Shown here: positions 1 through 64,000 of the stretch, piece after piece
Layout of the letters: every line of letters starts with the position of its first letter
Position numbering within the stretch: the first letter of the stretch is position 1
From: Pollutimonas nitritireducens
GTDB taxonomy: Bacteria > Pseudomonadota > Gammaproteobacteria > Burkholderiales > Burkholderiaceae_B
Reading direction: 5' to 3'
NCBI RefSeq assembly: GCF_002849615.1
Contig: NZ_PDNV01000002.1
Span: 310,001 to 374,000, forward strand
DNA: 64,000 nt
Position numbers and translations under genes: made by a program
Notes under the pieces: generated by a model
What the model was told of the DNA's origin: nothing
What the model saw: only the letters and a program-made list of their open reading frames with translations
Database searches by the model: none

Positions 1-1005
1 TCTGTCCGCCACCATGTCGAAAGGCGGCGGCATCCTGGGACGGTAGTCGGGAAACAGAAGCTCCGGGCGTTCAATCACATTGCACAACTGCATCAGGCGG
101 GATAGATTAACCGGCCCGCTGACCCGGTAGGTATCCTGCGGCGAGAGCTGGAATTCCTTTTCGAGAAAGGTGGCAAGCGCCACCGGCATGACGTGATCGA
201 TCTCGAGCCGTACCGCTGCCCCGAAATTTCGCTGAGAAAGCTCTCCCTGCAATGCCAGCCGCAGGTTCGTAATTTCTTCCTCGTCGACAAACAGGTCGCT
301 GTTGCGGGTCACGCGCCACTGATAACAGCCTTTCACGTCGAGACCCGGGAACAACTCACCCACGAACGTACTGATCAATGCCGTCAGCAATATATAGCCG
401 TGGGGAATGCCGCAAATCTCGGCAGGCACCTTGATGACCCGCGGCAATGCGCGCGGCGCCTGAACAATGGCGATTGAGGCACTTCGCCCGAAGGCGTCCT
501 GGCCATGCAGTGAGACGATGAAGTTCAGGCTCTTGTTGTATACGCGCGGAAAGGGATGTGCGGGATCGAGACCGATGGGTGTAAGCATGGGCATGACTTC
601 ACGATGAAAGCCTGCTTGGGCCCAGCCTAATAGTTCCTCACTCCAATCTGCGGGATCAAGCAGCGCGATGCCTTCTTTCCTGAGCCTGGGAAGCACGTCG
701 TGCGTAAGCAGGAAGTTTTGCCGATCGACCAGTTCGTGAGTCGCGACATGCACGCGTTCGAACGCTTCGCCCGGGGTGTAACCGTCGCTGCCGATCTGGT
801 TGGGATTCTGGCGCTGCTGCTCCTTAAGGCTGGAAATGCGTATCTCGAAAAATTCGTCCAGGTTAGAACTCACAATGCAGAGGTAACGCAAGCGTTCAAG
901 CAGCGGTGTATCGGGATTCTCAGCCATGGCTAAGACCCGTTCGTTGAACTTGAGTAGGGAAAGCTCCCGATTCAGCAAAGTGGGATCAGACGACGAAGGA
1001 AGCAT
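1..1005 (-). CDS. ppk1: Polyphosphate kinase 1, N-terminal part (runs off the window)
   Basis: Polyphosphate kinase 1 reversibly transfers the terminal phosphate of ATP to polyphosphate. Reading leftward from the ATG at 1005 gives 335 codons with no stop. The start carries the family's N-terminal signature (LNRELSLLKFNERVL, then SSNLDEFFEIR about 35 residues later), followed by MLTPIGLDPAHPFP near residue 145. The catalytic C-terminal half with the phosphorylated histidine lies outside the window. It is divergent from ppx, the exopolyphosphatase, so synthesis and breakdown share one intergenic region. Identity is clear from the sequence; only the 3' part is missing. Confidence 0.95.
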   Translation of the reverse strand, partial: MLPSSSDPTLLNRELSLLKFNERVLAMAENPDTPLLERLRYLCIVSSNLDEFFEIRISSLKEQQRQNPNQIGSDGYTPGEAFERVHVATHELVDRQNFLLTHDVLPRLRKEGIALLDPADWSEELLGWAQAGFHREVMPMLTPIGLDPAHPFPRVYNKSLNFIVSLHGQDAFGRSASIAIVQAPRALPRVIKVPAEICGIPHGYILLTALISTFVGELFPGLDVKGCYQWRVTRNSDLFVDEEEITNLRLALQGELSQRNFGAAVRLEIDHVMPVALATFLEKEFQLSPQDTYRVSGPVNLSRLMQLCNVIERPELLFPDYRPRMPPPFDMVADR

Positions 1006-1039
1006 ATAAGGGGAAGCCTGTGCGAAAAGTTAACCCAAT

Positions 1040-1073
1040 CTTTTACTTCATTTTTCTTACGGTTATGTGACAA
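1040..1073 (-). promoter_or_regulatory. Candidate Pho box and -10 upstream of ppk1
   Basis: On the minus strand, 1073-1056 reads TTGTCACATAACCGTAAG. By eye this matches about 13 of 18 positions of the PhoB consensus (CTGTCAT, AT-rich spacer of 4, CTGTCAY). Ten bases further on is a -10-like TAAAAG (1045-1040), and the ppk1 ATG follows about 35 bases later. PhoB control of ppk is known in enterobacteria. The site here is inferred from sequence only. Confidence 0.4.
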
Positions 1074-1170
1074 GCAAAAAGTAGGCCTCTTTTTGGCCCC
1101 ACAAATAGTGATTATCGCTGTTTTTCCCTTAATTAAGTCCCGCACGGTCCGCTGTGCCCCGCGGGATCCT

Positions 1171-1176
1171 TATAAT
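1171..1176 (+). promoter_or_regulatory. Perfect -10 box before ppx
   Basis: TATAAT lies 28 bases before the preferred ppx start at 1205. No good -35 hexamer is visible at the usual distance. If it is used, transcription starts near 1183. The 5' leader would then be only about 20 nt, and the in-frame start at 1154 would be untranscribed, which supports the ATG at 1205. Confidence 0.45.
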
Positions 1177-1204
1177 CGCAAGGTACTCATCAAAAACTGT
1201 CACA

Positions 1205-2698
1205 ATGGACTACCTACTTGCCGCCGTTGACCTCGGATCAAACAGTTTCCGTCTTTCAATCGGACGTGTTGTACAACAGGATGGCGCCGCCCAGATTTAC
1301 GCGATCGACCGGCTGAAAGAATCAGTCCGGCTCGCGGCAGGTCTCGATGACAACAACGTCATCAGTGAAGAAGCCATTGAACGGGCCATCACGGTGCTGC
1401 AACGCTTCGGAGAGCGCCTGGCCGGTTTCCACCCGAACCGGGTTCGCGCCGTGGCGACCAATACCTTTCGTGTCGCGAAGAACGTAGCTGAAATATTGCC
1501 GCGTGCCGAAGCGGCCCTGGGTTTTCCAATCGAAGTGATTGCCGGACAGGAAGAAGCCCGGCTCATTTTCTCGGGCATAGCGAACGAGCTTCCACCCTCG
1601 CCGAATCGCCGGCTCATGATAGATATTGGAGGTGGATCCACCGAGGTCATCATAGGAAAAGGCTTTCAGCCCATGCATATGTCCTCCCTTTTCATGGGAT
1701 GCGTGAGCTATACGCGCCAGTTTTTCTCCGACGGACGCATTACAGAGTCTAGAATGCAACAAGCCGAGCTTGCCGCAAGACGGGAGTTCGAAGCGATTTC
1801 GAAGCAGTATCGCAGGACCGGGTGGCAAGAGGCTTATGGGTCATCTGGAACCGCCAAGGGCTTGCTGGCAGTCCTTACCGAAGGAGGCATGTCAAAGAAA
1901 GGCATCACCCTGGAAGGAATGGAAAAGCTCAAAGCCAAGCTAGTCAAAGATGGCAAGGTGATCATGAGCGAGCTGCCTGGCCTCAAGCACGATCGCTCGT
2001 TGGTTCTGCCTGGTGGTCTTGCCATCATGATGGCCGCTTTCCAGGAACTCCATATCAAGCTGATGCTGCCCGGCGAAGGCGCCCTTCGTGTCGGCGTCCT
2101 TTACGATCTGCTGGGACGCGACATGCAGCACGACAAGCGTGATGAAACCGTGCGTCAATTCATGAAACGCTACCATGTCGATCCTCGACAATCCGAACGC
2201 GTCAAGCGCGCGGCACTGGAATTCTTTTCACAACTGGAATTTCCCGACGGACCCGACAGACAGGAACTGGAACGCACGCTGGGGTGGGTGGCCGATCTGC
2301 ACGAAATCGGAATCAGCATCGCGCATGACGATTATCACAAGCACAGTGCCTACATTCTCCAGCACGCCGATATGCCGGGCTTCTCAAATGATGACCAGAT
2401 CATGATGTCCTTGTTTGCGCTCGGCCATCAGGGCAAACTGAGCAAACTCCACGGGCGAAATCCCTCCCGTGCACAATGGCTTACCTTGTTCTGCCTGCGG
2501 CTGGCCGTTTTGCTGCTACGCCGACGCGATGACCGCGAATCCCTGCCCATATCCCTGCAGGCCAACGGACACAGCATCCGGGTACATGCCGATCAAGCCT
2601 GGTTGCAGAACCACCCTCTTACCGAGTTTTCGCTGAAGACCGAAAAACGTGAATGGAACAAGGCCGGATTCGATTTCGACGTGAACCCGACCTCATGA
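1205..2698 (+). CDS. ppx: Exopolyphosphatase (Ppx/GppA family)
   Basis: This enzyme removes terminal phosphate from polyphosphate, or from pppGpp in GppA-type members. The 497-residue product opens with the actin-like phosphate loop DLGSNSFRL. It continues with VATNTFRVAKN, GQEEARLIFSGI and the second phosphate loop IDIGGGSTEVIIG (about residues 140-153). A C-terminal HD-like helical domain contains HDDYHKHSAYI. Length matches the family (about 500-513). A start at 1154 is possible in frame, but residue 18 (ATG 1205) begins the conserved domain and follows a TATAAT box. The gene is divergent from ppk1, and its 3' end is convergent with the acyltransferase gene 10 bases away. Confidence 0.95.
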   Translation: MDYLLAAVDLGSNSFRLSIGRVVQQDGAAQIYAIDRLKESVRLAAGLDDNNVISEEAIERAITVLQRFGERLAGFHPNRVRAVATNTFRVAKNVAEILPRAEAALGFPIEVIAGQEEARLIFSGIANELPPSPNRRLMIDIGGGSTEVIIGKGFQPMHMSSLFMGCVSYTRQFFSDGRITESRMQQAELAARREFEAISKQYRRTGWQEAYGSSGTAKGLLAVLTEGGMSKKGITLEGMEKLKAKLVKDGKVIMSELPGLKHDRSLVLPGGLAIMMAAFQELHIKLMLPGEGALRVGVLYDLLGRDMQHDKRDETVRQFMKRYHVDPRQSERVKRAALEFFSQLEFPDGPDRQELERTLGWVADLHEIGISIAHDDYHKHSAYILQHADMPGFSNDDQIMMSLFALGHQGKLSKLHGRNPSRAQWLTLFCLRLAVLLLRRRDDRESLPISLQANGHSIRVHADQAWLQNHPLTEFSLKTEKREWNKAGFDFDVNPTS

Positions 2699-2708
2699 AT
2701 GCCTTCGT

Positions 2709-3491
2709 TCAGCGCATGCCGAAATGGCGACGGTAACGGGCATCCATCCGCTGCGCATCCAGTAAAACTGGAAAGTCCGCCGTATTGAAGTCGGGATCCC
2801 AGGCCGGTTCGCCACAAATCTGCGCCCCCGCCTTCAAATAGCCCTTGATCAGTGCCGGGACCCGGCCTGGAAGCACGTCATCGAGGCGTTCGACAGGATA
2901 CCGGTGGCGTGGCACCAGGCGAGGCAGGTCAGGGCTGGCGGCCAAGATGTCGCGCGCCCTGCGCCATACCTCGGCGGCCGCGGCACCGTCGTCACGCAGG
3001 CTGACGCTGGCGCAGCCCAGCACATAGCGCAGGCCCAATTGCTGGACTACACTGGCAATACCCGACCATAGAAGCATGATCACAGCACCATTGCGATAAT
3101 CGGGGTGAGTGCACGAACGTCCGATTTCAACGATTTCCTGCTTCAAATCGCCCAGTCCGGCCAGGTAAAACTCGGATTCCGCGTAATAGCCGCCTGCGTT
3201 CCTGGCGTTTGCCGGCGTAAGCAAGCGATATGTCCCGACCACGCGGCCCGTATCGACCTCCTGGACCATGAGGTGTTCGCACCAGGTATCGTAATGGTCC
3301 ACGTCCAGGCCGTCCGCCGTATCGGGAAACACGGCGTTCATCTCGTCAGTGAATACCTGGTAGCGCAGGCGCTGGATGGCCTCCAGCTCCTCGTTATTGC
3401 GGGCCAGTCCCAGAACCAGGCCTCCGGCCGACGCTGCGGGCCATATGGCGTTGGTGACCGCAGCCGGTGGGGTACGTGCAAGCTCGAACAT
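2709..3491 (-). CDS. GNAT acyltransferase, ornithine-lipid (OlsB) type
   Basis: The 260-residue protein looks like the OlsB/COG3176 branch of GNAT enzymes. These transfer a 3-hydroxyacyl chain from acyl-ACP to the alpha-amino group of ornithine, making lyso-ornithine lipid at the inner membrane. Supporting blocks are LRYQVFTDEMNAVF (about residues 42-55), an acidic CEHLMV block, VVGTYRLL and EIGRSCTHPDYRNG, the acyl-CoA/ACP-binding region. The start is supported by AGGAG eight bases before the ATG. No olsA-like O-acyltransferase is adjacent, so the lipid product is inferred from family only. A general autoinducer-synthase-like GNAT is the alternative. Confidence 0.75.
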   Translation of the reverse strand: MFELARTPPAAVTNAIWPAASAGGLVLGLARNNEELEAIQRLRYQVFTDEMNAVFPDTADGLDVDHYDTWCEHLMVQEVDTGRVVGTYRLLTPANARNAGGYYAESEFYLAGLGDLKQEIVEIGRSCTHPDYRNGAVIMLLWSGIASVVQQLGLRYVLGCASVSLRDDGAAAAEVWRRARDILAASPDLPRLVPRHRYPVERLDDVLPGRVPALIKGYLKAGAQICGEPAWDPDFNTADFPVLLDAQRMDARYRRHFGMR

Positions 3492-3556
3492 GGTGTGGCT
3501 CCTGTAAAGATGCCACGATTATGCGTGCCAAATATTTCAGGTTTTTGATGCCTGCC

Positions 3557-4903
3557 TTATTTGCTCGACAAATCCACATCGACCAGTTGTTGCACGCCAT
3601 CTTCCGCTAAAGATCGTTCCTCGGCCTCGACCATAAGACGAAGCTTGGGTTCTGTACCGGATGCGCGTATCAGCACACGGCCCCTGCCGTTCAATTCACG
3701 TTCGACTTTTTCCTTGGCGGCCTGCAAACCCGCGTGGGTCTGCCATTGCACGTCCGGCGCCAGCGGCACGTTGACCATTTTCTGCGGATACATTTTCAGA
3801 TCGGCGACCAGATCGGCCAGACTATGGCCGCTGCGACTCATGGCCGTAAGCACCTGCAATGCGGCAATAATGCCATCGCCCGTAGTGTGGCAATCCAGAC
3901 ACAGCAGATGGCCTGAACTTTCGCCACCAAAGAGCCAGCCACGTTTTTGCATACTCTCGAGCACATAGCGATCGCCCACCTTGGCGCGTTCGAACCCGAC
4001 ACCCAGGGCTTGCATCTGTTTCTCGAATCCGAAATTGGTCATGAGCGTGCCCACGACACCCTCTACCCGGTTCTGCGTCATGCGATCACGAACTATCGCG
4101 TAGAGCAGTTCGTCGCCGTTATAAATGCGGCCGGAACCGTCGACCATCTGCAGCCGGTCGGCATCGCCGTCGAGCGCTATTCCCAAGTCAGCCCCGCGCG
4201 CCTGCACTTCCGCGGCCAGGTGTTCGGGATGCATGGCTCCAACGCCTTCATTGATGTTGAAACCGTCAGGCTGACACCCAATGGCAAACACTTCGGCGCC
4301 CAGCTCGCGGAACACATGGGGCGCAATGTTATAGGCGGCGCCGTGGGCCCCGTCGACCACGATGGTAAGTCCCGACAAGTCAAGTTCGTTGGGAAAGGTG
4401 CTTTTACAGAACTCGATATAACGCCCGCCCGCATCGTCAATGCGACGGGCGCGCCCCAGGGCCTCTGAACCGACGCAACCCAGGGGCTCGTCAATGGCCG
4501 CCTCGATCTGAGCCTCGATTTCATCGTCCAGCTTCATGCCCCGCGCGGAGAAAAACTTGATGCCGTTATCCTGGTAGGGATTGTGCGACGCGCTGATCAC
4601 CACACCTGCCACAAGCCTTAGTGCGCGTGTGAGATAAGCCACCGCGGGCGTGGGAATGGGACCTGCGAGCAGCACATCGATACCCGCCGCAGACAAACCG
4701 GCCTCGAGAGCCGATTCGAGCATATAGCCTGAAATACGGGTGTCCTTGCCTATTACGACTGCCGGGCGCCCACGCCCGGGATGCTGGCGCGACAGGACGC
4801 GGCCTGCCGCATACCCCAGTCGAAGTGCGAATTCGGCGTTGATTGTCGGGCCTCCGACTTCGCCACGGACGCCATCAGTACCAAAATACTTGCGCTCTGT
4901 CAT
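3557..4903 (-). CDS. glmM: Phosphoglucosamine mutase
   Basis: GlmM converts glucosamine-6-phosphate to glucosamine-1-phosphate for UDP-GlcNAc, peptidoglycan and LPS synthesis. The 448-residue product begins with [10 protein letters not shown]. It carries the phosphoserine loop [13 protein letters not shown] (about residues 100-112), the metal loop DGDADRLQM, the sugar-binding GGESSGH and the C-terminal phosphate loop [10 protein letters not shown]. All are intact and length is standard. The ATG overlaps the folP stop (ATGA), so it is translationally coupled to folP, as in many proteobacteria. Confidence 0.97.
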
Positions 4904-5739
4904 ATAAATTTCCCTTGTTCAATTGCCTGCCATACTTTTACCGCATCCACAGTGGCAGATACATCATGCACACGGATGATATGCGCCCCCCGCGCTACTG
5001 CCGCCAACGCCGCGGCGACGCTGCCGCCAAGACGGTCGGCTGGCAAACGGCCTGTGACATGACCGATCATGGATTTGCGCGACATGCCGATAAGCCAGGG
5101 AAAGCCCTTGCTGTCGATATCGCGCAGGCGCTGCAGCATCAAATAGTTCTGCTGCGGCGTTTTTCCGAATCCAAAGCCGGGATCAAGAATAATGCGACGC
5201 CGGTCGATACCGGCGTCGCGCATGACCTGTACTCGTTCATGCAGAAAATCGCTGATCTCGTGCAAAACATCGTCATAGCGAGGCGCCTGCTGCATGGTAG
5301 TGGGCTCGCCTTGCATATGCATGACGCACAGGCCGCAGCGTGAATCCAATACTGCCTCGATGGCACCGTCGTGACGGAATCCATAGATATCGTTGATCAT
5401 GTCCGCGCCGGCGTCGAGCACGCGACGCATCACCTCGGGCTTGAAGGTGTCGATCGACAACGGTATACCCGCATCGAGCAAGCCTTCTACTACGGGCAGG
5501 ATGCGCGCAAGCTCGTCGGCTGCGGACACCGGTACGGCGCCGGGACGGGTAGACTCGCCGCCTATGTCCAGAATATCGGCGCCATCGGCAATCAGTTGCC
5601 TGCCGCGCGCAATGGCGATATCGGGAGAGTGAAGCGTGGAAGTGTTCGAAAAGGAATCCGGGGTGACATTCACGATCCCCATAACCAAAGGGCGCTCGAG
5701 TGTAAGCTCGAAGCGCCCACAAACCAAGTTTGAGCTCAT
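4900..5739 (-). CDS. folP: Dihydropteroate synthase
   Basis: FolP condenses p-aminobenzoate with 6-hydroxymethyl-dihydropterin pyrophosphate in folate synthesis and is the sulfonamide target. The 279-residue TIM-barrel product shows every family motif in order: [54 protein letters not shown] and RVHDV. It lies between ftsH and glmM on the same strand and overlaps glmM by four bases. folK, the preceding step in the pathway, is at 55.6 kb in this window. Confidence 0.97.
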
Positions 5740-5796
5740 CGTTGTGATTTCGGAGCCTGCCCACCTGCATGACCAGTTGTGGGCAGGAGCCGAACC

Positions 5797-7695
5797 TTAT
5801 ACAGGCGTGGTTGCAGCAGTGCCGCCGGCCGACTTCAGGCCGGCTGCCGGGGGCGGGCTGTCGGGCGTGTCGTTTTGCGACGCGACGACTTGCGGCGCAC
5901 GCGGTGGGCGACCTTGCATGATGTCTTCGATCTGTTCCGCATCGATGGTTTCCCATTCGAGCAAGGCGGCTGTCATGGCTTCCATCTTGTCGCGGTTCTC
6001 TTCGATGATCTTGCGCGCCACGGCGTACTGCTGGTCTATGATGGCACGGATTTCCTGATCCACTTTCTGCATGGTGGCTTCAGATACATGGGTCGTCTTG
6101 GTAACGCTGCGCCCCAGGAAAACTTCACCTTCGTTTTCGGCGTACACGACAGGGCCGAGGGAGTCGGTCATGCCGTAGCGCGTAACGATATCGCGGGCGA
6201 TGGCGGTAGCACGTTCAAAGTCGTTGGATGCGCCGGTAGTCATCTGGTTCATGAAGACTTCCTCTGCGATACGGCCTCCGAACAGTACTGCGATGGTATT
6301 GAGCAGGCGATCTTTGTCCATGCTATAGCGGTCGGAATCGGGCAACTGCATCGTGACGCCCAGGGCCCGGCCGCGCGGAATGATGGTGACCTTGTGAACC
6401 GGATCGGTCTTGGGCAGGCTGCGCGCCACCAGGGCGTGGCCCGACTCGTGATAGGCCGTGTTGCGGCGTTCTTCCTCGGGCATGATGAGCGAGCGGCGCT
6501 CGGCACCCATGATGATCTTGTCTTTCGCCTTTTCGAAGTCGTTCATTTCGACCGTACGGCCACTACGACGTGCGGCGAACAAGGCGGCTTCGTTGACCAG
6601 GTTGGCCAGGTCGGCACCAGAAAACCCAGGAGTTCCGCGAGCCAGGATCATGGCATCGACGTTGGTGGCCAATGGCACCTTGCGCATGTGCACTTTCAGG
6701 ATCTGCTCGCGGCCACGGATATCGGGGAGCGAGACGACCACCTGCCGATCGAACCGGCCCGGACGCAGCAAGGCAGGGTCGAGCACGTCAGGACGGTTGG
6801 TCGCGGCAATAACGAGTACGCCCTGGCCGGTTTCAAAGCCGTCCATTTCGACCAGCAATTGGTTAAGTGTTTGCTCACGTTCGTCGTTGCCGCCGCCCAG
6901 ACCAGCGCCACGCTGCCGCCCGACAGCGTCGATTTCATCGATAAAGATGATGCACGGCGACTGTTTCTTAGCATTCTCGAACATGTCGCGGACCCGGGCA
7001 GCGCCCACACCGACGAACATTTCGACGAAATCCGAACCGGAGATACTGAAAAAAGGCACCTTGGCTTCGCCGGCGATGGCCTTGGCCAACAGCGTTTTAC
7101 CCGTACCGGGTGAGCCAACCATAAGCACGCCGCGCGGAATACGACCGCCAAGGCGCTGGAACTTGGTGGGATCGCGCAGGAAATCGACGAGTTCCTGGAC
7201 GTCTTCCTTGGCCTCGTCACAACCGGCCACATCGGCAAACGTGATGTGATTGGTGTTTTCGTCCATCATGCGGGCGCGCGACTTGCCGAAGCTGAAGGCT
7301 CCGCCCTTGCCACCACCCTGCATCTGGCGCATGAAGAATATCCATACTCCAATCAGCAACAGCATCGGGAACCAGGAAATGAACAGGCTGGCCAGGAATG
7401 AGGGTTCTTCACGCGCCTTGCCAGAGACTTCGACGCCAGACTTGACGAGTTCAGGCACCATCCACAAGTCGCCCGGGGAAGTAAGACTGTACGGGCGGCC
7501 TGCATCGGGGGTTACATACAAGGTGTCTCCCTGGATGTCGACCTTGTTGATGCGGCCCGCCTGGGCGTCGCTCATGAATTGGGTGTAAGTCACGCTTTCG
7601 GTAGTGGTTGCGCGGCCGTCGAACTGCTTGAAAACAGTAAAAAGGACCAGCGCGATCACCATCCAGATCGCGACCTTGGAAAACGAGTTGTTCAA
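5797..7695 (-). CDS. ftsH: ATP-dependent zinc metalloprotease FtsH
   Basis: FtsH is a hexameric inner-membrane AAA+ protease that degrades misfolded membrane proteins and regulators such as LpxC and sigma-32. Two membrane segments (about residues 5-24 and 100-125) flank a periplasmic domain. Then come Walker A GSPGTGKT, Walker B IIFIDEID, the second region of homology ending RPGRFDRQ and the zinc site HESGH. The start is chosen as TTG at 7695: GGAGG lies six bases upstream and the product then begins [11 protein letters not shown] like relatives (632 residues). An ATG at 7764 would add 23 unlikely residues. The C-terminus is proline and alanine rich, as usual. The gene is probably cotranscribed with rlmE upstream. 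Confidence 0.96.
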
Positions 7696-7806
7696 AGCCA
7701 ACCTCCACTTGTAACTACCACTTGCCGGACCCCCGCAACTGCGGCAGTAAAACAAGTATGTCAATGACTCATTCTACTCGATAGAAAGAATCGTGTTTGT
7801 CAATCC

Positions 7807-8442
7807 CTAGGATTTAAGACGCCGTCCAACCAGAAAGGTTTCCGAGGACCTGATGCGCGAAGCCTTGGGTTTGCGTTCGACCACGCGATGAAAACGTTGT
7901 TTGAACGATTCCACGATTTGAGAGAATCCGCTGCCATGGAATGCCTTGACGATAAGGGCGCCGTTGGGCTGTAGATGGTGGCAGGAAAAATCCAGGGCCA
8001 AGTCGCATACATGCTGAATTCTAGCTGAATCGGCCGAACCCACGCCTGATAAATTGGGGGCCATGTCGGAAATCACAAGGTCCACCCGCTGCCCATTGAG
8101 CATATTTTTTAATTGATCTAGTATGGAGTCTTCACGAAAGTCGCCCAGGATGAATTCGACTCCGGCTATAGGTTCCATGGGCAGCATGTCCAACGCAATG
8201 ATGCGCCCGTCTATAACACCGCCGGCGCCCACCATGCGTTCGCGCGCAACCTGTGACCAACTTCCCGGCGCCGAACCCAGATCAACCACAATATCGCCGC
8301 GTTGCATCAGCTTTTCAGTATCCAGGATTTCAGTCAGCTTGAAGGCCGCCCTGGCCCGGTACCCCTTCTGTTGCGCCATTTTGACGTAGGGATCATTAAT
8401 ATGCTGCTGAACCCACTCTTTAGAGAATTTATTTTTGGCCAT
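7807..8442 (-). CDS. rlmE: 23S rRNA 2'-O-methyltransferase RlmE (RrmJ/FtsJ)
   Basis: RlmE methylates the 2'-O of U2552 in 23S rRNA on the assembled 50S subunit, a heat-shock-linked step. The 211-residue product has the SAM-binding loop [12 protein letters not shown] (about residue 55). It also has the K-D-K-E catalytic set, recognisable in [28 protein letters not shown] and SSETFLVG. It is followed by ftsH 111 bases downstream of its stop, the usual rlmE-ftsH order. Its start is only 17 bases from that of the divergent yhbY, so the promoters must overlap. Confidence 0.96.
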
Positions 8443-8459
8443 TACCGTACAATCTCATT

Positions 8460-9029
8460 ATGCCAAAACTCGACATTACTTCCCAAGAGCGCAGCGCACT
8501 TCGCGCCGCAGCCCACCCTTTGCGTCCGGTCGTACTGATTGGAGACCGGGGTTTATCCGAATCGGTGCTTAAAGAAATCGATCTTAATCTGAATGCGCAC
8601 CAGCTTATCAAGGTTCGCGTTTCGGGAGACGATAGAGACGCACGCGTTGCCATGCTGGACTCCATATGCGAGACCTTGTCGTGCGCGGTAGTGCATCATC
8701 TTGGCAAAACCTTGATCATCTATCGGCCCGACACCGCGGCCATGCGGGCCAAGGCCGAAGCCGAGAACGCAACCCGCGCCACACGCAAGCCCTCGGACCC
8801 ACATACGCCAAAGAAACTGGCGGCCAATGGTGGAACCCGTACGCGGCGCACTGAAAAAGCTCTGCGCAAGGCGCGTAAGGCCGAAAGACTTGAATCGGCG
8901 CCGCCCCGCGCGAAACGCGCTGGCGCGGCATCGCCGGAACGTCCGGCCCATGCCATACCCCGACGGGCAGGCAGCGCAATGTCGCTACGTGCCGGTGCGC
9001 GGCGTTCGCTGGGCCCGGCCAAACGCTGA
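8460..9029 (+). CDS. yhbY: CRM-domain RNA-binding protein YhbY
   Basis: YhbY is a small RNA-binding protein associated with pre-50S ribosomal particles. Residues 1-95 form the CRM (CRS1-YhbY) domain: helix LRAAAHPLRPVVLIGDRGL, then LNAHQLIKVRV, and a final strand ending KTLIIYRP. The remaining roughly 95 residues are low complexity and very rich in Arg, Lys and Ala. The E. coli protein is about 97 residues, so this one is nearly doubled by a basic tail, which is common in Burkholderiales and presumably contacts RNA. A strong terminator follows the stop. Confidence 0.93.
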   Translation: MPKLDITSQERSALRAAAHPLRPVVLIGDRGLSESVLKEIDLNLNAHQLIKVRVSGDDRDARVAMLDSICETLSCAVVHHLGKTLIIYRPDTAAMRAKAEAENATRATRKPSDPHTPKKLAANGGTRTRRTEKALRKARKAERLESAPPRAKRAGAASPERPAHAIPRRAGSAMSLRAGARRSLGPAKR

Positions 9030-9047
9030 TCCGTGCGCACACATTGC

Positions 9048-9086
9048 AAAGCCCATGCCGGTTGCTATTGCATGGGCTTTTCTTTT
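9048..9086 (+). terminator. Rho-independent terminator after yhbY
   Basis: An 11-bp perfect stem (AAAGCCCATGC, 9048-9058, pairing with 9070-9080) with an 11-nt loop is followed by TCTTTTG. It lies 19 bases beyond the yhbY stop. It could also partly stop leftward greA transcripts. Confidence 0.85.
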
Positions 9087-9141
9087 GCGTCGGTAATTGT
9101 ACCTTCAGCAGGCGCGGTTGCCTGCCTCTTGAATCATAAGA

Positions 9142-9618
9142 TTACAAATAGCTGACGTTCAGTACTTCGAATTCGCGGATCCCGGCAGGAGCCCTGACCG
9201 AGACAACGTCGCCCTCGCTTTTACCGATAAGCGCACGTGCAACCGGGCTGGAAACCGAAATGAGATTGGCCCGGATGTCGGCCTCGACGTCGCCCACGAT
9301 TTGGTAGGTAACGCGCTCGCCCGAATCCAGATCTTCGATTTCGACGGTCGCGCCGAACACGGCTTTTCCGTCCACGTCCAGGGCGGACGGATCAATGATT
9401 TGGGCGTTGGACAATGTGCCTTCAAGTTCCTTGATGCGGCCTTCGACGAATGCCTGACGTTCGCGCGCAGCGTCGTACTCGGCATTTTCGGAAAGGTCGC
9501 CCTGAGCCCTGGCTTCGGAAATGGCATTGATGATATCGGGGCGTTCGACGGTTTTCAGACGGTGTAGCTCGGCCTGCAGACGCTCAGCGCCGCGTGCCGT
9601 CAACGGTATCGCAGACAT
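9142..9618 (-). CDS. greA: Transcription elongation factor GreA
   Basis: GreA binds the RNA polymerase secondary channel and stimulates cleavage of backtracked transcripts. The 158-residue protein has the N-terminal coiled-coil hairpin with the tip acidic pair ([14 protein letters not shown], about residues 39-52). A C-terminal FKBP-like domain ends in SYL. The start at ATG 9618 follows AGGA eight bases upstream and gives the standard length. A start at 9654 would read through a terminator hairpin and is rejected. In many betaproteobacteria greA directly follows carB; here an uptake block separates them. Confidence 0.96.
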
Positions 9619-9630
9619 AATATTCCTGAA

Positions 9631-9664
9631 TAAAAGTAAAAAGACGCTCCTCACGAGGAGCGCC
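9631..9664 (-). terminator. Strong hairpin-terminator in the greA leader (possible attenuator)
   Basis: Read leftward, 9664-9643 forms a 10-bp stem, including one G-U pair, with a two-base GT centre (core CGCTCCTC/GAGGAGCG). It is followed at once by TTTTTACTTTTA. It ends 12 bases before the greA start codon, between any upstream promoter and the ribosome binding site. It is too far from uraA, which has its own terminator, to be needed there. An attenuator for greA is the inference. Confidence 0.75.
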
Positions 9665-9756
9665 CAGTATTGAATTGGTGAGACAGTTTGAGCCGTCTTG
9701 AGCGAACTAAAGGAAGCGTTGGTTTGTTATAGCTGTGAACAACGTTTGGGTCTAGC

Positions 9757-9792
9757 TCAAAAATAAATCCCCGGCCTGTGCCCAAACCGGGG
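9757..9792 (-). terminator. Rho-independent terminator after the uracil permease gene
   Basis: Read leftward, a GC-rich stem (CCCCGG at 9792-9787 pairing with CCGGGG at 9774-9769, 12-nt loop) is followed by ATTTATTTTTG. It begins about 50 bases after the stop of the permease gene. Confidence 0.7.
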
Positions 9793-9845
9793 GTATGGGT
9801 GTATTGTCGGCAAACTGGGGCAAAATTGCAAGCCCCCCCAAACGG

Positions 9846-11180
9846 CTATGGCGCCGCTGCCTCCGGCTTACCGGAACCGATGCGCAATAGCGCATACAAA
9901 ATGATGGCGCCGAATGTTGCGGTGCCTATGCCGTCCAGCCGGAATGCGCCGATCTGCAAGGAAAAATTGCCCGCACCCAAAATCAATGTGACCGCCGCCA
10001 CGATGAGATTCCGGTTATCGGTGAAGTCGACCTGATTGACGACCCATATCCGTGCGCCGGCCACTGCGATCAGGCCGAACACGACCAGGGACATTCCGCC
10101 CAGCACCGGACCGGGTATGGTCTGGATCAGGGCGCCGAATTTCGGGGAGAAGCCAAGCAGGATGGCCATGAACGCAGCAACCACGAATACCAGGGTCGAA
10201 TAGATGCGTGTGACCGTCATCACACCGATATTCTCGGCATAGGTAGTGACGCCGGTACCGCCTACCGCTCCGGACAACATTGTGGCCACGCCGTCGCCCA
10301 CAAAGGCGCGACCCAGATAGACATCCAGGTTCTTCCCTGTCATGGCACTGACCGCCTTGATATGACCGAGGTTCTCGGCAACCAGGATGATCGCAACCGG
10401 AACAATAACGCTGATCGCATGGGCTTCGAATACTGGCGTCGCGAACGTAGGCAGGCCCAGCCACGGGGCGTTCGACACGCCACTGAAATCAATGGCGGGC
10501 CCCAGCCCAAGCACATTGGCAAATACTGCATAGATGACGCAGGCCAGCAGCAATCCGACCAATATCAGCAGACGCTGCGTCGTACCTCGCGTATACACGG
10601 CGATACCGCCCACGCAGAGTACGGTGACAAGCGCCATCACGGCGTCGAACGTCGAGCCGCCCATGGCGCCCTTGGCTGCGATCGGCGCCAGATTCAAGCC
10701 TATGACAGCAACGATAGCGCCAGTTACCACCGGAGGCATCCAGCGGTTTATCCAATTGGCGGTGCCCCCGGATCGCGCGTTTATCCACCACACAAGCAAG
10801 CCGATAACGGTATAGACGAGGCCGCAAATGACGATCGCACCCAGCGCAACGCCGATATTGGGGTTCGGTCCCGAGCCCGCATAGCCGGTCACAGCGATGA
10901 CCCCACCGATAAAGGCAAAGCTGGAGCCCAGGTAACTGGGGACGCGCCCGCCAACGAACAGGAAAAACAGCAAGGTGCCAATTCCGGACATCAGGATGGC
11001 CACATTGGCGTCGAATCCCATCAACAATGGCGCAAGGATCGTGGATCCGAACATGGCCACTACGTGCTGGGCGCCCATGGCGATGTTCTGCGGCACGGAA
11101 AGGTATTCATCGGGCTGCACGACAGCGCCCTGCGCACCACCCTTCACTTTGCGCCAGCGTGGAAAATAAGTGTTCGACAT
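9846..11180 (-). CDS. uraA: Uracil:proton symporter, NCS2 family
   Basis: This is an inner-membrane permease of the nucleobase-ascorbate (NCS2) family, most likely for uracil. The 444-residue product is almost entirely hydrophobic, consistent with 14 transmembrane segments. Near the N-terminus it carries SVPQNIAMGAQHVVAMFGST. The substrate-site segments VAENLGHIKAV and TTYAENIGVM keep the Glu-His and Glu residues used by UraA. Start ATG 11180 is preferred over 11219 because the upstream residues are not conserved-looking. It stands alone with its own terminator. The carAB genes nearby make it the salvage counterpart of de novo pyrimidine synthesis. Confidence 0.88.
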   Translation of the reverse strand: MSNTYFPRWRKVKGGAQGAVVQPDEYLSVPQNIAMGAQHVVAMFGSTILAPLLMGFDANVAILMSGIGTLLFFLFVGGRVPSYLGSSFAFIGGVIAVTGYAGSGPNPNIGVALGAIVICGLVYTVIGLLVWWINARSGGTANWINRWMPPVVTGAIVAVIGLNLAPIAAKGAMGGSTFDAVMALVTVLCVGGIAVYTRGTTQRLLILVGLLLACVIYAVFANVLGLGPAIDFSGVSNAPWLGLPTFATPVFEAHAISVIVPVAIILVAENLGHIKAVSAMTGKNLDVYLGRAFVGDGVATMLSGAVGGTGVTTYAENIGVMTVTRIYSTLVFVVAAFMAILLGFSPKFGALIQTIPGPVLGGMSLVVFGLIAVAGARIWVVNQVDFTDNRNLIVAAVTLILGAGNFSLQIGAFRLDGIGTATFGAIILYALLRIGSGKPEAAAP

Positions 11181-11299
11181 AGAAAAAAGGCCTTGCTCCA
11201 AGGTTGAGGGCTGCCCCATGGCATGCCCGCTGTTTTACCGTGGCGAGAGTGTACGGGCCTAGGGCACGGAGCGGCAAGAAGTACCCGCGTTTTCCCTCT

Positions 11300-11347
11300 G
11301 GAATGACGCGTATTCCCTATGGCTTATGGTCCACATTAAAAAATGTG
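11300..11347 (+). promoter_or_regulatory. Two inverted repeats upstream of the ABC importer operon
   Basis: GGAAT-7-ATTCC (11300-11316) and CACATT-AAAA-AATGTG (11332-11347) lie 62-109 bases before the binding-protein start. Dyads of this size are typical of LysR-type or other dimeric regulators, and a LysR gene ends this operon. The assignment is inference. Confidence 0.3.
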
Positions 11348-11408
11348 ATTGGACGCAAGAGGCTGCATTGCCTATGTTGCGATCATCCACAAGCCCAATG
11401 GAGGCAAA

Positions 11409-12725
11409 ATGAAAAAGACAATAAAACCGCTGCTGACTGTCCTGCTGCTGATGGGAGCCCCTGCCCTTGCCGGAACGGTCACCGTCATCACATCGTTTCC
11501 GAAAGAACTGACGCAAGCGTACAAGTCGGCCTTCGAAAAAGCCAACCCCGACATCAAGCTGGAGATTTTGAACAAGAATACGGTCTCGGGCATTGCCTTC
11601 GTACGCGAAACCGACGCCGGCAAGCGGCCCGAGGTCTTCTGGGCCAGCGCTCCCGACGCATTCGAAGTGCTTGCCAAGGCGAACTTGCTGGACAAAGCCA
11701 CCGGCATTGCCAACCCCGACGTACCCGCGAAGATAGGCAGCTTTCCCATCAACGACCCCGCCGGTTTCTTCCTGGGCCAGGCCCTGGCGGGCTACGGCAT
11801 CATGTACAACACTCGTCTGATCAAGGCCAAGAAGCTTGCCCCGCCCGCGTCGTGGGACGATCTGCTTGAACCGGCATGGTATGGCAACGTGGGCATTACA
11901 TCGCCATCCCGATCCGGCACCATGCATCTGACCGTGGAGACGATTCTGCAAGGCGAAGGCTGGGACAAGGGTTGGACCACCCTGCTGCGCATGTCCGGAA
12001 ACAGCGCCGCCATTACCGACCGCTCGTTCGGCGTACCCGATGGCGTCAATAACGGACAGTTCGGCGCAGGTCCGGTCATCGATTTCTTCGGACTGTCTAG
12101 CAAGTATTCCAAGTTTCCTGTTGAATTCGTCTATCCCGAAGAGACAGCCATCGTTCCAGCCAATATCGCATTGATCGCTGGAGCCAGGAATACCGACGAA
12201 GGCAAAAAATTCATTGCGTACACCTTGAGCAAGGAAGGGCAGGAACTATTGCTGAAACCCGAGATATCCCGCCTGCCCGTTCTTCCCTACAGCAAGCTCG
12301 ACAACATCCCCGACGGCTATCCCGATCCGGGTGAAATCGCCAAGCGCAGCAAAGTGCAATTCGATGTCGACCTCTCTCAAAGCCGTTACTACATCGTGCA
12401 ATCATTGTTCGATCAAACCATCACGTTCCGGCACGCCGACCTGCAGCAGGCAAGCAAAGCCATTTACGACGCTGAGGCCAAGCTTGGCAATGCCCCCAGT
12501 GAACAAGCACGAGACGCTTTGGATCAGGCCAAGAAACTGGCATGGACGCCTTTGCTTGATGCGGACCAAGTAAAGTCCGCGGAACTCATCGCGGTGTTCG
12601 CCGGTAACAAGAAAGATGCGGAAGTCAGCCAGAAACTTTCCAAAATTCAGGGCGACTGGAACAGCCAGGCCAAGGCCAACTACGAGAAAGCGAAGACTCT
12701 GGCACAAGAAGCCGCCAAACTGTAG
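11409..12725 (+). CDS. ABC importer periplasmic binding protein (iron/phosphonate-type, COG1840)
   Basis: The 438-residue protein starts with a Sec signal peptide (Lys-rich start, hydrophobic core, cleavage near ALAG-TVTV). It then has the family 1 solute-binding fold seen in ferric-iron (FbpA/AfuA), 2-aminoethylphosphonate and phosphoglycerate (PgtC) binding proteins. ITSFPKELTQAYKSAFEK starts the mature domain. It is longer than FbpA by about 100 residues, with a helical C-terminal extension. GGAGG precedes ATG 11409. The conserved iron-ligand Tyr-Tyr pair is not obvious, so an organic phosphate or phosphonate is as likely as iron. A strong hairpin follows the gene. Confidence 0.75.
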   Translation: MKKTIKPLLTVLLLMGAPALAGTVTVITSFPKELTQAYKSAFEKANPDIKLEILNKNTVSGIAFVRETDAGKRPEVFWASAPDAFEVLAKANLLDKATGIANPDVPAKIGSFPINDPAGFFLGQALAGYGIMYNTRLIKAKKLAPPASWDDLLEPAWYGNVGITSPSRSGTMHLTVETILQGEGWDKGWTTLLRMSGNSAAITDRSFGVPDGVNNGQFGAGPVIDFFGLSSKYSKFPVEFVYPEETAIVPANIALIAGARNTDEGKKFIAYTLSKEGQELLLKPEISRLPVLPYSKLDNIPDGYPDPGEIAKRSKVQFDVDLSQSRYYIVQSLFDQTITFRHADLQQASKAIYDAEAKLGNAPSEQARDALDQAKKLAWTPLLDADQVKSAELIAVFAGNKKDAEVSQKLSKIQGDWNSQAKANYEKAKTLAQEAAKL

Positions 12726-12732
12726 TCAGCGC

Positions 12733-12774
12733 AGGCCCGGGGCCGTGCCAGGCACGCCCCCGGGCCTTGTTTTG
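12733..12774 (+). terminator. Intercistronic hairpin with T-tract inside the ABC operon
   Basis: AGGCCCGGGG (12733-12742) pairs with 12758-12767. After a single C-C mismatch, CGTGCC pairs with GGCACG. TGTTTTG follows. It lies between the binding-protein gene and the permease gene. A partial terminator or 3'-end stabiliser here would yield more binding protein than membrane components. Confidence 0.7.
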
Positions 12775-12820
12775 CCCGATACAGCACCAGACGGTGCAGC
12801 GGGCACGTTCCGAGGCCTCC

Positions 12821-14533
12821 ATGACTCAATCCTTCACATCGCGATTCCCTTCCGGCCTCGTGCTTATTGCTTTGCTCGTCCTGGCATTTCTTGCAACATT
12901 CCTGATCATCCCGGTCGGGACGGTTTTCTATAGCGCCTTCGTCAATGCGGACGGGAGCTTCACACTCGGTCACTTCGGTTCATTCTTCCACCAGACCCTG
13001 CTGAAGGAATCTTTTTTCAATAGTCTCTATGTGGCACTGGCCGCAACTTTTTTCTCTTCCCTGATCGCCGTTCCGCTGGCCTATCTGACGATACGCTTCC
13101 GATTCAGAGGGGCACTCATTATCCAGACCCTGGGCGTTTTACCGCTGATCATGCCGCCGTTCGTCGGCGCTGTGGCCATGCAGCTGATCTTCGGCCGCGC
13201 GGGCACGATGAACCTTCTCCTGGACGAATGGTTCGGCATCACCTTACCGCTGATGGATGGACTGAACGGCATCATATTCGTCGAGTCGCTGCACTATTTT
13301 CCATTCATCCTGATGAATCTCACAGTGGCGCTGCGCAACATCGACGGAGCGATGGAGGAAGCCGCGGTCAACCTGGGCGCCAAGGGTTGGCGCTTGTTCA
13401 GACGCGTCATATTTCCGCTAGCCCTACCCGGCTATGTGGCCGGTGCGTCGCTGGTCTTTGTCAAGGTATTCGACGACCTGGGCACGCCGTTGGTCCTGGG
13501 CGTGACCAATATGCTGGCGCCACAAGCGTATTTGCGCATCACTCAGGTGGGCATCGACGACCCTCTGGGCTACGTCATCAGCGTCATCATGATCGGCTTT
13601 TCCATTCTGGCGCTCTGGCTGTCGGCTCGCATGCTTAAAGGAAAAGACTACTCCACCCTGCAGAAAGGCGGCAACTCACTGCAGCAACGGTCATTGAATA
13701 AACTCCAGACAGTGCTGGCCTATGGCTGGATCTTCCTTGTCCTGTTGCTGGTGCTTTCGCCTCATCTGGGAGTCCTGATGCTGTCGCTGGCGACAGTGTG
13801 GAGCTACGCCCCTCTGCCCGATGGTTATACCCTGGCCCACTATTCCGCCGTGTTCCAGGAATCGCCCGGCATGATCCGCAATACCCTGCTCTACTGCGGG
13901 TTGGCCGCCGGCATCGACGTCATCCTGGGGACGGCCATTGCCTACCTCATGCTGCGCAGCAAGCTACCCGGCCGGCAGTGGCTCGACTGGATATCGTCGG
14001 CGGCGCTGGCAGTACCCGGTATCGTACTGGCCATCGGCTTCATGCGGACCTTCCGCAATGTCGACATTCCCGGGACGGATGTCGGACTGACCACCACCTG
14101 GGTACTGATCATGATTGCCTATTCGATACGCCGACTGCCCTACGCCTTGCGGTCCTGCGTCGCTGCCCTGCAGCAGATCAACCTGTCGCTGGAAGAGGCG
14201 GCTGCATCGGTCGGCGCCAATCGATGGAACACGATACGGCGCGTGGTGATTCCCTTGATGGCCGGCGGCATGCTGGCAGGCTTCGTCACCAGTTTCATTA
14301 CCGCAGCCGTCGAACTCTCGGCTACCATCATGCTCGTTACACGCGACAGCGACGCACCCATGAGCTACGGTATCTATCTTTACATGCAAAGTGCCTCTGG
14401 TCGCGGACCGGGTGCGGCTCTCGGCGTTCTCGCCGTTGTGGCGGTCGCAGCAGGCACTTATGCGTCCCACCTCATCGTTGAGCGTGCATCGGCCCGTCAA
14501 CGCCCGTCGCACGCAAGCCAGGAAGCACTATGA
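12821..14533 (+). CDS. ABC importer permease with two fused membrane domains
   Basis: The 570-residue permease contains two complete binding-protein-dependent transport domains, each with about six membrane segments. The EAA-type cytoplasmic loops are EEAAVNLGAKGWRLFRRVIFP (about residues 180-200) and EEAAASVGANRWNTIRRVVIP (about residues 455-475). The fused layout is typical of FbpB/SfuB/AfuB ferric-iron and related phosphonate permeases. ATG 12821 starts the first membrane domain. The stop overlaps the ATPase start (ATGA), so the two are translationally coupled. Confidence 0.85.
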   Translation: MTQSFTSRFPSGLVLIALLVLAFLATFLIIPVGTVFYSAFVNADGSFTLGHFGSFFHQTLLKESFFNSLYVALAATFFSSLIAVPLAYLTIRFRFRGALIIQTLGVLPLIMPPFVGAVAMQLIFGRAGTMNLLLDEWFGITLPLMDGLNGIIFVESLHYFPFILMNLTVALRNIDGAMEEAAVNLGAKGWRLFRRVIFPLALPGYVAGASLVFVKVFDDLGTPLVLGVTNMLAPQAYLRITQVGIDDPLGYVISVIMIGFSILALWLSARMLKGKDYSTLQKGGNSLQQRSLNKLQTVLAYGWIFLVLLLVLSPHLGVLMLSLATVWSYAPLPDGYTLAHYSAVFQESPGMIRNTLLYCGLAAGIDVILGTAIAYLMLRSKLPGRQWLDWISSAALAVPGIVLAIGFMRTFRNVDIPGTDVGLTTTWVLIMIAYSIRRLPYALRSCVAALQQINLSLEEAAASVGANRWNTIRRVVIPLMAGGMLAGFVTSFITAAVELSATIMLVTRDSDAPMSYGIYLYMQSASGRGPGAALGVLAVVAVAAGTYASHLIVERASARQRPSHASQEAL

Positions 14534-15615
14534 AAAAAGTCAGCGTGGAATGCCGGAATATCAGACTTTCCTATGGCAAGACCGAGGTTCTCAAGGATAT
14601 CAGCCTGGTCGTGGAACCCGGGGAATTCTTTGCCCTGCTCGGCCCTTCGGGATCAGGAAAATCCACATTGCTTCGGCTGATCGCCGGCTTCAACCAGCAA
14701 AACTCCGGCCAGCTGCTGGTGGATGGGCGGGATATCGGCTCAGTACCGCCACACAAGCGCAATATCGGCATGGTATTCCAGAGCTACGCCTTGTGGCCCC
14801 ACATGACTGTCTGGGATAACGTTGCCTTTGGCCTGGTCGAGCGCAAGGTGCGCAGCGCCGAACTCAAGACAAGAGTTGCCGCCGCCCTGGAGCTCGTGGG
14901 CCTCTCACAATATGCCAAGCGGCGTCCCAATGAGCTTTCCGGCGGACAGCAGCAACGAGTGGCCCTGGCGCGGACCATCGTCATCGAACCGCAGGTGCTG
15001 CTGCTCGACGAACCTCTGTCCAATCTGGACCGCAATCTTCGAGTGCAAATGCGCCAGGAACTGCTGTCACTACAACGTCGGCTTGGCATCACCACGATTT
15101 TTGTGACGCACGACCAGGAGGAAGCCATGACGACGGCCGACCGCATGGCAGTCTTGGACCAGGGCATTGTGCAGCAGGTGGGAAGCCCGTCCAACCTCTT
15201 CGATTTTCCATGCAATCGCTTCGTGGCCAATTTTGTAGGCACCATGAATGTCCTGGAAGGCGACGTCAAGGAACGCAGCAGCAACAACATCACCCTGAGC
15301 GTAGGCGGTGTCGGCGACCTAACGCTGCCGCTGCACTCCGAAGCGCCGAACAGTCCCCGGCTTGCCGCCAGCTTTCGTCCGCATACCGTCCAGATGGAAA
15401 ATGCCGGAGGACGCGGCGACGCGCGATTCATCTGGCTGCCCGGCATCATCGAGCGCAGCGAATTCCTGGGCGAGTTCACGCGATATGAGGTGCGCGTGGG
15501 TGATCAACGCGTCACAGCGGACCAGTCCCACTATGCCGGCCTGAGCCTGTATCGCCCCGGCGCGCCCGTGGCCATCGGGCTGGAACCCGCCCAGATCCGA
15601 CTACTCAGCGCCTGA
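14530..15615 (+). CDS. ABC importer ATPase (FbpC/PotA type)
   Basis: This 361-residue subunit powers the importer encoded upstream. It shows Walker A GPSGSGKST, Q-loop FQSYALWPHMTVWDNVAFGL, signature LSGGQQQRVALAR, Walker B LLLDEPLSNLD and H-loop VTHDQEEAM. Residues from about 240 on form a TOBE/MOI-type regulatory domain. That domain groups it with spermidine, iron and 2-aminoethylphosphonate ATPases. It starts within the permease stop codon, and a LysR gene follows 15 bases after its stop. Confidence 0.88.
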   Translation: MKKVSVECRNIRLSYGKTEVLKDISLVVEPGEFFALLGPSGSGKSTLLRLIAGFNQQNSGQLLVDGRDIGSVPPHKRNIGMVFQSYALWPHMTVWDNVAFGLVERKVRSAELKTRVAAALELVGLSQYAKRRPNELSGGQQQRVALARTIVIEPQVLLLDEPLSNLDRNLRVQMRQELLSLQRRLGITTIFVTHDQEEAMTTADRMAVLDQGIVQQVGSPSNLFDFPCNRFVANFVGTMNVLEGDVKERSSNNITLSVGGVGDLTLPLHSEAPNSPRLAASFRPHTVQMENAGGRGDARFIWLPGIIERSEFLGEFTRYEVRVGDQRVTADQSHYAGLSLYRPGAPVAIGLEPAQIRLLSA

Positions 15616-15630
15616 CCGATAAGCGGATCG

Positions 15631-16539
15631 ATGGAAATCTACCAGATCAGGGCGTTCGTTACCGTGGCACGGGTTGGCAACCTGACCCGTGCCGCCGAAG
15701 CGCTCAACCTGACGCAACCTGCCGTCACCGCGCAGGTAAAAGCGCTCGAACAAAGTCTGGGTGTGGCCTTGTTCGACCGCAGCGCCGGCAAGTTCGCCTT
15801 GGCCAAGGCCGGCGAGAGCCTGCTGCCGACTGCCGAAGCCGTCCTGGCATTGGGCACCCAGCTCAAATCCGAAGCAATCGCACTGCAAGGACAGTTGCAC
15901 GGCGTGGTCGTGCTGGGCATACCCAGTGAACAAGTCGACTTCCTGCGCCTGGGGGAATTGGCCAGCAGTGTCACCCGCAGCCTTCCCTTGATCGAGTTCC
16001 AGACCCAGGTACTGCCCACTTCCCAACTGGTAGAATATGTCAGCACCGGCCGCTTGTCGGCAGCGTTGACAATAGCCGCCTACCCACCGCGCGACGTGCA
16101 ATGGATGCCGCTGCGCAGCATCACGTATCGCATCGTATTGCCCCACGCGATGGCTGAGCAGCTGAAACTCGGTGGATGGACAGAGCTCGCCGCACTGCCC
16201 TGGCTCGATGGGCCACATGGCAGTCATATACATCTGCTGTTGCGCGAATTGTTCGAAAGGCATGGGCTGGCGCCGCGCATCGTCATGAACAGTGCCGACC
16301 AAGCCAATATGGACGCACTCGTCCGGGCCGGAGCCGGGTGTGCACTGGTGCGCGAGGAAGTCGCGCTGCTGGGCGCCAAGCGGCAGGATTTTGCCATTTG
16401 GGGGCGGGCCAGCATCGAGGCTGGTCTTGGCTTCATCACCTCCACTGAAAATGCCGGTCAACCGATACTGGTCGCCCTGATCTCGATGCTCAAGGAAATC
16501 TGGAATATTGACACTCTCATGGAAAAAATCATCGCATGA
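15631..16539 (+). CDS. LysR-family transcriptional regulator
   Basis: The 302-residue protein has the LysR N-terminal winged helix (FVTVARVGNLTRAAEALNLTQPAVTAQVKALEQSLGV starts at about residue 9, given here only as a family pattern). A periplasmic-binding-like effector domain follows. It lies 15 bases after the ATPase gene and overlaps the histidine phosphatase by four bases, so it appears to be cotranscribed. It likely controls the importer in response to the imported ligand or a derivative. That role is inference from position. Confidence 0.85.
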   Translation: MEIYQIRAFVTVARVGNLTRAAEALNLTQPAVTAQVKALEQSLGVALFDRSAGKFALAKAGESLLPTAEAVLALGTQLKSEAIALQGQLHGVVVLGIPSEQVDFLRLGELASSVTRSLPLIEFQTQVLPTSQLVEYVSTGRLSAALTIAAYPPRDVQWMPLRSITYRIVLPHAMAEQLKLGGWTELAALPWLDGPHGSHIHLLLRELFERHGLAPRIVMNSADQANMDALVRAGAGCALVREEVALLGAKRQDFAIWGRASIEAGLGFITSTENAGQPILVALISMLKEIWNIDTLMEKIIA

Positions 16540-17183
16540 ACGGGACGCAATTCTGGCTGGTACGCCACGGAGAAACTGAATGGAACGCCAATAGGAGGCT
16601 CCAAGGATGGCTCGATATTCCCTTGAGCGCGGTTGGCGTCAGGCAGGCCGAACAATTGGCCGAGTATTTGCAATCCCCGGCTTTCGACGTGTCCATCGAT
16701 GCGATAGCCAGCAGCGACCTGAGCCGTGCATTTGAAACCGCCCGGATCGCCGCCGGCCATCTGGGCCTGCAGGTGCGTGCCAGCCGCGACTTGCGCGAAC
16801 GTTGCTATGGCATCTATGAAGGGCGCGATTGGACCGCGCTCGATGCCTTACGTGCCGGCCAGGGTGGCGTGGATTTTCGAGATCCGCAGCAAGCGGTCGA
16901 AAAAGGCGAGTCCCTCCATGCCTTCAGCGTCCGCATCAGCGGTGCCTTCGAAGCATTGGCGCAGCAGTACAAAGGCCAACGCGTCCTTGTTTTTTCGCAC
17001 GGCGGCGTCATCGACATCGCTTGGCGCAAGACGCACGGAATATCGCTGGGTGCGGCACGTCCCGACCCCATACTCAACACTAGCATCAATCACTTCTCCA
17101 TCGATGAAGCCAACAATTGGGCAATGATAGACTGGGGACGCATCGGACATCTTGAAACGTCGGCACTCGACGACGTGCTGTAG
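16536..17183 (+). CDS. Histidine phosphatase (phosphoglycerate mutase-like)
   Basis: This 215-residue enzyme of the histidine phosphatase superfamily has the phospho-acceptor motif RHGETEWN at residues 10-17. It also has SSDLSRAFETA, the acid loop ERCYGIYEG and the second histidine in VFSHGGVID. Substrates in the family include phosphoglycerate, alpha-ribazole phosphate and small phosphoesters, so the natural one cannot be named. ATGA overlap with the LysR gene and membership of the importer operon suggest dephosphorylation of an imported phosphoester. That is inference. Confidence 0.85.
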   Translation: MNGTQFWLVRHGETEWNANRRLQGWLDIPLSAVGVRQAEQLAEYLQSPAFDVSIDAIASSDLSRAFETARIAAGHLGLQVRASRDLRERCYGIYEGRDWTALDALRAGQGGVDFRDPQQAVEKGESLHAFSVRISGAFEALAQQYKGQRVLVFSHGGVIDIAWRKTHGISLGAARPDPILNTSINHFSIDEANNWAMIDWGRIGHLETSALDDVL

Positions 17184-17191
17184 TAATCATC

Positions 17192-17623
17192 ATGAAAGAA
17201 CGGCATAATCCATCGGCTTGTCCCTGTGGCGGCATCGTGAAGGGAGCAAGCTTTGCGGCCTGTTGCCAGCCCTATCTGGAAGGACGCGAGGTCGCCCCCA
17301 CTGCTGAACATCTGATGCGTTCGCGCTATACCGCCTACACAATGGGTGCAACGGCCTATTTATTGGCGACCTGGCATCCTGACACCCGTCCGCCCGAACT
17401 CGTGATTGATCCTCCCGGTACCCCGCATGCCCCACGCTGGCTGGATCTGGCCGTTCACAGCCACACGCAATTATCCGAGGACCGGGCCCAGGTGATGTTT
17501 ACTGCACGCTACCGGGTGGGCGGCCGCGCCCAGCGTCTAAAGGAACATAGCCGGTTCGTGCGGCAAGATGGGCAGTGGTTTTATGCGGCTGGCGATGTGG
17601 ATTTCAACGCCACACCGCAGTGA
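17192..17623 (+). CDS. YchJ-family (UPF0225) protein
   Basis: The 143-residue protein has an N-terminal cysteine cluster (CPCGG, then CCQPYLEG, about residues 10-32) resembling a SEC-C-type zinc site. An NTF2-like domain follows, beginning LMRSRYTAYTMG and ending YAAGDVDF. This is the YchJ architecture. No reaction is established for the family; metal binding and a chaperone or SecA-linked role have been suggested. It follows the phosphatase by eight bases and may be the last gene of the operon. Confidence 0.8.
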   Translation: MKERHNPSACPCGGIVKGASFAACCQPYLEGREVAPTAEHLMRSRYTAYTMGATAYLLATWHPDTRPPELVIDPPGTPHAPRWLDLAVHSHTQLSEDRAQVMFTARYRVGGRAQRLKEHSRFVRQDGQWFYAAGDVDFNATPQ

Positions 17624-17633
17624 TGAACGCCAC

Positions 17634-18389
17634 TCAACCCAGTCGCGGCTTACGCTCGCGGCGAACGGCGAAATAGTCGTACAAGCGGTCAGGGATCAGC
17701 CGCAGCAGTGTGGCCACACATGCCATTTGCCATGGTATGACCTTGTACGAGACGCTTCTTTCGATGGCCCGGCCCGCCAGCGCCGCGAAGCGGTCTGCCG
17801 ACATGAGAAACGGCATCTTGTAAGGATTATGCGCGGTCATCGGCGTCTGGATGAAGCCAGGCGCAATCGTAATCACTTTGACGCCGGTTTGACTCAGCTC
17901 TACGCGCAAACTTTCGCAGTACGCCCTGACTGCCGCTTTCGAGGCACTGTAGGCGCCGGCGCCCGGCAGACCGCGCACGGCCGCGACGCTTGCTATTCCG
18001 ACCAGACGCCCGCGTCGCTGCTGTTTCATGGAAGCAATGAAGGGCTCGAACGTGGCAACCGTGGCATTCAGATTGGTGGCGATGATGGCTTCGAAAACCC
18101 GGAAGTCATCCGGTTCTTCGGTGAGCGTACCGGCACTGATTCCGGCGCTGGCAATCACAACATCGACCGGTCCCTGCGCCAGGAAATCGCGCGCAGCCGC
18201 ATGCAAGGCCGCGCGATCCCGCACGTCCAGCGAGTACACCCGGTGTGCACCCGGCAGACTGTTCTTTAGGGCCAGCAAGGCCTCGTACCGGCGCCCCACC
18301 AGCCCCAGCTCTGCGCCCTGCTGCGCATAAAAAGAAGCGAGCGCGGCGCCTATGCCGCTGCTCGCTCCGGTGATGAACACACGCTTCAT
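17634..18389 (-). CDS. Short-chain dehydrogenase/reductase
   Basis: The 251-residue NAD(P)-dependent oxidoreductase has a Rossmann fold, with cofactor motif TGASSGIG at residues 7-14 and an Arg-Arg (GRR) at the end of strand 2 that suggests NADP. Also present are ASAGIS and the catalytic Tyr-x-x-x-Lys (YSASK) with upstream serine. The C-terminus, with a hydrophobic stretch and RRERKPRLG, resembles SDRs of the YqeB/DltE-like subgroup. Its substrate is unknown. It lies 13 bases downstream of carB on the same strand and is convergent with the YchJ gene. Confidence 0.85.
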   Translation of the reverse strand: MKRVFITGASSGIGAALASFYAQQGAELGLVGRRYEALLALKNSLPGAHRVYSLDVRDRAALHAAARDFLAQGPVDVVIASAGISAGTLTEEPDDFRVFEAIIATNLNATVATFEPFIASMKQQRRGRLVGIASVAAVRGLPGAGAYSASKAAVRAYCESLRVELSQTGVKVITIAPGFIQTPMTAHNPYKMPFLMSADRFAALAGRAIERSVSYKVIPWQMACVATLLRLIPDRLYDYFAVRRERKPRLG

Positions 18390-18402
18390 GTGTGACTGTT
18401 CG

Positions 18403-21400
18403 TCACTGCTTGGGCAGGCTTGCGTGCAGGTCTTGCAGCGAATAAACCTTCAGTCCTCCACCTTGACGCAAATACTGCAGCCCCTCGACGGCGGCGCAGG
18501 CTCCGGCTATCGTCGTGAAGAAAGTCACTCGCGCGGCCAAGGAGTTGATTCGTATCATGCGCGAATCGGCAATGGCGTTGCGCCGTTCCTCGACCGTGTT
18601 GATGACCAGAGCGATCTCGCCATTCTTGATCATGTCGACGATGTGGGGACGACCCTCAGTAACCTTGTTGACGACCTCAACGTCCAGACCGGCTTCCTGG
18701 ATGGCCGCCGCCGTACCGCGCGTGGCGACGATCGTGAACCCCAGGGTGATAAGGCCGCGGGCGACTTCGACCGCCAGCGGTTTGTCCTGCTCGCGCACGC
18801 TGATGAAAGCGGTGCCGGTCTCGGGAAGCAGTACGCTGGCCGCCAACTGCGACTTGACGAAAGCTTCGCCGAAGCTTTCGCCCACGCCCATGACTTCACC
18901 GGTGGACTTCATTTCCGGACCCAGAATGGTGTCCACCCCGGGGAACTTCACGAATGGGAACACGGCTTCTTTTACCGAATAATAGTTCGGTACGATTTCC
19001 TTCCGTATTCCTTGCTCGGCCAAGGTCTTTCCAGCCATAGCCCTTGCGGCGATCTTGGCCAACTGCAAACCGGTGGCCTTGGATACATAAGGGACGGTCC
19101 GTGACGCGCGAGGATTCACTTCCAACACATAGACGTCACCGTCCTGGATGGCAAACTGCACGTTCATCAGGCCTTTCACATTCAGTGCCCGCGCCATGAG
19201 CGATGTCTGGCGCTTGATTTCGCTGATGGCTTCCTCGGACAGGGAGTACGGCGGAAGGCTGCAGGCCGAATCGCCCGAATGGACGCCGGCCTGTTCGATG
19301 TGTTCCATGACGCCGCCGATGAACACTGTTTCGCCATCGGCGATGCAGTCCACATCGACTTCGGTCGCGTTATTCAGGAAGTGATCCAGCAAAACCGGCG
19401 AGTCGTTACTGACCTTGACCGCCTCGCGCATATAGCGCTCGAGATCCTGCTGTTCGTGCACGATCTCCATGGCGCGCCCCCCCAATACGTAGCTGGGACG
19501 CACCACCAGCGGGTAGCCGATCTCGGCGGCATGTGCCAGCGCTTCGCCCTCGGTCCGGGCCGTGCGGTTCGGAGGTTGACGCAAGCCCAGCTTGGTAAGG
19601 AGCTTTTGAAAGCGTTCACGATCTTCCGCCACGTCGATGGACTCGGGGCTGGTGCCGATGATGGGCACGCCATTGGCTTCAAGGGCACGCGCCAGCTTCA
19701 AAGGAGTCTGGCCGCCGTATTGGACAATCACACCCACCGGTTTCTCGTTGTGCACGATTTCGAGCACATCTTCCAGTGTGACGGGTTCGAAATAAAGGCG
19801 GTCGGATGTGTCGTAATCGGTGGAAACTGTTTCCGGGTTGCAGTTGACCATGATGGTTTCATAGCCATCTTCGCGCAGGGCCAGCGAGGCATGCACGCAG
19901 CAGTAGTCGAATTCGATGCCCTGGCCGATACGATTGGGGCCACCCCCCAGCACGATGATCTTCTTGCGATCGGTGGGCGCCGATTCGCACTCGTCTTCGT
20001 AAGTGGAATACATATACGCCGTGCGCGTGGCAAACTCGCCGGCACAGGTGTCCACACGTTTATAGACAGGGCGCACGCCCAACTGATGCCGCAATTTTCG
20101 GACTTCAGTCTCGGAGGTGTCCAGCAGGAACGCCAGACGGCGGTCGGAAAAGCCGCGGCGCTTGAGTTCGCGCACCGTGTCATGGTCGAGGTCGGCAGGC
20201 GTCTTTTGCTCGAGCGCAAGTTCGATATCGACGATTTCCTTGATCTGTGCCAGAAACCAGGGATCGATGCGTGTAAGACTGTGCACTTCTTCCAGCGTGA
20301 AACCCTGAGCAAAGGCGTCGCCCACATACCAAATGCGCTCAGGGCCCGGCTCGCCGAGCTCGACCTGGATCTTTTCGCGATCGGTCGTTTTCTGATTGAG
20401 GCCGTCGACGCCCACTTCCAGCCCGCGCAGGGCTTTCTGGAAGGATTCCTGGAAAGTACGGCCTATGGCCATGACCTCGCCTACGGATTTCATCTGCGTC
20501 GTCAGGCGCGAATCGGCAGCAGGGAATTTCTCGAATGCAAAACGCGGAACCTTGGTGACCACGTAGTCGATGGAGGGCTCGAACGAGGCCGGCGTTGCGC
20601 CGCCCGTGATTTCGTTTTTCAGTTCGTCCAGCGTGTAACCGACTGCCAGGCGCGCAGCGATCTTGGCAATGGGAAAGCCCGTTGCCTTCGAAGCCAGGGC
20701 CGACGAGCGCGAAACACGCGGATTCATCTCGATGACGATCATGCGGCCGGTATCGGGATTGACCGCAAACTGTACATTGGAACCGCCGGTGTCGACACCG
20801 ATTTCGCGCAATACCGCGATCGATGCATTACGCATGATCTGGTATTCCTTGTCGGTAAGGGTCTGGGCCGGCGCCACGGTGATGGAGTCACCGGTGTGCA
20901 CGCCCATGGGGTCGAGATTTTCAATGGAGCAAATAATGATGCAGTTATCGGCGCTGTCGCGCACGACTTCCATTTCGTATTCTTTCCATCCCAACAAGGA
21001 TTCTTCGATGAGCAGTTCTTTGGTGGGCGATGCTTCCAGCCCGCGTCGGCAAATGCTTTCGAACTCTTCGCTGTTGTAGGCAATGCCGCCGCCCGAACCG
21101 CCCATGGTAAAGCTGGGACGTATCACCACCGGGAAACCCGATACGTTGGCTTCCTTGGCAATGCGACGCTGCACTTCCCAGGCTTCATCCAGCGAATGCG
21201 CCACGCCCGACTTGGCTGATTCCAGCCCAATCTTGTTCATGGCCTGCTTGAACTTCTGGCGGTCTTCGGCTTTTTCAATGGCGTGCTCGTTGGCGCCAAT
21301 GAGTTCGACACCATATTTCTCGAGTACGCCGTTGTGCACGAGATCAAGCGCGCAGTTCAAGGCCGTCTGGCCGCCCATGGTGGGCAGCAAGGCGTCGGGC

Positions 21401-21645
21401 CTTTCACGTTCTATGATTTTTTCCACCGCCTCCCAGGTGATGGGCTCGATGTAGGTGACATCGGCCGTTTCAGGGTCGGTCATGATGGTGGCCGGATTGC
21501 TATTGACCAGTATGGTTCGGTAGCCCTCGGCTTTAAGCGCCTTGCAGGCCTGTGCGCCGGAATAGTCGAACTCGCACGCCTGGCCGATGATGATCGGACC
21601 GGCCCCAATGATAAGAATACTTTTTAGGTCTAAACGCTTTGGCAT
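18403..21645 (-). CDS. carB: Carbamoyl-phosphate synthase large subunit
   Basis: CarB makes carbamoyl phosphate from bicarbonate, two ATP and ammonia tunnelled from CarA, feeding arginine and pyrimidine synthesis. The 1080-residue protein has the duplicated ATP-grasp architecture: [19 protein letters not shown] at the N-terminus and [19 protein letters not shown] near residue 560. The oligomerisation domain lies between them, and a C-terminal MGS-like allosteric domain starts at about residue 940. Length is standard. It starts nine bases after the carA stop. Confidence 0.98.
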
Positions 21646-21654
21646 AGTTCTGTA

Positions 21655-22809
21655 TTATTTTTTCCCGGCCATCAGGCCGATGAATTTGTCGAAAAGCACC
21701 ACGATATCGTGTGGCCCGGGGCTGGCTTCGGGATGCCCCTGGAAGCAGAATGCAGGACTGTCGGTCAGTTCAAACCCTTGTACTGTTCCATCGAACAGCG
21801 ACAGATGGGTGACTCGCGCATTGGCGGGCAAGGTATCGACATCGACATTGAAACCATGATTCTGACTGGTAATGAAAACCCTGCCCGTATCCAGGTCCTG
21901 GACGGGGTGGTTTGCGCCATGGTGGCCGGTTTTCATCTTGATGGTTTTGGCACCCAGCCCCAGACCGAGAATCTGCTGTCCCAGGCAAATGCCGAACAGC
22001 GGAATTTTTTTCCGGAGTGCGGCCTTGCAGGCATCGATGGCGTACAGGCAGGGTTCCGGATCGCCGGGGCCATTCGACAGGAAGATGCCGTCGGGCTTGA
22101 GCGCCAGGACCTCTTCGACCGGTGTCTGGGCCGGCACCAGCGTTACACGGCAGCCCCGATCAGCGAGCAGACGCAAGATGTTGGTCTTGATGCCGTAATC
22201 GTAGGCGACCACGTGATAGATCGGGTTCTCGGGATGCGAGAAGCCCTTGCCCAGTTGCCATGTACCTTCCGCCCAGTTTTTAGTGACCTTGGTCGAAACA
22301 ATCTTGGCCAGGTCCTGACCGGACATGCCGGGAAAGTTGCGCGCGAGTTCGATCGCGCGATCGGCGTCGTTGCCCACTAGGATGCAGGCGCCCTGGGCAC
22401 CGCCCTCACGAAGGATGCGGGTAAGCTTGCGGGTGTCGACACCCGAAATCGCCACCACGCCCTGGGACTTGAGGTAGTCGGGCAAGGATTGTGTAGAGCG
22501 AAAATTTGACACACGCAAGGAACAATCGCGCACCACGAGGCCGGCTGCATGGATACGACCCGACTCGGAGTCTTCGATATTGATGCCCGTATTACCTATG
22601 TGCGGATAGGTCAAGGTAACGATCTGCCCGTTGTAGCTGGGATCGGTCAGGATCTCTTGGTAGCCCGTCATGGACGTATTGAAAACGATCTCGGCGACGC
22701 AATATCCATCGGCGCCGATAGAGACACCCTTGAAGATAGTACCGTCTGCCAAGGCAAGAATTGCAGATGGGGACCTGTTGGCCCCCTCAGGAAAGAGTGA
22801 CGGCAGCAC
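21655..22809 (-). CDS. carA: Carbamoyl-phosphate synthase small subunit
   Basis: CarA hydrolyses glutamine and passes ammonia to CarB. With GTG 22809 as start the product is 384 residues, close to the E. coli 382; a GGGG lies seven bases upstream. An ATG at 22890 would add 27 unconserved residues. Motifs seen are [16 protein letters not shown] and the class I amidotransferase domain, with nucleophile FGICLGQQ and the His-Glu pair in GHPEAS. The residue after the nucleophile elbow is Gln (LGQQ), where most CarA proteins have His (LGHQ). Confidence 0.96.
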
Positions 22810-22848
22810 TGTAAACCCCGGTTGTAAAGTCAATAAGTAAACCTTCTG

Positions 22849-22854
22849 ATTATA
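22849..22854 (-). promoter_or_regulatory. -10 box of the carAB promoter
   Basis: TATAAT on the minus strand lies 40 bases before the GTG start of carA. A weak -35-like CTGGCA is found 15 bases upstream. No PyrR-type or attenuator structure was recognised in the short leader. Confidence 0.5.
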
Positions 22855-22975
22855 CCTTGAGACAGCCACTGCCAGAATCCGCAGTGCCACGACGGGCGTT
22901 CAGTCCTGTGCCGGCCAGGAAAATGGTCTACAGTTACAGCTACCTTCCTGTACTAGTCTAATCGGTGTGCCCACT

Positions 22976-23929
22976 ATGCCCAATCAACTTGAAACCTTGC
23001 GACAGTTCACCACGGTGGTCGCCGACACCGGCGATTTCGAAGCCATGCGCCTGCATCGCCCTACCGACGCAACGACCAATCCATCGCTGATCCTGAAAGC
23101 CATACAAAAAGAAGAAAATCGTTATTTGTTGGATAAGGTTATCGCGGACAACGGGCAGGCTTCCGGCAGCGAACTCGTGGATCACCTGTTGGTTGCATTC
23201 GGCCGCGAAATTCTGTCCATCGTCCCAGGTCGCGTCTCGACAGAAGTCGACGCACGCCTGTCGTTCGACACACAGGCCAGCATCAAACGTGCGCATCAAA
23301 TCATAGATTTTTATCAGCGCACAGGAATCGAGCGCGATCGCGTCCTGGTGAAGCTGGCGTCCACGTGGGAAGGTATTCAGGCTGCCAAGGCCTTGCAGGC
23401 CGAAGGCATACGCTGCAACATGACCCTGCTGTTTTGTCTTCCGCAGGCTGTCGCGTGCGCTCAGGCCAAGGTTCAGCTCATTTCCCCGTTTGTAGGTCGC
23501 ATCTACGACTGGCACAAGAAAAATGCTGGCAGCAATTGGGATGAAAAAGCCAATTCTGGGCCTGCGGATCCCGGCGTCAAGTCGGTCCGGCGTATCTACG
23601 ATTACTACAAGGCCTACGACATTCATACGGAAATCATGGGTGCCAGCTTTCGCAATATCGGGCAAATTCGGGCCCTTGCGGGCTGCGACCTGCTGACCAT
23701 CAGCCCCGAGCTGCTGGCCGAACTGGCAGCAAGCACCGAGCCGTTGGAACGGCAGCTTGATCCGCAGGTATCCAGGAAGCAGGCTCCGGAACGGATGACC
23801 AGCAATGAAGTCGCCTTTCGCACCGAGATGAATCAGGATGCCATGGCCACCGAGAAGCTGGCTGAAGGCATACGTGCATTTGCCGCCGACGCCGTGAAAC
23901 TGGACGAGATCATCGCCGCGGCGCGGTAA
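22976..23929 (+). CDS. talB: Transaldolase
   Basis: Transaldolase moves a dihydroxyacetone unit between sedoheptulose-7-phosphate and glyceraldehyde-3-phosphate in the pentose phosphate pathway. The 317-residue product equals the E. coli TalB length. It shows [21 protein letters not shown] (about residue 35), the Schiff-base lysine segment [18 protein letters not shown] and [19 protein letters not shown] at 22967 is an alternative start giving three more residues. The gene is divergent from carA. Confidence 0.97.
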
Positions 23930-23954
23930 GCGTCGTAGCGCAGGCGGCGGTGGA

Positions 23955-24752
23955 TCAGAGCTTTTCGGTTTCGCCCGCCGCCGGTTTCCAGGCCAGGATC
24001 CGGTCCTCGAACAAAGTTACCAGCCCATCGAGGATCAAGGCAAATACGGTCAGCACCACGATACCGGCAAATACCGTGTTCACATCGAGGGTGCCTTCGG
24101 CCTGCAGGATCAGATAGCCTACTCCGCTGGCCGACCCCAGGTATTCACCCACCACAGCCCCGACAAAAGCGAGCCCCACTGATGTGTGCAGGCTGGAAAA
24201 AACCCAACTGGTCGCTGACGGAATATATACGTGACGCAAGAGCTGTTTGCGATTGGCGCCCAGCATGCGGGCATTGTCCAGCAAGGTTGCGCTGACTTCG
24301 CGCACCCCCTGGTACACGTTGAAAAAAACGATGAAAAATACCAGTGTGACGGCCAGCGCGACTTTGGACCAGATACCCAGCCCGAACCACATACCAAAAA
24401 TAGGGGCGAGAATGACGCGCGGCATGGAGTTGGCCGCCGTGATGTAGGGATCGAGCAATACGCTCGCCCGACGCGACAGGCCCAGCCAGAGTCCAAATGC
24501 CAGGCCGGCAATGGTGCCGATGAAAAAGGCCAGCACGGTTTCGGTGAGCGTCACGCCCAAATGCCGGTAGATGTCGCCATTCACCACGAACCATGCCCAG
24601 ATAACCTTGGCAATTTCGACAGGCTGGCCGAAGAAAAAGGCAAAGTTCCTGTCGCGCGAGGCAATATGCCATGCCGTCAGGATAATGACCAGCAGCAAAA
24701 TCTGCCAGAACCGGATGGAATATGGGGTGGAATTTTTCTTTGACTTCGACAT
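23955..24752 (-). CDS. ABC importer permease (SsuC/TauC/NrtB type)
   Basis: This is the inner-membrane subunit of a nitrate/sulfonate/taurine-class importer. The product of about 265 residues has six predicted membrane segments and the cytoplasmic EAA-like loop with NARMLGANRKQLLRHVYIPSA (positions about 165-185). ATG 24752 lies just after the ATPase stop. An in-frame ATG at 24776 would overlap that gene by 23 bases and cannot be excluded. It is last in a three-gene leftward operon and convergent with talB. Confidence 0.85.
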   Translation of the reverse strand: MSKSKKNSTPYSIRFWQILLLVIILTAWHIASRDRNFAFFFGQPVEIAKVIWAWFVVNGDIYRHLGVTLTETVLAFFIGTIAGLAFGLWLGLSRRASVLLDPYITAANSMPRVILAPIFGMWFGLGIWSKVALAVTLVFFIVFFNVYQGVREVSATLLDNARMLGANRKQLLRHVYIPSATSWVFSSLHTSVGLAFVGAVVGEYLGSASGVGYLILQAEGTLDVNTVFAGIVVLTVFALILDGLVTLFEDRILAWKPAAGETEKL

Positions 24753-24753
24753 C

Positions 24754-25563
24754 TCAGGCCCGTTTTTGTTGGGCATAGCCCTTTAATACTTCTTCACGCA
24801 AGACATCCCAGATAGCCTTGTGCAACTCGACGAAACGCGGATTGCTGCGCACCTCGGCCACATCACGGGGCCGGGGAATATCAATGGCGAATTCGCCTAT
24901 GGGGTGCGTAGCCGGACCAGCGGACAACACCACGACCCTGTCGCTCATGGCAATGGCTTCGTCAAGGTCGTGAGTGATGAACAATACTGCCTTGCGCTTG
25001 GCCATCCAGAGATCGAGCACTTCGTTTTCCATGAGCTGACGCGTTTGGATGTCGAGCGCCGAGAACGGTTCGTCCATAAGGATGATATCGGGGTCGCGGA
25101 TAAGCGTCTGCGCGAGCATCGTGCGCTTGCGCATGCCTCCGGACATCTGGTGCGGATACCGGTTTTCAGATCCGCCCAGTCCCACCCGTTTCATCCATTC
25201 ACGGCCCTGCTCTTGCGCCTGCGCGGCGGGCACGCCGGCAAATTCGAGCCCGGCCGTAACGTTGGACAAGGCGCTGCGCCAGGGCATGAGGGCTTCACCC
25301 TGGAACATATAGCCCGCGCGATGGTTTACGCCGTCCAGCGTCTTGCCAAAGACCTTGACCTTACCCGACGAGGGAGCCATCAGGCCTGCCCCCACGTTGA
25401 GCAGGGTGGACTTGCCGCAGCCAGTGGGCCCCACCACCGAGACGAACTCGCCGGGAGCGATGGAGATGGAGGCCTCTTTTACCGCGGTATAGCCCGCGGC
25501 ATCGCCATCATGCGAGGCGAATGTGCAAGTGATATTTTCCAGCAGTAGTGCAGCATCAGGCAT
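24754..25563 (-). CDS. ABC importer ATPase (SsuB/TauB type)
   Basis: The 269-residue ATPase has Walker A GPTGCGKST, Q-loop MFQGEALMPWRSALSNV, signature MSGGMRKRTMLAQ (non-canonical, MRKR in place of MQQR), Walker B IILMDEPFSALD and H-loop THDLDEA. ATG 25563 overlaps the end of the binding-protein gene by eight bases, and the conserved domain starts within ten residues. The short size and FxGEALMPW form of the Q-loop fit the sulfonate/nitrate/taurine branch. Confidence 0.88.
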   Translation of the reverse strand: MPDAALLLENITCTFASHDGDAAGYTAVKEASISIAPGEFVSVVGPTGCGKSTLLNVGAGLMAPSSGKVKVFGKTLDGVNHRAGYMFQGEALMPWRSALSNVTAGLEFAGVPAAQAQEQGREWMKRVGLGGSENRYPHQMSGGMRKRTMLAQTLIRDPDIILMDEPFSALDIQTRQLMENEVLDLWMAKRKAVLFITHDLDEAIAMSDRVVVLSAGPATHPIGEFAIDIPRPRDVAEVRSNPRFVELHKAIWDVLREEVLKGYAQQKRA

Positions 25564-26596
25564 TCGGATACTTCTTATTGGCTTTGATGACGAAATCGTT
25601 GGTCCAGATTTTGGAAATATCGATCTTGTCGGTCGGGAAATTGGCGACAAAAGCGGCCAGCGCGTTCAGTGCCGTCTGTGGTCCATCTTCGGGCACCATT
25701 CCATCGGGCGACAGGGCTTCCTTATTGCCTTGGAGCGCGAGCTTGTAGAGCTCGGGGTCACCCAGCAGGTATCCTGTGGGGACCACCTTGGCAATTTCGT
25801 CCGGGCTGGCAGCTTGTATCCATTTGTCGGCGCGAACGATGGCGTTGGCAAGCGCCTGGGTGGTATTGGGATTTTTGTCGATGAATTCCTGCGAGGTATA
25901 CAGGCAACCCGAGGGCATATTCCCGCCGAAAATCTGCTTGGTGTCTTTCAGCGTGCGGGTGTCGGCGATGATCTTGACGGCATCTTCCTTGATCAAGGTG
26001 CTGATGACTGGATCCAGGTTGGCCATGGCGTCGATCTGGCCGGTGCGCATGGCGGTGATGGCACCTGCGCCGGCGCCCACACCGATGAACGAGACATCGG
26101 AAGGCTTCAGGCCATGCTGCGCCAGGAAGAAACTGGCCATCATGTTGGTGGAGGAACCCGGTGCCGTGACGCCGATTTTCTTGCCTTTCAGATCGGCCGG
26201 CGTTTTGTAGTCGGCCATGGTCTTGTTGGAGACCACCAGCACGATCATGGGAGCATGCCCCTGTTGCGCGAACGCCCGGTAGGCCTGGCCTTTGGATTGC
26301 AGCGAGATGGTGTGCTCGAAAGCGCCCGACACAACATCGGCGCTCCCGCCAACCACGGCCTGCAACGCCTTGGAGCCGCCGGCGAAGTCGATGATCTGTG
26401 CATTCAACCCTTCGTCTTTGAAATAGCCATTGATATTGGCAATGGACAAAGGGAGATAGTAAATAAGGGCCTGGCCGCCCACGGCAATGGACACGTCTTT
26501 CTTTTCGGCCTCTTGGGCACGCACGATACCCGGGGCAACCGTTACAGCGCCTGCAACGCCAGCCAGTTTAAGCAGATCACGACGAGAGATGGACAT
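25556..26596 (-). CDS. Tat-exported ABC substrate-binding protein (SsuA/NMT1 type)
   Basis: The 346-residue protein begins MSISRRDLLKLAGVAG, a twin-arginine signal with cleavage near VRAQ. It continues with an NMT1/SsuA-type domain (YYLPLSIANINGYFKDEGL, then a GSADVVSGAF block and GVTAPGSSTNMMASFFL). Family ligands are aliphatic sulfonates, taurine, nitrate and thiamine precursors. No ssuD, tauD or ssuE is nearby, so the ligand stays open. AAGGAG lies eight bases before the ATG. It is first in the operon with the ATPase and permease genes. Confidence 0.85.
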   Translation of the reverse strand: MSISRRDLLKLAGVAGAVTVAPGIVRAQEAEKKDVSIAVGGQALIYYLPLSIANINGYFKDEGLNAQIIDFAGGSKALQAVVGGSADVVSGAFEHTISLQSKGQAYRAFAQQGHAPMIVLVVSNKTMADYKTPADLKGKKIGVTAPGSSTNMMASFFLAQHGLKPSDVSFIGVGAGAGAITAMRTGQIDAMANLDPVISTLIKEDAVKIIADTRTLKDTKQIFGGNMPSGCLYTSQEFIDKNPNTTQALANAIVRADKWIQAASPDEIAKVVPTGYLLGDPELYKLALQGNKEALSPDGMVPEDGPQTALNALAAFVANFPTDKIDISKIWTNDFVIKANKKYPNA

Positions 26597-26690
26597 TCAG
26601 AGTCTCCTTGGTATGTTGGTTTTTTTCATCTTACTTGAGAATTGGGATATCGCTAATGGGGGATTGCACGGTGCGCACCCGCGACGCGGA

Positions 26691-27299
26691 CTATGTACTG
26701 CGCCTTTCCATGAGCGCCCAGGCAATCGTTCCAGCGTCAACGTATTCAAGTTCGCTGCCTGCCGGCACCCCGCGCGCAAGTCGGGTCACCTTCAGTCCCT
26801 GGGACTGAAGCAATTCCGACAAGTAGTGTGCGGTGGTCTCGCCTTCAGCCGTGAAGTTGGTGGCAAGAATGACTTCCTGCACCTGGCCGTCGGTGGCACG
26901 CCCGATAACCCGGTCGAACTGCAATTCGTTGGGTCCGATGCCCTCGAGAGGTGCAAGGCGACCCATGAGAACGTAATACAAGCCGCGATATCCATGGCTG
27001 GATTCGATCATATTCTGGTCGGCCGGAGTCTCTACTACGCATAGCACTGACGGGTCGCGCTTGGGATTCGCACAGGTCGCGCAGATTTCCTCTTCGGAAA
27101 AACCATTGCAACGGGCGCAATGCCGCAAGCCCTGGACCGCATTGGCCAACGCGCGGCTAAGCTGATCGGCTCCCGACAAATCGTGCTGGAGCAGATGATA
27201 GGCCATGCGGCGAGCCGAGCGCACACCGACGCCGGGTAAGCGGCGCAGTGCATCGATAAGCGTTTTGAGCGGCTCCGGCTCGGGAAGCAGCTCGTCCAT
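26691..27299 (-). CDS. recR: Recombination mediator RecR
   Basis: RecR works with RecF and RecO to load RecA on gapped DNA. The 202-residue product has the N-terminal helix-hairpin-helix ([20 protein letters not shown]) and the four-cysteine zinc finger [16 protein letters not shown] (about residues 57-72). A Toprim domain follows ([13 protein letters not shown]), and a Walker-like C-terminus ends the protein. Its ATG overlaps the ybaB stop (ATGA), the usual dnaX-ybaB-recR coupling. Confidence 0.97.
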
Positions 27300-27625
27300 C
27301 AGAAGGGCAGTTTCATTCCTGGGGGCAAAGGCATGCCGGCCGTTACAGCAGACATTTTTTCCTGCGAGGTCGCTTCCGCCTTGCGCAGTGCGTCGTTGAA
27401 CGCCGCGGCCACCAGGTCTTCGAGCATTTCCTTGTCGTCAGCCAGCAGGCTGGGATCGATCGTGACACGCTTGACGTCGTGACGGCAGGTCATGGAAACC
27501 TTGACCAGCCCTCCGCCAGAACCACCCTCGACAACGATATCTGCCAGCGCGTCCTGGGCTTTCTTCATGTTTTCCTGCATTTGCTGCGCCTGGCGCATCA
27601 AACCGGCAATCTGACCTTTCATCAT
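27299..27625 (-). CDS. ybaB: Nucleoid-associated protein YbaB/EbfC
   Basis: This 108-residue DNA-binding protein of the YbaB/EbfC family forms tweezer-like dimers. The sequence shows the N-terminal helix [17 protein letters not shown], a central strand set with [18 protein letters not shown] and a C-terminal helix with [14 protein letters not shown]. It lies between dnaX (42 bases upstream) and recR (overlapping), the conserved recombination/replication arrangement. Two adjacent ATG codons can serve as start. Confidence 0.95.
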
Positions 27626-27666
27626 GGCAAGCTTTCCTGAAATAAGAATATAAGTATAAACAGCGC

Positions 27667-29745
27667 CTAGGCAGCCCGCTCAAGGGGTGTCGCGCTGATG
27701 GAACCCGGCACCACCCTTGCGCCAAATTCGCTGACAAGCGTCTGCACAAAAGGGTCGGACGCCACGGCCTGCTCGGCTTCCTGCTGACGTAGCGCCTTCT
27801 GTGCCTGGGCCACGGCATGTGCGGTCTCGTCGCCGGTGGCGCCATAATCGACATTCAACTGGACGACCGTGCCGAAATGTTCGGACAGGACAGTGCAAAG
27901 ACGCGCCTTCCCTGGGCTTTCTGCCAGCGTCCGAATGGCGACCCGTAGATTGATTTGTTCGCCTTGGACCCCGACCCACTCGCTTTGGCGAGCCAGTTCC
28001 GCCGCCAGACCGGTGACCGGCAATGAGGCCGCCAGCGCCGGCCAGGCCTGCCCATTCATAGTGCGCAGTCGTGGTGACTTTGATTTCTTGCGTTCGGCCG
28101 TAAACACGGGTGCCGGAAGATCGGCGACTTGTTCCAGGGGTTCTTCGAGTGATTCGAAGCTCGGGTCACCCATTTCGATATGTTCGAACTGCCCTTCGTC
28201 AACGGCGTCGAAGCCGGACGGCTGCAGTGTTTCGAATTCATCGGACTGGAGTGTTTCAAAAGCGGAATCGGCGTTCTGACGGCCTTGGTGCGCCTGCCCA
28301 TCCCTGGAAATACCGGACGAGACGACTGGCGCCCCGATTTGTGGAGCCGCGACCTGCGGATTCGCGACCTGTGGATCCGTGATATGTGGCGGCTCAGCCT
28401 GCATGGGCAGGTCTTCCCACGCGGGTGTGTCGCCAGATGTGATTTCAGTCGATGGCGATGCTTTGGCACGCGGGGTAGCGGACACCCTGACGCTGGTCCC
28501 CGAGGCGGCATTGCCAGGAGCGATTGGCGCAGCGACAATGTTCGGCGCAGTGGCAGCCGCGGATACCGGGGCGGCAGGCGCCACTGAAGACTTGGGAGCT
28601 TCGGGCTTCGGCGATGAGGCTCTGGATTGCGACGATGGAGGGCCGGCAGGCGGCAATGTCCCGGCCGGCACCAGGGCAAGCATGCGTAGGCATGCCATGA
28701 CAAAACCGGCATACTCGTCGGGCGCGAGGGACAGCTCCTGGCGGCTGTGCACGGCCACCGAATAAAACAACTGGACTACATCCGAATGCAAGCGGTCGGC
28801 CAGCGCGGCGATATCGTCGGCCTGCGGATCATCGGCCGGAATGGTGCCCGGTATGCGCTGCTGTATGGCGATACGCGACAACAGTATGGCGAGATCGGCC
28901 AGCGCGCCCGCATACGACAGGCCGCGCGACGCGAGTTCGTCGGCAACGGCCAGCACCTGGCCCGCGTTGCCGTCGGCCAGCGCCTGCAACAAGCCAACCA
29001 GGTGACGGTGATCGATGGTACCCAGCATGCCTTGCACGGCATCCGTGGTGAGGTTTCCGGCGCTGTAGGCGATGGCCTGATCGGTCAGCGACAGCGCATC
29101 GCGCATGGATCCGGATGCCGCCTGCGCAAGCAGTCTGAGGGCCGGGGTTTCGAACTGCATGCCTTCCTGGGCGAGGACGTCCTGGAGGTGGGCAACCATG
29201 GCCTCTGCCGTCATCTGCTTCAGGTTGAACTGCAGACAGCGCGACAACACCGTGACCGGAATCTTCTGGGGATCGGTCGTGGCGAGTATGAATTTGACAT
29301 GGGGCGGTGGTTCTTCAAGTGTCTTGAGCATGGCATTGAACGCATGCCCCGTCAACATATGGACCTCGTCGATCATGTAGACCTTGAAGCGTCCGCTTCC
29401 CGGCGCATATACCGCCTGCTCGAGCAACTGCGTCATTTCTTCGACGCCACGATTGGACGCCGCGTCGAGCTCGACGTAGTCGACAAACCGGCCCGTATCG
29501 ATTTCCGTGCACGCCCGGCAGGTTCCGCAAGGCGTGGCGGTAATGCCGGTCTCGCAATTGAGCGACTTGGCCAATATGCGCGACAGTGTCGTCTTGCCTA
29601 CGCCGCGCGTGCCCGTGAACAGCCACGCATGATGCAGCCGCTGGGTGGAAAGGGCGTGCGTCAACGCTCGGACCACATGATCCTGACCAATTAGGGTGTC
29701 AAACGAACGTGGCCGCCATTTACGCGCCAATACCAGATAAGTCAT
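27667..29745 (-). CDS. dnaX: DNA polymerase III subunits gamma/tau
   Basis: DnaX is the clamp-loader ATPase and, as tau, the replisome organiser. The 692-residue product begins [22 protein letters not shown]. It has Walker [10 protein letters not shown], the zinc-binding cysteines in [22 protein letters not shown], and SRC sensor-1 region LSRCLQF. Residues about 365-560 are a long Pro/Ala/Ser-rich linker, followed by the tau C-terminal domain ([20 protein letters not shown]). No A-rich slippery site like that of E. coli was seen, so a separate gamma form is not predicted from sequence. Confidence 0.96.
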
Positions 29746-29848
29746 GCAAGAAGTCTAAAGCCGTAGGCTATCAACGATAAACGAAAAGTGTACCGGATTA
29801 GACGCTGATTTGGGGGTGTTTGGGGGGAGATAGGTAGAAAAGAAGGAT

Positions 29849-29943
29849 GGCGAGCCTGACTTCGGCACTGATTCTAAGCGACTATGGCTGCTTCGTTCCC
29901 GACCTGACCAGATTCACCGCCGAACCATGCGAAGGGGCCCGCC
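29849..29943 (-). ncRNA. ffs: 4.5S signal recognition particle RNA, small bacterial type
   Basis: On the minus strand the 95-nt stretch starts GGCGGGCCCC and ends GGCTCGCC, giving a closing stem. It contains the near-invariant SRP domain IV sequence GGTCAGGTCGGGAACGAAGC followed by AGCC, with the GGAA-type loop and asymmetric internal loop. A T-rich run (CCTTCTTTTC) follows, as expected for termination. This RNA binds Ffh and targets nascent membrane proteins to FtsY. Exact ends are estimated to within a few bases. It lies between addA and dnaX. Confidence 0.93.
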
Positions 29944-29971
29944 AAGACGACAGTTTAACAGGTTTGGAAAC

Positions 29972-32900
29972 TCAATAATCGATCCAGAGATCGGCGCGCG
30001 CAAAATAGAGGGCGCCGCGGGCGGGTCGGCCATCCAGAGCGCTGACGTGCGAGCAATAACGCTGGATTTGCTCGCGGTACCGCTCGCGCATGCGGTCGGC
30101 AAAAGCTTCCCTGGCCTCGTCCGCGTGAGGCACGCCCGTCTTGAAATCGACGACAAGCCAGTCCGACTCCTGCGAGATAGCAAGGTCGATCACCGATACG
30201 CGGCCGCTGACGTCCAGCAACGACCACTCCCGGTGTGCGCGCGCGGCCCACAGCAACCACTGCCCTTTCGGACTGGTCAAGGTGGCAGCCAGCGTATCGC
30301 GCAAGACATGCACCGCATCGGAAACGGCAGCCGCCGCCAGACCGGCACGGCTCAGTTGCTTGCGAAAGACCGGCAAGCACTCGTCGATACGGTCCACCGA
30401 CCAGTTGCCGATGCCGTCCTTGCCTATGCGTTCCAGCCATGCGTGCGCCACCGTACCTATCACGCTTTCATGGCCGGCATCGGGTCGCCAGGTCCAGGAC
30501 GCCATGTGTTGCGGCAGTATTGAGGGAGCGATTTGGGCGGAAAGGGACTGCTCGGGCACGCGTACGAGAAAGCGTTGGCGCGGGGACTCTTCGAACGCGC
30601 CAGCTTCGCCCGCCAGATCGGAAGCATCCGGTACGCAAGGGGGCACCATGTAACTCCACAGGCGGCCGAGCAAGGAGCTCGATTCGGGTGGCTTGATGCT
30701 CATACCGTCATCGAGCTCGACCACGCCGATCAGGTGCAATTGCTGGCGCGCGCGGGTCACGGCCACATACAGGAGACGGTCGGCCTCGAAGGCTCCGCGC
30801 TGCCTGTCGCGCGCGGCAAGGTATACCGATACGGGATCGTGCTCGTCCGAGACCTTATGCTTGATCGGACCCAGCAGCAACTCGCCGCCGCCGTATTCGA
30901 AACGCAGCAGGGGAGCCGTATCGGCCTTGGGCCGGCGATGCAGTCCCGCCAGAATGACGGTGTCGAATTCCAGCCCCTTGGACTTGTGTATGGTCATTAC
31001 TTCGACGGCCCGGCCAGTGCTGTTCGGGGCCGCATAGAGCTTCTCCAGGCGGTCATCGAGCTCAATGGGATCCAGGTTGCCATAGGGTGCCAGTTCTTCG
31101 ATCAGCCGAAAAAACTGCTCGGAGTCCGCGGCATCGCTGGCGCTGCTGTATACCGCCGGCCCACCCAGTCGTTGCCAGCAACTTTCCAGCCAGGCTGCAA
31201 AGGGAACCGTGCCGGAAGCGTTGCCAGCGTCCAGCAGCACGCTTGTGGCATGGCGCACCCTCTTCGCTTCGGACTCCTCCAGCGATGCGTCCTGATCAGG
31301 GTCGTGGGCCAGCCACCGGGCCAGCAATGAGGGTACGGCGGAAAACAAGTCTGACCCGAACAGGGTATGCAGGCTGTTCAAGCCAAGGCCGCACAAGGGC
31401 GACCGCAAAACCGACAACCACGCCAGCCGATCTGCCGGATGTGACAACGCCCGTGCCAACTGGGCAAGATCGATGACAACCTGGCGCGACTTCAAGGAGA
31501 CAAGCTCCACCGCCCGGCATGGGACGTTCTGCTGCGCCAATCGATGCACAATCGCATCCAGGTGCGAGCGGGCCCGCACCAGTATTGCGACGGGGTGTTC
31601 GCTATCCGGATGCCGGACAAGCGCTTCCTTGGCCAGCTGGATGGCGATCGATTCGGCGGTCGATGCGGCATCGCCCGCGGCGACATTGGCGGTATCGCTC
31701 TGCTTCTGCTTGAGAGTCCAGACGGGATGGAACTCCACACCCAGGCCATTGACGCCGTCGTTGAAGGCAATGGAATCGGTATAGCGTATGGCGCCGAGAC
31801 CAGGATGATCTTCCTTGGGAAAAATGGGGCGGCACGTCCTGTTCACCCAGTCGACCAAATTCGCCTGGGAACGGAAATTGTCCTTCAGTTCGAGAGGCGT
31901 CAGCCGCAGCTCTCCCAATCCGTGCTCCTTCACCGTCAGGAACAATCCAACTTCCGCCTTGCGGAAACGATAAATCGATTGCATCGGATCGCCCACCAGA
32001 AACAACGTGCGTCCGTCGCCGGCCATCCAGCCGGACGTCAACCGCTCGAGCAGTTGTATCTGCGACTGGCTGGTGTCCTGGAATTCGTCGACCAATATAT
32101 GCCGTATGGTGGTGTCCAGCGCCAGTAACAAATCGCTGGGGTCGTCCACCTGCCCGAGTGCTTCCAGGGCGCGTCGCGAGATCTCGGTGAAGTCGACTTC
32201 GGCCATCTCCGTAAAGCGCACATTGAGCTGCGCCGCGGCAAGCCACAATACCTGGAGCAGAACACCCAGGATCTCCTGCTGTTCTTCGCTGTAACCATCG
32301 CAGGGCGCGCGGCAGATGTCGGCCAGGGCACTGACCCATGGATCCGTTTCGGGTACCGTCCGAAGCCACGCCAGAAATTCCTCTTTACTGGCCGACTTGG
32401 GTTCGAATCCCTGGCCTATATTGACGGTGCGCCGCAGCTTTCCTTCCTTGGTCAGCAGCACACTGGCCAAGGCTTGCCACTGCATCAGGCAGGAAGCGTC
32501 GGTATCAAAAAGTTCGCCTTGCCAGTCTTGCAACAGGCATAGATCAGCCGTGCTTCCCTTGCCCGCCAGTACGCCGGCCGCCTGCGCAACCAGCGGCGCC
32601 AGTGTGGATGCCCAGCCCGGCGGCATCGCCGTTGCCAGGCGTTCCAGGTCCGACTGAATCGTCTTATCCAGATTTTCCAATAATTGGTCGACGTCGCTGC
32701 CGGAGGCCAGCAACGGCAGCCAATGGTCGCGGCTGGCCAGCATGTCGGCCAACAGCCCCTGGGCGCTGCGCCTGTTCACGTCCAGGTGCGAAATAAACTT
32801 CGCGACTGCGTCGCTCTCGTCCGCCATGGCCAGCGTGGCCTGAGCAGCCGCCTCGTAATGGTCTCTGGCATTGTCGACAATGCCAGGCAGGCCACCCAGG

Positions 32901-33307
32901 GAGCTGAGCCACGGCATGGCGCGCACGAGATAGGTACAAAATGAATCGATGGTACGTATGCTCAGCCTTGCGGGATACTGCAACAAGTTCCAGCCCAGCT
33001 CATCATTGCGGCGCATGGCTTTCTGCGCCAATTCCCAACTGCGCTGCTTGTACGGTTCGGGCGGACATGGCCCACAACCCGACTCCAGCTTGCCCAGTAC
33101 GCGGGCATGCATCTCGGATGCCGCTTTGCGGGTGAATGTGATGGCGACGATCTCTTCGGGCCGGCTTACAGTCGCCAACAAGGCGAGAATCCTGTCGGTC
33201 AGCAGTTCGGTCTTGCCCGAACCCGCCGGCGCCTGGATGATGAACGAGCGAGCAGGGTCGATGGCCACGGCACGGACCGCGCTGTCGCTGGGCTGCTTAG
33301 TCGGCAT
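29972..33307 (-). CDS. AddA-like UvrD-family helicase-nuclease
   Basis: The 1111-residue protein is the helicase-nuclease partner of a double-strand-break end-resection complex (AddAB class). Residues 25-35 carry Walker A APAGSGKTELL. Further on are ITFTRKAASEM (motif Ia), VDEFQDTSQSQIQLL (motif II), GDPMQSIYRFR (motif III), TIHKSKGLEFDTVIL and AVTRARQQLHL (motif VI). A C-terminal PD-(D/E)xK nuclease has GTVAHAWLE, VIDLAI and DFKTG. It overlaps the addB-like gene upstream by 11 bases. Confidence 0.92.
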   Translation of the reverse strand: MPTKQPSDSAVRAVAIDPARSFIIQAPAGSGKTELLTDRILALLATVSRPEEIVAITFTRKAASEMHARVLGKLESGCGPCPPEPYKQRSWELAQKAMRRNDELGWNLLQYPARLSIRTIDSFCTYLVRAMPWLSSLGGLPGIVDNARDHYEAAAQATLAMADESDAVAKFISHLDVNRRSAQGLLADMLASRDHWLPLLASGSDVDQLLENLDKTIQSDLERLATAMPPGWASTLAPLVAQAAGVLAGKGSTADLCLLQDWQGELFDTDASCLMQWQALASVLLTKEGKLRRTVNIGQGFEPKSASKEEFLAWLRTVPETDPWVSALADICRAPCDGYSEEQQEILGVLLQVLWLAAAQLNVRFTEMAEVDFTEISRRALEALGQVDDPSDLLLALDTTIRHILVDEFQDTSQSQIQLLERLTSGWMAGDGRTLFLVGDPMQSIYRFRKAEVGLFLTVKEHGLGELRLTPLELKDNFRSQANLVDWVNRTCRPIFPKEDHPGLGAIRYTDSIAFNDGVNGLGVEFHPVWTLKQKQSDTANVAAGDAASTAESIAIQLAKEALVRHPDSEHPVAILVRARSHLDAIVHRLAQQNVPCRAVELVSLKSRQVVIDLAQLARALSHPADRLAWLSVLRSPLCGLGLNSLHTLFGSDLFSAVPSLLARWLAHDPDQDASLEESEAKRVRHATSVLLDAGNASGTVPFAAWLESCWQRLGGPAVYSSASDAADSEQFFRLIEELAPYGNLDPIELDDRLEKLYAAPNSTGRAVEVMTIHKSKGLEFDTVILAGLHRRPKADTAPLLRFEYGGGELLLGPIKHKVSDEHDPVSVYLAARDRQRGAFEADRLLYVAVTRARQQLHLIGVVELDDGMSIKPPESSSLLGRLWSYMVPPCVPDASDLAGEAGAFEESPRQRFLVRVPEQSLSAQIAPSILPQHMASWTWRPDAGHESVIGTVAHAWLERIGKDGIGNWSVDRIDECLPVFRKQLSRAGLAAAAVSDAVHVLRDTLAATLTSPKGQWLLWAARAHREWSLLDVSGRVSVIDLAISQESDWLVVDFKTGVPHADEAREAFADRMRERYREQIQRYCSHVSALDGRPARGALYFARADLWIDY

Positions 33308-35954
33308 GCGGATATTCCTCGTTCAGACGCAGGAAGGGCAGGACATCGCAGTACTTGATGTCGTCCGGCCGCAGGCTTTCGTTGCGTGCAAGGCCTGCCA
33401 CGTATTCCTGCGCCAGGCTTTCGATGGTGCGGCGCCATTCCCCCATCAGTGATTCCCAACTATGGCCGGCAAAAGCGGGCCACTCGTTCACGGAGGACAA
33501 GCCTTCAAGTCCGTAGTCGCCGTCAACCAGTCCCTTCAATTTGATCTCCCTGGCGTGCAGGCCCACCAGGACAAGCGCAGCGACCGCATTGTCTTCGCCG
33601 GCCAGTACCGATGCGTAGAAAGGCAGTTGCAAACCCACGGGGCGCTGCCGCATCCAGTCGGAACGCGGATCGATATTGCTGTCGCCCGCCTTGTAATCAA
33701 TGACGGCTAGACGCCCATCGTGCAACTGATCGATGCGATCCAGACGCAAGTTCAATTCCAGCGGCCCGTGCGACCACTGATAGCTTTGCTCGACGTCGCG
33801 TATCGTAAATTCGGTGCGCGTGAGTTCCACTGCCATCCATTCACGCAATATCTTCATGGCGCGCTCTGTTTCCAATGCGTGCAATGCCGGCCCGTAATCC
33901 TGCAGACATTCGTCCGCCGCCTGCTGCACGGCTTCCCCCAAAAGCGTATCCAGGCGCCCTTCAGCATGAAGGACGCGCAACCCCTGCTGACCCGGGATAA
34001 GTCGCCAGACAAGTTCGACAGCCCGATGCAGAAAGACCCCTCGCGCATTCTGGTCGGCGACATCGGCATAGTCAGGAAGTTGGCTGGCGCCCAGTCGATA
34101 CTTCACGAACGCCCATAAGGGGTTGCGTGCCTGCGTGTCGATGACTCCGATGCCACCACGCGTTGCGCGTCCCGCTTGCAGCGGCGGCCCTTTTTCGTCC
34201 AGCACGCATTCGAGCACGCTGCGGGTTTGCAGTGGCGTGCGCAAGTCCATTTCGATCACTGGCAGTCCGGCGACACAGGGGCTAGGGCGAAGCTCGCTCT
34301 CACCCTCGTGCTGGGCATGACTCAGAATCACCTCGGATGCGCAGGCCAGCAAGGCATCATACATGGACGACGCCCAGTGCAATTCCCGCTCCGGCGTGGC
34401 GCGCGGCGCATTGGCCTTGCGCAAGGCAGCCAGGGGAATGAATGGATTGGGCTTCGGCGCTGCGGGCAAGACGTTGTCGGTCAGTCCCAACACCCATACG
34501 CCGTCCCAGCGCCCCCCTTCCGACTCGAGAAAGCCCAGCACATCGAGCCGCGCGGAAGGATCGCGTTGCGGCTGGAATGGTGTTTCACGCGCAAGGCGGG
34601 TCAACATCGTCACGGCTGCGGAAAGTCCGGTCATCCCCACGACCGGCGCCTGCCGGCCAAACCGGTCCAGCAGGCCGTCGAAGGCCTCCACCACTTGATA
34701 AGCGTGGCTGTCCAGGGAGCCCTGACCCGGAAAACCCAGCGCCTGCAACCAGGAACGGAAGCGTCGTGTCCACGTGTCAACATCTGCTGCGGCAGTCTGG
34801 TCCAGCCAGATGGTCACGCAACCCTTCCAGGCAGCGCCAAGTACGGGAGCATGGCCATCGAGCAGTTCGGCAAACTCGTCCGGCGACACCTTCACCTTGG
34901 CCTGCTTGCGCCAGTGCGCATCCATGGTGGCCCGCCCTGAAGCTTCGTGCCGCTCGCCCGCGCAGGCCCCGGCCAGCAGGGCCTGGCCCAGGTCGACAGG
35001 TTCGCAATACTTTCTCTGCGCGAACTGGGCCACTATGCGTAGCCAGGCCAGCGCGGCACGCACCAATGGCCAATCCGAAAGCGGCCGGGCAACGGCAATG
35101 TTGTAGGCATAGGGGCCACCGTGGGCGCCCGTACCCAGTGCATTGCGCAAGCTGCGATGTGCCAGGACGACATCAGCCTCGAGCCTGGCCGCCACGATTG
35201 CGTAGCGCCCTTCTGGATCCTGGCTCAGCTTTTCCGCGGCCCAGCGCGCTGCCATGCGCCACTCACTATCCGGATCCGGGGCCACTACACGCCCGACCAG
35301 TGCGGCAACCGGTGCCGTGGCGTCCAGGGCGAATACCTGTATGCCCTGTTCCCGCATGGCATCGAGCAGGCTGGAAAAACGCGGCGACAGTTCATTGAAC
35401 CCCGCCAACACCAGTGTGGAAAAGGGCATGCGCAACAAGCCGTGATGGACGGCGGCATGAATTCTTTCGTAAGCCAGGTTTCCATCTTCCAGATCCATCC
35501 CGGCGAGCATCTGTCGATATCGATCACGCCACGTACGAAAGCGCTGGAACTCCACCGTTTCCACCTCGGAGGGCACGCTTATCTGCCACTCATCCAGCAG
35601 ATGGTCGGCTTGCGCCGCCAAGCGCGCTGCCTGGGCCACGTCCAGAAGCACATGATCGGATTCCTCGTCGGCGATCACGCGCTGCCACAGAAACTGGGCG
35701 CCAAATGCATCGACAGTGTGCGAGGCGAGCCCGGAGTCCGGTATAAACGACAACTGATCGGCGGCACGGGCCAGCCAGCCTGACAAAGGTACGATATCCG
35801 GAATCGCCATCACCCGACGCGTATCGTTCAATCCTGCAGACAGTTCAGCAAGTATGCGGCGCGCATGGCGGTTATTGACCGTAAGAACCAGGACGGAGCC
35901 GGAATCCTGCTGCGAGAGACGATCGAGAGATACTGTTTCGAATTGAGCGGTCAT
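33297..35954 (-). CDS. AddB-like PD-(D/E)xK nuclease protein
   Basis: This 885-residue protein resembles the probable DNA repair protein partner of AddA-like helicases in betaproteobacteria. The N-terminal half is a degenerate helicase fold without a Walker A lysine (VLTVNNRHARRIL in its place), while VLAGFNELSPRF and WVLGLTDNVLP mark helicase-like strands. The C-terminal third is a RecB-like nuclease: GVFLHRAVELVWRL, RLDRIDQL, VIDYKAG and LQLPFYASVL. I saw no iron-sulfur cysteine cluster of the Bacillus AddB kind. Overlap with addA indicates one operon. Confidence 0.88.
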   Translation of the reverse strand: MTAQFETVSLDRLSQQDSGSVLVLTVNNRHARRILAELSAGLNDTRRVMAIPDIVPLSGWLARAADQLSFIPDSGLASHTVDAFGAQFLWQRVIADEESDHVLLDVAQAARLAAQADHLLDEWQISVPSEVETVEFQRFRTWRDRYRQMLAGMDLEDGNLAYERIHAAVHHGLLRMPFSTLVLAGFNELSPRFSSLLDAMREQGIQVFALDATAPVAALVGRVVAPDPDSEWRMAARWAAEKLSQDPEGRYAIVAARLEADVVLAHRSLRNALGTGAHGGPYAYNIAVARPLSDWPLVRAALAWLRIVAQFAQRKYCEPVDLGQALLAGACAGERHEASGRATMDAHWRKQAKVKVSPDEFAELLDGHAPVLGAAWKGCVTIWLDQTAAADVDTWTRRFRSWLQALGFPGQGSLDSHAYQVVEAFDGLLDRFGRQAPVVGMTGLSAAVTMLTRLARETPFQPQRDPSARLDVLGFLESEGGRWDGVWVLGLTDNVLPAAPKPNPFIPLAALRKANAPRATPERELHWASSMYDALLACASEVILSHAQHEGESELRPSPCVAGLPVIEMDLRTPLQTRSVLECVLDEKGPPLQAGRATRGGIGVIDTQARNPLWAFVKYRLGASQLPDYADVADQNARGVFLHRAVELVWRLIPGQQGLRVLHAEGRLDTLLGEAVQQAADECLQDYGPALHALETERAMKILREWMAVELTRTEFTIRDVEQSYQWSHGPLELNLRLDRIDQLHDGRLAVIDYKAGDSNIDPRSDWMRQRPVGLQLPFYASVLAGEDNAVAALVLVGLHAREIKLKGLVDGDYGLEGLSSVNEWPAFAGHSWESLMGEWRRTIESLAQEYVAGLARNESLRPDDIKYCDVLPFLRLNEEYPHAD

Positions 35955-36001
35955 TGTTGGCTGGACGTCAGGGATGCTGGAACTTCTTCATGCCAGCCGA
36001 A

Positions 36002-36757
36002 TCAACGCCGGGAAAAACCATGTTTGGCAAGAATGGACTGGCCTTGGTCGGAGAGCACAAAGGCGACGAAATCCGCAGCAAGCGGATGCCGATTCTGGCG
36101 TTCGACCGGCGCTATGAAATAGCGTAGCGGAATGGGCGAAGGCAGTGGCTGGACTACCTTGACCCTGTCCGGCATGGTGGCGGCGTCGGTCGCGAAGACC
36201 AACCCGGCATCGACCTCGCCACGTGCCACAAAGTCGAGCACCTGGCGCGCGTTCTCACCCAGCACCTCGCGTTGCTTGACATCGTTCCAGGCGCCGGCCT
36301 TTTCCAGGGCGACTTTTGCGTAGCGGCCAGCCGGCACCATGGCGGGGTTGCCCAAGGCGATGCGTTTAACGTCGGCCGCGCCAAGATCGGCCAACGACTT
36401 GATATTGCCGCGCTTGCTGCCCGGCACAATGAGTACAAGCTCGTTGCCGATGAAGTCTTTGCTTTTCGATGCATCCACTACCTTCACTTCGATTGCCTTG
36501 TCCATGGCAATTTGATCGGCCGACGCAAAGACGTCGGACGGCATGCCATTGACGATATGCGTCATCAAGGTATCCGACCCGGCGAAACTCAACAGCACTT
36601 TCGTGCCGGGGTGTGCCTGCTGGAATTGAGCGGCCATCTCCGCAAAGCCATTGGTGAGGCTGGACGCGGCCGACACCAGCAGATCTTCGGCTGATGCGGA
36701 AGCGCTCCATCCGAACGTGACAAGCAGCGCTGCCGCGACAAATCGCTTGAGTTTCAT
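36002..36757 (-). CDS. modA: Molybdate-type periplasmic binding protein (ModA), orphan
   Basis: The 251-residue protein has a Sec signal peptide (MKLKRFVAAALLVTFG, cleavage near ASA-ED). Its ModA fold has the oxyanion-site segments VSAASSLTNGF (about residue 30), SFAGSDTLMTHI, DVFASADQIAMD and GLVFATDA. GGGGA precedes ATG 36757; an upstream in-frame ATG at 36826 is less likely. ModB and ModC are not adjacent, so either the other subunits are elsewhere or the ligand is another oxyanion. It sits 47 bases after addB and has a divergent intergenic region with xerD. Confidence 0.85.
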   Translation of the reverse strand: MKLKRFVAAALLVTFGWSASASAEDLLVSAASSLTNGFAEMAAQFQQAHPGTKVLLSFAGSDTLMTHIVNGMPSDVFASADQIAMDKAIEVKVVDASKSKDFIGNELVLIVPGSKRGNIKSLADLGAADVKRIALGNPAMVPAGRYAKVALEKAGAWNDVKQREVLGENARQVLDFVARGEVDAGLVFATDAATMPDRVKVVQPLPSPIPLRYFIAPVERQNRHPLAADFVAFVLSDQGQSILAKHGFSRR

Positions 36758-36832
36758 TTTTTTCCCCGATGGTTTCTGCAGATAGAGAGGATGTTCAGCG
36801 GCGCATCGAATTCGGTCCACCGACATGGCAAT

Positions 36833-36854
36833 AGTAAAGCACAGGCGCTTTACT
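36833..36854. promoter_or_regulatory. Inverted repeat between modA and xerD
   Basis: AGTAAAGC and GCTTTACT, 8 bp each with a 6-base spacer, lie 76 bases upstream of modA and 54 upstream of xerD. It does not match the ModE consensus as I know it. The cognate regulator is unknown. Confidence 0.3.
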
Positions 36855-36907
36855 GCGGAAGCATGGCCTTGCCACTGATAGAATAGGATTCTTTTCGCGG
36901 GACAATC

Positions 36908-37807
36908 GTGGCTTTGTCATCCCTCACTTCCGTCGATACATTCATCGATGCCATCTGGCTGGAGGACGGCCTGGCGCCCAATACCTTGTCGGCCTACCGA
37001 CGCGACCTGACCGCCTTTGCCAAATGGCTGCACGCCAAGAAAAGCAAACAGCTCGATAAGGCGGACGCGGCCGACATACAAGACTGGTTTGCGGCCATCC
37101 ACGCTGCCAGCAAGGCAACGACCGCAAACCGGCGATTGGCGTCGCTGCGACGCTACTACCTTTGGGCGTTGCGCCACGGCGTGGTCGCCAAGGATCCATG
37201 CCTGACGTTGCATGCCGCCAAGCAAGCCGCCCGATTTCCCAAGACGCTGTCGGAGGACCAGGTCGACGCCTTGCTGCAGTCGCCCGATGCGGGCACCACG
37301 CTAGGTCTGCGCGACCGTGCCATGCTGGAAACCCTTTACGCCACCGGGCTGCGGGCCAGCGAACTGATCAGCCTTAACGTATTGGACGTGAGCCTGACAG
37401 AAGGTGTGCTCAGGGTAAACGTCGGCAAAGGCGGGAAGGATCGCCTCGTTCCATTGGGACAAGAAGCGCAATACTGGATCGACCTGTACATCAAGCAGGC
37501 ACGCCCCCAGTTGCTGGGTGCACGGCGCGACGACGCCTTGTTCGTGACCGCCCGGTCAGGCGCCATGACGCGCCAGGCGTTCTGGCTGATCGTCAAGAAA
37601 TATGCCCTTCAGGCAGACATCCACGCTCCGCTTTCGCCACATGTCGTCAGGCATGCGTTCGCGACCCATTTGTTGAATCATGGTGCCGATCTTCGTGTCG
37701 TCCAGATGCTGCTGGGCCATGCCGATATTTCCACCACGCAGATATATACTCACGTTGCAAGCGAACGGCTCAAAGCCCTGCACGCCAAACACCACCCCCG
37801 TGCCTGA
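36908..37807 (+). CDS. xerD: Site-specific tyrosine recombinase XerD
   Basis: XerD with XerC resolves chromosome dimers at dif near the septum. The 299-residue product, from a GTG start, has the SAM-like N-terminal core-binding domain (FIDAIWLEDGLAPNTLSAYRRDL). The catalytic set is Arg in GLRASEL, Lys in GKGGKDRL, His-x-x-Arg in SPHVVRH, His in LGHADISTTQIYTH and the Tyr nucleophile in that same block. Length matches housekeeping XerD (298). It is not the integrase of the nearby island, which starts 560 bases further on. Confidence 0.95.
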   Translation: MALSSLTSVDTFIDAIWLEDGLAPNTLSAYRRDLTAFAKWLHAKKSKQLDKADAADIQDWFAAIHAASKATTANRRLASLRRYYLWALRHGVVAKDPCLTLHAAKQAARFPKTLSEDQVDALLQSPDAGTTLGLRDRAMLETLYATGLRASELISLNVLDVSLTEGVLRVNVGKGGKDRLVPLGQEAQYWIDLYIKQARPQLLGARRDDALFVTARSGAMTRQAFWLIVKKYALQADIHAPLSPHVVRHAFATHLLNHGADLRVVQMLLGHADISTTQIYTHVASERLKALHAKHHPRA

Positions 37808-37858
37808 GCACCTCAGCCCTGCACAGGCTCTGCGCATTCAGAAAAAAGATATTCCCCC

Positions 37859-38353
37859 ATGGCAAAAGACAAACATGTTTCGGAAACGCCCGCGACGCAG
37901 TTCTTGAAGAAGCACCGCGTGGCGTACAGCGAACATTCATACGACTATATCGACCACGGCGGCGCCACTGAAGCCGCAAAGCAACTTGACCTGGATTTGC
38001 ACCAGGTGGCAAAGACATTGATCATGGAAGACGAGGATGCGCAGCCGTTAATGGTCATCATGCATGGAGACCGTGAAGTCTCCACCAAGAACCTGGCTCG
38101 TCAGACGGCAGCAAAAAAAGTAAGCCCCTGCACTCCTGACACGGCACAGAAACACTCCGGTTATCTGGTGGGTGGGACATCACCCTTTGCGACACGTAAA
38201 AAAATGCCGGTCTGGATAGAGGCCGGGCTTCTCAACTATCCGCTCATTTACGTAAACGGAGGCCGGCGAGGCTATCTAATAGGTGTGGAGCCATCGGCGC
38301 TGGCGTCCTTGCTGGACGCGAAACCGGTAAATGTAGGTCTGACCAAGAGCTGA
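37859..38353 (+). CDS. ybaK: Cys-tRNA(Pro)/Cys-tRNA(Cys) deacylase YbaK
   Basis: YbaK hydrolyses Cys-tRNA(Pro) mischarged by prolyl-tRNA synthetase. The 164-residue product has the YbaK/EbsC fold: TPATQFLKKHRVAYSEHSYD at the start, AAKQLDLDLHQVAKTLI with the catalytic-site lysine, and GGTSPFATRKKMPV. Length is standard. Its stop lies 16 bases before the tRNA-derived direct repeat that marks the left edge of the genomic island. Confidence 0.93.
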   Translation: MAKDKHVSETPATQFLKKHRVAYSEHSYDYIDHGGATEAAKQLDLDLHQVAKTLIMEDEDAQPLMVIMHGDREVSTKNLARQTAAKKVSPCTPDTAQKHSGYLVGGTSPFATRKKMPVWIEAGLLNYPLIYVNGGRRGYLIGVEPSALASLLDAKPVNVGLTKS

Positions 38354-38368
38354 CCCGGCTTGAGTGCA

Positions 38369-38383
38369 TGGCGTCTCCAGCAG
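38369..38383 (+). repeat. Displaced tRNA-Arg 3' end, left direct repeat (att site)
   Basis: TGGCGTCTCCAGCAG is identical to 43862-43876, the last 15 nt of the tRNA-Arg(CCT) gene (part of the T-stem, acceptor strand, discriminator and CCA). Weaker identity continues into the T-loop (AACGAAC-TG against TCGAACCTG). It is on the same strand, so a direct repeat, as left by tyrosine-integrase insertion into a tRNA 3' end. Confidence 0.8.
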
Positions 38384-38441
38384 AGAACGAACTGATGTCT
38401 ACAGAGGCGCATTAATAAAGAATCTAGCACTAGGTAGTCCC

Positions 38442-40868
38442 TCATGCCGTTCGCGGCCGCCTGCCTTCACGCCTCTTTCTATCCTCTTCGATCTCACGTT
38501 CCCTCTTGTCCTCTTTACTTTCTTCGTAAGGATATTTCTCCGCTGGCAGCAGCCAATCCATCAGCTTCTTCACTAGCGGAGGCATGGAAGGAGTAGGCGG
38601 CGGGTCCACATAGTAATTGTCCCAGCCTACATCTTTCGTGATCTCGGCTTCAAGCTTCTCAGCTTCCTTCCACAGCTTCTTCCCATCCACGGTTTCACAC
38701 TTAAGATTGACCAACTCAGTATAAGGTTCACTCCAGTCATACCACTCTGTCAGCCTGCGGATGATATCCCTAAAATCCCGAGTCGGCATAACGTAGGGGA
38801 ACCTGTAGTTGCTTCTCGCAAACAGCGACATCAGGCCCAGCGCCTCCAGCTTGGCGGTATATGCGGGCACTAGGGCCTTCTTTTTGTCATTGGCCGCCAG
38901 CTTTTCGATCAAACGCTCCATCCGGCGATGCGCGCGTTCCAAACCTTTGATCGGGTTGAGCGAAGCCGTGGCAAGCCCCAGCGCTTGATCATGCGAGACC
39001 CAGTTCACCTTCTTCTGGTCTTTTGGATTATGCTGCTTTTCCGCGCGTGAATACGCGACGCCAGTACGCAAGTTCAGGGGTTGCCCGCCATACGTTGCCT
39101 GTCTTATTTCATCGATGATGGTACACACGAACATAGAATAGACGGGGTGTGCGGATACGAAAATCTCATCGCCACCCAGCATGACCGTAACACTGCTTTC
39201 AAAGAGCTGAGGTCGATCCAAATCGGCCCCCCGCCCATGAAACGCCTTGCGAGCGGCGTCGAACGCATCGCCGCCAGTAGTCAGAGGGAAGTATTTTCTA
39301 AACGTGTCGACAACCTTGTCATAGGTGACACGCTTACGCTGATTAATGAGATCCGACGAGGCAAATGTCTCTTCCATCAGAGCAACGCCCTCATATCGCT
39401 GTACCTCTATCTCGCCAATGAACCAGTCGTATAGAAGCGCAATCTGAACCCCGAGATCGCGGATGTCCATGGAAAATAAAATCTGGGCCGTATAGTCTGA
39501 TGAATGGGCATAGAAGCCGAACTCGGACGCACGGCCCTGCACCGGCAGCACGCGCGACCCCTGCCTGAAATCTCTGGTCAGCACCTGACCAAGTCGGTCC
39601 CATTTGATGCTTGATACCTCATTGCTGACCTCGTCAAGCGCCGCAAGCGCCTTTGCGTGATAATCCTCCACCCCGCCCGAACCCTTTTTCCTGAACTCGG
39701 ACACAAGAAAGTCTTTGACCAGATCAAGCGCGTTAACCGCAACCAGCCAAATTTCTATCAGATCAATCTGGGTCTTGACCGTGCCCTTGGATTTGAGTCC
39801 GGCCTTGCGGGTGGGAATCTTTATGGCTTTCTTGCGTGCATCCCGAATGACATCGGGGTTCATTACAAAAACGCGCCGGCGATACTCGTAGAGCACCACC
39901 GTCCATACCTTGTCGATCCAGATGTGCAGATATTCGGCCTTCTCACGAATCAAGTCGTTGATGTCGCCGGCCTTCTTGATGACCTTGATGAAACCGCCAT
40001 GGTCGTACTCTTTTCCCCGCCGATCGTCCCGCGCAGCGTCCGGTTTCAGCACGCCCGCCGCCATCCTGCGTCCAGCGCGCGTATTCGCACCGTCCGCTTT
40101 CGCCATGAATCGCGCCATGCCAGCAGCCTTCAATGCCTCGGTAAGGATGAGGAACGTCGCTTCCAAAGGATTCTTTATGGCAAAGTTGAGCGTACGCACA
40201 CCAAACAGGAAATCGAATCGGTATCCCTTCTTCTGCAGTTTCTCTTTCAAATCGGCAATCGCCTTAAGCCGCTCTTTATCGCCATCCTTTTTGGCTTCGT
40301 CTTCGGCCTGCGGCAATAAGGCCAGCAAGCACTTGGCCAGCTCCTCGTCGAGCTTGATGAGCGTATCTGCAAAGTCTCGGCGCGTCTTGCCGATGCCGAT
40401 TATCTGAGCTGTCTTATAGTCGAGCCCGACGGTAGCAAACTTTGGCGGCGGGCCGGATTTGGTAAAAAGTTTGGTGATCGCATCCTGACGACACTTTATG
40501 AAAAGGTTGTTGAGGTGATAGCGAAGGATCTTGTCGTTGAGATCCTTGATCCCCGTGTTGTCTTTCGCCTCACCGGGAAAAACGATGACGTACAAACTGA
40601 CTTTCTGAGCGTTCTGTCCTTTAAGCAGCGTGGCTTGTTGGTAGAGGCGCAGCGTAGGCAGTTGTCGCTCTAACGCCGTCTCCAGGAAGACTCTGTCCGC
40701 GCCTTTTGGCCGCCCTTCGTCGCGCAACAGGATACGCAGGCGCTCCGATTCCTCCCAGACCGACGATAACTCGCCGTCGCGATAGCTGGCATAGCGGGGA
40801 TCGGCTTCGACATGACCGTAAAGAAAGCTGTCCGCACTACGCCCGTTAGATTCGGTGCCATAGCCCAT
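38442..40868 (-). CDS. Unknown large protein with a GGDE palm-like region (island gene 2)
   Basis: The 808-residue protein is not one I can name. Start ATG 40868 follows GGTGA and lies 13 bases after the stop of island gene 1; an ATG at 40940 would overlap that gene. Residues 1-300 are mixed helical and charged, with no signal peptide or membrane segment. Near residues 463-480 a hydrophobic strand leads into MDIRDLGVQIALLYDW. At 565-568 GGDE follows a strand (VTVML). It is followed by IFVSA, a helix, then LNLRTGVAYSRA and a helix-rich Lys/Arg segment. That order resembles the palm of GGDEF cyclases and Cas10. The tail is very basic and acidic (KEDKREREIEEDRKRREGRR). Nucleotide polymerase or cyclase activity is inference. 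Confidence 0.8.
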   Translation of the reverse strand: MGYGTESNGRSADSFLYGHVEADPRYASYRDGELSSVWEESERLRILLRDEGRPKGADRVFLETALERQLPTLRLYQQATLLKGQNAQKVSLYVIVFPGEAKDNTGIKDLNDKILRYHLNNLFIKCRQDAITKLFTKSGPPPKFATVGLDYKTAQIIGIGKTRRDFADTLIKLDEELAKCLLALLPQAEDEAKKDGDKERLKAIADLKEKLQKKGYRFDFLFGVRTLNFAIKNPLEATFLILTEALKAAGMARFMAKADGANTRAGRRMAAGVLKPDAARDDRRGKEYDHGGFIKVIKKAGDINDLIREKAEYLHIWIDKVWTVVLYEYRRRVFVMNPDVIRDARKKAIKIPTRKAGLKSKGTVKTQIDLIEIWLVAVNALDLVKDFLVSEFRKKGSGGVEDYHAKALAALDEVSNEVSSIKWDRLGQVLTRDFRQGSRVLPVQGRASEFGFYAHSSDYTAQILFSMDIRDLGVQIALLYDWFIGEIEVQRYEGVALMEETFASSDLINQRKRVTYDKVVDTFRKYFPLTTGGDAFDAARKAFHGRGADLDRPQLFESSVTVMLGGDEIFVSAHPVYSMFVCTIIDEIRQATYGGQPLNLRTGVAYSRAEKQHNPKDQKKVNWVSHDQALGLATASLNPIKGLERAHRRMERLIEKLAANDKKKALVPAYTAKLEALGLMSLFARSNYRFPYVMPTRDFRDIIRRLTEWYDWSEPYTELVNLKCETVDGKKLWKEAEKLEAEITKDVGWDNYYVDPPPTPSMPPLVKKLMDWLLPAEKYPYEESKEDKREREIEEDRKRREGRRPRTA

Positions 40869-40881
40869 CAATTCACCAAGG

Positions 40882-43482
40882 TCATATCTGTTGCAGTGCT
40901 GGCCTATTGTCCGCCAGGACGACCAGAGTGGTGGGCACATTCACGATCCATGGCAGTCCGAACGGCGTGCTGCCTGCTGCGTAAATGGCGGCCGGATCCG
41001 TCCGACCTTCGTATGGGCGGTCGATCTGCACGGCGTGCGCATCGACGACTTCGGACACGGTATACAGCTCCCCGGCAATATAGAGTTCGCGTCCAACGTC
41101 CGTCTTGCGTTTGGCGCTCCAGTGGCTGTCTGCGTTGATCGCCACGTCAACACTTCCGTTCTGGACGGCAAGCGTGCCGCTACCCCGCGCGACATCGGCT
41201 TTCCGGTCCTGCAATAGCTCAATCCAGACATCACGAAACGGGTTATCGTTGGACGAGGGCGCCACGTCGGGCGGGGGCGTCAGAATGCGTGTCAGTTCAT
41301 CCGCGTTATTCTCGGGATCGAGATAAGCGAGAACCTTGCTTTCATAGCCCGGCGTCACAGGCACGATCACGCGCGCCGCGCCAGCCTCCAGGAACGACTG
41401 TAGCTGCGGATCGACGGCGCTCGCCTCTGTCCGCAACCGCCACGATGCCCGCCGCGCCCAATGATAGGGGTAAAGAAAATAGACCATTTGCTTCCATTCG
41501 AACGCATCTTCGTAAAAGCGAACGATGGGCGCCTGGGCTTCCGCGTGATGGGGACTCATTTCCTGATGTTCGCCCACCATTTCGATGGCATTGAAATTTT
41601 GCGGGACCGTGCGCATGGACTTGATCGCCCATTTCTGCAGCTCACCGCGTTCTATGCGCCGATTCTCGGCTGACGATCGCTCCGCGATGAAGGGCGCCAC
41701 ACTTAAGTCTTTGTCTTCATCTTTTTCTTGATCCTGTTCCAGCCTCCGTTCGAGCGCCTCGTACCCGGTACGCAAGGCTTCCCACGTCCGCAATCGCCAA
41801 GCGCTTTCAGCCTCTGCGGTTCGTCTGCAGCTCAAGGTCACTTGTACATACATGCAACTGTCCCAGTGCCCGTGGACGCGACCTGAGACTGGAACGCCTT
41901 GAGGCCAGGATACGCCGGCGGGAAGCTGTAGCAGGACGCCGTCGAATGTCGTCACGCGATGTTCTTGGTTCTGCGATTTTCCACCGACGGAAAACGCGAA
42001 ATTAAACTCGCCGCCCGCCTCAAGCGCGCTCCAGGCGACTTTGGCCCATTCGGGTCGATATCCATCCGGAACGTTGATCATCCCGGTGAACTGATCTTCG
42101 GCCCACTGCTCATCGTCTTCGTTCGCGGTCGATACCCAGCCATAGCCGACATTCACATACTGAGCCGGCGGCGGCTCTACATCGAAAGCGGCGTAACGCT
42201 GCGCGAGGCAAAGATAATTATCGAAACGAACGTCCGAGGGAGAAACGTCGAAAGGCGGAAGGCGCTTGCGAACAACGCGCCGATTAGATCTTTCAAGCAA
42301 GGAAACTGCCGGCTCGGGAATATGGAACTCCACCATCATCCGCGTACCGTAATGACGCAGCTCAATGCGCTGGATTTTCTCGACCCACAAATACATACTG
42401 CTGAGCGCCTGCATCTGCTGCGTGTCGCTGATGTTATCGACCGTGTGACGGTTCAGTTCCCGTATCTTCTCGGTTATGGTCAGCCTGCGAAGCTTACGTA
42501 CGCGCTCGAAGGTTCTCTCAACCGCCTTTGAGACGATTTCGCGAGCCGTGGTAACGGTATTGGCACGGGACTCTGAGCTACTCTGCGCAAAGGCCGCATC
42601 CAAACTGGTGTCCACCTGGGTGAGCCCATATTGGCCCGACGTGTTGACGCCGGTGCTGATCGTGAAGTCGCGGCTGATGGTCTCCTGACTCTCGGCCTGC
42701 AATTCATAGCGATCGGTCGATTGGGAGTCCTTCTCGGTTTCTTTTTCGGTAATCGTCTCGGATTCCGTCAGCTCTTCGGTCACAGACGTGCGCTCATGCT
42801 CGCGTAGCTTGGACTCACCCGACATGATGTTCTCGATATGGGCGATCTCGCGCGCCGTATAGCCGACAAGCGACTCGCGCGCCACGACCAGCTCACCCCA
42901 CCCCACTGCCGACACGACCGGCTTCGGTTCGCCGGCCGCCGCCCCCGGCACTGTGGGTAGCCCTTGCGAGAGGTTTTCCTCGATCGCGCGGATCTCCGAG
43001 CAGATATGATTGGCCTCGGTGATATAAGCGCCGATATCCAGTGCAATGACCAAGTCGTCAAAGTCGACGGTGGTTCCCAAGCCTGCCAGCGTTTCCTGGT
43101 ATAGGGCTTTCTGTGGCGCGGTAAGCCTATCCTGGATCAGGCGGTTGAGATGCTCGTTCGGTTTCGTTGCCACGTCGGCAGGCGATCGCGGGCTAGACGC
43201 ACGCAGCGCTTTGGACACCGCCTCGCGATTCTCGACCATGGCGGTCTTCATCACTACACGCTGGAGCGTTTCGATATCCTTAATCTTGCGCGAAAGCTGC
43301 GCGTGGCGCGTCGTGAGATCTTTCAGCTCGCCATCGCGCTGCGCGGCCACAATATTGGCTTGACGCGAGATGATGTCTCTATGGCGCAGCCGCGGATCCG
43401 GTCGATTGGCAGGCTCTCTTTCGTCGTCAGGGGTATTGGACTGCCTTAGGCTGACCAGCCTGAAAAGTTCATTGGCGACCAT
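40882..43482 (-). CDS. Unknown large protein with Glu/Thr-rich belt (island gene 1)
   Basis: The 866-residue protein starts after a near-perfect AAGGAGAT, and no signal peptide or membrane segment is seen. Residues about 40-180 are helical. At about 195-220 comes GWGELVVARESLVGYTAREIAHIEN, described here as a family block. At about 225-265 an almost uninterrupted Glu/Thr/Ser run follows, then a Ser-rich segment. Later blocks are NRHTVDN (about 343), YGTRMMVEFHIPEPA (about 380-394), AFEWKQMVYFLYPYHW (about 656-671), GAARVIVPVTPGYE (about 700) and PWIVNVPTTLV near the end. From memory similar blocks recur in uncharacterised large proteins of other phyla; no function is known to me. It is probably cotranscribed with gene 2. 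Confidence 0.8.
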   Translation of the reverse strand: MVANELFRLVSLRQSNTPDDEREPANRPDPRLRHRDIISRQANIVAAQRDGELKDLTTRHAQLSRKIKDIETLQRVVMKTAMVENREAVSKALRASSPRSPADVATKPNEHLNRLIQDRLTAPQKALYQETLAGLGTTVDFDDLVIALDIGAYITEANHICSEIRAIEENLSQGLPTVPGAAAGEPKPVVSAVGWGELVVARESLVGYTAREIAHIENIMSGESKLREHERTSVTEELTESETITEKETEKDSQSTDRYELQAESQETISRDFTISTGVNTSGQYGLTQVDTSLDAAFAQSSSESRANTVTTAREIVSKAVERTFERVRKLRRLTITEKIRELNRHTVDNISDTQQMQALSSMYLWVEKIQRIELRHYGTRMMVEFHIPEPAVSLLERSNRRVVRKRLPPFDVSPSDVRFDNYLCLAQRYAAFDVEPPPAQYVNVGYGWVSTANEDDEQWAEDQFTGMINVPDGYRPEWAKVAWSALEAGGEFNFAFSVGGKSQNQEHRVTTFDGVLLQLPAGVSWPQGVPVSGRVHGHWDSCMYVQVTLSCRRTAEAESAWRLRTWEALRTGYEALERRLEQDQEKDEDKDLSVAPFIAERSSAENRRIERGELQKWAIKSMRTVPQNFNAIEMVGEHQEMSPHHAEAQAPIVRFYEDAFEWKQMVYFLYPYHWARRASWRLRTEASAVDPQLQSFLEAGAARVIVPVTPGYESKVLAYLDPENNADELTRILTPPPDVAPSSNDNPFRDVWIELLQDRKADVARGSGTLAVQNGSVDVAINADSHWSAKRKTDVGRELYIAGELYTVSEVVDAHAVQIDRPYEGRTDPAAIYAAGSTPFGLPWIVNVPTTLVVLADNRPALQQI

Positions 43483-43527
43483 CGGTATCTCCTTGCGTAT
43501 TTACAGACGACTGGATCCCCCTGCACC

Positions 43528-43564
43528 ATCGTTAAACAATAAACGATCGAAATCTGCGACGCAA
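43528..43564 (-). promoter_or_regulatory. Candidate promoter and operator of the island operon
   Basis: On the minus strand TTGCGT (43564-43559), 17 bases, then TATTGT (43541-43536) can serve as -35 and -10. An inverted repeat ATCGTT-8-AACGAT (43528-43547) covers the -10. The start codon with AAGGAGAT lies about 50 bases on. A dyad over the -10 suggests repression by an unidentified regulator. Confidence 0.4.
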
Positions 43565-43690
43565 GACAAATACCGTATTGGATGTACATTCGAGCGAGCC
43601 CCCGGACAAATTCGCGAAATAAACCTTGGTTCAATCGACACAAAGCGGTAAGAAGCGAGTATTCCTTTTTTTGCCCTAGGGAGGCATATC

Positions 43691-43825
43691 ATGGCGGCCC
43701 TTGTACCAACTGACTGCCAGCGCGCCGAACGTGTTGTCCCGATCCCGGGCGTCGCGTCCCGCTCTTCTCGCTCACGTCCAGGGTCAAGTCCCTGCCTAAG
43801 CAGCCAAGGTCCTGATTGCAGATAA
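43691..43825 (+). CDS. Candidate 44-residue small protein in the island leader
   Basis: An ATG preceded at seven bases by AGGGAGG, one of the strongest ribosome binding sites in the window, opens a 44-codon frame. It encodes a Cys-, Arg-, Pro- and Ser-rich peptide ending PDCR. It is divergent from the island operon. No homology is recognised and the composition is not typical of a folded protein. The frame may be fortuitous, or a leader or toxin-like peptide. Confidence 0.3.
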   Translation: MAALVPTDCQRAERVVPIPGVASRSSRSRPGSSPCLSSQGPDCR

Positions 43826-43827
43826 AA

Positions 43828-43851
43828 AATAGGCGCTCATGGGCGTCTATT
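43828..43851 (-). terminator. Hairpin with T-run downstream of tRNA-Arg
   Basis: AATAGACGC and GCGCCTATT, read leftward, pair with one A-C mismatch around a 6-nt loop and are followed by TTTTATC. It lies 10 bases beyond the tRNA 3' end. On the plus strand the mismatch becomes a G-U pair. It sits on the island side of the repeat, so the tRNA would now use an island-borne terminator. Confidence 0.55.
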
Positions 43852-43861
43852 AACATATCAC

Positions 43862-43876
43862 TGGCGTCTCCAGCAG
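43862..43876 (+). repeat. Right direct repeat within the tRNA-Arg 3' end (att site)
   Basis: TGGCGTCTCCAGCAG, the reverse complement of the last 15 nt of the tRNA including CCA, is identical to 38369-38383. Insertion here leaves the tRNA intact, which is the usual behaviour of tRNA-targeting elements. Confidence 0.8.
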
Positions 43877-43936
43877 GAATCGAACCTGCAATCTTCCCTT
43901 AGGAGGGGAAAGTTATATCCATTTAACTATGGAGAC
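43862..43936 (-). tRNA. tRNA-Arg, anticodon CCT
   Basis: The 75-nt cloverleaf includes an encoded CCA. The acceptor stem GTCTCCA pairs with TGGAGAC. The anticodon stem TTCCC/GGGAA carries loop CTCCTAA, so anticodon CCT reads the rare Arg codon AGG. The T-arm is GCAGG-TTCGATT-CCTGC. It lies between the Bug receptor gene and the island and serves as the insertion target. A perfect TATAAT lies 18 bases upstream of the tRNA 5' end. Confidence 0.96.
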
Positions 43937-43953
43937 TGAAAAACGAGAGCCGA

Positions 43954-43959
43954 ATTATA
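43954..43959 (-). promoter_or_regulatory. -10 box of tRNA-Arg
   Basis: TATAAT on the minus strand lies 17 bases before the tRNA 5' end. The -35 position falls against the terminator of the upstream gene, and no good hexamer is seen there. Confidence 0.55.
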
Positions 43960-43977
43960 AGGCAGTCGGCGGCAAAT

Positions 43978-44004
43978 AAAATCCGGGCATGCATGCCCGG
44001 ATTT
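43978..44004 (-). terminator. Rho-independent terminator after the Bug receptor gene
   Basis: A near-continuous palindrome centred on TGCA (AATCCGGGCA pairing with TGCCCGGATT, extended by A/T pairs) lies 21 bases beyond the receptor stop and is followed by ATTTGCC. It is symmetric and could act on both strands. Confidence 0.85.
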
Positions 44005-44024
44005 TATTGCAATGCTGCAAGCAC

Positions 44025-45014
44025 TTACTTGAGCTGGATATTGCCTTTGGCGACAACGTCCTTAGCCCAATCATATTGCGTTTTGATTTCCTTGGCGAAC
44101 TCTTCAGATGTATTGCCGGATGGCGCAGCACCTTGCTTTTCGAGTGTTTCGATCACTTTGGGATCTTTCAATGCGACAACGGCCGCATCGCGCAGTTTTT
44201 TGACGATTTCCGGAGGGGTGCCTTTGGGTGCCAAGAGGCCATACCAGGCTGGTTGATTAAGCTGTGGATATCCGACTTCAGCCAGGGTCGGGACGTCTTT
44301 CAGGTTGGCCAGGCGTTCTGGCCAGGCTACTGCCAACGCGCGCAGATTGCCCGCCTGGATTTGAGGCATCGACGAAGGGAGATTGTCGAACATGATTTCG
44401 ATCTGGCCACCCACAGCGTCCGTCACGGCAGGACCTGAGCCCTTGTACGGAACGTGGACGGCATCTGTGCCAGTCGCCAGCTTGAATGCTTCCCCAAACA
44501 GATGCAATACGGAGCACGTGCCCGAACTGCCATGCGAATATTTGCCAGGATTGTCTTTAAGGACCTTGACGAACTCCTTGAAATCTTTGGCGGGAAACTT
44601 CGGGTTGACCTCGATGACGTTAGGCACGTTGGCAAAATTGGTGACCGGTACAAAGTCGGTCAGGGCATCGTAGGGCATGTCACCGGGGCGGCAAGCGGGC
44701 AACACGGCAAGTGTGGACACCGTCGCGATCGAAAGGGTGTAGCCATCGGGCTTGGCGCGTGCCGCCTCGGCCGCGCCGATGGCACCACCCGCACCGCCTT
44801 TGTTCTCGACCACCATGGTTTGGCCGAGCTCCTGGCTCATGCGCTGGGTGACGATGCGCGCGACGATGTCGGTGGATCCGCCTGGGGCAAACGGAACAAT
44901 CACGCGTATGGACTGCTGAGGATAGTCGGCAGCAACCGCCACACCCACGCCGCCTATGGAAGCTACGCCGGCTGCCAGAGCCATTGCTGCGAATTTTTTC
45001 TGAATTTGAACCAT
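44025..45014 (-). CDS. Bug-family tripartite tricarboxylate receptor (TctC-like)
   Basis: The 329-residue periplasmic receptor has a Sec signal peptide (cleavage near AVA-ADYP). The Bug fold shows IRVIVPFAPGGSTDIVARI, NKGGAGGAIGAAEAARAKPDGYTL, VPYKGSGPAVTDAVGGQIEIMFDN and EFAKEIKTQYDWAKDV. Bug proteins bind small carboxylates or amides and are hugely expanded in Alcaligenaceae, many without adjacent TctAB membrane genes, as here. The ligand cannot be read from sequence. Possible ligands include the C5 dicarboxylates catabolised at 56-58 kb, but nothing links them directly. Confidence 0.92.
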   Translation of the reverse strand: MVQIQKKFAAMALAAGVASIGGVGVAVAADYPQQSIRVIVPFAPGGSTDIVARIVTQRMSQELGQTMVVENKGGAGGAIGAAEAARAKPDGYTLSIATVSTLAVLPACRPGDMPYDALTDFVPVTNFANVPNVIEVNPKFPAKDFKEFVKVLKDNPGKYSHGSSGTCSVLHLFGEAFKLATGTDAVHVPYKGSGPAVTDAVGGQIEIMFDNLPSSMPQIQAGNLRALAVAWPERLANLKDVPTLAEVGYPQLNQPAWYGLLAPKGTPPEIVKKLRDAAVVALKDPKVIETLEKQGAAPSGNTSEEFAKEIKTQYDWAKDVVAKGNIQLK

Positions 45015-45209
45015 GGGAAGTCTCTCTTTAGGAAATATTATTCGAGCTAGGGGACGGAAATTGTAGACCGACCGTAGTCTCTCAAATTAGGATAACAGTA
45101 ATTTATTGTGGATGCCTGTTACATTGAATGACAGCGAACCAACGCTTTGCGAAAGGAATCGGCAATACGCCTAAAATAGCGTCCCGCAGCCGTATCCTGT
45201 CAAGAACCC

Positions 45210-46109
45210 ATGTCTGTCATTCAACTTGTCCTGCCAGATTTTCTCTCTATCGCCCTGGGATGGGTGCTGTTTCACAAGCTACGGTTTTCCATGGACTTCT
45301 TCAAGGGCGCGGAGCAACTCGTCTATTTTGTACTGTTTCCCGCCCTGCTGTTCTATTCCATTACGCAAACTCCATTAAGCCCTTCGGGAGCTTATGTGTT
45401 GCTACAGGCCACTGTGGCCCTCATGGCCTTCGGCGTGGCCATTGCGTGGCTCGCGGTGCCAATATTGAAACCGGATCCGATCGACCACGCGTCGGTGGCG
45501 CAATGCGCGTATCGCTTCAATACGTATATTGGACTGTCGGTTGCTGGCGGCCTCGCCGGTACGGCAGGCCAAACCATCATGGCCGTCATCGTGGGATTTG
45601 CCGTTCCCGTGGCCAACATGGCTGCCGTGCATGGCCTGGCCCGCCAGAATGGCGGAAAAGTGTTCAGGGAAATAAGCAGGAATCCGTTCATTATCGCCAC
45701 CGTGCTGGCCTTGTTGTGCAATATCCTGGCCATACCCATACCGGGGTTCGTCAATGCCACATTGGGCCGACTCGGTGCATGTGCCATTGCCCTGGGATTG
45801 ATATGCGTAGGCGCCACCCTTTCCTTGAACGGGGGACGAGGCGCCGCCAGACTCATGACATGGATGATCGCCGCGCGGTTGCTGGCAATGCCTGTCGCCG
45901 CTATTCTGATCGGCTGGGGTTTGGGCCTGTCGTTGGTCGAACGACAGATGCTGTTGCTTTTTAGTGCATTGCCCACCGCGTCGTCGGCACACGTGCTGGC
46001 GGCCAGAATGGGCGGTAATGGGCCGCTGGTTGCCGTAACCATGTCGACAAGCACCCTGCTGGCCGCGCTTACCATTCCGCTATGGCTGCTCATCAGTTCC
46101 TATTACTAA
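45210..46109 (+). CDS. AEC-family transporter
   Basis: The 299-residue membrane protein has about ten hydrophobic segments in two inverted halves, as in the auxin efflux carrier family. VLFPALLFYSIT (about residues 45-56), the CAYRFNTYIGLSVAGG discontinuous helix and the ALPTASSAHVLAARMGG segment are the conserved parts. Bacterial members often carry malate or other dicarboxylates, but the substrate here is unknown. It is divergent from the Bug receptor and ends nine bases before tsaE, so it may share a transcript with that gene. Confidence 0.88.
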   Translation: MSVIQLVLPDFLSIALGWVLFHKLRFSMDFFKGAEQLVYFVLFPALLFYSITQTPLSPSGAYVLLQATVALMAFGVAIAWLAVPILKPDPIDHASVAQCAYRFNTYIGLSVAGGLAGTAGQTIMAVIVGFAVPVANMAAVHGLARQNGGKVFREISRNPFIIATVLALLCNILAIPIPGFVNATLGRLGACAIALGLICVGATLSLNGGRGAARLMTWMIAARLLAMPVAAILIGWGLGLSLVERQMLLLFSALPTASSAHVLAARMGGNGPLVAVTMSTSTLLAALTIPLWLLISSYY

Positions 46110-46118
46110 AATACTCAT

Positions 46119-46637
46119 ATGAATCAGAATAGCTCAATACTAGCAAGCAGATCGATTCATTTGCCAGACGAAGAGGCCACGATCCAGCTGGCAACCCAAC
46201 TCGCCCCCATGCTTTGCGGAACCCACCCCTCGATAGATCCGGCCCAGAGGGGCGGCAGGATCCACCTGCGGGGCGAGCTGGGCGCAGGCAAAACCAGTTT
46301 CGCCCGAGCCCTGTTGCGAGCCGCCGGAATCACTGGAAGAATAAAAAGTCCTAGCTATGCGCTGCTTGAAAGCTATAATCTTTCTAACTTAAACTTCTAT
46401 CACCTTGATTTCTATAGATTTAGCGATTCGCGCGAATGGATGGACGCTGGGTTTCGAGATATACTCAACCCCGAAGCAGTGGTTTTGATTGAATGGCCGG
46501 AACAAGCAGGAGCCCTGCTCCCGCCCCCCGATCTCGATATCAATCTCGAATACGAAGACAACGGGCGACACGCCAGCATGACTGCCCATAGCAACAAAGG
46601 AAAATTATGGCTGACGATACTTGCCCTTCCCGCCTAG
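46119..46637 (+). CDS. tsaE: tRNA t6A threonylcarbamoyl transferase ATPase subunit TsaE
   Basis: TsaE is the P-loop ATPase of the TsaBDE complex that makes t6A37 in ANN-decoding tRNAs. The 172-residue product has Walker A RGELGAGKTSFARALL (about residues 48-63), the switch region SPSYALLESYN, DFYR and a family-typical IEWPEQ motif. It overlaps amiC by 31 bases, which itself has a good ribosome binding site inside tsaE. The tsaE-amiC-mutL-miaA order parallels the E. coli yjeE-amiB-mutL-miaA cluster. Confidence 0.95.
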   Translation: MNQNSSILASRSIHLPDEEATIQLATQLAPMLCGTHPSIDPAQRGGRIHLRGELGAGKTSFARALLRAAGITGRIKSPSYALLESYNLSNLNFYHLDFYRFSDSREWMDAGFRDILNPEAVVLIEWPEQAGALLPPPDLDINLEYEDNGRHASMTAHSNKGKLWLTILALPA

Positions 46638-47950
46638 GGATTTCGCGGCGCCGGCTCATCGCTACTGCCAGCACTTTATTTCTCCTTCCCGTGGTGCCAC
46701 GCCTGGCCATGGCGGGAACGATACTGGCCGTGCGCACGTGGCCGGCCGATGAGTACACACGCGTCACTCTTGAAATGGACAGCGAACTTAAGGCCGAACA
46801 CTTCACGCTCGAAGGACCGGACCGGCTTGTCGTGGACATTCAGGGCCTGACGATCAATCGGGCCATCAACGACCTGGTGTCGAAAATCAAACCCAACGAC
46901 CCATATATCGCGTCGGTGCGCGTTGCCCAGAACCGGCCCGACGTGATCCGGCTGGTCATGGACCTGAAACAGCCGATCGCGCCACAGGTGTTTACACTGA
47001 AGCCCATCGGTGAATACAAGTATCGCCTGGTGCTCGATCTGTACCCCCGAGTGGCTCAGGATCCCTTGCTGGCCATCATGAACAACCAGGACAGCGACCC
47101 ATTGGCCCAGGTGCTGGAAGAACTGGCGCAAAACAGCCCCTCGCCGGCACCTATTCCATCTGTCGAGGGGCAGAAACTTCCCCCCGTGGTCAAAAGCCCC
47201 AACATCCCCGTCAGGCCGCCCAGTGTTTCCCAGCCGCGCGACGAAAGCCGTGCCATCCTGGTGGCTCTCGACCCTGGCCACGGCGGTGAAGACCCGGGCG
47301 CCATAGGGCGTAGCGGCACGCGTGAAAAAGACATCGTACTGAGCATTGCGCGCCGCCTGAAGAAGCTTATCGACGGCCAACCCAATATGCGCGCTTACCT
47401 GACGCGCGATAACGATTATTTTGTGCCATTGGGGGTGCGAGTACAGAAGGCCCGTCGGGTCAAGGCCGACCTGTTCATTTCCATACATGCCGATGCATGG
47501 ATCAAGCCCAGTGCTCGTGGCTCATCGGTCTTTGCCTTGTCGCAAAATGGCGCCACGAGTTCAGCGGCGCGCTGGATGGCCCAGCGCGAAAACGACGCCG
47601 ACCTTATCGGTGGGATCAACCTGGGCTCGCACAACAAGCAGGTTGCGCAGGTACTGCTCGATTTGTCTACCGCGGCTCAGATCAATGATTCCATGCGCGT
47701 TGGCGATCGCATATTGAGCGAAATCGGCAAGATCAGCAAGCTGCACAAAGATCGCGTGGAACGCGCCGGGTTCGCCGTGCTCAAGGCACCTGACATTCCA
47801 TCGATACTGGTCGAGACGGCTTTCATCAGCAATCCGCAAGAAGAACTCTTGTTGCGCAGTCCGGCCCACCAGGACCGCATCGCCCGCGCCATGCTTAGCG
47901 GCATCAACCACTATTTTGCTACAGGCCCCGCGCTCGCGCGCAAGGCCTGA
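46607..47950 (+). CDS. amiC: N-acetylmuramoyl-L-alanine amidase (AmiC-like)
   Basis: This is a periplasmic zinc amidase that cleaves septal peptidoglycan during cell separation. The 447-residue precursor has a twin-arginine signal (SRRRLIATAST, cleavage near AMA) and an AMIN targeting domain (about residues 45-140). A Pro-rich linker follows, then the amidase_3 domain with zinc ligands in DPGHGGEDPG, REKDIVLS (Glu) and SIHADA, and the catalytic Glu in LVETAFISN. AAGGA precedes ATG 46607. Tat export plus AMIN is the AmiC/AmiA pattern. Confidence 0.94.
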   Translation: MADDTCPSRLGISRRRLIATASTLFLLPVVPRLAMAGTILAVRTWPADEYTRVTLEMDSELKAEHFTLEGPDRLVVDIQGLTINRAINDLVSKIKPNDPYIASVRVAQNRPDVIRLVMDLKQPIAPQVFTLKPIGEYKYRLVLDLYPRVAQDPLLAIMNNQDSDPLAQVLEELAQNSPSPAPIPSVEGQKLPPVVKSPNIPVRPPSVSQPRDESRAILVALDPGHGGEDPGAIGRSGTREKDIVLSIARRLKKLIDGQPNMRAYLTRDNDYFVPLGVRVQKARRVKADLFISIHADAWIKPSARGSSVFALSQNGATSSAARWMAQRENDADLIGGINLGSHNKQVAQVLLDLSTAAQINDSMRVGDRILSEIGKISKLHKDRVERAGFAVLKAPDIPSILVETAFISNPQEELLLRSPAHQDRIARAMLSGINHYFATGPALARKA

Positions 47951-47952
47951 CT

Positions 47953-47986
47953 GTCGCCCGCGTCAGACAGCGGGCGACTTCTTCTT
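47953..47986 (+). terminator. Rho-independent terminator after amiC
   Basis: GTCGCCCGC (47953-47961) pairs perfectly with 47970-47978 around an 8-nt loop and is followed by TTCTTCTTG. It overlaps the last codons of the convergent dedA gene, so the same hairpin lies inside dedA mRNA. Confidence 0.7.
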
Positions 47987-48604
47987 GAATAGTTTCCACA
48001 GGGCCCCGAAAATTACGGGCACCGCTGCGGCGCCAATGCCGACCAGAACGATGGTATTCAAGTGCTCCTTGATGATGGGTACATTGCCGAAAAAGTAGCC
48101 CAGCGTGACCAGGCTTCCTACCCACAATATCGCCCCGCTTATATTGAACAGCTGAAAACGGAAAAAATTCATGCTGCCGACGCCGGCGACAAAGGGCGCG
48201 AACGTACGGAAGATAGGCAAGAACCGAGACATGACTATTGTCTTCCCGCCATGCTTTTCGTAGAAAGCATGCGTTTTGATCAGCGCGCTGCGATCAAGGA
48301 AGCGATAATGACTGGTGAATACACGCGGGCCCAGGTAGCGGCCGATCGCGTAGTTCACCGTGTTGCCCAGTATTGCCGCAACGATCAGCAGGCAGGCCAG
48401 CAAGACTGGATTCAGCATGCCAGACGCGCCGAATGCACCTGCAATGAACAACAGTGAATCGCCCGGCAGGAAAGGCAGGACGACCAAACCAGTTTCACCA
48501 AAAATAATACAAAACAGTACCAGATAGATCCATTCACCATACTGGGTGACCCATTGACCCAGGAACTGGTCGATATTGAGGATCATGTTCAACAATTCGG
48601 GCAT
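47963..48604 (-). CDS. DedA-family membrane protein
   Basis: This 213-residue inner-membrane protein belongs to the DedA/VTT family, linked to proton-motive-force maintenance and undecaprenyl-phosphate or phospholipid flipping. FGETGLVVLPFLPGDSLLF (about residues 40-58) is the conserved entry. The second conserved segment is RFLPIFRTFAPFVAGVGSM, which contains the essential arginines. Several membrane helices and a basic C-terminus are seen. ATG 48604 gives the family start; an in-frame ATG at 48739 would add 45 unconserved residues. It is inserted, on the opposite strand, between amiC and mutL. Confidence 0.9.
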   Translation of the reverse strand: MPELLNMILNIDQFLGQWVTQYGEWIYLVLFCIIFGETGLVVLPFLPGDSLLFIAGAFGASGMLNPVLLACLLIVAAILGNTVNYAIGRYLGPRVFTSHYRFLDRSALIKTHAFYEKHGGKTIVMSRFLPIFRTFAPFVAGVGSMNFFRFQLFNISGAILWVGSLVTLGYFFGNVPIIKEHLNTIVLVGIGAAAVPVIFGALWKLFKKKSPAV

Positions 48605-48770
48605 ATTCAACGCTACCAAAAAAAAGATACTGCAATATAGCCTGTTGACCGGCGTAAAGAAGAAACACTGTGATTCAAGACAGCTAAAATCAAGCCTTCG
48701 ATGCCGCGTCTGTGCACGCAGACCAAGGTATTTCTTCACAGCGCACCCTCCAGTCTAACGGAATGCTTTT

Positions 48771-50651
48771 ATGCCCGAACGTCGCGCCATAGCGCCTTTG
48801 CCCGACCTGCTGATAAGCCAGATTGCCGCTGGTGAGGTCATCGAGCGCCCGGCGTCCGTGCTGAAAGAGCTGCTGGAAAACGCCATCGACGCTGGTGCGC
48901 GAGCCATCGAAGTGCGCCTGGATGGGGGTGGAATACGCCGGATCGCCGTCACGGACGACGGCTGGGGCATACCCGAAAACGAACTCCACCTTGCCCTTAC
49001 CCGACACGCCACCAACAAGATAGCCAGCCTCCATGAGCTCGAATCGGTCGCGTCCATGGGATTTCGAGGCGAAGCCCTGGCCTCCGTAGCGTCTGTCGCA
49101 CGCGTGACCCTGACGTCCCGTACGGCGCAGGCGGCGCATGCCTGGCAAATCCAGGCGGCTCGCGACCATCCGGCGGCGGCTTCCGGCCCGGTCGGCACCA
49201 CTATCGATGTGCGCCAGCTATTCGATGAAGTGCCTGCCCGGCGCAAGTTCCTGCGCGCCGAAGCCACCGAATACGGGCATTGCGTCGATGCGCTGGATCG
49301 CATTGCACTCGCACAACCGCACATTGCCTTTCGGCTTTTTCATAACGACAAGCCGCAGCGTCATTGGCGGGGCGCCGACATTGCGCACCGCGTGCGCGAT
49401 GTCCTGGGACCCGAGTTTATTGAACAAGGCCTGGAAGTGGAACAGGAACATGACTTGATAACGTTGCGCGGCATCGTGACCAAGCCCACTTATGCGCGTA
49501 GTCGCGCCGACCGTCAGTACTTGTATGTCAACGGCCGTTACGTGAAAGACCGCACTGTTTCGCACGCCATACGACAGGCGTATGCCGATGTACTGCATGG
49601 CGACAGGCAGCCCGCGTATGTGCTGTTCCTGTCCATCGATCCGGCCGGCGTCGATGTCAACGTGCATCCAGCCAAGCACGAAGTGCGCTTCCGCGACAGC
49701 GGTGCGATCCATCGCTTCGTCTCCCAGGCGTTGTCTCATGCGCTGGCAAGCGCTGGCGGGCAGTCGCCCGTTTCCGCAGGGCCCGGGATTGTCATGCCAG
49801 CGGGTATTTCGGAAGGTAGCGACGCCAGCCCACAGGGCCGCTACGGCAATGCGTACGGAATGCCTGGCGATGAACAACGCTCGCCAACGGCACCGGGTGA
49901 GCCAGCCATGAATCCCGGCGCATTTCGTGCCCAGCAGTTTCAGCGGGCGTTTTCCCTGCGTGATCCTGCCGCGCGACCCAGCGCGAACTGGCAGTCGTTT
50001 TATCGTCCCATCGAAGAAGCCGGCCACCTCCCTGATCAACAGGAAGAGGCAGCAGGCGCCGGGCAGGAGCTGCCCCTGGGCATGGCCCTGGGGCAGCTTC
50101 ACGGTATTTACATCGTTGCCCAGAACCGTCATGGCCTGGTCCTGGTCGACATGCATGCCGCGCACGAACGGGTGGTTTATGAGCAACTGAAGAACGCAAT
50201 GGATGCACAAAGCTTGCCGCGCCAGGATTTGCTGGTACCCGTGGTGTTCGGCGTCTCTGAAAAAGATATCGGGCTCGTTGAAGAGCACGGCGGCACACTG
50301 GCCGAACTGGGACTCATCATCACACCGGCCGGACCGGCATCGCTTGCCGTGCGTGCCGTGCCCGCACTGCTTGCCGCTGGCGATATCGAATCGCTGGCAC
50401 GCGGGGTTCTTCGGGACCTGGCCAGCGTGGGCTCTTCACCGCGGCTGACCGAACAGCGCAATGAACTTTTGTCCACGATGGCCTGTCACGGCTCAGTCCG
50501 CGCCAACCGGCGCCTCACACTCGATGAAATGAACGGTTTGCTGCGGAAAATGGAAACCACGGAACGGGCCGACCAGTGCAACCACGGTCGCCCTACGTGG
50601 GTACAGTGGACTATCGGGGACCTGGACCGGATGTTCATGCGCGGACAATGA
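48771..50651 (+). CDS. mutL: DNA mismatch repair protein MutL
   Basis: MutL couples MutS mismatch recognition to strand removal. The 626-residue protein has the GHKL ATPase motifs [42 protein letters not shown] and [10 protein letters not shown]. The C-terminal dimerisation domain has [12 protein letters not shown], which fits the DxHA(x)2E(x)4E endonuclease motif of MutL proteins from organisms without MutH, and [12 protein letters not shown]. Residues about 330-430 are a Pro/Gly-rich linker. The stop overlaps the miaA start. Confidence 0.97.
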
Positions 50652-51601
50652 ATATGCCTATCATCTGCCTGGCCGGGCCGACGGCCGCTGGGAAAAGCGC
50701 TACGACCCTGGCACTGGCCCGGCGCTGGCCGATCGAAATCATTGTCGTGGATTCAGCCACCATCTACCGCGGGATGGATATTGGCACGGCCAAGCCTTCA
50801 AGCGAAGAGCAGGCCGCCGTCCCCCATCATCTGCTGAATATTCGCGATCCCGCCGAAAGCTATTCCGCAGCCGAATTTCAGGCCGACGCAAGCAAGCTCA
50901 TTGATGCCATCCGGGCAAGAGGCAATATACCGTTGCTTTGCGGCGGCACGATGCTTTACTACAAGGCGCTACGCGAAGGACTCAACGAACTTCCCGTGGC
51001 GGATCCCGGGGTGCGGGCCGACATCGACAACGAAGCAAGAGAATGCGGCTGGCCCGAACTGCACAGGCAACTGGCCGTCTACGACCCCATCACGGCGGCA
51101 CGCCTGGCTCCCAATGACAGCCAGCGCCTGCAGCGCGCGATCGAAATATATCGGATCAGCGGCAGGCCCATGTCCGAGTGGCTGGCCCAGGCGCGTCCCC
51201 AACGGCGCTTTGAACATGATTTTGTCACCATTAGCCTCGAACCGTCTGATCGCCTGGCGCTGCATGCCAGAATCGAACGACGCTATCAGCAAATGATCTC
51301 GAACGGCCTGGTGCAAGAAGTCGAGATTCTGCATGAACGACCAGACCTGCACACCGGCCTGCCATCGGTGCGATGTGTCGGCTACAGGCAATTGTGGGAC
51401 TTTCTTGACGGCAAGATCGACATGCAAACCGCGGTGGAACAAGCCGTGGCCGCAACGCGCCAGTTGGCAAAGCGCCAGCTGACGTGGTTGCGATCGCAGC
51501 CTGAACGCTATGTCATTGACTGCCTTGCACCCGACGCGTCGGCGCAGGCGGTCCAGAGGTTTTCAGCGTTCCGGCCGACCGACGCAACGGCGAGCTCGTA
51601 G
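50648..51601 (+). CDS. miaA: tRNA dimethylallyltransferase
   Basis: MiaA adds the dimethylallyl group to A37 of tRNAs reading UNN codons. The 317-residue product has P-loop [14 protein letters not shown], catalytic-site [17 protein letters not shown] (threonine at the position where many relatives have Gln), [10 protein letters not shown] and [17 protein letters not shown] 50648 overlaps the mutL stop (ATGA), giving coupling; ATG 50654 is a second possible start. The gene is convergent with purM. Confidence 0.96.
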
Positions 51602-51630
51602 TCATCGCGCAAATGTGCGGCCCAGTACGG

Positions 51631-52683
51631 CTATACGACCAATGCCTGGGGCGCGTCCGGGTTTTCGCGATTGATAATTTCGCCCACGATGCTGACATTC
51701 TCGCCATGAGCCGACAAGGTCGCCTTCACGGCGTCGGCCTGGTCTGCGGGCACGACGATTATCATGCCGATGCCGCAATTGAACACGCGGTGCATCTCAG
51801 AATCGGCGACGCCGCCATTCTCCTGAAGCCAGCTGAAGAGTTCCGGCATGACCCATGCGTCGCGATGCAGTCGCGCCGCAAGACCAGGCTGCAGAATACG
51901 CGGCACGTTGTCGAGCAAGCCGCCGCCCGTGATGTGTGCAAGGCCCTTGATGGCCGGTCCGTGCGCGGCCAGGGCGGCCAGCACCGACTTCACATAGATT
52001 CGGGTAGGTTCCATCACCACGTCTTCAAGGCGGCGCCCGCCCAGGTCCTGGCCGGGCCTGGCGTTGGCATGCGTGAGGATCTTGCGCAATAGCGAGAACC
52101 CGTTGGAATGGGCGCCGCTGGAAGCCAGGCCCAGGACGACGTCCCCCGCTGCGATGGACTTGCCATCGATGATGCGCGACTTCTCGACCGCGCCAACGGC
52201 GAAGCCGGCGAGATCGTACTCGCCGTCGGGATACATGCCGGGCATTTCGGCGGTTTCCCCGCCGATGAGGGCGCATCCGGACAGCTCGCAGCCCTTGGCA
52301 ATACCAGCGACCACGCTGGCAGCGGTATCGACCGACAATTTTCCGCAAGCGAAATAGTCCAGGAAAAATAGAGGTTCGGCGCCTTGCACCAGAATATCAT
52401 TGACGCTCATGGCAACCAGGTCGATACCAACGGTATCATGGCGCTGCCATTCGAAGGCAAGCCGCAATTTGGTGCCCACGCCATCCGTTCCCGACACCAG
52501 CACCGGCTCTTTCAGATGCTTGGGCACTTCGAACAAGGCACCGAACCCGCCGATGCCTGCCATCACGCCCGCGCGCATGGTTTTCGCGGCAAGGGGCTTG
52601 ATACGATCGACAAGCGCATCGCCGGCATCAATATCGACCCCTGCATCGCGATAGGTCAAGGAAGCTGAATGTTTGTTTGTCAT
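51631..52683 (-). CDS. purM: Phosphoribosylformylglycinamidine cyclo-ligase (AIR synthetase)
   Basis: PurM closes the imidazole ring in de novo purine synthesis, using ATP. The 350-residue product has the expected [21 protein letters not shown] start and [10 protein letters not shown]. It also has the nucleotide-site region [21 protein letters not shown]-type loop [18 protein letters not shown] and [20 protein letters not shown]. Length is standard. It stands alone on the minus strand, divergent from hda. Confidence 0.97.
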
Positions 52684-52818
52684 GAGAAATGCCGTGGGAT
52701 GTGCAAGAATTGCGTGTTTAATTAAATACCGGGGTTGATTTTACGATGAACGGGGCCAACGCACGTGACTGTCTCCACATGAGGCGGCCTTGCGGGTGCG
52801 TCGCTCATTAGACAACAC

Positions 52819-53505
52819 ATGACACAGCAACTGATACTGGACTTGTTACCGCCCTCTGCGCCCACGCTGGAGAACTTCGTCGTCGGCGAAAACGCTGCGG
52901 CACTCGACGCATTGCGGCATTGGGAGCCCGGCCGCGCCATTTACCTGTGGGGCGCACCGGGCGTAGGCCGCAGCCATTTGCTACAGGCCATCTCCGCACG
53001 GCCTGACGCCCTTTACCATGGGCCTGGATCGAGTGCCGCCATGCTCAAGGACATAGCCACCGGCGAGTTGCTCAAGTACAGGCTCATTGCCATCGACAAT
53101 GTGGAGCTGCTCGATGAAGTTGGACAAGCAGCCTTGTTTGCCCTGTACAATCGCTGGCGTGAGGTCGCTGCTGCCCGCCAAGGCTTTGCGCTTGTCCTGG
53201 CCGGCGATCATGCCCCCAAGGCGATGCTGGTGCGTGAAGACCTGCGTACCCGTCTTGGCTGGGACCTGGTATTCCGGCTCGAATTGCTTTCCGACCAGGA
53301 TCGCGCCGAGGCCCTTAAAGCCAGAGCCGCCGCGCGCGGCCTGCAGCTGTCTGCCGAGGTGATAAGCTGGGTTCTGACGCACTATGCCCGTGACATGAGC
53401 CGCCTGACTTCGCTGATCGATGCGCTGGACCGCTACTCGATGGAGAAGCACCGGGCCATCACCTTGCCTTTATTGAAAGACCTGCTGGCATCCAGCCAGA
53501 CCTGA
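52819..53505 (+). CDS. hda: DnaA regulatory inactivator Hda (DnaA-like AAA+)
   Basis: Hda with the sliding clamp stimulates ATP hydrolysis by DnaA after initiation. The 228-residue protein starts MTQQLILDL, with the clamp-binding QLILDL peptide at the extreme N-terminus. It has a AAA+ domain with LWGAPGVGRSHLLQA (Walker A with Arg in place of Lys), a DNVELLD Walker B-like strand and RLGWDLVFRLELLSD. No DnaA domain IV DNA-binding helix is present. A DnaA paralog of this size and placement before a HAD phosphatase and pcnB fits Hda. Confidence 0.92.
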   Translation: MTQQLILDLLPPSAPTLENFVVGENAAALDALRHWEPGRAIYLWGAPGVGRSHLLQAISARPDALYHGPGSSAAMLKDIATGELLKYRLIAIDNVELLDEVGQAALFALYNRWREVAAARQGFALVLAGDHAPKAMLVREDLRTRLGWDLVFRLELLSDQDRAEALKARAAARGLQLSAEVISWVLTHYARDMSRLTSLIDALDRYSMEKHRAITLPLLKDLLASSQT

Positions 53506-53523
53506 CAACCACCTGCGATCTGA

Positions 53524-54225
53524 ATGACATCCCCTAAACGCCTGGCCCTGTTTGACCTCGACCACACCCTGCTTCCACTGGATAGCGACTATCAATGGGC
53601 TGATTTCCTGGCGCGCACGGGCCGGGCCGGCGATCCGGCCGAAGCCCAGCGGCGCAATAACGACCTGATGGAACGGTATAACGCCGGCGTACTGACCGCC
53701 GAGCAGTCCGCCGAATTCATGCTTGGATTGTTGACCGGGCCCGAGCCGGCGGAACTTGCCGCCTGGCATGAAGTTTTCATGCAGGAAGTCGTCATGCCGG
53801 CAATCCGACCGATTGCAACCGAGCTGGTGCGCGAACATCTAAACGCCGGCGATCTCTGCGCAATCGTGACGGCGACTAACGAGTTCGTCACGGCGCCAAT
53901 TGCACGCGCATTCGGTATCGAGCACCTGATTGCAACCGTCCCCGAAGTGCGCGACGGCCGCTACACAGGGCGCATACACGGAGTACCGAGCTTCCAGGCC
54001 GGAAAAGTGACCCGCGTCCAGCAATGGCTGGAAAGAATGGGAATGACCCTGGCCGGATTCGACAGCTCCTTCTTTTACAGTGATTCCCCCAATGACCTTC
54101 CCCTACTGGAAGTCGTGACGCACCCTGTCGCCACCAACCCCAGTGATGTGCTGCGTGAAGTCGCCGAGCACCGAAACTGGAAAATCCTTGACCTGTTCAA
54201 GGACATGCAAGACGCAAAGTCCTAA
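53524..54225 (+). CDS. HAD-IB family phosphatase (SerB-like)
   Basis: This 233-residue haloacid dehalogenase-type phosphatase has motif I FDLDHTLLPLD (nucleophile Asp-11), motif II TATNEF, the motif III lysine in AGKVTRV and motif IV SDSPNDLPLL. The cap inserted after motif I is helical, as in subclass IB enzymes related to SerB and CicA. The Asp-Leu-Asp-His form is typical of the IB hydrolase subgroup rather than true phosphoserine phosphatase. The substrate is unknown. It lies between hda and pcnB with gaps of 18 and 9 bases, so it is probably cotranscribed. Confidence 0.88.
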   Translation: MTSPKRLALFDLDHTLLPLDSDYQWADFLARTGRAGDPAEAQRRNNDLMERYNAGVLTAEQSAEFMLGLLTGPEPAELAAWHEVFMQEVVMPAIRPIATELVREHLNAGDLCAIVTATNEFVTAPIARAFGIEHLIATVPEVRDGRYTGRIHGVPSFQAGKVTRVQQWLERMGMTLAGFDSSFFYSDSPNDLPLLEVVTHPVATNPSDVLREVAEHRNWKILDLFKDMQDAKS

Positions 54226-54234
54226 AATACATTC

Positions 54235-55584
54235 ATGCTTAAAGAAACAATAAAAAACTTTGTCGGCCGGCTCTTTGCCGCGCCGCGCCGCGGGCCCGAA
54301 CGGGTAACCAAGGAAAAACATGGCATAGACCGGCGTAACGTCTCGCGCCATGCCATCAAGGTGTGCGAAGTACTGCACCACGAGGGTTATTCGGCCTACA
54401 TCGTGGGCGGGGCTGTGCGGGATCTCATCGTCGGGCTTGAACCCAAAGACTTCGATGTCGCAACGAACGCGACGCCCAACCAGATCAGGCCGCTTTTTCG
54501 CCGGGCCCGCATCATCGGCAAACGTTTCCAGCTGGTTCACGTCGTATTCGGTCAGGAAATCATCGAGACATCCACATTCCGCGCGCCGGCGTCGGTCGAG
54601 CAGGACACTGACGAACATGGCCGTATTCTGCGCGACAACCTGTTCGGCACGCATGAAGAAGATGCCGCCAGGCGCGACTTCACGCTCAACGCCCTGTACT
54701 ACGATCCGATCACCGAAGAAGTCATCGATTACCACCGAGGCTTGCCGGATTTGAAAAAAAGGGTCGTGCGCATGATAGGCGATCCCGAAACCCGCTATCG
54801 CGAAGACCCTGTGCGCATGCTGCGGGCGCTGCGCTTTGCGGCCAAGCTCAGCGCCACGATAGACCCGGCTTCGCGCGAACCCCTGGTGCGCATGGCCCAC
54901 CTTATCGAAAACGTGCCCTCATCGCGCCTTTTCGACGAAATACTCAAGCTGCTGACCTGCGGGCACGCCATGGACTGTCTGCGCCAGCTCCAGGCCGTCG
55001 GACTGCACCAGAGCGTGCTGCCGTCCATGGACCTGACCTTCAAGCAAGAAGGCGGCGAGGAATTCGTCGAACTCGCCCTCGCCCGCACCGATGCCCGGGT
55101 GCGCGCCGGCAAGACGATCAGCCCCAGTTTCCTGTTTGCGGCCCTGCTCTGGAAACTGGTCAACAAACGCTGGCAGGAAATCTGTGCGGAAGGCGAGCAT
55201 CCCGCTCAGGCACTCATGCAGGCCGCCGACTCGGTCGTGGCAGAGCAAACCCGCAAGCTGGCCATACAGCGGCGCTTCCAGGCAGACATGCGCGAGATCT
55301 GGTTCATGCAGGCGCGCTTCGAACGCGCCAATGCCAAGACGATCTGGCGTTTGATCGAACAGCCGCGTTTCAGGGCTGCCGTCGACTTTCTGCAGTTGCG
55401 TGCCGAGGCCCATGAAGTAGATAGCGTCCAGGCGCAATGGTGGATGGACCTGGCAAACGCCGACGACTCGAGCCGCGCCGAAATGATAGAAGCTCACGAG
55501 GCAGAACAACGCGGGAAGCCTCCGGCAGCACGCCGGCGTCGTAGCCCGCGGCGCCGGCCGGCCGCGCAGGCCAGCAGGCCCTAG
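54235..55584 (+). CDS. pcnB: Poly(A) polymerase I
   Basis: PcnB adds 3' poly(A) tails that promote RNA decay. The 449-residue protein has the class II nucleotidyltransferase head VGGAVRDLIVGLEPKDFDVATNA (about residues 60-82) with the DxD metal ligands, RRARIIGKRFQLVHV, and RRDFTLNAL, followed by RYREDPVRMLRALRFAAKL. The C-terminus ends in an Arg/Pro/Ala-rich basic tail (RRRRSPRRRPAAQ) typical of PcnB rather than of tRNA nucleotidyltransferase. The folK gene follows 18 bases on, a common pairing. Confidence 0.95.
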   Translation: MLKETIKNFVGRLFAAPRRGPERVTKEKHGIDRRNVSRHAIKVCEVLHHEGYSAYIVGGAVRDLIVGLEPKDFDVATNATPNQIRPLFRRARIIGKRFQLVHVVFGQEIIETSTFRAPASVEQDTDEHGRILRDNLFGTHEEDAARRDFTLNALYYDPITEEVIDYHRGLPDLKKRVVRMIGDPETRYREDPVRMLRALRFAAKLSATIDPASREPLVRMAHLIENVPSSRLFDEILKLLTCGHAMDCLRQLQAVGLHQSVLPSMDLTFKQEGGEEFVELALARTDARVRAGKTISPSFLFAALLWKLVNKRWQEICAEGEHPAQALMQAADSVVAEQTRKLAIQRRFQADMREIWFMQARFERANAKTIWRLIEQPRFRAAVDFLQLRAEAHEVDSVQAQWWMDLANADDSSRAEMIEAHEAEQRGKPPAARRRRSPRRRPAAQASRP

Positions 55585-55602
55585 TCGTGGCAGACTGCGG
55601 CG

Positions 55603-56088
55603 ATGCATGATGATGCAACGGTATTCATAGGTCTTGGAGCCAACCTGGGCGACGCCAGGACCTGCATCGAGCAGGCAACCGCCCAGTTGGCGGCATGGCC
55701 CGGCATCGACGACTTCGTGCTGTCGCCCTTATACCGCAGTGCTCCCGTCGATTCTTCCGGGCCGGATTACGTCAACGCCGTCGCGCAATTTGCCACGCGC
55801 CTTTCGGCGCGCGATGTGCTGCGGATTTTGCAAGGCCTGGAACTGGCGCACGGCCGTCTGCGTCCGTATCGAAATGCACCGCGCACCCTGGACCTGGACT
55901 TGCTGCTGTACGGCACCCAGGACATCCGCGAGCCCGACCTTATCGTGCCCCACCCCCGGATGCATGAACGCGCATTTGTGCTCAGGCCTCTGGCCGATCT
56001 GGCGCCGACGCTGCGATTGGCCCAAGGTCCAATCGCAACGTTGCTGGCAGACTGCTCATACCAGGAACTGAGTCCACTTCCCGACTGA
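55603..56088 (+). CDS. folK: 2-amino-4-hydroxy-6-hydroxymethyldihydropteridine pyrophosphokinase
   Basis: FolK transfers pyrophosphate from ATP to 6-hydroxymethyl-dihydropterin, giving the substrate of FolP. The 161-residue product has VFIGLGANLGD, SPLYRSAPVD, DYVNAVAQF, and the signature RNAPRTLDLDLLLYG with the metal-binding Asp pair, then PHPRMHERAFVLRPLADLAP. Length is standard. It is cotranscribed with pcnB by spacing and convergent with the CitE-like gene. Confidence 0.96.
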   Translation: MHDDATVFIGLGANLGDARTCIEQATAQLAAWPGIDDFVLSPLYRSAPVDSSGPDYVNAVAQFATRLSARDVLRILQGLELAHGRLRPYRNAPRTLDLDLLLYGTQDIREPDLIVPHPRMHERAFVLRPLADLAPTLRLAQGPIATLLADCSYQELSPLPD

Positions 56089-56103
56089 AGCCCAATACGG
56101 GTG

Positions 56104-56919
56104 TCAGATTGCTTGTTCCAGGATTTGCCTGGCGCGTTGAATGACCGGCGCGTCAACCATTTTACCGTCCATCTGGAAGGCGGAAGACCCCGTGGAATCG
56201 GCGATCTCGACAATGCGTTTCGCCCACTCCGAATCGGCGGCCGTAGGCGCAAACGCGGCATGAATGGTGGCGACTTGCCCGGGGTGTATGCACAGCATTC
56301 CACCGAAGCCCATACCGCGCACCTGTTGCGCCAACTGAAACAGACCGTCCTGGTTGGAGAAGTCGGGGAAAACGCCATCCAGCGGAGCGGCGAGCCCGTG
56401 AGCGGCGCTATGCAGCAGTATCTGGCAGCGGATGTGATTCAGCAGAAGCGCAGCCCCTTCGGTGTCTGGCGCCGTACCGAGCTCCAGCATGAGATCCAGG
56501 CTGCCAAACGAAAGACGAGCTACACCCTTTTCCTTGGCCAATTCGTCCAGGGCCAACACACCTCTGGCGCTTTCAATGATGGGCAGTACCGCGCCTGCCG
56601 CCTGCGCGACCTGTCGTACCTGAAGGGCAGATTCGGCCTTGGGCAGCAAGACACCCTGTATGTTGGGGTGATCGGCACATGCAGCAAGGTCGGCGTTGAA
56701 CCAAGGGGTGGTTGCGCCATTGGTGCGCACCCAGAACCGTGCCTGCCGGTTGGCAGCGGCGAAATCGCACAAATGTTTGCGTGCCTGGTCTTTCAAGGCG
56801 TGCTCGACGGCGTCTTCGAGATCAATGATCACCGTGTCGGCACCCGAAGCAAGCGCCTTGGAAAAACGCTCGGGCCGAGTGCCCGGTACGAATAAGGCCG
56901 ACCGGATTTGCTGCTGCAT
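56104..56919 (-). CDS. CitE-like CoA-ester lyase (HpcH/HpaI family)
   Basis: The 271-residue TIM-barrel lyase resembles citryl-CoA, malyl-CoA and citramalyl-CoA lyases. The start is LFVPGTRPERFSKAL with the conserved Arg. VIIDLEDAVEHALKDQAR carries the metal-binding acid residues, SFGSLDLMLELG the substrate region and CIHPGQVATIHAAFAP the C-terminal loop. ATG 56919 overlaps the CoA-transferase stop (TGATG). With the CoA-transferase and the MaoC-type hydratase in one operon, cleavage of (S)-citramalyl-CoA to acetyl-CoA and pyruvate is the likely role. That is inference. Confidence 0.88.
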   Translation of the reverse strand: MQQQIRSALFVPGTRPERFSKALASGADTVIIDLEDAVEHALKDQARKHLCDFAAANRQARFWVRTNGATTPWFNADLAACADHPNIQGVLLPKAESALQVRQVAQAAGAVLPIIESARGVLALDELAKEKGVARLSFGSLDLMLELGTAPDTEGAALLLNHIRCQILLHSAAHGLAAPLDGVFPDFSNQDGLFQLAQQVRGMGFGGMLCIHPGQVATIHAAFAPTAADSEWAKRIVEIADSTGSSAFQMDGKMVDAPVIQRARQILEQAI

Positions 56920-58145
56920 CAAATTACCCCTTTTTGCGCCAGACTACTGATTTCCTCTTCGGAATACCCCAGGCTGACAAGAATCGTGGCGGAATTCTCG
57001 CCCAATGCCGGAATCTTGTCCATCCGCGCCTGAAAAGCCGAACTCGTCGCCGGCGGCACGAGGGCTGGCAAAGGGCCGACCGCGCTATCGACCTGCCGCC
57101 AGCGCCCTCGCCGGGCAAGCTGGGGATGGTTCCATACGTCTTGCATCGTGTTTACGCTGGCATTGGCAATACTGGCTGCCTCGAGCCGCTCGATGACTTG
57201 GGCGCGCGATAGCGATGCAAACGTAGTGACGATAAGAACGCGCAGGGTTTCCTTGTTGACGACTCGCTGCGAATTGGAATTGAAGCGGGAATCCGCGGCC
57301 ACCTCGGGCTGCATCAGCACCGTCTGGCAAAATGCCGCCCATTCGCGCTCGTTCTGCAAGCCGAGCATCACTTCGCTGCCATCGCCGACGGGAAACGGTC
57401 CGTACGGATAGATGGTGGCGTGCGACGCGCCAGCACGTGGAGGAGGGGGAGCGCCATCAAAGGCGTAATACATGGGAAAGCCCATCCATTCAACCATGCT
57501 TTCCAGCATGGAGACATCAATGCGGCTGCCCTGCCCGGTACGCTCGCGCAGCAGCAATGCCGTAAGGATGCTGCTGTAGGCGTACATGCCGGCGGCAATG
57601 TCTGAAATGGAACAGCCCGCCTTGGCCGGCGTATCCGGCGTCCCGGTGACCGACAGGAAACCGCTTTCGCTTTGTATCAGCAGGTCGTAGGCCTTTTTAT
57701 CCTGATACGGACCGCCTTCGCCATACCCGGAGATATCGCATACGATCAGGCGTGGATACTTTTCACGCAGGGCTTCATACGCCAAGCCCAATCTGGCGGC
57801 CGCACCAGGTGCAAGGTTTTGCACCAGAACGTCTGCCTGCCCGATCAGATCCCGCAGGATATCCGCCGCTTCCGGGCGCTTCAGATCCAGCGCGAGGCTC
57901 TCTTTGGAGCGGTTGGTCCATACGAAGTGCGAGGCCAGGCCTTTCACCCGCTCATCGTAGCCGCGCGCAAAATCGCCCACCCCAGGGCGTTCCACCTTGA
58001 TGACGCGCGCCCCCATGTCGGCAAGCTGGCGCGTACAGAACGGCGCCGCGATGGCATGCTCCAGGCTGACCACCGTGATGCCGTCCAGTGGGCGAGGTGC
58101 CGCGGCGCCGTCGGAAGTACTGCTTGATTGCAATGGTGTGCTCAT
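56919..58145 (-). CDS. Family III (CaiB/BaiF) CoA-transferase
   Basis: This 408-residue CoA-transferase begins its conserved core PLDGITVVSLEHAIAAPFCTRQL at about residue 20. It has GARVIKVERPGVGDFARGYDE and the catalytic aspartate in YDLLIQSESGF. SISDIAAGMYAYSSILTALLLRE follows. Family members move CoA from succinyl-CoA or another donor to small carboxylates. ATG 58145 overlaps the hydratase stop (ATGA), and its own stop overlaps the lyase start. In context the acceptor is plausibly itaconate, mesaconate or citramalate. Confidence 0.88.
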   Translation of the reverse strand: MSTPLQSSSTSDGAAAPRPLDGITVVSLEHAIAAPFCTRQLADMGARVIKVERPGVGDFARGYDERVKGLASHFVWTNRSKESLALDLKRPEAADILRDLIGQADVLVQNLAPGAAARLGLAYEALREKYPRLIVCDISGYGEGGPYQDKKAYDLLIQSESGFLSVTGTPDTPAKAGCSISDIAAGMYAYSSILTALLLRERTGQGSRIDVSMLESMVEWMGFPMYYAFDGAPPPPRAGASHATIYPYGPFPVGDGSEVMLGLQNEREWAAFCQTVLMQPEVAADSRFNSNSQRVVNKETLRVLIVTTFASLSRAQVIERLEAASIANASVNTMQDVWNHPQLARRGRWRQVDSAVGPLPALVPPATSSAFQARMDKIPALGENSATILVSLGYSEEEISSLAQKGVI

Positions 58146-58969
58146 GCCTTGAACCTCAATTCTGCCTGATGCGCCAGTGTGTCGTCCTGGGCTGCCCAGA
58201 GTGAGGCGCCGTCGCCAGTGAGGGCTCCAGCCACGTGAAACGGTCTGGGCGCGATGAGCGGCCGCAGGCCGCGATAGGCGAATGACGCCACCGGCTTGTC
58301 CGGATGGGCATGGACGAATGCCGTACACATCAGCGTGGCGATCATGGGTCCGTGCACGACCAGGCCGGGATACCCCTCGACCTTGGTGGCGTAAGGCTCG
58401 TCGTAGTGGATGCGATGACCATTGAACGTGACAGCGGAGTAGCGAAACAGTCTGACACTGGATGGCACGATGGTCTCTGACCATTCTGCCCGCGGCGCTT
58501 GAATGCTACCTTCGAGCTTGGGCGCGGTAGGTTCGCGGTAAACGATATCCTGCTCTTCGGAAATGCATAGTTCGCCATTCTGGCGATACTCGTGTTTCAC
58601 CGTCACGAACAGCAGCTTGCCGGTACGACCTTCCTTTTCCTTGACCGCGAAAATCGTGGAACGCCGTGTGGCGGCGCTGCCCACCTGCAAGGGATGCAGA
58701 AAGTCTAGCCGGCCGCCGGCCCACATGCGATTCCGATTGTCAGCGGCGGGCAGGAAACCGCCGCGCTGGGGGTGGCCGTCGTCGCCTATCTCGTCATAAG
58801 CCACGCCCTTGACAAACAAGGCCCAGTGCCATAACAAGGGCAGGGCCTGTCCGGGACCCGGGGCGATGGCATCCAGGCTGAGCGCTATTTTCCGTACATG
58901 GCCGATATCGATCGAATCGTCGCACTCTTCGGTGCGGCCCAGCCAGGACGATGGATTCACGGTAGTCAT
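58142..58969 (-). CDS. MaoC-type (FAS1-like) acyl-CoA hydratase/dehydratase
   Basis: This hotdog-fold hydratase of about 275 residues is of the double MaoC-like kind seen in itaconyl-CoA and mesaconyl-C4-CoA hydratases. The N-terminal hotdog carries ALPLLWHWALFVKGV and GGFLPAADNRNRMWAGGRLDF. The C-terminal one has the catalytic Asp-His region TFNGHRIHYDEPYATKVEGYPGLVVHGPM. ATG 58969 follows GAAGAGA; ATG 58993 is an alternative. It is the first gene of a coupled three-gene operon with the CoA-transferase and the CitE-like lyase. Confidence 0.88.
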   Translation of the reverse strand: MTTVNPSSWLGRTEECDDSIDIGHVRKIALSLDAIAPGPGQALPLLWHWALFVKGVAYDEIGDDGHPQRGGFLPAADNRNRMWAGGRLDFLHPLQVGSAATRRSTIFAVKEKEGRTGKLLFVTVKHEYRQNGELCISEEQDIVYREPTAPKLEGSIQAPRAEWSETIVPSSVRLFRYSAVTFNGHRIHYDEPYATKVEGYPGLVVHGPMIATLMCTAFVHAHPDKPVASFAYRGLRPLIAPRPFHVAGALTGDGASLWAAQDDTLAHQAELRFKA

Positions 58970-59126
58970 GTCGATCTCTTCGCCTTGCATCATGTAAAGC
59001 TGTAGCTTGAAGGGTTATGGTGGACTTGTGAATTCGATTTTAAATAACACCGCCTTCACCGCATTTGAACCGAACGGGATCGTGGCATGAAATTCCTGGA
59101 CGAACAGGCACTACATCCTTCTTTAC

Positions 59127-59144
59127 ACACTAATATATTAGTGT
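59127..59144. promoter_or_regulatory. Perfect 18-bp palindrome between divergent catabolic operons
   Basis: ACACTAATATATTAGTGT is completely self-complementary. It lies about 48 bases before the IlvD-type dehydratase gene and about 158 bases before the hydratase gene. A perfect AT-centred dyad like this is typical of a dimeric repressor operator (GntR, TetR or MarR class). No regulator gene is adjacent in the window. Confidence 0.6.
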
Positions 59145-59191
59145 TTTAATCGCTGAAACAGCCCGCTCAACTTACACAGGCCTCATATCGT

Positions 59192-60925
59192 ATGTCAAAA
59201 CGCTCTTACGAATCGCTACGCAGTGCTCGCTGGTTTGCGCCAGATGACTTGCGCTCTTTCGGTCATCGCTCGCGCATCATGCAAATGGGCTATGCCCCTG
59301 AAGACTGGGCCGGGCGTCCCATCATCGCCATTCTCAACACCTGGTCCGATATAAATCCCTGTCACTCGCACTTCAAACAGCGCGTCGAGGACGTAAAAAG
59401 GGGCATATTCCAAAGTGGTGGCTTTCCCATCGAACTGCCTGCCATCTCGCTGTCCGAGAATTTCGTCAAGCCCACCACCATGCTCTACCGCAACATGCTG
59501 GCGATGGAAGCCGAAGAATTGCTGCGCAGCCATCCCGTGGACGGCACGGTATTGATGGGCGGATGCGACAAGACGACCCCCGGCTTGCTCATGGGCGCAA
59601 TCAGCGCCGGCCTGCCTTGCATCTTTCTTCCAGCAGGTCCGATGCTGCGCGGAAACTGGAAAGGCAAAGTACTGGGGTCGGGTTCGGATGCGTGGAAATA
59701 CTGGGACGAACGCCGCGCCGGCAAAATCACCAAGACGGAATGGATAGGCGTGGAAGGCGGCATTGCGCGTAGCGCCGGCACCTGCATGACCATGGGTACG
59801 GCAAGCACCATGATGGCCATCGCCGAATCGATAGGCATGTCGCTGCCTGGCGCCTCATCAATTCCTGCCGCCGATTCGAATCACATACGCATGTCGTCCG
59901 AATGCGGCCGACGCATCGTCGACATGGTATGGGAAGACCTCACGCCCAAACGCATATTTACACGCCAGAGCTTCCTGAATGCCATTGTCGTGGCCATGGC
60001 CATGGGATGTTCCACCAATGCGGTCATCCATCTGGTTGCCATGTCGCGACGCGCAGGATGCCCGGTCAGCCTGGACGACTTTGACGTTGCCAGCCGCGAC
60101 ATACCGGTCATCGCCAATGTCCGACCCAGCGGTGACACCTATCTGATGGAAGACTTCTTTTACGCTGGCGGCCTGCCCGCCCTGATGGAACGCCTGGGCG
60201 ACCGTCTGGACCGGAGTCAGCTTACCGTCACGGGACGCACCCTGGGCGAGAACATCGCCGGCGCCGAAGTCTATAACGACGACGTGATTCGTCCCCTGGA
60301 CAATCCCCTGTACCATGAAGGCGCCCTGGCCGTCCTGCGCGGCAACTTGGCTCCGTCCGGCTGCGTCATCAAGCCCAGCGCCTGCGCACCCCAATTCCTG
60401 CAACACACGGGACCGGCCCTGGTTTTCGACGATTATCCCAGCATGAAGGCGGCCGTCGAAGACGAAAACCTCGACGTCACACCGGAACACATCATGGTGT
60501 TGCGCAACGCCGGACCTCAAGGAGGCCCCGGCATGCCCGAATGGGGCATGCTGCCCATACCCATCAAACTGGTCAAGCAAGGCGTACGCGACATGCTGCG
60601 CGTGTCCGACGCCCGCATGAGCGGAACCAGCTACGGCGCGTGCATACTGCATGTTGCGCCGGAAGCCTATGTAGGCGGAAACCTTGCCTTGGTCAAGACC
60701 GGCGACATGATCACGGTCGATGTGCCAGCACGCCGTATCCATCTTGAGGTCAGCGACGAAGAGCTGGCGCAACGCCGGGCCGCCTGGACGCCCCCACCCA
60801 AGGTTTTCGAGCGCGGCTACGGCTGGATGTTCTCCCAGCATATATTGCAAGCTGACTCCGGCTGCGACCTCGATTTCCTGGAAACCGAATTCGGCGCCCC
60901 AAATCGCGAACCTACCATTTTCTAA
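59192..60925 (+). CDS. IlvD/Edd-family dehydratase (sugar-acid type)
   Basis: The 577-residue iron-sulfur dehydratase resembles L-arabonate, D-xylonate and related sugar-acid dehydratases more than true IlvD. It has NTWSDINPCHSHF (about residues 50-62), MGGCDKTTPGLLMGA with a cluster cysteine and the modified-lysine region, GTCMTMGTASTMM with another cysteine, and the C-terminal VSDARMSGTSYGACILHVAPEA. The N-terminal RSARWFAPDDLRSFGHRSR is typical of the pentonate group. It is followed 13 bases on by an RraA-like aldolase gene. A palindromic operator precedes it. Confidence 0.88.
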   Translation: MSKRSYESLRSARWFAPDDLRSFGHRSRIMQMGYAPEDWAGRPIIAILNTWSDINPCHSHFKQRVEDVKRGIFQSGGFPIELPAISLSENFVKPTTMLYRNMLAMEAEELLRSHPVDGTVLMGGCDKTTPGLLMGAISAGLPCIFLPAGPMLRGNWKGKVLGSGSDAWKYWDERRAGKITKTEWIGVEGGIARSAGTCMTMGTASTMMAIAESIGMSLPGASSIPAADSNHIRMSSECGRRIVDMVWEDLTPKRIFTRQSFLNAIVVAMAMGCSTNAVIHLVAMSRRAGCPVSLDDFDVASRDIPVIANVRPSGDTYLMEDFFYAGGLPALMERLGDRLDRSQLTVTGRTLGENIAGAEVYNDDVIRPLDNPLYHEGALAVLRGNLAPSGCVIKPSACAPQFLQHTGPALVFDDYPSMKAAVEDENLDVTPEHIMVLRNAGPQGGPGMPEWGMLPIPIKLVKQGVRDMLRVSDARMSGTSYGACILHVAPEAYVGGNLALVKTGDMITVDVPARRIHLEVSDEELAQRRAAWTPPPKVFERGYGWMFSQHILQADSGCDLDFLETEFGAPNREPTIF

Positions 60926-60938
60926 TTAGGAGCAACAC

Positions 60939-61655
60939 GTGTCCCTGAGTCCCGCCCTACGCCAGAAGCTGGCAACCATCAGTACCGCCACACTATGCAC
61001 AGCGTTGTTCAAGCGCGGCTTGCGCAACCAGTTCATCCAGGACGTCCGGCCGCTCAATCCCGCTTTGCCGAATATGGTCGGGCTTGCTTATACCTTACGC
61101 TACATCCCCGCGCGTGAAGACCTGAATCCGCTGGCCGTGTTCCAGAATCGTGATCATCCCCAGCGGGTCGCCGTAGACAATTGTCCTGAAGGCGCCGTCC
61201 TTATGATAGACAGTCGTAAAGACGCCCGCGCCGCTTCCGCCGGTTCCATATTGGTATCGCGCCTGATGATGCGTGGCGCCGCCGGCGTGGTCACAGACGG
61301 AGGCTTTCGCGACTCACCCGAAATTGCCGGCCTGCCCTTTCCCGCCTACCACAACCGCCCTTCGGCACCGACCAACCTGACACTGCATCAGGCGCTCGAT
61401 ATCAATGTGCCCATCGGTTGCGGCGACGTTGCTGTCTTCCCGGGGGATGTGATCGTGGGCGACGGGGAAGGCGTGGTCGTGATTCCCGCTCACCTGGCCG
61501 AGGAAATCGCCACCGAAGCGGTCGAGATGACTGCCTACGAGGACTTCGTGACCGAAGAAGTGCTCAAGGGAAGGTCGATCATCGGACTCTATCCTGCCAC
61601 CGATGAACAGGCCCGGGCCGATTTTTCGGCATGGAGGCAGGCACAAGGTCGATAG
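60939..61655 (+). CDS. RraA-like aldolase/lyase (HMG aldolase family)
   Basis: The 238-residue protein belongs to the RraA/4-hydroxy-4-methyl-2-oxoglutarate aldolase family. Key blocks are STATLCTALFKRGLRNQFIQ near the start, GAAGVVTDGGFRDSPEI with the catalytic Arg-Asp, and VGDGEGVVVIPAHLAEEIA. The start is GTG 60939 with AGGAG nine bases upstream. Family enzymes release pyruvate from hydroxy-oxo acids, but some act as decarboxylases or as RNase E inhibitors. Pairing with the dehydratase suggests cleavage of its 2-oxo product. The substrate is inferred only. Confidence 0.85.
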   Translation: MSLSPALRQKLATISTATLCTALFKRGLRNQFIQDVRPLNPALPNMVGLAYTLRYIPAREDLNPLAVFQNRDHPQRVAVDNCPEGAVLMIDSRKDARAASAGSILVSRLMMRGAAGVVTDGGFRDSPEIAGLPFPAYHNRPSAPTNLTLHQALDINVPIGCGDVAVFPGDVIVGDGEGVVVIPAHLAEEIATEAVEMTAYEDFVTEEVLKGRSIIGLYPATDEQARADFSAWRQAQGR

Positions 61656-61670
61656 GCAGGGCAAGAGGTA

Positions 61671-61704
61671 AAGAAGACCCACTGCCGATGCAGTGGGTCT
61701 TCTT
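61671..61704. terminator. Bidirectional rho-independent terminator
   Basis: A perfect 15-bp stem (AAGAAGACCCACTGC, loop CGAT, then its complement) lies between two convergent genes, 16 bases after the RraA-like gene and 19 after the fumarase gene. Runs of A and T at the stem ends suit termination on both strands. Confidence 0.88.
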
Positions 61705-61722
61705 CGTACACAGGCCTGAAGA

Positions 61723-63249
61723 TTATTTCACGACCATCAGCGGTATTTCCGCTATGCGTGCTTTCCACTCCTTGGGTCCGGTTTCATGAACGGACGTACC
61801 TGTTGAGTCAACGGCGACCGTCACCGGCATGTCTTTGACATCAAACTCGTAAATGGCTTCCATGCCCAGGTCTTCGAAACCGACGACCCTGGCACCTCGT
61901 ATGGCCTTGGAGACCAGGTATGCCGAACCGCCGACCGCCATCAGGTAGGCCGATCCGTGACGCCGTATCGACTCGATGGCCACCGGGCCTCGCTCGGCCT
62001 TGCCTATCATGGAGATCAGGCCGGTTTTCTCGAGCATCATGTCGGTAAACTTGTCCATGCGCGTCGCGGTCGTCGGGCCTGCAGGGCCGACGACTTCATC
62101 GCGTACCGGATCGACCGGACCGACATAATAGATGACGCGGTTTGTGAAATCCACTGGCAGCTGCTCGCCGTTTTCCAGCATGTCATGTATACGCTTATGC
62201 GCGGCGTCGCGTCCAGTCAGCATTTTTCCTGACAAGAGCAGGGTTTGACCGGGCTTCCAGCTGGCGACCTGATCCTTGGTCAGCGTGTTGAGGTCTACCT
62301 GCAGCGACTTGTTGTAATCGGGAGCCCAATGCACGTCCGGCCAGTCCGACAGCGATGGCGGCGTCAGCTGCGCGGGTCCCGAGCCGTCCAGTTCGAAATG
62401 CACGTGGCGCGTTGCGGCGCAGTTCGGGATCATGGCCACGGGCTTGGACGCGGCATGGGTTGGGAAGGTGTGGATCTTGACATCCAGCACCGTCGTCAGC
62501 CCGCCCAGTCCCTGCGCGCCTATGCCCAAAGCATTCACTTTCTGATAAAGCTCGATACGCAGCTCTTCCAGCTTGTTCTGCGGCCCACGCTGCAACAGCT
62601 CGTACATGTCAATGTCTTCCATGAGCGATTGCTTGGCCATCAGCATGGCTTTTTCGGCTGTACCGCCGACACCGATGCCGAGCATGCCCGGAGGACACCA
62701 GCCCGCGCCCATTTGAGGCACTGTCTTCAGCACCCAGTCGATCAGCGAATCGCTGGGGTTCAGCATTGCAAACTTGGATTTGTTCTCGGAGCCACCCCCC
62801 TTGGCGGCAACCTGCACGTCGACCTTGTCGCCCGCGACCAGCTCAACACTGACGATACAGGGCGTATTGTCGCGCGTGTTCTTGCGCGTGAACAAGGGGT
62901 CGGTGAGTATCGATGCGCGCAAGGGATTGTCGGGATTCAGATATCCCTGGCGCACTCCTTCGTCACAGACTTCCTGCATGCTGCGTTGTGTATCGAAACG
63001 CACATTCATGCCGACTTTGAGAAACACATTCACCACTCCCGTGTCCTGGCAGATGGGGCGATGGCCTTCGGCGCACATGCGCGAATTGGTCAGGATCTGG
63101 GCAATGGCGTCTTTGGCGGCAGGGCTTTCTTCACGCTCGTATGCACGGGCCAGATGCTGGATGTAATCGGCCGGGTGGTAATAGCTGATGAACTGCACTG
63201 CGTCGGCGATCGACTGGATCAAATCGCTTTCTCGAATAATGGTTGTCAT
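61723..63249 (-). CDS. Class I fumarate hydratase (fumarase/mesaconase type)
   Basis: This 508-residue oxygen-sensitive [4Fe-4S] hydro-lyase contains both the alpha (residues 1-about 290) and beta domains in one chain. The three cluster cysteines are visible in PICQDTGVVNVF, GWCPPGMLGIGVGG and IPNCAATRHVHFEL. The beta domain has GPTTATRMDKF and the C-terminal EAIYEFDVKDMPVTVAVD. Class I fumarases interconvert fumarate and malate, and several Burkholderiales homologs also hydrate mesaconate to citramalate. Closeness to the C5-dicarboxylate operon makes the second activity worth testing. It stands alone before a shared terminator. Confidence 0.92.
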   Translation of the reverse strand: MTTIIRESDLIQSIADAVQFISYYHPADYIQHLARAYEREESPAAKDAIAQILTNSRMCAEGHRPICQDTGVVNVFLKVGMNVRFDTQRSMQEVCDEGVRQGYLNPDNPLRASILTDPLFTRKNTRDNTPCIVSVELVAGDKVDVQVAAKGGGSENKSKFAMLNPSDSLIDWVLKTVPQMGAGWCPPGMLGIGVGGTAEKAMLMAKQSLMEDIDMYELLQRGPQNKLEELRIELYQKVNALGIGAQGLGGLTTVLDVKIHTFPTHAASKPVAMIPNCAATRHVHFELDGSGPAQLTPPSLSDWPDVHWAPDYNKSLQVDLNTLTKDQVASWKPGQTLLLSGKMLTGRDAAHKRIHDMLENGEQLPVDFTNRVIYYVGPVDPVRDEVVGPAGPTTATRMDKFTDMMLEKTGLISMIGKAERGPVAIESIRRHGSAYLMAVGGSAYLVSKAIRGARVVGFEDLGMEAIYEFDVKDMPVTVAVDSTGTSVHETGPKEWKARIAEIPLMVVK

Positions 63250-63322
63250 GATGGTTGTTCAATCGTGGAAAAGGCAGACACCCAAAGGCCCGCCAAAGGT
63301 TTCGGATCTGGCGCGACAGCGC

Positions 63323-64000
63323 TTACTTGCCAGTCCAGACGGGTTTGCGCTTTTCGGCAAAGGCGGTAGCGCCTTCCTTGGCATCGGCCGAAACAAAAAT
63401 ATGCGCTACGCGGGGACGCTGCAGGTCGAACATGTCGGCCTGCCTCCAGTCGCGCGATTCAGCGACGATTTGCTTGGCGGTCTGCACAGCGAGCGGGCCG
63501 TTTTCGGCAATGATGCGGGCCAGCGCAATGGCCTGTTCCAGGGCTTGACCCGGTTGAACCAGGCGGTTGACCAGCCCATACTGATGCGCGCGAGCGGCGG
63601 GCAGCATTTCGCCGGTCAGCACTGCTTCCATGGCAATATGGTATGGAATGCGCGAAGGCAAGCGCACCATGCCGCCCGAGCCGGGCACGATGCCGCGCTT
63701 GACCTCTGGCAACCCGAAATTGGCGTTGTCCGCCGCGACGATCATGTCGCAGGCCAGGGCCATTTCGCAGCCACCTGCCAGCGCGTAGCCCTCGACAGCG
63801 GCAATCAACGGTTTCCGGGGCGGCTTTTCACACAACCCGGCAAAGCCGCGGCCTTCGACCAGGGGACGCTGGCCCTTGAACGCAAACGCTTTAAGATCCA
63901 TGCCCGATGAAAAGGTGTTGCCCGCACCCGTCAGGATGCCGATAACCACATCGTCATTTTCATCAAGCTGGTCAAACGCCTTCGCCAATTCATGTGCGGT
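63323..64000 (-). CDS. Enoyl-CoA hydratase/isomerase (crotonase), 5' end outside the window
   Basis: The visible 225 codons lack the start, which lies beyond base 64000. The fold is crotonase: GAGNTFSSGMDLKAF (oxyanion hole), KPLIAAVEGYALAGGCEMALACDMI with the first catalytic Glu, and FGLPEVKRGIVPGSGGMVRLP with the second. A tail ends EKRKPVWTGK. Both hydratase glutamates are present, so a true hydratase is likely. It lies 73 bases downstream of nothing on its own strand except its unseen operon and just upstream of the fumarase gene. The acyl-CoA substrate is unknown. Confidence 0.9.
   Translation of the reverse strand, partial: TAHELAKAFDQLDENDDVVIGILTGAGNTFSSGMDLKAFAFKGQRPLVEGRGFAGLCEKPPRKPLIAAVEGYALAGGCEMALACDMIVAADNANFGLPEVKRGIVPGSGGMVRLPSRIPYHIAMEAVLTGEMLPAARAHQYGLVNRLVQPGQALEQAIALARIIAENGPLAVQTAKQIVAESRDWRQADMFDLQRPRVAHIFVSADAKEGATAFAEKRKPVWTGK

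What the first reader, a model, noticed from the sequence alone, without database searches (positions are those of the whole stretch)
38369..43876. Minimal genomic island at tRNA-Arg(CCT) carrying a two-gene system of unknown function
Seen: a 15-bp direct repeat identical to the tRNA 3' end, including CCA, lies 5.5 kb away, beyond ybaK. Between the repeats are only two large coupled genes (866 and 808 residues, 13 bases apart), their promoter region and one tiny frame. Known: tyrosine integrases duplicate the tRNA 3' end when elements insert. Inference: this is a cargo cassette, perhaps defence or inter-bacterial conflict, moved by an integrase acting in trans or since lost. Such compact two-gene tRNA islands often carry defence systems.
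Basis: partly seen in the sequence, partly recalled or inferred. Interest (0 to 1): 0.82.

Follow-up and report, generated by a model that had tools for sequence, protein, structure and literature searches.

The report
tRNA-site cassette with carrier-effector gene pair
A small DNA insert at a transfer-RNA gene carries a two-gene operon whose first gene belongs to a large family, without a name that I could find, that is paired in bacteria and archaea with many different enzymes and toxin-like proteins, which looks like a carrier with swappable weapons.

Summary
The 15-bp tRNA-Arg(CCT) 3' end is duplicated 5.5 kb away, exactly twice in the 4.31-Mb genome, with no integrase between. The site is an insertion hotspot: ybaK directly abuts the tRNA in 4 of 30 family loci; three same-genus genomes hold other DNA there, one of them a 2.2-kb unit bounded by its own tRNA allele.

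Gene A (866 aa) has no significant match in Pfam, PADLOC, PHROGs or NCBIfam, yet the 80 relatives kept from a genome scan span 13 phyla, archaea included. Its downstream partner is interchangeable: 77 downstream ORFs form 27 loose clusters, including patatin, PLD, PAD, LodA, M23 and PT-TG proteins; partner type changes at least 26 times on A's tree, minimum 14. Two loci show toxin-tail cassettes sharing a junction. I read A as carrier and B as effector of a polymorphic-toxin-like conflict system; delivery is inferred.

Gene B (808 aa) is an orphan of unknown activity; a GGDEF-like motif seen by eye failed testing. An intracellular anti-phage role is not excluded.

The parts
37859..38353 (+). 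ybaK-like gene, fixed left flank of the integration site
Evidence: Present in 5 of 5 genomes of the genus; 78 of 101 family genomes have a match.
38369..38383 (.). distal 15-bp direct repeat (attL-like)
   Evidence: Identical to the tRNA-Arg 3' end; the same repeat follows ybaK in G087, and the sequences diverge right after it
38442..40868 (-). gene B, 808 aa, second gene of the operon, orphan; proposed effector
   Evidence: In 399 order genomes only itself and two short stop-containing matches of 16-24 bits; only itself in 398 phylum genomes; none in plasmids, phages or viral contigs; best library matches E 0.13-0.15
39162..39176 (-). GGDEI motif of gene B (residues 565-569), seen by eye; SMDIRD at 466, RTGVAY at 601
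   Evidence: not supported as a GGDEF domain by hhalign or Pfam
40882..43482 (-). gene A, 866 aa, member of a conserved family; proposed carrier
   Evidence: About 25-31% identity to most plasmid relatives, mainly over residues ~157-722; alignments A1 and A3; AlphaFold model mean pLDDT 69
43444..43467 (-). gene A N-terminal motif LFRLVSLR (residues 6-13; family form roughly [LVI]F[RK][FLM]...R)
42595..42684 (-). gene A residues 267-296, amphipathic two-stranded segment
   Evidence: Period-2 hydrophobic moment z 6-19 over 74 aligned proteins against within-window shuffles; the segment after it is mostly alpha-like, the one before it mixed. AlphaFold pLDDT here is only 31-37.
41821..42159 (-). 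gene A residues 442-554, predicted beta-rich domain
   Evidence: AlphaFold blocks at pLDDT 74-92; only weak, partial Foldseek matches
43806..43861 (.). tRNA-proximal arm shared with G109
   Evidence: Match 43806-43876 to L022:12189-12260, 82% over 72 columns, ending in the repeat; in G109 it abuts the displaced copy of the repeat
43862..43876 (.). tRNA-proximal copy of the 15-bp repeat (attR-like)
43862..43936 (-). tRNA-Arg(CCT), integration target
   Evidence: ARAGORN

Best explanation
The stretch 38384-43861 is a cassette inserted by site-specific recombination at the 3' end of tRNA-Arg(CCT), in a hotspot that different DNA has entered. It carries a two-gene operon of a modular conflict system. 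Gene A is a divergent member of a large conserved protein family that acts as the common carrier or partner. Gene B is the interchangeable effector. Proposed working, in order: A and B are made together and associate; the complex leaves the producer without a signal peptide (by lysis or an unknown export route); A binds the target envelope, oligomerises and inserts its amphipathic beta hairpin; B enters and acts. Shown: the insertion, A's family, the tight A-then-partner order, the exchange of partners, and toxin or enzyme domains in some partners. Inferred: that A and B bind, that A delivers B, the pore, the export, and B's harmful activity.
For: Insertion: repeat twice in 4.31 Mb; ybaK next to the tRNA in 4 of 30 family loci; same-genus empty site; other DNA after the same repeat in G087; G109 unit whose two ends carry that genome's own tRNA allele. 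Family. Tight order: 67 of 93 loci have an ORF of 250 aa or more starting within -120..60 nt downstream of A, against 15 of 93 for an ORF ending within the same distance upstream. Exchange: 27 loose or 32 strict clusters among 77 downstream ORFs, no confident hhalign link between clusters, at least 26 partner changes on A's tree, minimum 14, first ten of 50 shuffles 44-48. Partner domains over the curated cut-off: patatin, PLD, M23, LodA, PAD, PT-TG. Toxin-tail cassettes sharing a junction and differing beyond it in L013 and L006, one with an ADP-ribosyltransferase domain over the cut-off. Amphipathic segment. In a crude hydropathy test none of 88 A proteins has a strongly hydrophobic stretch in its first 60 residues.
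Against: Gene B has no relative and no domain, so its effector role rests on position alone. Gene A is itself a long, badly placed branch. The A model is poor exactly in the proposed membrane segment (pLDDT 31-37), and no PDB entry matches at E 0.001. A's N-terminal region is not clearly more alike between loci with the same partner type, which speaks against a simple docking code. In 20 of 27 partner clusters no Pfam domain passed the cut-off in the members scanned. Some downstream ORFs are doubtful gene calls, and 16 of 93 loci gave no ORF of 250 aa or more by my rule. No export route was identified. No immunity gene is visible beside B. All toxin marks come from distant relatives, not from the window.
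Confidence: 0.5

Rival explanations
1. Intracellular anti-phage system: A senses infection and switches on the variable effector B, which kills or stalls the infected cell.
For: Compact operon in a mobile cassette, with swappable enzymes such as patatin and PLD in relatives, which are recalled as common defence effectors; sparse distribution, 7 of 369 genomes and 7 of 399, the window's own included in both.
Against: No PADLOC match for A or B. Several partners look like envelope or outside enzymes or secreted toxins: M23 peptidase, LodA, PT-TG, an ADP-ribosyltransferase cassette. No recognised sensor or nucleotide-binding domain in A.
Confidence: 0.25
2. A is a part of a virion, tailocin or injection particle (spike or fibre) on which effectors ride.
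For: In L186 the next gene has a tail-collar domain over the cut-off; the next genes in L183 and L185 look alike by eye. Four IMG/VR loci carry A. Weak BFVD matches to tail proteins.
Against: Contractile-sheath family PF04984 found in 16 of the 48 A-bearing genomes searched and not in the window's own. No match in 50,697 phage records at E 1e-5. The BFVD matches shown have TMq of 0.11 or less.
Confidence: 0.12
3. A is a chaperone, maturation or scaffold partner for diverse enzymes; no conflict is involved.
For: Partners with a recognised domain are mostly enzymes; after LodA in L036 comes a flavoprotein-like gene, which resembles LodB, recalled as LodA's maturation partner.
Against: Toxin-tail cassettes with shared junctions and PT-TG pre-toxin domains are marks of toxin systems, not of metabolism.
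Confidence: 0.1
4. The repeat is a chance match and the two genes are ordinary residents of the locus.
For: The repeat is only 15 bp. In G028 about 3 kb lies between ybaK and the tRNA without a distal repeat, so the gap can grow in other ways.
Against: Exactly two copies in 4.31 Mb, empty junctions, allele tracking in G109, gene A unmatched in 150 of 151 family genomes.
Confidence: 0.03

Closest known systems
Polymorphic toxin systems (Zhang et al. 2012, PMC3482391; start of the abstract in a listing, and five passages)
   Same: Conserved component plus highly variable toxin or enzyme part; pre-toxin domain PT-TG in relatives; cassettes sharing a junction in L013 and L006, like the standalone toxin-coding cassettes named in that abstract.
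   Different: Here the variable part is mostly a separate downstream gene, and the conserved protein has no recognised trafficking domain. Archaea are included.
Binary AB toxins with a pore-forming B part (for example iota toxin; recalled)
   Same: Two-gene pair, one constant part and one enzyme; amphipathic beta segment; iota Ib chains among the non-significant Foldseek hits.
   Different: No significant match (E about 0.01); no N-terminal hydrophobic segment; partner enzymes far more diverse.
tRNA genomic islands made by tyrosine integrases
   Same: Duplicated tRNA 3' end, empty sites, varied cargo.
   Different: No integrase between the repeats.
LodA/LodB amino-acid oxidase pairs (PMC4417212; four passages seen)
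   Same: LodA partner (L034, L035, L036 cluster) and, in L036, a flavoprotein-like next gene.
   Different: These loci have gene A just upstream; the word 'upstream' does not occur in that paper's main text.

Membership tests
tRNA-targeted genomic island | Direct repeat of the tRNA 3' end at both ends | tested here: met
tRNA-targeted genomic island | Empty site in relatives | tested here: met
   (4 of 30 loci; the other 26 show no tRNA within the stretch held)
tRNA-targeted genomic island | Own integrase | tested here: not met
   No integrase-family match between the repeats; the strongest match in the genome is the flanking gene at window 36908-37807, outside them
Polymorphic toxin system | Constant part with highly variable toxin part | tested here: met
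   For the family, not for the window alone:
Polymorphic toxin system | Known toxin or pre-toxin domains | tested here: inconclusive
   Met in some relatives (PT-TG, ADP-ribosyltransferase); gene B has none
Polymorphic toxin system | Immunity gene beside the toxin | tested here: inconclusive
   Small interleaved genes in L013 and L006, of unproven role; none seen beside gene B
Polymorphic toxin system | Known trafficking domain or signal peptide | tested here: not met
   No family match for A or B; crude hydropathy test only, no signal-peptide predictor
Binary AB pore-forming toxin | Fold of a known B component | tested here: inconclusive
   No PDB match at E 0.001, but the model is weak in the region that matters
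Binary AB pore-forming toxin | Pore formation and translocation | not testable with these tools
   Needs purified protein
Contractile injection particle | Sheath gene (PF04984) in the genome | tested here: not met
   Absent from the window's genome, present in 16 of the 48 A-bearing genomes searched; the T6SS sheath family was not tested
Known anti-phage defence systems | PADLOC model match | tested here: not met
GGDEF/Cas10-like nucleotide cyclase (gene B) | Profile match at the GGDEI motif | tested here: not met
   (GGDEF tested; no Cas10 profile tested)

The most novel reading that the evidence does not exclude
A delivery protein family without a name that I could find, spread over bacteria and archaea and needing neither signal peptide nor contractile injection particle, carries separately encoded, freely exchangeable effectors (phospholipases, an arginine deiminase, an amino-acid oxidase, pre-toxin proteins, and here an orphan 808-aa protein) into target cells through a stalk with an amphipathic beta tip, and in this genome travels as a minimal two-gene tRNA cassette.
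Probability: 0.35. Interest if true: 0.9.

Novelty: new variant of a known kind. Interest (0 to 1): 0.72.

Why it matters
If A is a common carrier with swappable effectors, it would be a large conflict system shared by bacteria and archaea, a source of new toxin and enzyme activities (each next gene is a candidate), and a test case for how proteins without signal peptides reach other cells. The integrase-free cassette at a busy tRNA site would also show how such pairs spread in minimal form.

Tried and rejected
GGDEF-like domain in gene B: three motifs fit by eye, but a profile of 12 GGDEF rows from the same genome aligned to another part of B (residues 242-262) at 0.7% probability, score 19.5; 20 shuffled copies of B gave 0.1-0.4%, scores up to 17.8. 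A search of the 221-residue stretch gave no PDB match better than E 1.3 and one Pfam match below its cut-off (GH94 supersandwich, E 0.018, 15 of 23 bits). Rejected as evidence; kept as a lead.

Structure of gene B: single-sequence model, mean pLDDT 35.8, not used. Relatives of gene B: the two other matches (E 9.4e-6, 23.6 bits with six stops; E 0.005, 16.5 bits with one stop) were disregarded.

Docking code in A's N-terminal region: at equal core identity, N-terminal identity is not clearly higher for pairs with the same partner class (15.0 v 16.4, 15.5 v 18.9, 28.4 (one pair) v 25.6, 36.8 v 35.0%). Rejected.

Fold of A: no PDB match at E 0.001; 7 BFVD matches at that level, the listed ones with TMq of 0.11 or less. 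Not used as identification. A second viral-contig scan with the Sinorhizobium protein found nothing.

tRNA linkage as a general habit of the family: of the 54 of 80 genome-contig loci that I scanned, 5 had any tRNA in the stretch, so the tRNA site looks particular to this window.

Doubtful downstream calls were kept in the counts, among them L009, L027, L038 (maltokinase-like, probably a neighbour) and L071. My ORF rule also misses partners: L007 has an annotated 482-aa gene just after A that the rule did not count. Pfam was run on 38 of the 77 downstream ORFs, at least one from each of the 27 loose clusters. Partner proteins are not uniformly soluble: 21 of 77 have a strongly hydrophobic 19-residue stretch, one of them within the first 60 residues.

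Literature: eight full-text searches listed no paper that I recognised as describing the A family; they were keyword searches of an open-access set, so this is weak evidence of absence. Of two papers I saw passages only; of the rest, listings.
Full report
Observation. The 15-mer TGGCGTCTCCAGCAG lies at 38369-38383 and 43862-43876; the second copy is the 3' end of tRNA-Arg(CCT) 43862-43936, minus strand. It occurs exactly twice in the 4.31-Mb assembly. Between the copies are two coupled minus-strand genes: A 40882-43482 (866 aa) and B 38442-40868 (808 aa), 13 bases apart. No integrase lies between the repeats, and I have no evidence for the other, short or antisense, ORFs there.

Is it an insertion? 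Yes. A ybaK match is in 5 of 5 genomes of the genus. In G061 the ybaK stop is about 20 bp from an intact tRNA-Arg(CCT), and ybaK sits equally close to that tRNA in 4 of the 30 family ybaK loci held (G061 among them); the other 26, the window's own included, have no tRNA within the roughly 1.5 kb shown, so beyond the genus they neither support nor oppose. In G087, the closest relative (90% DNA identity in ybaK), the sequence matches the window up to the repeat, carries the repeat, and then differs: HNH and T5orf172 genes and a transposase with an rve domain; its contig ends before the tRNA, so the second end is not seen. In G028 about 3 kb separates ybaK from the tRNA and a search with up to 3 mismatches finds no distal repeat, so that case is not evidence for the same recombination. 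In G109 about 12.7 kb separates them, with selA, selB and a tRNA-SeC; its last 2.2 kb, holding a zeta-toxin-like gene, is bounded by two copies of that genome's own variant TGGCGTCTCCTGCAG. A repeat that changes with the tRNA allele is hard to explain by chance. The sequence next to the tRNA in the window (43806-43876) matches, at 82% over 72 columns, the sequence next to the displaced repeat in G109, so stretches with different cargo share one end. Gene A has a match in 1 of 151 genomes of the family, the window's own.

Gene A family. A has no match better than E 0.34 in Pfam, PADLOC, PHROGs or NCBIfam, yet 13 plasmid records from Sinorhizobium to the archaeon Natronorubrum match, 12 of them over parts of residues 157-722 and one over 653-720 only, at 25-38% identity. 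A scan of GTDB contigs found 295 related stretches, of which the best 80 were kept: 30 Actinomycetota, 23 Pseudomonadota, 8 Bacteroidota, 4 Cyanobacteriota, 3 Chloroflexota, 2 each of Myxococcota, Acidobacteriota and archaea, five other phyla with one each, and one unassigned. The ranking was by likeness to a Tsukamurella protein, so these shares are biased. In sampled genomes A is in 7 of 369 (class) and 7 of 399 (order), the window's own included both times: sparse and patchy. Viral contigs gave 4 loci, phage records none. The window's A is a long branch with at most 31% identity to any row; 24 columns are invariant over the 74 rows of A3, the window included, and an N-terminal LFR(F/L)-like motif recurs.

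Partners. Of 93 loci, the window included, 67 have an ORF of at least 250 aa starting -120 to 60 nt after A (median gap 12), against 15 of 93 for any such ORF ending in the same range upstream. The 77 downstream ORFs of at least 250 aa (taken within 400 nt; 16 loci had none by my rule, which also misses real genes such as the annotated one in L007) form 27 clusters by loose BLAST linkage or 32 by strict linkage. Profile comparison finds no confident link between clusters, the best at 9.1% probability, though many clusters hold one or two rows. Pfam was run on 38 of the 77, at least one per loose cluster: 7 of 27 clusters have a domain over the curated cut-off, namely patatin, M23 peptidase, LodA, protein-arginine deiminase, phospholipase D, PT-TG pre-toxin, and one maltokinase cap that is probably a neighbour gene. 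PhoD-like and Rv2525c-like hits fall below their cut-offs. On A's tree, with the strict clusters (58 rows, 15 multi-member types), partner type changes at least 26 times where 14 is the minimum; the first ten of 50 shuffles gave 44-48. With the loose clusters it is 25 changes. So partners are inherited to a degree but swapped often. The tree is a quick one with long branches.

Toxin marks. In L013 (viral-contig set; beside the Chryseobacterium plasmid L006 on A's tree) the second gene after A ends in a tail with a metallopeptidase-toxin match below its cut-off; after it come three further frames that carry the same FGEEVADNALT junction and differ beyond it, with small genes in between, and one of them has an ADP-ribosyltransferase domain over the cut-off. 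In L006 a 275-aa frame repeats 99 residues of the 713-aa partner at 90% and then differs. Zhang et al. 2012 (PMC3482391; [quoted passage not shown] In another subgroup L186 has a sigma-factor-like gene before A and a tail-collar gene after it, and L191 a sigma-factor-like gene before A (Pfam); the next genes of L183 and L185 look collar-like by eye.

How A may work. The AlphaFold model has mean pLDDT 69: a helical N-terminal part, beta strands at about 191-210 and 371-389 with good confidence, a beta-rich domain at 442-554, and a conserved helical and mixed part at 556-720. The stretch between about 217 and 360 is mostly poorly modelled. Over 74 proteins, residues 267-296 show period-2 amphipathicity (z 6-19 against shuffles); the stretch after it is mostly alpha-like and the stretch before it mixed. 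The rows are related, so z is not a probability. This fits a membrane-inserting hairpin at the tip of a stalk, as in pore-forming proteins, but is not proof. Foldseek gave no PDB match at E 0.001; iota-toxin Ib appears among non-significant hits. None of 88 A proteins has a strongly hydrophobic stretch in its first 60 residues. Contractile-sheath genes are in 16 of 48 A-bearing genomes searched (7 from samples, 41 of the 80 scan loci) and not in the window's own, so such a particle is not required. A's N-terminal region does not clearly follow partner type.

Gene B. No usable relative in 399 order genomes (two short stop-containing matches disregarded), 398 phylum genomes, plasmids, phages or viral contigs. 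A GGDEI/SMDIRD/RTGVAY set looked like a nucleotide-cyclase palm, but tests did not support it. Its role as effector rests on position.

Conclusion. The cassette is real and was inserted. Its first gene belongs to a large family that I found no name for and that is paired with exchangeable partners, several of them toxin-like. A carrier-plus-effector conflict system is the best reading (0.5); intracellular defence (0.25), particle part (0.12) and maturation partner (0.1) remain.

Noticed in passing
L022:1810-6208: In G109 a selenocysteine gene set (tRNA-SeC, selB, selA) lies between ybaK and tRNA-Arg(CCT), at the same hotspot.
   Followed up: partly
L022:12246-14482: A 2.2-kb unit holding a zeta-toxin-like gene, bounded by the 15-bp core in that genome's own allele; another stretch at this tRNA in which I saw no integrase.
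   Followed up: partly
L013:13619-20657: A run of toxin-tail cassettes sharing one junction, with small genes in between, behind a gene-A operon; one tail is ADP-ribosyltransferase-like.
   Followed up: partly
L183, L185, L186, L191: Subgroup of A loci with a sigma-factor-like gene upstream (L186, L191) and a tail-collar-like gene downstream (L186 by Pfam; L183, L185 by eye); a further gene of about 210-250 aa follows in L183, L186 and L191.
   Followed up: partly
L006:5981-7021, L013:6592-7629: A separate patatin gene just upstream of gene A in these two related loci, with an annotated M15 peptidase gene before it in L006.
   Followed up: no
window:40882-43482: The window's A carries about 50 residues (roughly 722-773) that the other eight rows of alignment A1 lack.
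   Followed up: no
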